A stretch of DNA of 32,307 bases from NCBI GenBank assembly GCA_945787105.1, contig CALZGZ010000186.1, positions 1 through 32,307 of the forward strand, written 5' to 3'. Both the position numbers and the translations under genes were made by a program. How positions within the stretch are numbered: position 1 is the first letter of the stretch; each line of letters opens with the position of its first letter. Below are positions 1-32,307 of this stretch, in pieces. The DNA comes from an uncultured Gammaproteobacteria bacterium. GTDB taxonomy: Bacteria; Pseudomonadota; Gammaproteobacteria; Arenicellales; JAANXG01. The notes below the pieces were generated by a model. The model did no database searches, was not told the DNA's origin, and was given only the letters and a program-made list of their open reading frames with translations.

Positions 1-4
1 CACG

Positions 5-249
5 AGCCCGCATGTCTCACCAGACGGCGCCAAAACTTCGAGTCCGCGGCAGAACGTAAGGCATCGAGCCGAAGTCAACAATTACAACGTGTTTCCGCAG
101 TCACCCTATCCCGGTCCTGACTGGTTCTCGCACATCTGTGCTTGGCCTTCACTCGACCCATGGCCCGCTATGGATCTCGCTCCAGGCGCGGCGCCCAGCT
201 GCACGAGTCCTGCGTCAGCATCCGGGATCCTGGTGCGACATGCGGGCTA
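5..249 (+). repeat. MITE-like dispersed repeat, copy A (lacks the palindromic core)
   Basis: Left end AGCCCGCATGTCTCACCAG; right end CTGGTGCGACATGCGGGCT is its near-perfect reverse complement. Internal 'ctggttctcgcacatctgtgcttgg', 'gctccaggcgcggcgc' and 'catccgggatcctggt' are shared with copy C. Confidence 0.8.
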
Positions 250-259
250 GCGCGAGTGC

Positions 260-574
260 TTACGCGGTACCCCGTCGGTGGGCTTGATTCAACAGAGTGA
301 ATAGTTGGTAAATTGGAATGACATGACGATACGTACGCACTAAAGGCATGAACGGCAGATCGTTGCCATCGGCAAACTGATGTTTGCCCTGTTCGACCTG
401 CTGGTGTAACTGACGAAGCCGATGACTGATGCTAGCGAACGGTTGCGCCAGATCAGCCATCTCGTCATCCAAGTCTTCCTCGGCACAGATCGCTAACTCA
501 TCCATCTCGAAGATGGCCTGATCGACGAGATCCAAAAACTCAGCAACGGTTTGTGGTGGCCGCACGATTTCCAC
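260..574 (-). CDS. conserved hypothetical protein (104 aa, acidic)
   Basis: ORF with coding-like composition; no family recognised with certainty. Confidence 0.6.
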   Translation of the reverse strand: MEIVRPPQTVAEFLDLVDQAIFEMDELAICAEEDLDDEMADLAQPFASISHRLRQLHQQVEQGKHQFADGNDLPFMPLVRTYRHVIPIYQLFTLLNQAHRRGTA

Positions 575-713
575 TCACCCCGCATATTGCACCATGGCGG
601 TGGAAAGTGGCGCTAATATGCTGTTTGCAGTAAGCAATTCGGACAATCCCCGGCGTGACACTGTGTACCGCAGATACGCCTATCGCGGCGCACTATGCGG
701 GCTACGAGCCCGA

Positions 714-1802
714 TCAGGAGTTCTGTATGACGATGGAAGGAAACTTGGCGCTGTAGTCTTTTTTCTGGGCCGCCAGCCGCCCCGCCGCGCGCCGCGCAAT
801 GTCTTTGTATACCTTGGCAATGGCGCCATCCGGGTCAGTCACCACCGTCGGTTTACCGTTATCGGTATCCTCGCGGATGCGTATATCCAAAGGCAGCGCA
901 CCAAGATAGGACAACCCGTATTCCTCTGCCATGCGCTGACCCCCACCCTCACCGAAGATATGCTCCTCGTGACCACACTGGCTGCAGATATGAGTGCTCA
1001 TGTTTTCGACCACGCCGATTACCGGGATCTCCACTTTCTCGAACATCTTATAGGCCTTGCGTGCGTCCAACAGGGCGATGTCCTGGGGTGTGGTCACGAT
1101 AATTGCGCCGGTGACCGGCACGCGTTGCGCCAGAGTCAATTGGGTGTCGCCGGTGCCCGGCGGCAGATCAATCACCAGGTAATCCAATTCCTCCCAGCGC
1201 GTATCCTTCAACAGCTGCTCCAAGGCCTGGGTGACCATTGGGCCGCGCCATATCATCGGCGTCTCCTCGTCGATCAAAAAACCGATGGACATGGCTTGCA
1301 GGTGGTAACTGTGCAACGGCTCCATGCTCTTGCCGTCCTTGGACTCGGGCTTCGCACTAATGCCCAACATACGGGGTTGGCTCGGCCCGTAGATGTCTGC
1401 GTCCAGGATTCCCACCCGGGCCCCCTCGGACGATAACGCCAATGCCAGATTGACCGCCACCGTCGATTTTCCGACCCCCCCCTTTCCCGATGCCACCGCA
1501 ATCATATTCTTCACACCTTCTAGGGGCTTGACGCCCTTTTGCACCGAATGCGACGCAATCTCCGTGGAAACATTGATCGTCGCCGCATCGACACCAGCTA
1601 CCGACTCGACCTTGGCCTTCAGCTGCCGGACGTATTCGTCGATCCAGCTGCGCGCCGGATAACCCAACTGCAAGTCCACCGTGACCCTGCCGTCGTCAAT
1701 GGCTATGTTTTTGACGTTCTTACCTTGCACTGGGTCACGGTCGGTGTGGGGATCGATGATCGACGCCAGAGTATCTTCAATTTGGACTCGTGTGACTGCC
1801 AT
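714..1802 (-). CDS. apbC: Mrp/ApbC family iron-sulfur cluster carrier ATPase
   Basis: MIP18-type N-terminus plus P-loop 'VASGKGGVGKSTVAVNLALAL', 'DADIYGPSQPRMLG', 'LVIDLPPGTGDTQLTLAQ' and a CxxC ('CSQCGHEE'). Confidence 0.95.
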   Translation of the reverse strand: MAVTRVQIEDTLASIIDPHTDRDPVQGKNVKNIAIDDGRVTVDLQLGYPARSWIDEYVRQLKAKVESVAGVDAATINVSTEIASHSVQKGVKPLEGVKNMIAVASGKGGVGKSTVAVNLALALSSEGARVGILDADIYGPSQPRMLGISAKPESKDGKSMEPLHSYHLQAMSIGFLIDEETPMIWRGPMVTQALEQLLKDTRWEELDYLVIDLPPGTGDTQLTLAQRVPVTGAIIVTTPQDIALLDARKAYKMFEKVEIPVIGVVENMSTHICSQCGHEEHIFGEGGGQRMAEEYGLSYLGALPLDIRIREDTDNGKPTVVTDPDGAIAKVYKDIARRAAGRLAAQKKDYSAKFPSIVIQNS

Positions 1803-2009
1803 GGGTACCTCGTCTTTGACACGCTCGAATTAGCAGCATTCGGGGGCCGCATCGTACACTTTTGGCCACGAAATGTCATCGCGAGCAAAGATCAAACACA
1901 CCTGGCCGACGATAAGCCAAAGTTATCGTCATTCCGGCGCGACCATTGGCTCGATTAGTCGAAACTGGTACGGTTACGCGCCCACGAGCCGCACTCATGC
2001 ACTTGACCC

Positions 2010-4040
2010 ATGTCCAATAACAAACGCCGCATACTCGTCACCAGCGCGTTGCCTTATGCCAACGGTCCGATCCATCTGGGCCATCTGGTAGAGTATATCC
2101 AAACGGATATCTGGGTGCGGTATCAACGCCTGACCGGTCAGGAATGCTATTACGTTTGCGCTGACGATGCCCATGGCACACCGATCATGCTGCGCGCCGA
2201 TGACGATGGCATCACCCCTGAGCAACTAATCGAGCGAATCGGCCGGGAGCATCGTGCGGATTTCGCTGATTTCTTGATCGCGTTCGACAACTACCACACC
2301 ACCCACTCGCCCGAGAACCGGCATTACTCAGAGCTGATCTACCGGCGCTTGAACGACCACGGCCACATCTCCCGCCGCACCATCAAGCAGGCGTTTGATC
2401 CGGAAAAAGGAATCTTCCTCCCCGATCGTTTCATAAAAGGACAATGCCCGCGGTGTGGCGCCGTGGATCAATACGGAGACAACTGCGAGGTGTGCGGATC
2501 GACCTATAGCCCCACCGATCTGATCAACCCGGTATCGGCAATTTCCGGGGCAGCCCCCATCGAAAGGGAGTCGGAGCACTTCTTCTTCAGGCTGGGGGAT
2601 TTCGAGAACATGCTCAAGGTTTGGACCGGTGGCGAACACTTACAACCCGAAGTAAGAAACAAGCTGCAAGAATGGTTTCACGTTGGGCTGCAAGATTGGG
2701 ATATCTCACGGGACGCGCCTTATTTCGGCTTTGAGATACCTAACGAGCCGGGCAAGTATTTCTACGTGTGGCTGGATGCCCCGATCGGCTATATGGCCAG
2801 TTTTAAGCATCTTTGCGATCGATCCGATTTGTCGTTTGATGAATTTTGGAGTCCGGACTCGAGTGCCGAGTTGTATCACTTTATCGGCAAGGACATTCTT
2901 TACTTCCACGCCCTGTTTTGGCCGGCAATGCTGGATGGTGCCGGGTTCCGCACGCCCAGCGCGGTGTTTGCCCATGGTTTTTTGACCGTGAACGGTCACA
3001 AGATGTCAAAATCACGCGGAACGTTCATCACCGCGCGCACTTACCTCGACCAGTTGAACCCCGAATACCTGCGCTATTACTTCGCCGCCAAATTGAACAA
3101 CCGGGTCGAAGACCTGGACCTCAACATCGACGACTTCGTGCTCCGCGTCAATTCGGATCTGGTCGGGAAAGTCGTCAATATTGCCAGCCGCTGTGCGGGC
3201 TTTATAACCAAACGGTTCGACGGATACTTGGCAACCGAGGTGCATGACACCCCCCTTTATCGGGAATTTGCCGACGCAGGGGTCCGCATCGCACAGTGTT
3301 ACGAAGACCGGCAATACAGCCGCGGTATGCGCGAGATTATGGCGCTCGCTGATCAGGCCAATCGATACATTGCAGATCAAAAGCCCTGGGAGATAGCCAA
3401 ACGAGTGGGGGAGGATAGACTGTTGCACGACGTGTGCAGCATGGGTCTTAACCTGTTCCGGGTATTGGTAACCTATCTGTCGCCGGTCATTCCGGCCACC
3501 GCGAACAAAGTAGAAGCGTTTTTGGATTGTGACATTGTCACGCCCGGCGGTTGGAACGCGATACAGCGGCCGCTTACCAACCACCGGATCAATCCCTTTA
3601 AGCACTTATTGCGGCGGGTAGAGAACACCCAGGTTGAAGCCATGATCGAAACATCGAAACAAACCGGCACCATCGCGGCCAAGGCCGGACCACTCGTTGC
3701 AGACCCCATTGCTGCGTCCATTAGCATCGACGAATTTAACAAAGTGGATCTGCGCATTGCCCGCATCACCAAGGCGGAGCGCGTCGAGGGCGCAGACAAG
3801 CTACTCAAGCTGAGCCTTGACCTTGGCGGGGAGAACCGGACCGTGTTTGCTGGAATAAAATCGGCCTATCCACCCGAGGACCTGGCTGGGCGTTACACCG
3901 TCGTCGTTGCCAATTTGGCGCCGCGTAAGATGCGCTTTGGTGTCTCTGAGGGCATGGTGCTGGCCGCGGGACCCGGTGGCAAGGACCTGTGGCTGCTGTC
4001 ACCCGATCCGGGCGCTCAACCGGGCATGAGAGTGAAGTAG
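2010..4040 (+). CDS. metG: methionyl-tRNA synthetase
   Basis: HLGH-type motif '[15 protein letters not shown]', zinc site '[18 protein letters not shown]', '[10 protein letters not shown]', C-terminal tRNA-binding domain. Confidence 0.97.
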
Positions 4041-4105
4041 TCCCCGTCTGGCCTGTGTTCACAACTCGTGACCGACATACTCAGATAACCCCCCGCAATC
4101 TTGCG

Positions 4106-4747
4106 ATGCCGCGTGCGGTCCATATCGATGCGATTGATGCCTGGCTTCCACAGACGCAGTGCACCCAATGCGGATACCCGAATTGCCGCGCCTATGCCCA
4201 GGCGGTGGCGGAACGACACGCCGATATCAATCAATGTCCGCCTGGCGGCGACCCTACTATTCACGGGCTTGCCGTGTTGCTGGGCATTGACGTCAAACCG
4301 CTCGATCCGTCGTTCGGCAGGCACCACGCGCGCCGCGTTGCGATAATCGACGAAAGTCGCTGCATTGGCTGTACCTTGTGTATCCAGGCGTGTCCGGTGG
4401 ATGCGATCGTTGGTGCCGCCAAACAGATGCACACCGTCATCGAAGCGGAATGCACGGGTTGCGAACTGTGCGTGTCACCGTGTCCGGTGGATTGCATCGA
4501 TCTGCACGCGGCGGTTGAGGCTACCCCCAACGGCAACTGGCGCTGGCCGAATTATTCCCCGGCCGAAACCGAGCGCGCCCGGCGGCGTACCGCGGCCCGT
4601 CTGCAGCGACTCGCTACGCAGCAGGCACAACGCGATGCGCATAGAAAAGCCCGGCGGTTGGCGCAACAGCGGCATCGGCAAGAGATCAAACAGGAGATCC
4701 AAGCCGCCGTCGCTCGGGTCAGGGCAAGACGCGCCAAGCGACCATGA
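4106..4747 (+). CDS. RnfB-like ferredoxin (solitary)
   Basis: '[16 protein letters not shown]' Fe-S domain plus two 4Fe-4S motifs '[12 protein letters not shown]' and '[12 protein letters not shown]'. ORF track starts at 3989; ATG at 4106 preferred because metG ends at 4040. Confidence 0.88.
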
Positions 4748-5379
4748 ACGCCGCCAAACGCAATAAGATTTTGCAACGTCTGCGTGCGCAAAATCCGGCA
4801 CCGACCACGGAACTCGCGTATCGCAGTCCGTTCGAACTCATGGTCGCGGTAATCCTGTCCGCACAGGCCACTGACGTCAGTGTGAACAAAGCCACCCACG
4901 AACTGTTCAAGGTCGCTAACACTCCGGAAAAAATTGCCCAATTGGGGGTCCGGAGGTTAAAGCCGTTCATCAAATCTATCGGGCTTTACAACAATAAGGC
5001 CAACAACATCGTAGCCACCGCACGCATGTTGAGCGACCAGTATGACAGCCGGGTACCGGATACCCGGCAATCCTTGGAGGCACTGCCGGGAGTGGGCCGC
5101 AAAACCGCCAATGTCATACTCAATACCGCGTTCAACCAGGCCACCATAGCCGTCGACACGCACATCTTCAGGGTCGCCAATCGCACCGGTCTAGCCCCTG
5201 GGAAAACACCACTTGCTGTGGAAAAACAACTACTTAAAGTGGTTCCCGACGAATACAAGCGACACACCCACCATTGGCTAATTCTGCATGGACGCTATAC
5301 TTGTACTGCCCGCAAGCCGCGATGTCGGGATTGCGTCATTCACGATCTGTGCGAATATCGAGAGAAAGCCGCGAAATGA
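4744..5379 (+). CDS. nth: endonuclease III
   Basis: HhH-GPD '[30 protein letters not shown]' and C-terminal Fe-S loop '[17 protein letters not shown]'. Confidence 0.96.
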
Positions 5380-6482
5380 GCTGTTCGAACGTCGCCACTG
5401 GGATCTGTTACGGAACGCCGGCCCGGTCCCGGCATGCGGAACGTGCGGTAGCCCAGGCATTAGAAAAAGCCGGATTGACGACGGCTAATAGCATGATTCT
5501 GTTCCTCACCTCGGATTTTGCCCACGATCCCAAGGCAGCACTCACCGCGGCCGCCCGCACCGCCGGTTGTACCCAGGTCTTCGGTTGTACCGGTACCGGG
5601 TTACTCACCGACCAAGAATGGCTCCTGGACAGTTCCGGGGCGGCGGCCATGGTGTTCGGCGGCGATGTGTCGTTGTCACCGGTACTGGGTAATCCCGGTG
5701 GATCCCTGGTATTGAGCCTAAGCACGCCCGGCGGGCTGTCTACCCACTGGCTGGATGCGCCGGTAGGCCGTATCGGGGCGTTGTCAACGGATGAGTTCGG
5801 TCACGGCCCATTCTCGGTCTGGAACAGCGCCCGTGTGGTGCGCGACGGCCATGCCCACGTGCTGATTCAAGGTGCCCGTCATTCGGTCACCGTCGGACAA
5901 GGCGTGAGGGCGTTGACCGCACCTTTGGAAGTGGCCGAGGTACAAGGATTTGACATTCGCCGTCTCGGCAATTATCCGGCGTTGAATGTATTGGTTAACT
6001 CCCTGCCGGCATCGGTACGGCGAATGGAGCGCATCCCGCTGCACATGCTGATGTGCGGCGTCACGTTCGGGGATCCACACACCGCAATCCGCGAAGGCCG
6101 CTTTCGCTTAGATCATATCGTGTCGGCCAATCCCCAGGACAGCTCCATAACCTTGTCCCATCCGTTGACCCAAGGCGAACGTCTTTTCTGGGCGATACGC
6201 GACAAGATCACCGCGGAACGGGGGATGACCAAGGCGATAGAACGCGGTGAACAAGAACTGGGAACGAACCCGGATTTCGCGTTGATGTTCCCCTGTATCA
6301 GCCGTGGGCCGTCGTTTTTCGGCGGCGGGGATCGAGACATCGAACTATTGAAAGAGAAGTATCCTGATCTGCCGTTCATCGGCTTCTATGGGAACGGGGA
6401 AATTGCACCGCTATCTGGCGGCAGCCACCTGTACCAGTACTCCACCGTACTGGGATTATTCGCCGCACAATTGACATCGTAA
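5376..6482 (+). CDS. FIST N/C domain protein
   Basis: 'FGCTGTGLLTDQEW...' and C-terminal 'FPCISRGPSFFGGGDRDIELLKEKYPDLPFIGFYGNGEIAPL'. ATG at 5376 overlaps the nth stop (ATGA). Confidence 0.85.
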   Translation: MSCSNVATGICYGTPARSRHAERAVAQALEKAGLTTANSMILFLTSDFAHDPKAALTAAARTAGCTQVFGCTGTGLLTDQEWLLDSSGAAAMVFGGDVSLSPVLGNPGGSLVLSLSTPGGLSTHWLDAPVGRIGALSTDEFGHGPFSVWNSARVVRDGHAHVLIQGARHSVTVGQGVRALTAPLEVAEVQGFDIRRLGNYPALNVLVNSLPASVRRMERIPLHMLMCGVTFGDPHTAIREGRFRLDHIVSANPQDSSITLSHPLTQGERLFWAIRDKITAERGMTKAIERGEQELGTNPDFALMFPCISRGPSFFGGGDRDIELLKEKYPDLPFIGFYGNGEIAPLSGGSHLYQYSTVLGLFAAQLTS

Positions 6483-6515
6483 ACTGTGCCGCGATCGCGC
6501 GTCCGCGCGATCTAC

Positions 6516-6823
6516 AGCCCGCATTGCTCACCAGAATCCCGCATTCTGACGCCGGACTCATGCAGCTGAGCCCCCTGCTGTGCGGGGACAAGCGCCGCGC
6601 CTGGAGCTAAGAAACTGGGGTCTGAATTCAATTCAGACCCCAGTTTCTTTCGAGTGCAGGCCCAGCGCAGAGGTGCGCGAACCAGCCAGGGCCGGGATAC
6701 CCCGCCCCTATTCATGGTCTGCCCTGAAGAGACCCGCAACGTCTTTTCTATGCAATGGCTGCATAGGATTGTCCAGATCGCTAGATCAGCATAGAGGTGG
6801 GGCGCCTGGTGAGAAATGGGGCT
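6516..6823 (-). repeat. MITE-like dispersed repeat, copy B (inverted relative to A and C)
   Basis: Bounded by agcccgcattgctcaccag and ctggtgagaaatggggct. Its reverse complement aligns end to end with copy C, including the palindromic core. Confidence 0.85.
6609..6649. repeat. perfect 41-nt palindrome (20-bp arms, 1-nt centre)
   Basis: aagaaactggggtctgaatt-c-aattcagaccccagtttctt. Confidence 0.97.
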
Positions 6824-7010
6824 GGAACTTTCGACTCCGGGCAGGTAAGGATCCGGCCTGGTAGCCGGTCTACCTCCTTAAGGCACCACACAGAAACTTT
6901 TACCTTCGAAACGAGTCTCACTGTCTCATTGGCCATTATGGCTCATTTTGACGCGTAATTTCGGCTCTTTAAACCATCGATATAACGTCAACCAACAGGA
7001 GTAGATTGCA

Positions 7011-7271
7011 ATGACTAACACCAAAACCCTCATCAGCACCGCCGTCTCCAGCCTGATGCTCTTGGGGATCGCCGGTACCACGGTTCCCGCCAACGCGGCG
7101 GACATGGAAAAGTGCTACGGCGTCGCGAAGGCCGGCAAGAACGATTGCCAAACGGCGAATTCGTCCTGTGCGGGAACCGCGACGAAAGATGCTCAAAAGG
7201 ACGCGTGGCTGTTTGTCCCCAAAGGCACCTGCGAGAAGCTGGTCGGCGGTAGCAGCAAATCCGGCGCCTGA
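7011..7271 (+). CDS. bufA: DUF2282 bufferin-type RiPP precursor (secreted, Cys-rich)
   Basis: Signal-peptide-like N-terminus ending 'TTVPANAA', then '[49 protein letters not shown]' with four Cys. Upstream SD 'aacaggag'; a DUF692 gene follows immediately. Confidence 0.88.
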
Positions 7272-7279
7272 TCGCCCCT

Positions 7280-8149
7280 GTGACCTCGCCCGCTGAAGGG
7301 TTCACAGCACGGCCAATCCCGGCGCGCGCCGGGATTGGCCTGCGTAGCGAACATTATCAGGATGTGGTTGCGAGCCGGCCCGCGGTGGGTTTTTTTGAAA
7401 TCCATAGCGAGAATTACTTCGGGCTGGGTGGCGCACCGCATCGGTATTTGGAAACCCTACGCACCGACTATCCATTGAGCTTTCATGGCGTGGGAATGTC
7501 GCTGGGCTCTGTGGACCCACTAAATGAAGCACATACCCAGCGTCTGAAACAGCTGGTGGACTATTATCAGCCGGATCTGGTCTCCGAACATCTGTCTTGG
7601 AGTTCGTTAAACGGTCAGTACTTTAATGACCTGCTGCCGTTGCCATACACCCGGGAGGCGTTGAACCATATCGTTGACCGGGTGCAGCAGGTTCAGAACA
7701 CGCTGAAGCGCCAAATACTGGTCGAGAACGTGTCCAGCTATCTGCAGTACACACATTCGACTATCCCAGAGTGGGAGTTCGTGGCCCAGGTTGCGGAACA
7801 GTCGGGTTGTGGCATCTTGCTCGATGTGAACAATATTTATGTCAATGCCATCAACCATAATTTCAATCCACGAACATTTCTTGATGGCGTGTCGGCACGG
7901 TTGGTCAAGGAAATACACCTGGCGGGACACACCGTCAACGAGTTCGAGGATGGGACAATACTCATCGACACCCACGATCAGTTGGTGTGCGACGAGGTAT
8001 GGAGCCTGTACCGCGACGCGGTGCGCCGTTTCGGACCGAAACCGACATTGATTGAATGGGACACCAATCTGCCGAAATTATCGGTATTGCTCGACGAGGC
8101 CAACACCGCACAAACCATCATGGAGACGTTGCATGCCCAGGTTGCGTGA
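7280..8149 (+). CDS. bufB: DUF692 multinuclear non-heme iron oxidase (MNIO), BufB-like
   Basis: 'GIGLRSEHYQDVV...FFEIHSENYF', 'SFHGVGMSLGS', 'SEHLSWS', 'LLDVNNIYVNAINHNF', 'EIHLAGHT', 'LIEWDTNLP' are DUF692 signatures. GTG start. Confidence 0.93.
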   Translation: MTSPAEGFTARPIPARAGIGLRSEHYQDVVASRPAVGFFEIHSENYFGLGGAPHRYLETLRTDYPLSFHGVGMSLGSVDPLNEAHTQRLKQLVDYYQPDLVSEHLSWSSLNGQYFNDLLPLPYTREALNHIVDRVQQVQNTLKRQILVENVSSYLQYTHSTIPEWEFVAQVAEQSGCGILLDVNNIYVNAINHNFNPRTFLDGVSARLVKEIHLAGHTVNEFEDGTILIDTHDQLVCDEVWSLYRDAVRRFGPKPTLIEWDTNLPKLSVLLDEANTAQTIMETLHAQVA

Positions 8150-8906
8150 GCTACAGCAAGCCTTCGGCTCCTGGTTGCAATTTGATGACGCATCGGAAAT
8201 TGCGGCACTGGTATGCGCCAACGGACTCGCCGGAAATCGCCGTGTTCAGATTTACCGCAACAATCTGCTCGTCACCCTCACCGATGCGCTGCGCGCAGTC
8301 TACCCGGTGGTGGAAAAATTGGTCGGTGATGGATTTTTCAGGTTTGCGGCCAACGAATTCATCCACCACTACCCGTCACGACATGGTAACTTGCACCTGT
8401 TTGGACACGAATTTGCAAAGTTCCTCAGCGAATTTGCCGCCGCCAAAGGTCATGCCTATTTACCAGACGTGGCGCGACTCGAATGGGCGCAACACGAGGT
8501 CTATCATGCGGTGGACCACGCACCCTTAGCGCCACAATCCTTGACCGCCATCGATCCCGATCGCTATGAGTCATTGTGCTTCACCTTGCATCCGGCACGG
8601 CGATTGTTGTATTCCCCCTATCCGGTGGTCCGTATATGGGAAGTCAATCAACCAGACTTTGACGGTGATCAGACCGTCGATTTATCGGCATCGGGCAACT
8701 GCGTGCTGGTGCTGCGAATCAACGGGGCAATCGAACTCCATACCCTCGCCCGCCCCGAGTACCGGTTTCTCGCTACAATCAGCGAAGGTAAGACCCTCGG
8801 GCAGGCAGTTGAGGCGGCACTAGAGCAACACCGGGATTTCGACCTGAACCACTATCTAGCAAAACATGTGCAAAACGGCACCCTGGTCGAATTCAACTTG
8901 GCTTGA
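8133..8906 (+). CDS. bufC: DUF2063 putative DNA-binding/RiPP partner protein, BufC-like
   Basis: 'LRELQQAFGSWLQ...RVQIYRNNLLVTLTDALRAVYPVVEKLVGDGFF' typical of DUF2063. ATG at 8133 overlaps the bufB end. Confidence 0.88.
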   Translation: MPRLRELQQAFGSWLQFDDASEIAALVCANGLAGNRRVQIYRNNLLVTLTDALRAVYPVVEKLVGDGFFRFAANEFIHHYPSRHGNLHLFGHEFAKFLSEFAAAKGHAYLPDVARLEWAQHEVYHAVDHAPLAPQSLTAIDPDRYESLCFTLHPARRLLYSPYPVVRIWEVNQPDFDGDQTVDLSASGNCVLVLRINGAIELHTLARPEYRFLATISEGKTLGQAVEAALEQHRDFDLNHYLAKHVQNGTLVEFNLA

Positions 8907-8949
8907 GCGCTGCGTGTGACCAAAGCGATATAAGAAGGAGAATCAAACC

Positions 8950-9438
8950 ATGTCTATCGCCGCAGCAGTTGCCAACGTCGCGACACCGATTATCCGCGGG
9001 CTCGAGTATCTCAGCCCCCTTGGACTTTTGGGCATCCGGCTGTGGGTCGCCAACGTCTTTTGGAAAGCGGGCTTGACGAAAATCGCCCTGACTGACGAAT
9101 TTCCGTTCGTTGGCTTGGGACCCAGTACATTGATGTTGTTTCAATACGAGTACAGCGTGCCATTGATTGATTATAAAATCGCGGCTTATCTGGGGACCGC
9201 AACCGAATTGCTATTTCCAATATTCCTGGCGATTGGCCTGGGTGGTCGGTTTGCCGCCCTCGGATTGTTCATTTTCAACATCGTGGCGGTGATATCCTAT
9301 CCGGGTCTCAACGAGGCGGGCGTTCAACAGCATCAACTCTGGGGTTTAATGCTGGCATTGTTGGTTTTTTACGGTCCGGGAAAAATATCCATCGATCATT
9401 TTATTCGCAAAAAATACATCGACAGTCCGGCTTATTGA
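8950..9438 (+). CDS. DoxX family membrane protein
   Basis: Four hydrophobic segments; 'LLGIRLWVANVFWKAGLTKI' and 'GLMLALLVFYGPGKISIDHFI' are DoxX-like. Upstream SD 'agaaggag'. Confidence 0.85.
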   Translation: MSIAAAVANVATPIIRGLEYLSPLGLLGIRLWVANVFWKAGLTKIALTDEFPFVGLGPSTLMLFQYEYSVPLIDYKIAAYLGTATELLFPIFLAIGLGGRFAALGLFIFNIVAVISYPGLNEAGVQQHQLWGLMLALLVFYGPGKISIDHFIRKKYIDSPAY

Positions 9439-9466
9439 GGTTGACCCGAAGGTAACGCACATACCG

Positions 9467-9499
9467 ACGGGAAAGCGCCTTGCTTTCCCGTTGTTTTAT
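9467..9499 (+). terminator. intrinsic terminator between doxX and the radical SAM gene
   Basis: acgggaaagc-gcctt-gctttcccgt (10-bp stem) followed by tgttttatt. Confidence 0.8.
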
Positions 9500-9505
9500 T
9501 GACGC

Positions 9506-10525
9506 ATGGAACCCAACACGCAAACCATTCAGATTCCCAACGACGGTCCTTCGTTTGACGAGGCTTTGCGCACCAGCGGTCTGGGGTTGCTCGCGCGCGC
9601 GCCGCTGAGCGAGCTGCAGGTCAACCTGGGCAGACTTTGCAACCAAGCTTGCTCCCACTGCCATGTCGACGCGGGCCCCAAGCGCACGGAGATAATGCCA
9701 TGGCAGACCATGATGCGGATCTTGTCCTGGTTCGACATGGCGCGCTTGCCGCGCGTGGATATCACCGGCGGGGCCCCGGAGTTGAATCCCCATTTCCGCA
9801 GATTTGTAGACGGATTCATCGCCCTCGGCGCCCACGTCACCGCGCGCTGCAATCTCACCGTCTTGTTTGAACCGGATCAGGAAGATCTTGCTGGGTGGTA
9901 TGCACACCGGCGCATCCGGTTGGTGTGCTCGCTGCCTTGTTACTCGAAGCGCAACGTCGATGAGCAACGGGGAAAAGGCGTTTTCAACAAAAGCATTGAG
10001 GCGTTGCAGGTTCTGAACCGGCATGGTTACGGCCTCGAGGAGGGGTTGGATCTCGATCTGGTCTACAATCCGGGGGGCGCGGCGTTACCGCCCGCCCAAG
10101 AACCACTCGAAGCGGACTACAAAACCCGTCTGTTCGATGGATTTGGCATTCGCTTCAACCGCTTGCTCACCCTCACTAATCTGCCTATCAACCGCTTTGC
10201 CCACTATCTGCAGCGTACCGGCCAAATGCAGAGTTACCAGCAGTTGCTGGTGGAAAATTTCAATCGACAGAGTGTTCCCAACCTGATGTGCCGCCACCTG
10301 TTGAGTGTTGACTGGTTGGGGCAGGTCTATGACTGCGATTTCAATCAGATGCTGGCGTTACCCCTCGGCGATGGTGGCGCGAGACATCTATGGGAACTTG
10401 ATCCGCACGCGATCAAAGATGCGCCGATTGCGGTGGATCGGCATTGCTTCGGATGCACCGCCGGAGCCGGAAGCAGTTGTGGCGGCGCGTTGGTATCGAA
10501 CAGCACGGGATCCTTGGGGGAATAA
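9506..10525 (+). CDS. arsS: ArsS-like radical SAM/Cys-rich domain protein
   Basis: 'CNQACSHCHVDAGP' radical SAM motif, 'DITGGAPELNPHFRRFV', C-terminal 'HCFGCTAGAGSSCGGAL'. Confidence 0.85.
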   Translation: MEPNTQTIQIPNDGPSFDEALRTSGLGLLARAPLSELQVNLGRLCNQACSHCHVDAGPKRTEIMPWQTMMRILSWFDMARLPRVDITGGAPELNPHFRRFVDGFIALGAHVTARCNLTVLFEPDQEDLAGWYAHRRIRLVCSLPCYSKRNVDEQRGKGVFNKSIEALQVLNRHGYGLEEGLDLDLVYNPGGAALPPAQEPLEADYKTRLFDGFGIRFNRLLTLTNLPINRFAHYLQRTGQMQSYQQLLVENFNRQSVPNLMCRHLLSVDWLGQVYDCDFNQMLALPLGDGGARHLWELDPHAIKDAPIAVDRHCFGCTAGAGSSCGGALVSNSTGSLGE

Positions 10526-10530
10526 ACGGC

Positions 10531-11679
10531 TTAGGTTACCAAGTCGTCGAAGAAGGAGCGCAGTTTGTCGGTCCAAGAACTTTCACGCGGACTGTGGCGT
10601 GCACCGCCATCGCGAACAGACTCTTCCACTTGCTTGAGCAATTCCTTTTGCCGCTTGGTGAGGTTTACCGGCGTTTCCGCGGTGATTTTGCAATACAGGT
10701 CTCCCACGCTTCCGCCGCGTACGTTTCTAACACCCTTGGCACGCAATCGAAACACTTTCTCAGTCTGTGACTCCGGCGGCACCTTGATACGCGCCCGGCC
10801 ATCCAGAGTGGGAACCTCAATCTCACCGCCAAGCGCCAGAGTCGCGAAACTCACCGGCATTTCGCAATAAAGGTTTTCGCCGTCACGTTTGAAGATGGGG
10901 TGCGGCTTGAGTTGGATCGACACGTACAGATCGCCAGGCACGCCATTTTTGCCGCCGCTCTCGCCCTCTTCGGCGAGGCGTATCTGGTCACCCTCGTCGA
11001 TACCGGCCGGCACCTTTACCGACAACGTCTTGGTTTCCTTGACCAAACCGGACCCATGGCATCGGCCACAGGGATCTTTGATCACCGATCCGCCGCCCCG
11101 GCATGCGGGGCAAGTTTGCTGCACGGAAAAGAAACCTTGTTGCATTCGCACCTGGCCCGCACCACCGCAGGTGGAGCAAGACACCGGCGCAGTCCCCGGC
11201 GAGGCGCCGGTACCGTTGCACCGATCACAGACTACTGACGTGGGAACACGGATCTTGGCTTCCGTGCCACGTACCGCCTCTTCAAGGCCCAAAGGCAGGT
11301 TGTATCGTAGGTCGGCACCGCGCGCGCGCCCACGCCCACGGGAGCGCTGCTGTGGGCCACCGCCACCGAATATGTCGCCAAATATATCTCCGAAGATATC
11401 GCTAAATCCGCCTGCACCCGGCCCATGAAATCCGCCGCCAACGCCGGCCGTGGGATCGACGCCTGCATGCCCGAACTGATCATACGCGGCGCGCTTTTGC
11501 CCATCACTGAGAATCTCATAGGCCTCTTTGGCTTCTTTGAACTTAGCCTCAGAATCCTTATCACCGGTGTTTCGGTCCGGATGATATTTCATCGCCAACC
11601 GCCGGTACGCCTTCTTGATCTCGCTTTCCGACGCGTTACGTTGAATACCCAATGTCTCGTAATAATCACCCTTTGCCAT
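10531..11679 (-). CDS. dnaJ: chaperone DnaJ
   Basis: J-domain 'YHPDRN' (HPD), G/F region, four CxxCxGxG zinc repeats. Start set at [11 protein letters not shown]. Confidence 0.97.
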
Positions 11680-11807
11680 AATACTTCCAGCGTTTGTTAT
11701 CGCCGACCAACGGAATCGTTTAACCAATCATTCCGCGGGTTTATCCCGGGAAATAATATCTTGCCGCGTAAGCAAGACCGGCGTGGGCTTCCGTCCACGC
11801 CTATGCT

Positions 11808-12115
11808 AGCCCGCATTTCTCACCAGGCGCCCCGCCCCCGTGCACCGAGGAAACCCGCAGCGTTTCTTCCAAGAAATGACGACATTGTGACTTGGCAAGA
11901 ATACGGACGGGGCATCCTGGCCCTGGCTGGTTCTCGCATCTCTGCGCTGGGCCTACACGCGAAAGAAAATGGGGTCTGAATTGAATTCAGACCCCATCCT
12001 CTTGGCTCCAGGCGCTGCGCTCGTCCCCGCCTTGTGCCCGCACAGCAGGGGATCAGAGAACTCACCTGCACGAGCCCGGCGCCGTCATCCGGGATCCTGG
12101 TAAGAACTGCGGGCT
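11808..12115 (+). repeat. MITE-like dispersed repeat, copy C (between dnaK and dnaJ)
   Basis: agcccgcatttctcaccaggcgcc ... catccgggatcctggtaagaactgcgggct; same length (308 bp) as copy B. Confidence 0.85.
11969..11997. repeat. perfect 29-nt palindrome inside copy C
   Basis: atggggtctgaatt-g-aattcagaccccat. Confidence 0.97.
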
Positions 12116-12140
12116 GGAACTTGCACCCTGGTAACTACAA

Positions 12141-14078
12141 TCAGCTTTTCTTTTCGTCGTCTTTGACTTCTTCGAACTCGGCATCCACGACATTTTCTTC
12201 CTCCGAAGCAGTACCGGCTTGCGCCGATGAGCCCTGCGCAGTCTCCGCTTGTTCGGTGCTTGACTGCTTGTACATCTCCTCAGCCAAACGATGACTGGCT
12301 TCTGCTACCGCCTGCGTCTTCGTCTTGATCGCATCGATATCGTCTCCCTTCATAGCTTCCTCTAATTCCTTGAGGGCATCTTCGATCTTGCTCTTTTCTT
12401 CGCCACTGAGTTTATCACCCATCTCGTTGATCGACTTGCGTACACTGTGAGCCATGGCATCACTCTGATTGCGAGCGTCCACCAGTTCCCTCGCTTTGCG
12501 GTCTTCCTCGGCATGCTCTTCCGCATCCCTGACCATTTTATCAATCTCGTCATCGCTCAATCCCGAGCTGGATTTGATCACGATCTTGTTCTCTTTGTTC
12601 GTCGCTTTGTCCTTAGCCGAAACATGCATAATACCGTTGGCATCGATATCGAATGTGACCTCGATCTGTGGTATGCCCCGAGACGCAGGCGGGATATCGG
12701 TTAGGTCAAACCGTCCCAGCGACTTGTTACCACTTGCCATCTCACGCTCACCTTGCAACACATGCACGGTGACCGCAGTCTGATTATCGTCCGCGGTGGA
12801 AAATACTTGGTTGGCCTTAGTCGGTATGGTGGTGTTTTTGTCGATCAACTTAGTCATGACACCACCGAGCGTCTCGATCCCAAGTGACAAGGGAGTCACA
12901 TCCAGGAGCAGCACATCCTTGACCTCACCGCCTAGCACACCGCCTTGAATCGCCGCACCCACGGCCACTGCCTCGTCGGGGTTAACATCTTTACGTGGCT
13001 CCTTGCCGAAGAAATTCTTCACTGTCTCCTGCACCTTCGGCATCCGCGTCTGACCACCGACCAAAATCACGTCATCGATCTCACCGGCCGAAGTGCTTGC
13101 GTCCTTCAATGCAATCTTGCACGGCTCCACGGTTCTTTGTATCAATTCTTCCACCATCGATTCCAACTTGGCCCGCGTCACTTTCATGGTCAAATGCTTG
13201 GGGCCACTTTGGTCCGCAGTAATGTAGGGCAGATTCACCTCGGTCTGAACCGCAGAAGACAACTCAATCTTCGCCTTCTCCGCCGCTTCCTTTAGACGTT
13301 GCATAGCCAACGGGTCACCGCGCAGATCGATTCCCTGGTCCTTTTTGAATTCGTCGGCAAGATAATCGATCAATCGGCGGTCGAAGTCCTCGCCACCCAG
13401 AAACGTGTCACCATTTGTCGACAACACCTCGAATTGATGTTCGCCGTCCACTTCGGCGATTTCGATAATAGAAATATCGAAGGTTCCACCACCCAAGTCG
13501 TACACCGCGATCTTGTGATCACCTTTTTGCTTCTCGAGACCATAGGCCAACGCCGCGGCAGTGGGTTCATTAATGATACGCTTCACATCCAGACCCGCGA
13601 TCCTTCCAGCATCTTTCGTGGCTTGGCGTTGCGAGTCGTTGAAATAAGCGGGTACAGTAATCACCGCCTCAGTGATTTCTTGTCCCAGATAGTCCTCGAC
13701 GGTCTTTTTCATCTTCTGCAGCACGCGCGCCGCAAGTTCAGGCGGCGCCATCTCCTTGCCGTTTACATTGACCCAAGCATCTCCGTTACTGGCCTTGACA
13801 ATTTTGTAAGGCATCAGCCCGATATCGCGCTGCACGACATCTTCGTCAAACTTGCGGCCAATCAAACGCTTGATCGCAAATAACGTGTTGTGGGGATTGG
13901 TCACCGCCTGACGCTTGGCCGGTTGCCCTACCAGCACCTCACCATCATCGGTATACGCCACCACCGACGGCGTAGTGCGGTCCCCTTCGCTGTTTTCAAT
14001 GACCCGGGCTTTGTCGCCATCCATCACTGCCACGCAGGAGTTGGTGGTGCCGAGGTCAATGCCGATTATCTTTCCCAT
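12141..14078 (-). CDS. dnaK: molecular chaperone DnaK
   Basis: '[21 protein letters not shown]', '[17 protein letters not shown]' and acidic C-terminus '[10 protein letters not shown]'. Confidence 0.98.
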
Positions 14079-14154
14079 AGTGATTTCCCCTAAAACTCGT
14101 TGTGCCTGTTCAATTGTCGAATTGTTAATAAAGATGGGTACAAACTCGGTTTTT

Positions 14155-14922
14155 TCAAGCTTTTTCCTGTTCTGGCGGCTCGCTGGCCGTAGGTTCCGCC
14201 GCCTTGGCAACAACCACCATGGCCGGCCGAATCAGGCGATCCTGAAGCGTGTATCCCTTTTGTATAATCGAATGAATATGATTGGGTTGAATATCGCTGG
14301 ATTCCTGAATACTCATCGCCTGGTGCCGGTCTGGGTCCAATTTCTCGCCGGGTTCCGGTGCGACGACGCGAATGGCGAATTTCTCGAATACGCTGTCCAT
14401 TTGCCTCAAGGTCAGCTCCAACCCCTCCAGCATCGTTTCCAGGGCCGTCGCGTCTTGTTCATCGAGGTCAACGGCCTTCGCCAACTCCAAACTGTCTCGA
14501 ACCGTAAGCATTTCTGAGGCGAAACGTTCAATCGCGTAGTTGCGCACATTAGCGACTTCATTGTCGGCCCGGCGCCGGGTATTCTCGGTTTCCGCCTTCG
14601 CACGGAGGAATTTATCCTTGAGTTCTTCGATTTCCGTCATCGCGCTATCCAGATCGCGTCGCAGGGCCTCAACGTCGACATCATCCCCATCTGGAGCGTG
14701 GGTTCCCGCCTCACGCACCGGCACCGCCGCCTCTCTGACAGAACTCTCCGCCTCACGTCCGGGCACGGCTGCCTCCGCGGGAGTTACCGACGCGGCTTTA
14801 TCGGCGTGTGTTTCTTGATGCGTAGTTTGAGAATTGGTTTGCGCCTTGCGCCTTTTTTTCACCTGAAAATCACTCCACAGCTTTCTGAAGCTCGAGTTGG
14901 GGTCACTGCGGGCGGATTTCAA
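14155..14922 (-). CDS. grpE: nucleotide exchange factor GrpE
   Basis: '[37 protein letters not shown]' and '[41 protein letters not shown]'. Confidence 0.95.
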
Positions 14923-15012
14923 GCCGCGCGCGACAATCGCAAATCGATCCCCGTTTTTGCATTACCGGGCTATATCCAACCCATTTGGAAAACTTCGCTT
15001 TATTTATTGGAT

Positions 15013-16059
15013 TTATTCCAATCGATCGGAGGTGGTGGATAGTGCGCCACTCAACAGGCGTGCGGTAACATCCACAACTGGGATAACCTCGTCGTAGGAC
15101 ATCCGTGTCGGTCCAATTACCCCCACAGTTCCGATGATCTCTCCGTCGTGGTCATAGGGGGCCGTTACCACACTACAGTCGTCCAGTGACCGGTAGCCCG
15201 ATTCCCCGCCGATGAAGATGCTGATGCCGCTGACCTTCATGCTGCGATCGAGCAGATCCAATAGATCTTGTTTGGTTTTAAACGCATCGAAAAGTTTTTG
15301 CAGTTTCTCTATCTGGCAAAGATCGGGCACGTTCAATAGGTTCGCCTCACCACTCAACATGACTGCATCGGGGCCGTCGTCCTCATCGTCGAAGAGTTTA
15401 CCTGCTACGGCCAAGGCGGTGGCCGTAATTCGATGCATTTCGTCACTGTCTTTTTGCATTTCTTTCAGCAGCCCGCGCCGAACATCCGCCAACGAGGTTC
15501 CCGCGTAGACTTGATTGAAAAAATTCGCAGCTTCAACGAGCTCACTTGCCGCATAAGAGCGATCAGTGGGTATTACGCGATTTTGAACCCGGCCGTCATC
15601 GGTGATCAGGATCGTTAACACGCGCTGCGACGCCAGCTTCACGAATTCGATCTGCCGGAACAACGAACTCCTTTGGCCGGGTATCAAAACCACACCGGCA
15701 AAATGAGTCACTTGTGACAGAAGTTCGGACGCCTTGGTCAGCAACAGTTGCGGATCGCTCTCATTGGAGAATTTTTCTTGCATCTCCTCGAGCGTAAGTT
15801 GCTCAAGAGGTTTTATCTGTAACAGCGAGTCGACAAAAAAGCGGTAACCTTCCTGAGTTGGAATCCGTCCCGCGGAAGTGTGTGGCGAATGGATTAGGCC
15901 GAGGTCCTCCAGGTCCGACATCACATTCCTCACCGTCGCCGGACTCAGGCTGCGTTTTAGTTTCCGCGCCAGCGTCCGGGACCCGACCGGTTGCCCCTCA
16001 TTGATGTATAGCTCGACTAGAGCTCGAAGCAGCGTTTCCGCGCGATCATTCAGCTTCAT
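15013..16059 (-). CDS. hrcA: heat-inducible transcriptional repressor HrcA
   Basis: 'SRTLARKLKRSLSPATVRNVMSDLEDLGLIHSPHTSAGRIPTQEGYRFFVDSLL' and 'GVIGPTRMSYDEVIPVVDVTARLLS'. Confidence 0.97.
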   Translation of the reverse strand: MKLNDRAETLLRALVELYINEGQPVGSRTLARKLKRSLSPATVRNVMSDLEDLGLIHSPHTSAGRIPTQEGYRFFVDSLLQIKPLEQLTLEEMQEKFSNESDPQLLLTKASELLSQVTHFAGVVLIPGQRSSLFRQIEFVKLASQRVLTILITDDGRVQNRVIPTDRSYAASELVEAANFFNQVYAGTSLADVRRGLLKEMQKDSDEMHRITATALAVAGKLFDDEDDGPDAVMLSGEANLLNVPDLCQIEKLQKLFDAFKTKQDLLDLLDRSMKVSGISIFIGGESGYRSLDDCSVVTAPYDHDGEIIGTVGVIGPTRMSYDEVIPVVDVTARLLSGALSTTSDRLE

Positions 16060-16086
16060 TACCGTTCAGTTAGTTGCCTGTGGTTG

Positions 16087-16113
16087 TTAGCACTCGGATC
16101 AGCGGAGTGCTAA
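16087..16113. promoter_or_regulatory. CIRCE operator (HrcA binding site)
   Basis: TTAGCACTC-ggatcagcg-GAGTGCTAA matches the CIRCE consensus exactly (9-bp arms, 9-nt spacer), 27 bp upstream of the hrcA start. Confidence 0.97.
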
Positions 16114-16220
16114 TGAAACACGCTATCAACGTCCCGCCGCACTGTCAATATCAGCGATATCAGACAACCCTATTGACAATACCTCGAATTCGGTTTGCGC
16201 TGCGCACCCCGACCGCCGAT

Positions 16221-16569
16221 ATGCCGCATATTCCACCAACGCGCCCCGACTCTAGTTGTTGCCAAGCAACCTGGAGAATCGAATGTCGCCACTTCAAAGG
16301 AGCAGACGCTGGGGGTCTCGCCACTGCAGACCATGAGTAGAGGCGGGGCTATACCGCCCCCGATTCGGTCTCGAACACCTGAACTCGCGCATCACTCAAC
16401 CCGTAACTACGACTCCGGCGATGCATTTCGCTCCAGCGCGGCGCTTGTCCCCGCACAGCAGGGGGCTTGTCCCCGCCTTGTCCCCGCACAGCAGGGGAAC
16501 AGCAGGGGAACCACGCGCCGGACAAGTCCCGGCGTCATAATCTGGGATCCTGGGTGCGATATTCGGGCT
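16221..16569 (+). repeat. MITE-like dispersed repeat, copy D (degenerate, with internal tandem duplication)
   Basis: Degenerate left end 'gccgcatattccaccaacgcgccccg'; interior 'gcagaccatgagtagaggcgggg' as in copy B; right end 'tctgggatcctgggtgcgatattcgggct'; 'cttgtccccgcacagcagggg' duplicated. Confidence 0.65.
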
Positions 16570-16684
16570 AGAGTCGTGAAAAAGTTCACTCTGTGGAAGA
16601 AATCAACGAGAATTGAGGGTTCCCGCGTACCGACCAATCGCCCGATCAGTATCGTCAGGGCTCAAGGACAAACGACGAACACTA

Positions 16685-17563
16685 ATGTCGAAACAATTTA
16701 AAACTATTGGTCTGTTTGGAAAATACAAAGATCCCGGTGTCCGGGACGCGATGAACGATCTCACCGAGTACCTCCGCTACCGCAATATCGAGGTGTTGGT
16801 TGGTGAAACCACGGCGCAAGAGATTCGCGCTGCATTGGTGCAGGACGTATCCGACAAAGACATAGAAAATCGTATCGATCTCGGAATTGTCGTCGGTGGT
16901 GACGGAACGATGTTGCACGTAGCCCGGTCATTGGCGCCCTACAATGTTCCTTTGGTTGGCGTCAACATGGGCCGTTTAGGTTTCCTCACGGATATTTCTC
17001 TTAATGAGATGTACGAAGACATCGGCCGAATTCTCGATGGTGAGTATGAGTTAGAACAACGGATGATGATTAATATTGAGGTGATCCGGGACGATGAGGT
17101 TCTTTATTCCGACAACGCCTTCAACGACATGGTGATCGGCAAAAGTGACATGGAGCGCCTGATCGAGATTCAGACCTTTGTAGATGGCGACTTCGTAACA
17201 AAACTGCGCGCAGACGGCATTATCGTCGCAACACCCACCGGGTCCACCGCATACGCCCTATCCGCCGGAGGCCCGATTATGCATCCACAGCTGGCCGCCC
17301 TGATAATGGTGCCGATCTGCCCACACATGCTATCCCACCGCCCTATTGCGCTCAGGGATTCAAGTATCATCGATTTCAACTTGATCAATATTTGTGAAGG
17401 TTGCGCCTACGTCTCTCTGGACGGAAAGATCGCCTTGCACCTCGATGGAGACGAAAAAATACGCGTACGCCGTTCACAGGAGACCGTAAGTTTTGTGCGT
17501 ACTCTGGAACATGATCATTACGTCGCGTTACGATCAAAGCTCGGCTGGGGAGAGGCTATCTAA
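16685..17563 (+). CDS. nadK: NAD kinase
   Basis: 'IGLFGKYKDPGV', 'VVGGDGTMLHVAR', 'GVNMGRLGFLTDI', 'GSTAYALSAGGPI'. Start at ATG 16685. Confidence 0.96.
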   Translation: MSKQFKTIGLFGKYKDPGVRDAMNDLTEYLRYRNIEVLVGETTAQEIRAALVQDVSDKDIENRIDLGIVVGGDGTMLHVARSLAPYNVPLVGVNMGRLGFLTDISLNEMYEDIGRILDGEYELEQRMMINIEVIRDDEVLYSDNAFNDMVIGKSDMERLIEIQTFVDGDFVTKLRADGIIVATPTGSTAYALSAGGPIMHPQLAALIMVPICPHMLSHRPIALRDSSIIDFNLINICEGCAYVSLDGKIALHLDGDEKIRVRRSQETVSFVRTLEHDHYVALRSKLGWGEAI

Positions 17564-17568
17564 CGCCA

Positions 17569-19272
17569 ATGTTGACATCGCTATTCATCCGCAATTTTGC
17601 CATCGTCCCACAGCTCGAACTCGTCTTAGAACCAGGTTTAACTGTTCTCACAGGCGAGACCGGCGCTGGAAAGTCGATCTTAGTAGATGCGCTAATGCTG
17701 GCATTGGGTGCGCGCACCGACGCGGACAATATCCGCCACGGTGCTGATTCCGCGGAAATCAACGCCGGCCTCGAACTACATCCCGAGGAAGATGCCGCTA
17801 TTTGGCTGCAGGAGCATGAGCTCTATGAAGAAGACAGTTGTGTGCTGCGCCGGCTGGTATACCGCAACAAACCCACCAAAGCGTTTATCAACGCACGCCC
17901 AGTAACCCTGCAGTTGTTGCGGAACTTCAGTCAGCGGATCATCGATATACACGGTCAACACGAGCATCAATCACTACTGCGGATCGAAACGCAGCGCCAA
18001 ATCGTTGACGATTTTGCGTCCCTCGTTAAAGACGTCGAGAAGCTCGCGACTCTCTATGCAGAACTGAAACGGTTGCAGCTCCAGTTGGATAATCTCAATA
18101 GTGAATCCTCGACTCGATTGCACGAAATCGACTTATTGAGATTTCAAACCTCCGAGCTTGAACAGATGAACCTGCAGGATCGCGAGTTTCTACAACTCGA
18201 ACAGGAACACGCCAAACTGGCGCATGCGACTGAGCTGCGAGAAGGCATCGAGTTTTGTTATCAGCATCTCTACGATGCCGAACAATACGCGGTCGCAAGT
18301 ACAATCACGCAATGCCTAAACGAGTTAAATGGACTACTGGATTACGAACCGCAGCTGTCACAGATCAGCGATCTTATAAATCAGGCATCCATTCACATTG
18401 ATGAAGCGACAACGCAGCTGCGGCAGTTGTCGAGTGGTATTGAAGTCGACCCCCAGCGACTGGACGAGGTGGAACGACGCATGAGCGCACTGCTGAATTT
18501 GGCTCGAAAACATCAGTGCGAACCTGATCAATTACCTCGTATTCATCAGGAATTGGCCCACAAACTGACGGCAGTTGAACACACTGGTACGAGTATCGAA
18601 GGCCTCCAAAAATCTCTCCAAGATGCCCACGAACATTACGAAAAGACCGCCGATAAGCTTTCTAAACAGCGGCGAATATCGGCGGCGAACCTATCCAGGC
18701 TCGTCACCGAGCAAATGCAAGAGCTAGGAATGAAAGGCGGCCGCTTCGAAGTGACGGTTACGGAACGAGACCGTGCAGTACCCACGCGCTTTGGTTTTGA
18801 TGACATCATTTTCCAGGTCAGCACCAATCGCAGTCAGCCACTTAGGCCACTAAACAAGGTCGCCTCCGGCGGCGAGTTGTCCCGCATCAGTTTGGCGATC
18901 CAGGTAATCACGGCTCGGGTTGGACGCGTGCCCACTTTAATCTTCGATGAAGTGGATGTCGGTATTGGCGGCGGTGTGGCGGAGATCGTTGGACAGAGGC
19001 TGCGGTCGCTGGCACAAAAACGCCAAGTGATATGTATCACGCACCTGCCCCAGGTTGCGGCGCAGGGTAATCACCACCATCAAGTTAAGAAGTATGATGA
19101 TAACGGGGTGCGCGTGACAATTATTCCCCTAACTGATGACGAGCGCGTTCAGGAAATCGCTCGTATGCTCGGCGGCGTCAAGATCACCGATCAAACCATG
19201 GCACATGCCTATGAAATGTTGTCCCGTACCACCCACCGCGCTGAACCACCGTCGCTGTCGGTGGTGGAATAA
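17569..19272 (+). CDS. recN: DNA repair protein RecN
   Basis: 'MLTSLFIRNFAIV', 'LTGETGAGKSILVDALMLALG', 'VASGGELSRISLAIQVI', 'TLIFDEVDVGIGGGVAEIVG'. Confidence 0.97.
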   Translation: MLTSLFIRNFAIVPQLELVLEPGLTVLTGETGAGKSILVDALMLALGARTDADNIRHGADSAEINAGLELHPEEDAAIWLQEHELYEEDSCVLRRLVYRNKPTKAFINARPVTLQLLRNFSQRIIDIHGQHEHQSLLRIETQRQIVDDFASLVKDVEKLATLYAELKRLQLQLDNLNSESSTRLHEIDLLRFQTSELEQMNLQDREFLQLEQEHAKLAHATELREGIEFCYQHLYDAEQYAVASTITQCLNELNGLLDYEPQLSQISDLINQASIHIDEATTQLRQLSSGIEVDPQRLDEVERRMSALLNLARKHQCEPDQLPRIHQELAHKLTAVEHTGTSIEGLQKSLQDAHEHYEKTADKLSKQRRISAANLSRLVTEQMQELGMKGGRFEVTVTERDRAVPTRFGFDDIIFQVSTNRSQPLRPLNKVASGGELSRISLAIQVITARVGRVPTLIFDEVDVGIGGGVAEIVGQRLRSLAQKRQVICITHLPQVAAQGNHHHQVKKYDDNGVRVTIIPLTDDERVQEIARMLGGVKITDQTMAHAYEMLSRTTHRAEPPSLSVVE

Positions 19273-19320
19273 CGTCACCTGGCATGTTCAGCAACCCAAC
19301 TACACAATCCACATTCCCAG

Positions 19321-19806
19321 ATGGATGACTCGGTCAACGAGAATCCGCGGCACGCAGAAGTTCACCACGCGACCGACCAAGATGTGTCCGCGATTGGCGC
19401 TCTGATGGAACGTTACGCCGCGCTTGGGAATGTCCTGCCACGGACGGTGGATGACATCCGGCGTAACCTGGACGAGTTCTATGTCATTGAAATCCAATCC
19501 CGGGTCGTCGGCTGTGGGGCTCTGGAGGTTTTCACCCCGGAACTTGCTGAAATTCGTAGTCTGATGATCGCCGAGGACTATGCCGCACGAGGACTTGGCG
19601 GTCGATTGGTGGAACATTTGATCGGCGAAGCCCGGACACGGGGATTTAAACGTCTGATGGCACTGACCTACGTTCCGCAATTTTTTCACAAATGGGAATT
19701 TGAGACCGTGTCCAAAGACGCATTGCCGGAAAAGGTCTGGGGGATTTGTGTCACCTGTTACAAATTCAACAACTGCGATGAAACTGCGGTGTTGAAATAT
19801 CTCTAG
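19321..19806 (+). CDS. GNAT N-acetyltransferase (ArgA C-terminal-like)
   Basis: 'EIRSLMIAEDYAARGLGGRLVEHLIGEARTRGFKRLMALTYVPQFFHKWEFETV'. Confidence 0.85.
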   Translation: MDDSVNENPRHAEVHHATDQDVSAIGALMERYAALGNVLPRTVDDIRRNLDEFYVIEIQSRVVGCGALEVFTPELAEIRSLMIAEDYAARGLGGRLVEHLIGEARTRGFKRLMALTYVPQFFHKWEFETVSKDALPEKVWGICVTCYKFNNCDETAVLKYL

Positions 19807-19890
19807 CCGCACATCGCACCAACGCGCCGGCGATTTACCAACCGGCCGACATCCGTTATCATCCGCGCACTCACATAGTGACGATATTCT

Positions 19891-20331
19891 ATGCAACGGT
19901 TATCATTTATCATTGCCCTGTCAGTGACGCTGTTACTCAGCGGCTGCATTCGCCCGTACAAAATCGACATTCAACAAGGTAACGTCGTCAGCGCTGAACA
20001 ACTCGAACAGTTGAAGACGGGTATGTCAAAGCGCGAAGTGCGCTACTTACTTGGCACCCCGTTGGTGGTGGATCCATTCCACAATGACCGTTGGGAGTAT
20101 TACTACTCTTTCAGGGCGGGAGGATCCAAACAGGCGGAACATCGGCGAATCACCATTGTGTTTGATAATGAGGCATTTCGCGGGATTCAAGGAGACGTTA
20201 TCGCCGGACAAAGCAGTACATTGCCGGCGCAGGCCGAGGCGTCCACTGGCGGTACGAAAATCACTGAACCACAACCGACGCAAAAAAAGGGAATATTTCG
20301 CCACGGTTGGGACAAGGTGTTCAGAAAATAG
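19891..20331 (+). CDS. bamE: outer membrane assembly lipoprotein BamE
   Basis: Lipobox 'LLLSGC', 'YKIDIQQGNVVSAEQLEQLKTGMSKREVRYLLGTPLVVDPFHNDRWEYYYSF'. Confidence 0.95.
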   Translation: MQRLSFIIALSVTLLLSGCIRPYKIDIQQGNVVSAEQLEQLKTGMSKREVRYLLGTPLVVDPFHNDRWEYYYSFRAGGSKQAEHRRITIVFDNEAFRGIQGDVIAGQSSTLPAQAEASTGGTKITEPQPTQKKGIFRHGWDKVFRK

Positions 20332-20351
20332 CGCCACGTACACGACAAGCG

Positions 20352-20666
20352 CTAACCGCTCCTCTTCTCCCGTCCCATTGTCTTGCCTTGCCCTGCAAGT
20401 TCCCGTCTGATTTCCTTTGGATCGGCGGTTAACGGACGATACACCTCCACCCGGTCGCCATCGGCGACCGGGTGGTCCAACGCCACGAGGCGGCCGAAGA
20501 TTCCCACTCTGTTGACCTTCAAATCAAGCCTGTGCCGTTCGATAAAGCCCGACTGATCCAGCACGTGTTTGACATCGCTGCCGGCCGGCACCGTGAGTTC
20601 GCGACGATATTGCCGCTCCGGCTCGGCATAAGCGACCTCGACATTGATGTTGCTATCGTTTCCCAT
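20352..20666 (-). CDS. rnfH: RnfH family ubiquitin-like protein
   Basis: 'INVEVAYAEPERQYRRELTVPAGSDVKHVLDQSG...VGIFGRLVALDHPVADGDRVEVYRPLTADPKEIRREL'. Confidence 0.92.
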   Translation of the reverse strand: MGNDSNINVEVAYAEPERQYRRELTVPAGSDVKHVLDQSGFIERHRLDLKVNRVGIFGRLVALDHPVADGDRVEVYRPLTADPKEIRRELAGQGKTMGREKRSG

Positions 20667-21090
20667 AGATCAATTGCGCGCGTTTATGGAACGCATCTAC
20701 TTGCGTGTTGGAGATGTGCGAAAAGACCGGTCCCACTAAGGCGGCGACCACCTTACTATCGAAATCAAAATGCAGATCCAACTCGATCTTGCACGCCTTT
20801 TCGTCCAGAGGCGTGAATCGCCACACGCCTTCCAGATTGCGGAATGGCCCCTCAACGTGCTTCATGGTGATTGATTCAAAGGGATTCATGGTATTTCTAG
20901 TCGTGAATTTTTTCTTTAATCCCTTGAACGCGATCATGATCGAGGCGATCACGGTATCGCCTTGTTCCGAAATCACGGTTGTAGCGTCGCACCAGTTTAG
21001 GAACTCCCCATACCGCGGAATATCCGCGACTAACGCATACATCTCCTCAACGCTATAGGGCACTAATGCCGAACGTTCGACTTTATGCAT
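20653..21090 (-). CDS. ratA: type II toxin-antitoxin RatA-like / coenzyme Q-binding (START) protein
   Basis: 'VERSALVPYSVEEMYALVADIPRYGEFLNWC' and 'HFDFDSKVVAALVGPVF'; overlaps rnfH. Confidence 0.92.
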   Translation of the reverse strand: MHKVERSALVPYSVEEMYALVADIPRYGEFLNWCDATTVISEQGDTVIASIMIAFKGLKKKFTTRNTMNPFESITMKHVEGPFRNLEGVWRFTPLDEKACKIELDLHFDFDSKVVAALVGPVFSHISNTQVDAFHKRAQLIYGKR

Positions 21091-22480
21091 TGAAATATTG
21101 ACCGAATAACAAATACAACAGCAACATACCTACCAGTACCGGTGACACGAAACGGGTAACGAATAACCAAATCTGAAACCCGGCATGACTCCTGAGTTGC
21201 AACTCTTCCCGGGAGTGTTCACGCTGAATTTTCCAACCCGCGAACAACGCAATCAGGATACCTCCTAGCGGTAGTGTAATGTTTGTCGTTACCAAATCGA
21301 AAATATCGAAAAAACCATTGGTTTTTGCCACGCCTAAAAAGCGGAACGAGAACGCCCAGTCGCTGAAAGACATGATTGTGAGTATGCCCAGCAACCAGGC
21401 AAACCCACCGGTGAGGACCGCGGAAAGCATGCGTCCGAGCCCGCGGGTTTCGGTCAGCCAGGCTACCGCCGGCTCGATCAACGAGATTGCCGACGTCCAC
21501 GCGGCGAACACCAATAATACAAAAAACAACGTCCCCCAGAATACACCACCGGGCATCTGCCCGAACGCGATCGGCAACGTTTCAAAGATCAACGAAGGGC
21601 CCGACGCGGGTTCCAAACCATTGGCAAACACGATCGGAAACACCGCTAGTCCCGCCAACAATGCCACCACTGTGTCCGCGCTTACGATCATGATCGTTGA
21701 TCCGGCGATCGACGATTGCTGCGGCAAATAGGAACCGTAAATCAGTATCGCGCCCATACCTAAACTCAGACTGAAAAACGCCTGACCCATCGCTCCAAGA
21801 ATCACCACTGGCGTGAGTTTGCTAAAGTCGGTCTTGAATAGAAATTTAAACGCCGCATCAAAGCCACCGCTTCCCATGGAATAAAACACCAACGCCAGCA
21901 AAAGAATGAATAACACCGGCATCATGAACTTAACCGCTTTCTCTAGTCCAGCCTGAACCCCGCGTGCTACGATGATGGTAGTCATCACCATAAATAAGGT
22001 GTGCCAAGCCAACACCGTGTGAGGATCGGTAACAAAAACTCCGAACAGAGCTTTGATACGTTCCGGATTTTGCAGCGCGAACACACCGCCCGCGGTGCGG
22101 AACACATAAGCAAGGGTCCACCCAGCGACCACGCTGTAAAAAGATAGAATCAAAAATCCGGTGGCCATGCCCAACCAACCCACAAACTGCCATGCCGGAC
22201 TAGCACCCTCATCGTGGGCCAGGATGCGCATCGTATTGACCGGACTGCGGCGTGCCCGGCGGCCCAACAATACCTCGGACATCATTATGGGGATACCGAT
22301 CAGAACGACGCAGACGAGATAAACGAGAACGAATGCCCCCCCACCACCTTGGCCCACCATATAGGGAAACTTCCAGATGTTGCCAAGTCCCACCGCCGAG
22401 CCCGTCGCCGCCAACACGAACACCCACCGCGAGGACCACTGGGCATGCACATAGTTGATGTGTACGTCCACCTTAACCAT
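21083..22480 (-). CDS. sodium-dependent transporter, SNF family
   Basis: 'WSSRWVFVLAATGSAVGLGNIWKFPYMVGQGGGGAFVLVYL' with multiple TM segments; overlaps ratA. Confidence 0.94.
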   Translation of the reverse strand: MVKVDVHINYVHAQWSSRWVFVLAATGSAVGLGNIWKFPYMVGQGGGGAFVLVYLVCVVLIGIPIMMSEVLLGRRARRSPVNTMRILAHDEGASPAWQFVGWLGMATGFLILSFYSVVAGWTLAYVFRTAGGVFALQNPERIKALFGVFVTDPHTVLAWHTLFMVMTTIIVARGVQAGLEKAVKFMMPVLFILLLALVFYSMGSGGFDAAFKFLFKTDFSKLTPVVILGAMGQAFFSLSLGMGAILIYGSYLPQQSSIAGSTIMIVSADTVVALLAGLAVFPIVFANGLEPASGPSLIFETLPIAFGQMPGGVFWGTLFFVLLVFAAWTSAISLIEPAVAWLTETRGLGRMLSAVLTGGFAWLLGILTIMSFSDWAFSFRFLGVAKTNGFFDIFDLVTTNITLPLGGILIALFAGWKIQREHSREELQLRSHAGFQIWLFVTRFVSPVLVGMLLLYLLFGQYFNA

Positions 22481-22619
22481 ATTCGATTGAACGCCTTAGA
22501 TCTGATGCTGCGTATCGTCCGCACGAAGTTTAGCGTAAAACTCCGAATCCATTATCGCGATGTGATTGACGATGCTGGCAAATTAGCTTTAGTGTTGCAT
22601 AACGACTGATATTGACTCG

Positions 22620-23096
22620 ATGGCCAAGAGCAAAACTAAACCTGCATCCAACACAATCGCACTCAACAAGAAGGCGCGGCACGACTATCACATCGAAGAG
22701 GAATTCGAAGCGGGCCTAGCGCTGGAGGGTTGGGAGGTCAAGAGCCTGCGCGATGGACGCGGCCAACTCAAGGAAAGCTACGTGATCGTGCGCCTTGGGG
22801 AGTTGTTCTTGTTTGGGGCGCACATCTCGCCGCTGCTATCGGCTTCCAGCCACATCCACCCGGATCCGACCCGCACCCGCAAATTGTTGATGCAGCGGAC
22901 TGAGATCGATCGTCTCATCGGCGCCGTAGAACGCCGTGGCTACACGCTGGTACCGCTGGCCCTGTATTGGAGATCCGGACGCGTGAAACTCAAGATTGCC
23001 CTCGCCAAGGGCAAAAAGCTCCATGATAAGCGCGCCGCCATCAAGCAACGGGAATGGGAACGGGATAAACAACGGCTGCACAAGTTAACCCGCTAA
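22620..23096 (+). CDS. smpB: SsrA-binding protein SmpB
   Basis: '[39 protein letters not shown]' and C-terminal basic tail. Confidence 0.97.
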
Positions 23097-23357
23097 ACGA
23101 TAGCCCGGGCGCGGCGTTTGCTGATTTGCGGGCGCTGCGGGGTACAAGGCGCGCGGATCGGTCCAGGAGGCGTGGATTTGAACCCTAGCAAACGCCTGTA
23201 ATGGCTGAAAAATGCGTGACAACTTGTGCGGATCGGCGGGATTTCACCGCCATGCAATCGGTATTAAACTCGGTCCCCCGACGGTGCCGCCTATCGTTCC
23301 GGCGGACGCGCCATACCACTGGAAATACCGTATAATAGACCCCATATATCACCTCAT

Positions 23358-23713
23358 GGGGGCGACACGGCTTCGACGTGGGTCGCGAAACCATCGGGGC
23401 ATGCCGAGGTGCGGAATTCCTCGTAAATCCAGCCGCAAACCATTAGTTGCCAATAACGACAACTACCAACTAGCCGCTTAAATCCGGTTAGTCCTCTCAC
23501 CTGATTTGCCTACGGATTGGGATTCGAGGGGTCAAATCACATAGGATCGCGTAACGTTGCGTCCGTTAACGTTGCGTTAAATTCAAGCGGACTCGCTGAT
23601 CAGTACGCCCGTTCGCCGGTGTACGGTCAGTCAAACACAAGGGCGGACTAAGCATGTAGATCCGATGCGCGGAGGGCTTGCGGACGCGGGTTCGATTCCC
23701 GCCGCCTCCACCA
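23358..23713 (+). ncRNA. ssrA: tmRNA
   Basis: 5' GGGGGCGACACGGCTTCGACGTGGGT; 3' GCGGGTTCGATTCCCGCCGCCTCCACCA; acceptor pairing GGGGGCG/CGCCTCC with G-U at position 3; tag ORF 23449-23481 encodes ANNDNYQLAA*. Confidence 0.97.
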
Positions 23714-24029
23714 ATTAACGCTGTCGATTAGAGGGGAAACACTAAGTTATCCAGTTGGTTAGTGTGGTCATTCCCCCTGCATTGCTCTCTTTGAATCTCC
23801 GCAATTTTGTCCAAAAACGGTCCGATATTTGGAATCCGCAGGCACCAAGATTCACGATTTTCGTTATGATCGGAAATTCAGGGTCGTTTGCAGTGCTTTG
23901 ATAGCTTCCAGAAGGCCACGCAGAAATTGCAGTCTGTGCCTAAATGAGTGCATTATTTCTTGGACATCACGGACCGTGAAATAGGATCAGCGTAAATCAT
24001 AGACCCCTTGAGCAGAAGGAGGATAAATT

Positions 24030-24320
24030 ATGTACGCGCGTTTGGTTACACTCGCACTGAAACCTGGAAACCAGTCCACCGCAGAGGAATTGGCTGACAA
24101 AGCCGGCACCATCATGAAGACGATGCCGGGATTTGAGCACTTCACCTTCTTTCGCGACGAAGCCACCGGCCGTTATGGCAGTTTTAGTGTATGGCAGACT
24201 AAAGAAAATGCCGAGGCCGTCAGTCAAGCCACGGAACTCCATATCCGCGAGATGGTGAGTGACATCCTGACAGAGCCACCGTCTGTGCGAATCTTCGACG
24301 TATACGAGCCAAAGGAATAG
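24030..24320 (+). CDS. antibiotic biosynthesis monooxygenase (ABM) domain protein
   Basis: 96 aa 'MYARLVTLALKPGNQSTAEELADKAGTIMKTMPGFEHFTFFRDEATGRYGSFSVWQTKENAEA'; strong SD 'aaggaggat'. Confidence 0.82.
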   Translation: MYARLVTLALKPGNQSTAEELADKAGTIMKTMPGFEHFTFFRDEATGRYGSFSVWQTKENAEAVSQATELHIREMVSDILTEPPSVRIFDVYEPKE

Positions 24321-24341
24321 GCAACCGGGATGAGTAAAAAA

Positions 24342-24373
24342 GGTGCCCGGTAACTTTTCCCGGGCACCCTTCT
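24342..24373 (+). terminator. intrinsic terminator of the ABM gene
   Basis: ggtgcccgg-taactttt-cccgggcacc followed by a short, interrupted T tract (cttctta). Confidence 0.7.
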
Positions 24374-24623
24374 TACCTTGCACTTTAATACTTCCTGTTA
24401 CGGAGCGTACAGTAGGCGGTGATTTAAGGTGCCAGTATCCATTGTTTTTAATCCAAACATAAATGGTGCTGCTCCCGCAGGGCGGAAAAAGTACTCGCAT
24501 ACGCGGTGTGAGGCAGACTTTGTGCGTCCAACCAGGCGAAGACAAACAGTGGGCCGGTGTGCTTCAACCTGAATGCTTACAACTACCGCGCTCCTAACTT
24601 TGCTTCAAACCCTGGAGGTCATA

Positions 24624-24866
24624 ATGAAAACATCCCATGCAATACTGATCGGTTTCACGCTGGTCGCTATCACCGTTGTCTTCACCCGCGCCCCGGCTCG
24701 GGCTGCCGTAGGAGCATCTTCATATGAGGCGGTAACACCAGGCGACATGTCTGCCCACGGCAGTTTTGTTTGGCGAATCAATGCCGATACTGGACAGGTA
24801 TCAATTTGCAAATCAAACATAAATTTAACGGCTGCTCCTAAGTGCTCTATTTGGTCAGAAAAATAG
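24624..24866 (+). CDS. small secreted/periplasmic hypothetical protein
   Basis: ATG at 24624 preceded by SD 'ctggaggtcata'; signal-peptide-like 'MKTSHAILIGFTLVAITVVFTRAPARA'; C-terminal 'FVWRINADTGQVSICKS...PKCSIWSEK' with two Cys. Confidence 0.7.
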   Translation: MKTSHAILIGFTLVAITVVFTRAPARAAVGASSYEAVTPGDMSAHGSFVWRINADTGQVSICKSNINLTAAPKCSIWSEK

Positions 24867-25420
24867 AGCGCGGCCAATCGACCGCGGCCAAGTCACTGAT
24901 GGTTCATGTCGGTGGGTATCGCATCGGCGGCTAGCGGCACCACTAAAGGTTGAAACCGAACTCAGTGCGGTCTGTTTAAGGATTATGCTCGTGCTCCACA
25001 ACGCCTAGCGCAATCGAAATAGGATTGCTCGGAGTGTCTTTGCCCCCATATTTTGTTATCGCTACCCGGTTGCCGTCCTCTCTAAACTAGGTGCGCAGTT
25101 ATCGTACCGAAATTACTTTCACATGAGATTTCAAGTACCTGAAAAACGCAGTAATTGACTCGGTGTGAAAACCGTAAAACCCACCGACACAAAAAGTCGT
25201 GATCACTCGCCGATGGCTGAATGAACACCCAAAGACGTGAAGTGATGCGGACCCCCCCGGCGATGAACGATAGCCGTGTGACTCACTGAAAGAATCACGT
25301 TGATCAAAGAAAATTGCGCTGACTGAAAAAGATTTCTTCGAGTGTGATCAGAGTTACAGAATATTCGTGTGCGTTCTTGTTAGCATGATCATTGCAGGGA
25401 GTTTGAGGGTATTGCGATTG

Positions 25421-25450
25421 AGGCCGCCACAATAATGGCGGCCTTTTCTT
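25421..25450 (+). terminator. strong orphan intrinsic terminator
   Basis: aggccgcca-caataa-tggcggcct followed by tttctt; no plus-strand ORF in the track in the preceding ~550 nt. Confidence 0.88.
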
Positions 25451-25489
25451 GTTGTGTAGGTGATCAATAATGGATTTGAGAAAACGCAG

Positions 25490-25516
25490 TCAGACCCCGT
25501 TTTACACCGGGTCTGA
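25490..25516. repeat. inverted repeat downstream of sseA
   Basis: tcagaccc-cgttttacacc-gggtctga. Confidence 0.8.
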
Positions 25517-25532
25517 TCCATCTATCTCCATT

Positions 25533-26384
25533 TCATTCCGGGCCGGTCGCGATCGGACGCTGGGGATCGGTGATCCATTCGCTCCAAGACCCAGGATACA
25601 GCTTCGAACCGGACAATCCGGCAATCTCCATCGCCAACAGATTGTGACAGGCGGAGACCCCAGAACCACAGCTGTGCACCACCGCACTCCCGTCATATCC
25701 CTGCAAAAGTGTCGTAAATCGGGTTCGCAGGTTTGCGGCGGATTGAAATCGCCGGTCTTCGCCCAGATTCATCATATGGTACAGATTTACTGACCCCGGT
25801 ATGTGACCGGCTACCGAATCCACCGGCTCCACTTCGCCGGCATAACGTTTCGCACCACGCGCATCGATTACCAGTACCGCATCGGTGTTCATCGCGTCGA
25901 TCAATTGGTTCACATCCACCCACCGCGACCGGTCTGGCTGCGGCGTAAACACCTGGTGCGTGCTCGGCCTGACGTCCTGGTTTACCGGAAAGCCGGCGTC
26001 GTTCCACACCTGCCAACCACCGTCGAGCACCGCCGCTGCTTCGTGGCCCAGCCATTGCAGCATCCACCATAATCGTGCAGCGAACGCGCCGCCGGCATCA
26101 TCATAAGCCACTACTTGTTCGTTGTCGCCGATCCCATGCCGCGCTAACCAATCGCAGAAAAGACCGACATCAGGGAGTGGATGGCGGCCGCTGTCTACCC
26201 GCCGCGGTGCCGACAAATCCTCATCCAAATGAGCATAATGCGACCCGGGAATGTGGGAATGTTGATAATCGCGTCGCCCTCGTTCGGTATCATCGAGGGA
26301 AAATCGGCAGTCGAATACGATCCAACCCGGATCATCGATATGCTGTTTCAAGGTCTCAGCGGACACGATGGTCGAGAACGGCAT
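25533..26384 (-). CDS. sseA: sulfurtransferase (rhodanese tandem domain)
   Basis: 'IVFDCRFSLDD..', 'HIPGSHYAHLDEDL', active-site 'HSCGSGVSACHNLLAMEIAG'. ATG at 26384, with GTG at 26387 as an alternative. Confidence 0.93.
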   Translation of the reverse strand: MPFSTIVSAETLKQHIDDPGWIVFDCRFSLDDTERGRRDYQHSHIPGSHYAHLDEDLSAPRRVDSGRHPLPDVGLFCDWLARHGIGDNEQVVAYDDAGGAFAARLWWMLQWLGHEAAAVLDGGWQVWNDAGFPVNQDVRPSTHQVFTPQPDRSRWVDVNQLIDAMNTDAVLVIDARGAKRYAGEVEPVDSVAGHIPGSVNLYHMMNLGEDRRFQSAANLRTRFTTLLQGYDGSAVVHSCGSGVSACHNLLAMEIAGLSGSKLYPGSWSEWITDPQRPIATGPE

Positions 26385-26857
26385 CACTCACCTCTTTGTT
26401 CAGGATTACTCAATAAGCGTTGCAACAATGCTTTCGCTTGTTCATAGATGCCCGGCCGATGACTCTCGCGCGGGCCCGCTACGTTCAGTGTCTCAATCCG
26501 GTTAGTTTGCAGCCACCGCCTGAATCCATCAACCTCAGGGGGTTCCTTGGTCTCACTAATCCAACAGGGTTTATTCAGTCTCTCGGCGCAGACCTTAGTA
26601 AACAGTGTGCCCCCAGTGAGCCGTCCGTCGGTGATAATTAACGTGCCTTCCGAGTCACGTACATTCCATTCAGTGCGCTGGGCATATCGATCACTGGGAG
26701 TCTCTTGTAACGGGTAGAGCCCATCGATGTTATCGTCTTCCGCGCGCCGTCCAGCCGGGCACCACCCTCCGCAATCAATCGACAACGCCAGCGCAACGTC
26801 CAAAGCTGCGCGATCTACACCCGTTTGCCCGCCAGAAATAATTTTACTCAACGGCAT
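26384..26857 (-). CDS. YpsA-like putative molybdenum-carrier family protein
   Basis: 'ISGGQTGVDRAALDVALALSIDCGGWCPAGRRAEDDNIDGLYPLQETPS' signature. Start at MPLSKIISGGQ; stop overlaps the sseA start (TGATG). Confidence 0.85.
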   Translation of the reverse strand: MPLSKIISGGQTGVDRAALDVALALSIDCGGWCPAGRRAEDDNIDGLYPLQETPSDRYAQRTEWNVRDSEGTLIITDGRLTGGTLFTKVCAERLNKPCWISETKEPPEVDGFRRWLQTNRIETLNVAGPRESHRPGIYEQAKALLQRLLSNPEQRGE

Positions 26858-26926
26858 GTCGCGCCTTGCAATAGCTATGCCTTTAAGCGTACGCTGACGC
26901 ACGCGCTACGCACAAACCGATTGTTG

Positions 26927-27514
26927 ATGGACACCCTCACTATACCGCTGTTTCCCCTCAATACCGTGTTATTTCCTGGGGGCCCCATACCATTGCGCAT
27001 CTTCGAGCCCCGCTATCTCGAAATGGTCAGCCATTGCGTTAAGAAACAAACGCCATTCGGTGTATGTTTACTGCGCGCCGGGCAAGAGACTGAAACCCCC
27101 GCTGCACCCTATGAAATCGGCACCCTTGCCACTATCGTGGATTGGCACACGCTGCCGGATGGATTACTTGGGATTGTCGCCGAAGGTGGCGACCGTTTCA
27201 CAATCAAGGAAACCAAACTGCAATCCAATCAACTGTTGACCGCAGAGATTGCACTGATCCCCGGCGAACCACTGATCGATCTCCCGTCCAAGTATGCCAA
27301 ACTTGGTCACTTACTGTCCGAGATCATAGAAGACGCGGGACCGCTCTACGCCACAGTACAGCGACACTTTGACGACGCAAGCTGGGTGAGCTACCGGCTG
27401 GCGGAGATCCTGCCGTTGGACACAGTCGTTAAACAGTATCTGCTCGAAATGAGTAGTCCTCTCACGCGCCTGACTCATCTCCAATCCGCGTTGCGAAATC
27501 TATTTGACGCCTGA
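26927..27514 (+). CDS. LON peptidase substrate-binding domain protein
   Basis: 'IPLFPLNTVLFPGGPIPLRIFEPRYLEMV' and 'GVCLLRAG'. Start set at ATG 26927. Confidence 0.92.
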   Translation: MDTLTIPLFPLNTVLFPGGPIPLRIFEPRYLEMVSHCVKKQTPFGVCLLRAGQETETPAAPYEIGTLATIVDWHTLPDGLLGIVAEGGDRFTIKETKLQSNQLLTAEIALIPGEPLIDLPSKYAKLGHLLSEIIEDAGPLYATVQRHFDDASWVSYRLAEILPLDTVVKQYLLEMSSPLTRLTHLQSALRNLFDA

Positions 27515-27587
27515 CCGATGCTTCAGCATTTAATGCGACTGGTCTACAATATGAGTCCTTGCCGGCAAGATCTGTAATCCACCACAT

Positions 27588-27663
<76 letters not shown>

Positions 27664-27688
27664 TTTCTAACGCAATCCTTTCAATCAC

Positions 27689-28768
27689 TTAGCGAACCAA
27701 TATCAGTTTACTTCTATTCGTTTTTTCGTCGACCGTGACAAAATCGTGACATCCGTCCAGCTTGGCCACCGCTGCGCGCATATTTTCCGGTGCTAAATGC
27801 GCATAACGCTCGGTCATCTTGACCGTGCTGTGACCCAACAACGCCTTCACTTCTGCCAGCGGTACGTTGGCACTCACTAACCATGCGGCACAGGTATGAC
27901 GAAGATCATGAATGCGAAAATCATCAATCCCTGCTCTCTCACACGCAGTGGTAAAGGAACGCTTGACGTCCTGTATCCGGCGGCCGTTTTTGTGCGCAAA
28001 CACCCAAGGAGAGCCCGGGCAGTACTGCGCTCGCAATTGAGCACGCTTTAGGATGACCGACTTTGCCGATCGATTTAACGGCACGGATCGCCGACGCGCT
28101 GTTTTCGTGTGTTGCGCTTCCAAATAGAACAAATTGGATGACAGATCCACACGCGTCCATTCCAATCCCAACAACTCTTGTTTCCGGCAGCCCGTGTGCA
28201 AGGCCAAGCGAATGAAGTCCGCCAAATGCGAGGCATTGCTTTCCGCGTTCGCGGCCCGGATCAACGCCTCGCTCTGGGAACGGCTGATCCATCGCGCTCT
28301 GCCCTCGGGCTCCTTCAATTTACGTCCGCTCACGGGATTCGGGATATCCCAGTCCCACTCGCGTCGCGCATAGTTGATGGCCGCAGAAAGCAACCCAAGC
28401 TCCCGATTCACGGTCGCGTGTTTGACGCTCTTTTTACGCCATTCCACATACGCGCGTACATCCCTAGCGTATAAACCGTTTAATTCCATGCCGGAAAATT
28501 GCTCATGTAAATGCACCGCGGCATTGAGATCCCGCTGGTGGCTCTTCTTGTCCCTGGTTTCCTGAAGGTACGCCAACATCAACTCATCGAACGTTCGGCT
28601 CGGCTGCTCGTCCCATTGTTGCTGCCTAAAAGTTTCCAACTTCCATTTGGCTTCTAATCCTTCCGCTTCCTTTCTGTCCGTAGTCCCAGTAGATCTTCTA
28701 ACTCTTTTGCCACTTGCGTCGGTGAGGTCCACCCACCAGAAGCGGCTGTCTTTGCGTTTGTACGGCAT
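27689..28768 (-). CDS. tyrosine-type site-specific integrase
   Basis: 'HTGCRKQELLGLEWTRVDL', 'HDLRHTCAAWLVSANVPLAEVKALLGHSTVKMTERYAHL' (R...HxxR...H...Y). Abuts the tRNA 3' end. Confidence 0.96.
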   Translation of the reverse strand: MPYKRKDSRFWWVDLTDASGKRVRRSTGTTDRKEAEGLEAKWKLETFRQQQWDEQPSRTFDELMLAYLQETRDKKSHQRDLNAAVHLHEQFSGMELNGLYARDVRAYVEWRKKSVKHATVNRELGLLSAAINYARREWDWDIPNPVSGRKLKEPEGRARWISRSQSEALIRAANAESNASHLADFIRLALHTGCRKQELLGLEWTRVDLSSNLFYLEAQHTKTARRRSVPLNRSAKSVILKRAQLRAQYCPGSPWVFAHKNGRRIQDVKRSFTTACERAGIDDFRIHDLRHTCAAWLVSANVPLAEVKALLGHSTVKMTERYAHLAPENMRAAVAKLDGCHDFVTVDEKTNRSKLILVR

Positions 28769-29070
28769 ACGTTTACCTCCTGTTGACGCACGCCAAGTCC
28801 CACGCAGGAAACATTATGCGAGAGTCTGACTTGACGCGCCACCCAATCTTGAACCGCCTTCGCAGGGATTCGCACCACGCGGCCGATCTTGACCCTTGGA
28901 AGCTCTCCTCGCTGCAACATGCGGTGAACGGTTTTTGTTGAAATCCCTCCCAACTGTCGTGCTGTTTCTTCAACGTCCCATAGCAACCGGTCATGAGGCC
29001 GGTGTTCCACCCTAGCCCCCTCGATTGGTTCATTCTGGATTGCACGTAATTGCTTGATTTGCGAATCCAA
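28654..29070 (-). CDS. helix-turn-helix excisionase-like protein
   Basis: 'LLWDVEETARQLGGISTKTVHRMLQRGELPRVKIGRVVRIPAKAVQDWVARQV' resembles the HTH_17/excisionase type. Overlaps the integrase start by 115 nt in a different frame. Confidence 0.75.
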   Translation of the reverse strand: MDSQIKQLRAIQNEPIEGARVEHRPHDRLLWDVEETARQLGGISTKTVHRMLQRGELPRVKIGRVVRIPAKAVQDWVARQVRLSHNVSCVGLGVRQQEVNVCRTNAKTAASGGWTSPTQVAKELEDLLGLRTERKRKD

Positions 29071-29075
29071 CGCCG

Positions 29076-29957
29076 TTACCGCCCTATGTATGTATTCATG
29101 ATGCTGCTGCGGCTGTGCCCCAGCTCTGCCGCGATTTGCAGTCGCGCCTGGCGATCTTGTTCCCTCAGCGCACCTTTGAGTTCTTTGGTCGGCGTGCCGC
29201 CGAGGATTGAGGCCTTACGGCCGGTGAGTTCTTCGTAACGCCGTTGCGCATAGGCATGGCGAAGTCCATGGGTCTTGGAGAGCCCGGCCCGGCGGGTTTG
29301 GTACTCCCAGGTCATCAAGTGCTCTCGATAGCTTTTTCGTGCTGGAATCAGGGAGCCGTTCTTGGCAAAGGCCTTGGCCGCATCCAAGACTTCACGCTGA
29401 TGTGGGTTTCGAATCGGGATCTCCCGTGGCCGCCCGCCCTTGGTCCAGCTGCTCTTCAAAGACAATTTGTCGCCACGATCCGCCCAGTCGGGGTGGATCT
29501 TCATCGCCTCGGACCGTCGCAGTCCAAACGCAGCCTGCATCCGAAAGCTGTGGTAGACGTGGTTGTCGGTGACGCGCTTCAAAACGGCTTCGGTCAACGT
29601 CATGGCCTTGGACTGCTCTGGGGCGTACGTTCGGGCCTCGATCCCCAAAGCGCGGTTGGACTCCCGGAGCAGATTCGACTTGCCCACCTTCTCCAGTACC
29701 CACCGCAAGCTCGCTAGGCGGTTTTTTAAGGTCGCAGCGCTAATTGGCCGACCCTCAGGCTTTCCTGTCCTCCATTCCGCCAACACCTTCTGCAGGTGTT
29801 TTTGTCGGACGTTGCGCAGGCAAAGCCCTCGAAACCCCAACCCATGAATCTCTTTGGCAAACTGCATCACCGTTTTCTTTCTCTCGTACTGCGTGCCCCG
29901 GGACCCGTCCCGGTTGCGTTTCAGGACCTGCTGTAAGTCCCACTCCAGTGGCGTCAT
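29076..29957 (-). CDS. second integrase-domain protein (Phage_int_SAM_2/Integrase_1-like)
   Basis: 'AAFGLRRSEAMKIHPDWAD', 'HGLRHAYAQRRYEELTG', 'IAAELGHSRSSIMNTYIGR'. Start set at MTPLEWDLQQVLKRN. Confidence 0.88.
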   Translation of the reverse strand: MTPLEWDLQQVLKRNRDGSRGTQYERKKTVMQFAKEIHGLGFRGLCLRNVRQKHLQKVLAEWRTGKPEGRPISAATLKNRLASLRWVLEKVGKSNLLRESNRALGIEARTYAPEQSKAMTLTEAVLKRVTDNHVYHSFRMQAAFGLRRSEAMKIHPDWADRGDKLSLKSSWTKGGRPREIPIRNPHQREVLDAAKAFAKNGSLIPARKSYREHLMTWEYQTRRAGLSKTHGLRHAYAQRRYEELTGRKASILGGTPTKELKGALREQDRQARLQIAAELGHSRSSIMNTYIGR

Positions 29958-30116
29958 GGTTAAAACTCCCGCCGTTGTCGTCTCCACACACCGCCCATAT
30001 AAGGGGCGGCACCCTGATGCGCGATCCGCGCTAACGCTAAAAGCTTGCGTTTTCTACGTACGTCGCTTGGTTAGTGTGAATCCGCGATCTGTCCCTACCC
30101 GGCGGCAGGTACAGTC

Positions 30117-30145
30117 TTTGAAGGCTTAAAAAGCTCGCCTTCAAA
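30117..30145. repeat. hairpin (9-bp stem) in the non-coding part of the mobile element
   Basis: tttgaaggc-ttaaaaagctc-gccttcaaa. Confidence 0.85.
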
Positions 30146-30304
30146 CACGGCGGAATTTAACGTCGGTCACGTAGCCCCCGACGTGCCTAAAAAAGCTGCA
30201 GACCACCCCACGAGTGGACTGCACCGCAGACGAGCATTCGTCAGTGTCATGCGATTCATCACCTCCTATTAGAGAAGTTAATGAATCCAGAGAACCCACC
30301 ACAC

Positions 30305-30328
30305 CTCCAGGGTGGCGGGTCACCCTGG
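30305..30328. repeat. hairpin (9-bp stem)
   Basis: tccagggtg-gcgggt-caccctgga. Confidence 0.85.
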
Positions 30329-30509
30329 ATTCGGGTTCAACACAACACGAAGTAGAGAAGACTCAAAGACACGGCTTCCTTACTTCGCCGGACAGACTCC
30401 GCCATGTTCTTGGCACCGGCCCAGGAGCCGGCCCAAGCCGCGATCCGGAACTGCACGACGCGGCAACGCCATGCAACCCGACACCCAGTGTCTGACTAAA
30501 GTCTGAATC

Positions 30510-30557
30510 AGCCGCGAACTGCGGCTAAAGGTGCTAGTGGGCACTAGGCCCACTAGC
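30510..30557. repeat. two adjacent hairpins
   Basis: agccgc-gaact-gcggct (30510-30526) and gctagtgggc-actag-gcccactagc (30533-30557, perfect 10-bp stem). Confidence 0.9.
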
Positions 30558-30801
30558 GAGATGGGAAAACGCCGAGGGGCACCAGGCCCAACGACACAAT
30601 GGAAGACATCCCGCTAGGCGTTACGCCCGTTTCCCCTCGCAGCGAGCATGAGGAATCTTGATGGCCTATTTACTCCATCTAGGGAGTGCCGACGGCCATC
30701 GGACGGCTAGAAATCGTTTGTTACAAATTTCGGCGACATCCTGACGTCTTGGATCACCACCACCAATTTTACGTGTCCTACGAAATGGAACAATAGCTAT
30801 A

Positions 30802-30823
30802 CGGTTCATCCAATTTTGACGTT
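30802..30823 (+). repeat. 22-nt direct repeat, copy 1
   Basis: cggttcatccaattttgacgtt; compare 32251-32272. Confidence 0.75.
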
Positions 30824-30927
30824 AAAGGGTTCTGAAAGACCCGTCATTCGCCCGTCCTGCGCAATTTTCATGTTTCGCTCTTTGAGATCCGCGCCGGGCT
30901 TGCGTTTCCGCAGGGTCCCGGCGCGCG

Positions 30928-32007
30928 TCACTCCTGGCGCTTGCGCCCGCAGTGACGCGCTGTCGATATGTCTGCGGGTGGTGCATGGGTTAATTCCTCC
31001 TTGGCGATCGGAGGCTCGGAGACGCTAGGCGCCTCGGTCTCCGCAGTTGGCTCTATGAGGGAATGGTTGGGGTCGCGTTCAGATTCGGCATGTGTGTTCC
31101 GATACAGGCCTCGGCCCGGCGCATCCCATGGCTTGGCCATGCTGCGTACCCGGAAGAACCGGCAGCGTCGTTGCTTATTCAGCACGTCCGGCGCCACGCG
31201 GCGCCGAACCGCCTGCGCCAACTCACGGGCCCGTTGGCTGCCATCCAAGACCTCTTGCCGGGTGACGGGCCGCAACCGCTTGGCGTATCCAATAATGACC
31301 TCATTCAAGGCGCGCTGCCGTCGCAATAACTCGCGAATAAATTGTTCCGCAAGCTTCGACTCCATGAGCGCGGCGCCGTTGATCGTCCGCAGCCAGCGTA
31401 CCGCCAGATCAATGCGGCCGTAGCCCCGCAACAGGCAGCGGCCATACTCGTTGAATGTGGCGACGGCCTCGTGCAGGAACGGTTGACGCCGTGTAATCGG
31501 CCGTAGGGTAATGCCCTCTTGATCCTGGGCGTGTGCCGCGAGGGTCTGGCACCGCTCAACCCGGGTATCCACCAGGCCAAAGAGCTGATCGAAATGGATA
31601 TCGAATTCGATCAGCATACTCTCGGCAAACGGATTGTCCGCGAGCATCTGCGCATAGATGCCGTGTAACACCCGCGCCACGATCGGATATCGGGGGATAT
31701 AGCCGCCTTTTTTCTGGCGGTCGCGGCCACAGAACAGCACGTCCACATCTTCCGTATGGAAACGGATATCGACGTTAAACTCGATCGGACTGAGGAGGCT
31801 GTTCGTAGCACCAAGCATGGACGTGTCGCTCGCTAACACCGGGGGCGGCCCAAACCCGATTGTCGTCTTTGTGACCGAGCCGCCTCGGGCCAGGATTGCG
31901 CCTGCTGATACGTGGCAACGTGTTGAGCCGGTTGCTGACATTCCAAAACCTGCGCTTGCCCCACAATCGCTAACGGGCCGCGGGCCCCGACTCCGATAAC
32001 CATGCAA
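30928..32007 (-). CDS. integrative-element protein, possibly AcaB/DUF1845 (PFL_4669)-like
   Basis: Long ORF 'LSPIEFNVDIRFHTEDVDVLFCGRDRQKKGGYIPRYPIVARVLHGIYAQMLADNPFAESMLIEFD...'. The family call rests on weak pattern recognition and the true start is probably downstream of 32007. Confidence 0.5.
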   Translation of the reverse strand: MHGYRSRGPRPVSDCGASAGFGMSATGSTRCHVSAGAILARGGSVTKTTIGFGPPPVLASDTSMLGATNSLLSPIEFNVDIRFHTEDVDVLFCGRDRQKKGGYIPRYPIVARVLHGIYAQMLADNPFAESMLIEFDIHFDQLFGLVDTRVERCQTLAAHAQDQEGITLRPITRRQPFLHEAVATFNEYGRCLLRGYGRIDLAVRWLRTINGAALMESKLAEQFIRELLRRQRALNEVIIGYAKRLRPVTRQEVLDGSQRARELAQAVRRRVAPDVLNKQRRCRFFRVRSMAKPWDAPGRGLYRNTHAESERDPNHSLIEPTAETEAPSVSEPPIAKEELTHAPPADISTARHCGRKRQE

Positions 32008-32250
32008 TTCGCTCCAATCGCTTTACGGATCATGCCTCATCGTTCACGCTACACGACCGACTTGTCGACGTTGTGCCACATACACCCATACTCTGTCGCT
32101 CCGATCTTCGTCACTCGTTAAATCAGTAACGAGCGAAAAATTGCCATCAATCCACGTCGTGTCTCGTCCTCAATGCTGTTGATAACGGACGCTGACTCCC
32201 GCTAACCACACCTACAGTGCAGGAATGACTCCGGGACAACAAGTGCCATA

Positions 32251-32272
32251 ACGTTCATCCATTTTTGACGTT
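32251..32272 (+). repeat. 22-nt direct repeat, copy 2
   Basis: acgttcatccatttttgacgtt. Confidence 0.75.
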
Positions 32273-32307
32273 GTATAACGGATTACGATCCGACCTATAG
32301 TTTGTGC

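Follow-up and report, generated by a model that had tools for sequence, protein, structure and literature searches.

A structured MITE between dnaK and dnaJ of an uncultured gammaproteobacterium and its apparently widespread family

A MITE in the dnaK-dnaJ intergenic region

In the window (the whole 32,307-nt stretch of DNA analysed), the 461-nt gap between the dnaK stop (12141) and the dnaJ start (11679), both on the minus strand, is mostly filled by a 308-bp repeat at 11808-12115. This repeat, copy C, is a member of a multicopy family with 20-bp terminal inverted repeats (TIRs) and a Y-TA-R target. It is highly probable that copy C is a non-autonomous MITE that was placed in trans via its TIRs, had its interior remodelled and is tolerated at this site, where it provides neither a promoter nor an intrinsic terminator. 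Copy C itself is thus an element of an ordinary kind, whereas its family is structured and, apparently, unusually widespread.

The first-pass annotation had described a repeat insertion with a very strong hairpin, and this observation is confirmed; the element would lie within an hrcA-grpE-dnaK-dnaJ transcript. The limits of the two genes, the gap and the element hold; the repeat has relatives in the window and 68 BLAST matches genome-wide (whole or partial elements), and its TIRs are absent from a reversed control; the hairpin reaches -30 kcal/mol (z = -6.1), with 0 of 200 shuffles equally stable; and a perfect CIRCE operator precedes the genes, with no sigma70-type promoter found in 10400-16400. 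The folding stability of the whole 461-nt gap corresponds to z = -5.9. The features are collected in Table 1, where the dnaK start is approximate, the mechanical ORF extending to 14213 and the homologue alignments starting near ORF residue 44. An ArsS-like radical SAM (seleno)protein gene (TIGR04167, 9506-10525) adjoins dnaJ, and a tmRNA gene lies at 23358-23713 (Rfam RF00023, E = 2.5e-92).

Table 1. Coordinates of the element copies and of the heat-shock cluster in the window
Feature	Position	Strand	Remarks
Copy A, canonical form of 244 bp, carrying the common GACCCAT(A/G)GC hairpin	5..248	-	R1 E = 1.1e-27, in training set
Copy B, with GGGGTCTGAATT palindrome	6516..6824	+	
dnaJ	10531..11679	-	NCBIfam NF008035 / TIGR02349, over cut-off
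Native dnaK-dnaJ hairpin, 7 pairs, broken U-tract	11780..11801	-	Terminator-like in sister species, weakened here
Copy C, MITE, 308 bp	11808..12115	-	TIRs and genome-wide copies; structured core in dnaK-dnaJ mRNA sense
TIR of copy C, dnaJ-proximal, exact family consensus AGCCCGCATTTCTCACCAGG	11808..11827	+	
Conserved branched core of copy C, covarying stems, plus CCCCTGCTGTGCGGG...GGGGAC insert	11911..12095	-	Model R1 match, E = 1.9e-4
41-nt palindrome AAGA..GGGGTCTGAATTGAATTCAGACCCC..TCTT in apical-hairpin slot	11963..12003		Separate dispersed repeat
TIR of copy C, dnaK-proximal, AGCCCGCAGTTCTTACCAGG, 2 differences	12096..12115	-	
dnaK	12141..14084	-	NCBIfam NF001413 / TIGR02350
grpE	14155..14922	-	NCBIfam NF010737; ORF extent, start possibly internal
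hrcA	15013..16059	-	NCBIfam TIGR00331
CIRCE operator, perfect	16087..16113	-	Upstream of hrcA
Copy D, decayed, TIRs ATGCCGCATATTCCACCAAC / AGCCCGAATATCGCACCCAG	16221..16569	-	CIRCE/hrcA promoter region to divergent nadK

Copies of the element in the genome

The assignment of copy C to the MITEs rests on its size, ends, copy number and flanks. The element is short (the family mode is 244-247 bp) and its ends are the inverted repeats AGCCCGCATTTCTCACCAGG and CCTGGTAAGAACTGCGGGCT. Searched with at most one mismatch, the 4.8-Mb draft genome holds 61 TIRs (34 + 27), against none in the reversed control; with up to two mismatches, two other genomes have 614 and 95 termini. Among the 86 paired elements from all genomes, 57 are flanked by TA on both sides. 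The target reads YTA/R, with T at -2 in 37 and A at -1 in 48 of 53 termini of this genome; copy C retains TA on its dnaJ side alone, the dnaK side reading CT/GG. With 308 bp, copy C is too short to encode its own transposase and has no transposase-like ORF.

Since copy D lies near the hrcA promoter, the heat-shock cluster holds copies both at its head and at the dnaK-dnaJ junction. A 127-bp segment at 577-703, whose ends are the variants ACCCCGCATATTGCACCATG / AGCCCGCATAGTGCGCCGCG, resembles a further short member, and the genome has a second TIR subfamily with AGCCCGCATATTGCACCAAG-type ends. The contig of the window starts inside copy A (1-248), and draft contigs of this and sister genomes often stop 70-180 nt inside the element, which is therefore a main cause of assembly breaks; such contig ends fit with recent identical copies, among which an autonomous element may be concealed. 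Members of the family occur in every gene context. Between same-strand neighbour genes their orientation is unbiased (7 vs 10), and by crude gene calls they are commoner between convergent than between divergent genes (14 vs 4), a pattern to be expected of an element that is tolerated, not recruited.

Conserved branched core and its exchangeable hairpin

On one strand, the interior of the element folds into a conserved branched structure, with strong compensatory covariation across genera. From 36 aligned elements, drawn both from this genus and from elsewhere, a consensus of a TIR stem plus internal stems was obtained. In the 36 internal pairs, 88.0% of cells are paired vs 73.8% in shuffled and 28-39% in slid alignments, and double changes fill 186 cells vs 70±6 (shuffled) and 18-56 (slid); these cells count sequences, not events, and the structure came from the sequences tested, which partly favours it over the slid control. 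The tree-based count gives 27 compensatory double changes. R1, a covariance model of the core, matched 28 places in the loci of this genome and found the core beside TIRs in records of Gammaproteobacteria, Thiodiazotropha and Acidobacteria, several of the Acidobacteria matches resembling training rows; over 36 loci fetched by dnaK or IS630, its sole match was the dnaK-dnaJ copy of the sister species G005 (8.4e-25), the other 35 loci being without the TIR. Three alignment rows represent an Acidobacteria-type version, and both fold and ends are found again in Acidobacteriota. No copy matched an Rfam family, even with E values as high as 1 allowed.

The apical hairpin of the core reads GACCCATAGC..GCTATGGGTC in most copies. 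Copies B and C, like several more, carry AAGAAA-N-GGGGTCTGAATTNAATTCAGACCCC-N-TTTCTT in its slot, and four loci (L059, L022, L014, and L010) have other unrelated palindromes there. The slot hairpins are diverse and always self-complementary. The 25-nt palindrome is also present outside the slot (L031:220 and L033:1771) and is thus a separate dispersed repeat, a guest in the element. The 41-nt GGGGTCTGAATT palindrome resembles the dispersed extragenic palindromes of REP/RAYT systems, and the genome has two Y1-type transposase genes (L210 and L211); however, neither gene has the palindrome nearby, and the MITE itself differs in having TIRs and a TA target. A literature search with the palindrome strings returned only one unrelated cancer paper.

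These features bear on an alternative view, in which the family is a mobile element of structured RNA or single-stranded DNA that needs its fold as well as its TIRs for mobility or maintenance, the dnaK-dnaJ gap being merely a landing site. It would account for stems that covary across genera (including the three Acidobacteria-type rows), for the 27 compensatory changes on the tree, for slot hairpins that vary and yet stay self-complementary, and for a core that begins directly inside one TIR in independent genomes. However, some TIR pairs of 58-130 bp have no core, and the bias of G-U over A-C changes in the core, an indicator of the strand, is only slight (24 vs 19). We regard this alternative as rather unlikely and prefer that of a MITE moved through its TIRs.

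History of the dnaK-dnaJ junction

Relatives of the studied genome (G000) were retrieved by dnaK and their junctions were compared. In the sister species G005, which shares 94.6% identity over the last 1500 nt of dnaK, an element sits at the identical nucleotide; the left and middle modules of the two copies are clearly related, whereas the apical hairpin, the CCCCTGCTG insert and the whole right module differ. The junction of G003, another sister species, reads GGGTGCAGGCTAACACAGG, best read as a deletion of the element that left GGCT from its end. A short remnant remains at the junction of G004, and no element was recognised at that of G001. The comparison indicates that an element already stood at the junction when G000 and G005 diverged; independent insertions at the same TA are a less likely account. 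After that split, we infer, the interior was exchanged or replaced. Because the element is deleted in G003 and has a swapped interior in G005, no particular element sequence is needed at the junction; the element is dispensable between dnaK and dnaJ, and the history of the site argues against an essential role. The junction offers a natural series, with the element, without it, with a remnant and with a swapped interior, in a chaperone operon that is among the best understood.

The gap also contains a conserved terminator-like hairpin, to which the insertion points; it lies directly dnaJ-ward of the element and reads ACAGGCGTGG(loop)CCACGCCTGTTTTG in G001, G003, G004, and G005. Its position is kept, with a changed sequence, across the taxonomic family and parts of the order (L062-L065, L069-L072, L076, L078, and L084). 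It scored terminator-like in G003 and G005; in G000 the T-run is interrupted and the hairpin is less stable, at -14.3 instead of -18.9 kcal/mol. Judged by these properties, the native hairpin is a better candidate attenuator of dnaJ than the element; if any part of the gap evolved to lower dnaJ transcription, it would be this hairpin. No paper on a dnaK-dnaJ hairpin with hrcA was found in the literature searched.

The weakened native hairpin of G000, together with the presence of the element at the same place in G000, G005, and partly G004, could be explained by a selected regulatory part that sets the DnaK:DnaJ ratio, perhaps as a substitute for the decayed hairpin. We find this improbable, given that the element was deleted in G003 and is not seen in G001, that G005 carries it alongside an intact native hairpin, that the right module and hairpin of the G000 and G005 copies differ beyond recognition, and that family members sit in all gene contexts.

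Possible effects on dnaJ expression

The history that we favour for copy C, that of a tolerated MITE, would run as follows. The element would have been put at a TA ~25 nt past the dnaK stop codon by a trans-acting transposase that used its TIRs; its interior would later have been remodelled as it recombined with other copies, the apical hairpin giving way to a separate palindromic repeat. Copy C would be tolerated because it lies behind dnaK and outside coding sequence, and precedes the leader and ribosome-binding site of dnaJ itself.

The first-pass interpretation, that the element could alter dnaJ stoichiometry by attenuation, RNase processing or a new promoter, proved half right and is only partly supported. 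An intrinsic terminator in the element is rejected, since its hairpin has no following T-tract and drew no terminator call; attenuation by the element itself is not supported. The promoter scan likewise found no promoter in it. A promoter for dnaJ, such as a sigma32 site within the palindrome, could be imagined from the string CCCCATTT, which by eye resembles a sigma32 -10 element; the closest -35-like hexamer, however, lies ~11 nt upstream, short of the sigma32 spacing of 13-15, and sigma70-type sites number 0 vs 3.3 expected in shuffles. A new promoter is therefore very improbable.

An influence through RNA is a different matter. The element would be co-transcribed with dnaK and dnaJ from the CIRCE promoter; in that case RNA processing is its likeliest effect, as its long double-stranded block may be cut by RNase III/E or act as a 3' barrier. 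RNA processing of this kind has precedents in Correia/NEMIS and ERIC (PMC10969869, PMC2229807): RNase III cleaves co-transcripts at the TIRs of Correia/NEMIS (PMC2229807, PMC10969869), and ERIC/IRU, which is co-transcribed, can alter the stability of upstream mRNA (PMC2229807). By analogy, a Correia/ERIC-like effect of the element on dnaJ stoichiometry is possible; that such processing would modestly, and measurably, uncouple dnaK from dnaJ mRNA is a tentative expectation that we would not bet on. The unbiased orientation between same-strand genes argues against a general role in sense RNA.

Distribution of the family and search for a mobilising enzyme

The exact 20-mer of the TIR occurs in records labelled Gammaproteobacteria, Acidobacteria, Terriglobia, Alphaproteobacteria, Deltaproteobacteria, Planctomycetota, and Verrucomicrobia, although MAG labels can err, and also in the isolate Acanthopleuribacter pedis. 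At two mismatches or less, there are 614 ends in A. pedis and 95 in a complete Terriglobia chromosome. Within the order of the window, the TIR is limited to its taxonomic family save one genome. The A. pedis loci (L126, L275, L280, and L282) include 58-bp elements with little beyond the two ends, and others with tandem GCCGCCCCGCGGATG inside.

Several sources of the mobilising activity were considered. Derivation from IS1380 was rejected, as PF13701 has no match in this genome, and so was derivation from IS630/Tc1-mariner, as this genome has no DDE_3 and the DDE_3 loci of other TIR-bearing genomes are without the TIR. Larger TIR-bounded segments (L059, 1.16 kb; L104, 1.2 kb; L275, ~2 kb) were dismissed as autonomous copies because inspection revealed no transposase-like ORF. 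No transposase stood beside the termini examined in the complete 95-terminus Terriglobia chromosome, where single ends open, by eye, into housekeeping genes such as those for MnmE and valyl-tRNA synthetase, and none of the ORFs recurring beside TIRs was recognised as a transposase. Viral contigs had no exact TIR, and neither the palindrome nor the two MITE versions tried gave a match in plasmids. Because no transposase with these ends was found, we infer mobility from copy number and flanks.

The TIR strings were not found in the literature searched, and this structured, cross-phylum MITE family is apparently undescribed. Near-identical ends across phyla, a covarying core and copies by the hundred in a single cultured bacterium, all without an identifiable transposase, pose the questions of which enzyme moves the family and why the fold is retained. 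One conceivable answer, to which we give limited credence, is a cross-phylum mobile family with near-identical 20-bp ends in Gammaproteobacteria and Acidobacteriota, as well as in MAGs labelled Verrucomicrobia, Planctomycetota and others, whose branched fold is kept by compensatory change and needed for mobility or maintenance and whose enzyme falls outside the transposase families tested.

Comparison with known repeats

Three families of small intergenic repeats offer parallels. Like RUP of Streptococcus pneumoniae (PMC2229807), the copy C family is a multicopy, intergenic MITE with a TA target and its duplication; RUP is smaller (107 bp with 9-bp TIRs, against ~245 bp with 20-bp TIRs), and a matching autonomous element, IS630-Spn1, has been proposed for it, whereas none was found for the copy C family. 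Correia/NEMIS of Neisseria is likewise a short, intergenic TIR element with terminal TA and possible long stem-loops (PMC2229807, PMC10969869). Its TIR sequence is unrelated, its sizes are 107 and 155 bp, and the descriptions consulted mention neither a modular, covarying core nor a swappable hairpin like those of the copy C family. ERIC/IRU of enterobacteria is also a small folded intergenic repeat with TA termini, but it is 127 bp long, has a 7-bp TIR and is unrelated in sequence.
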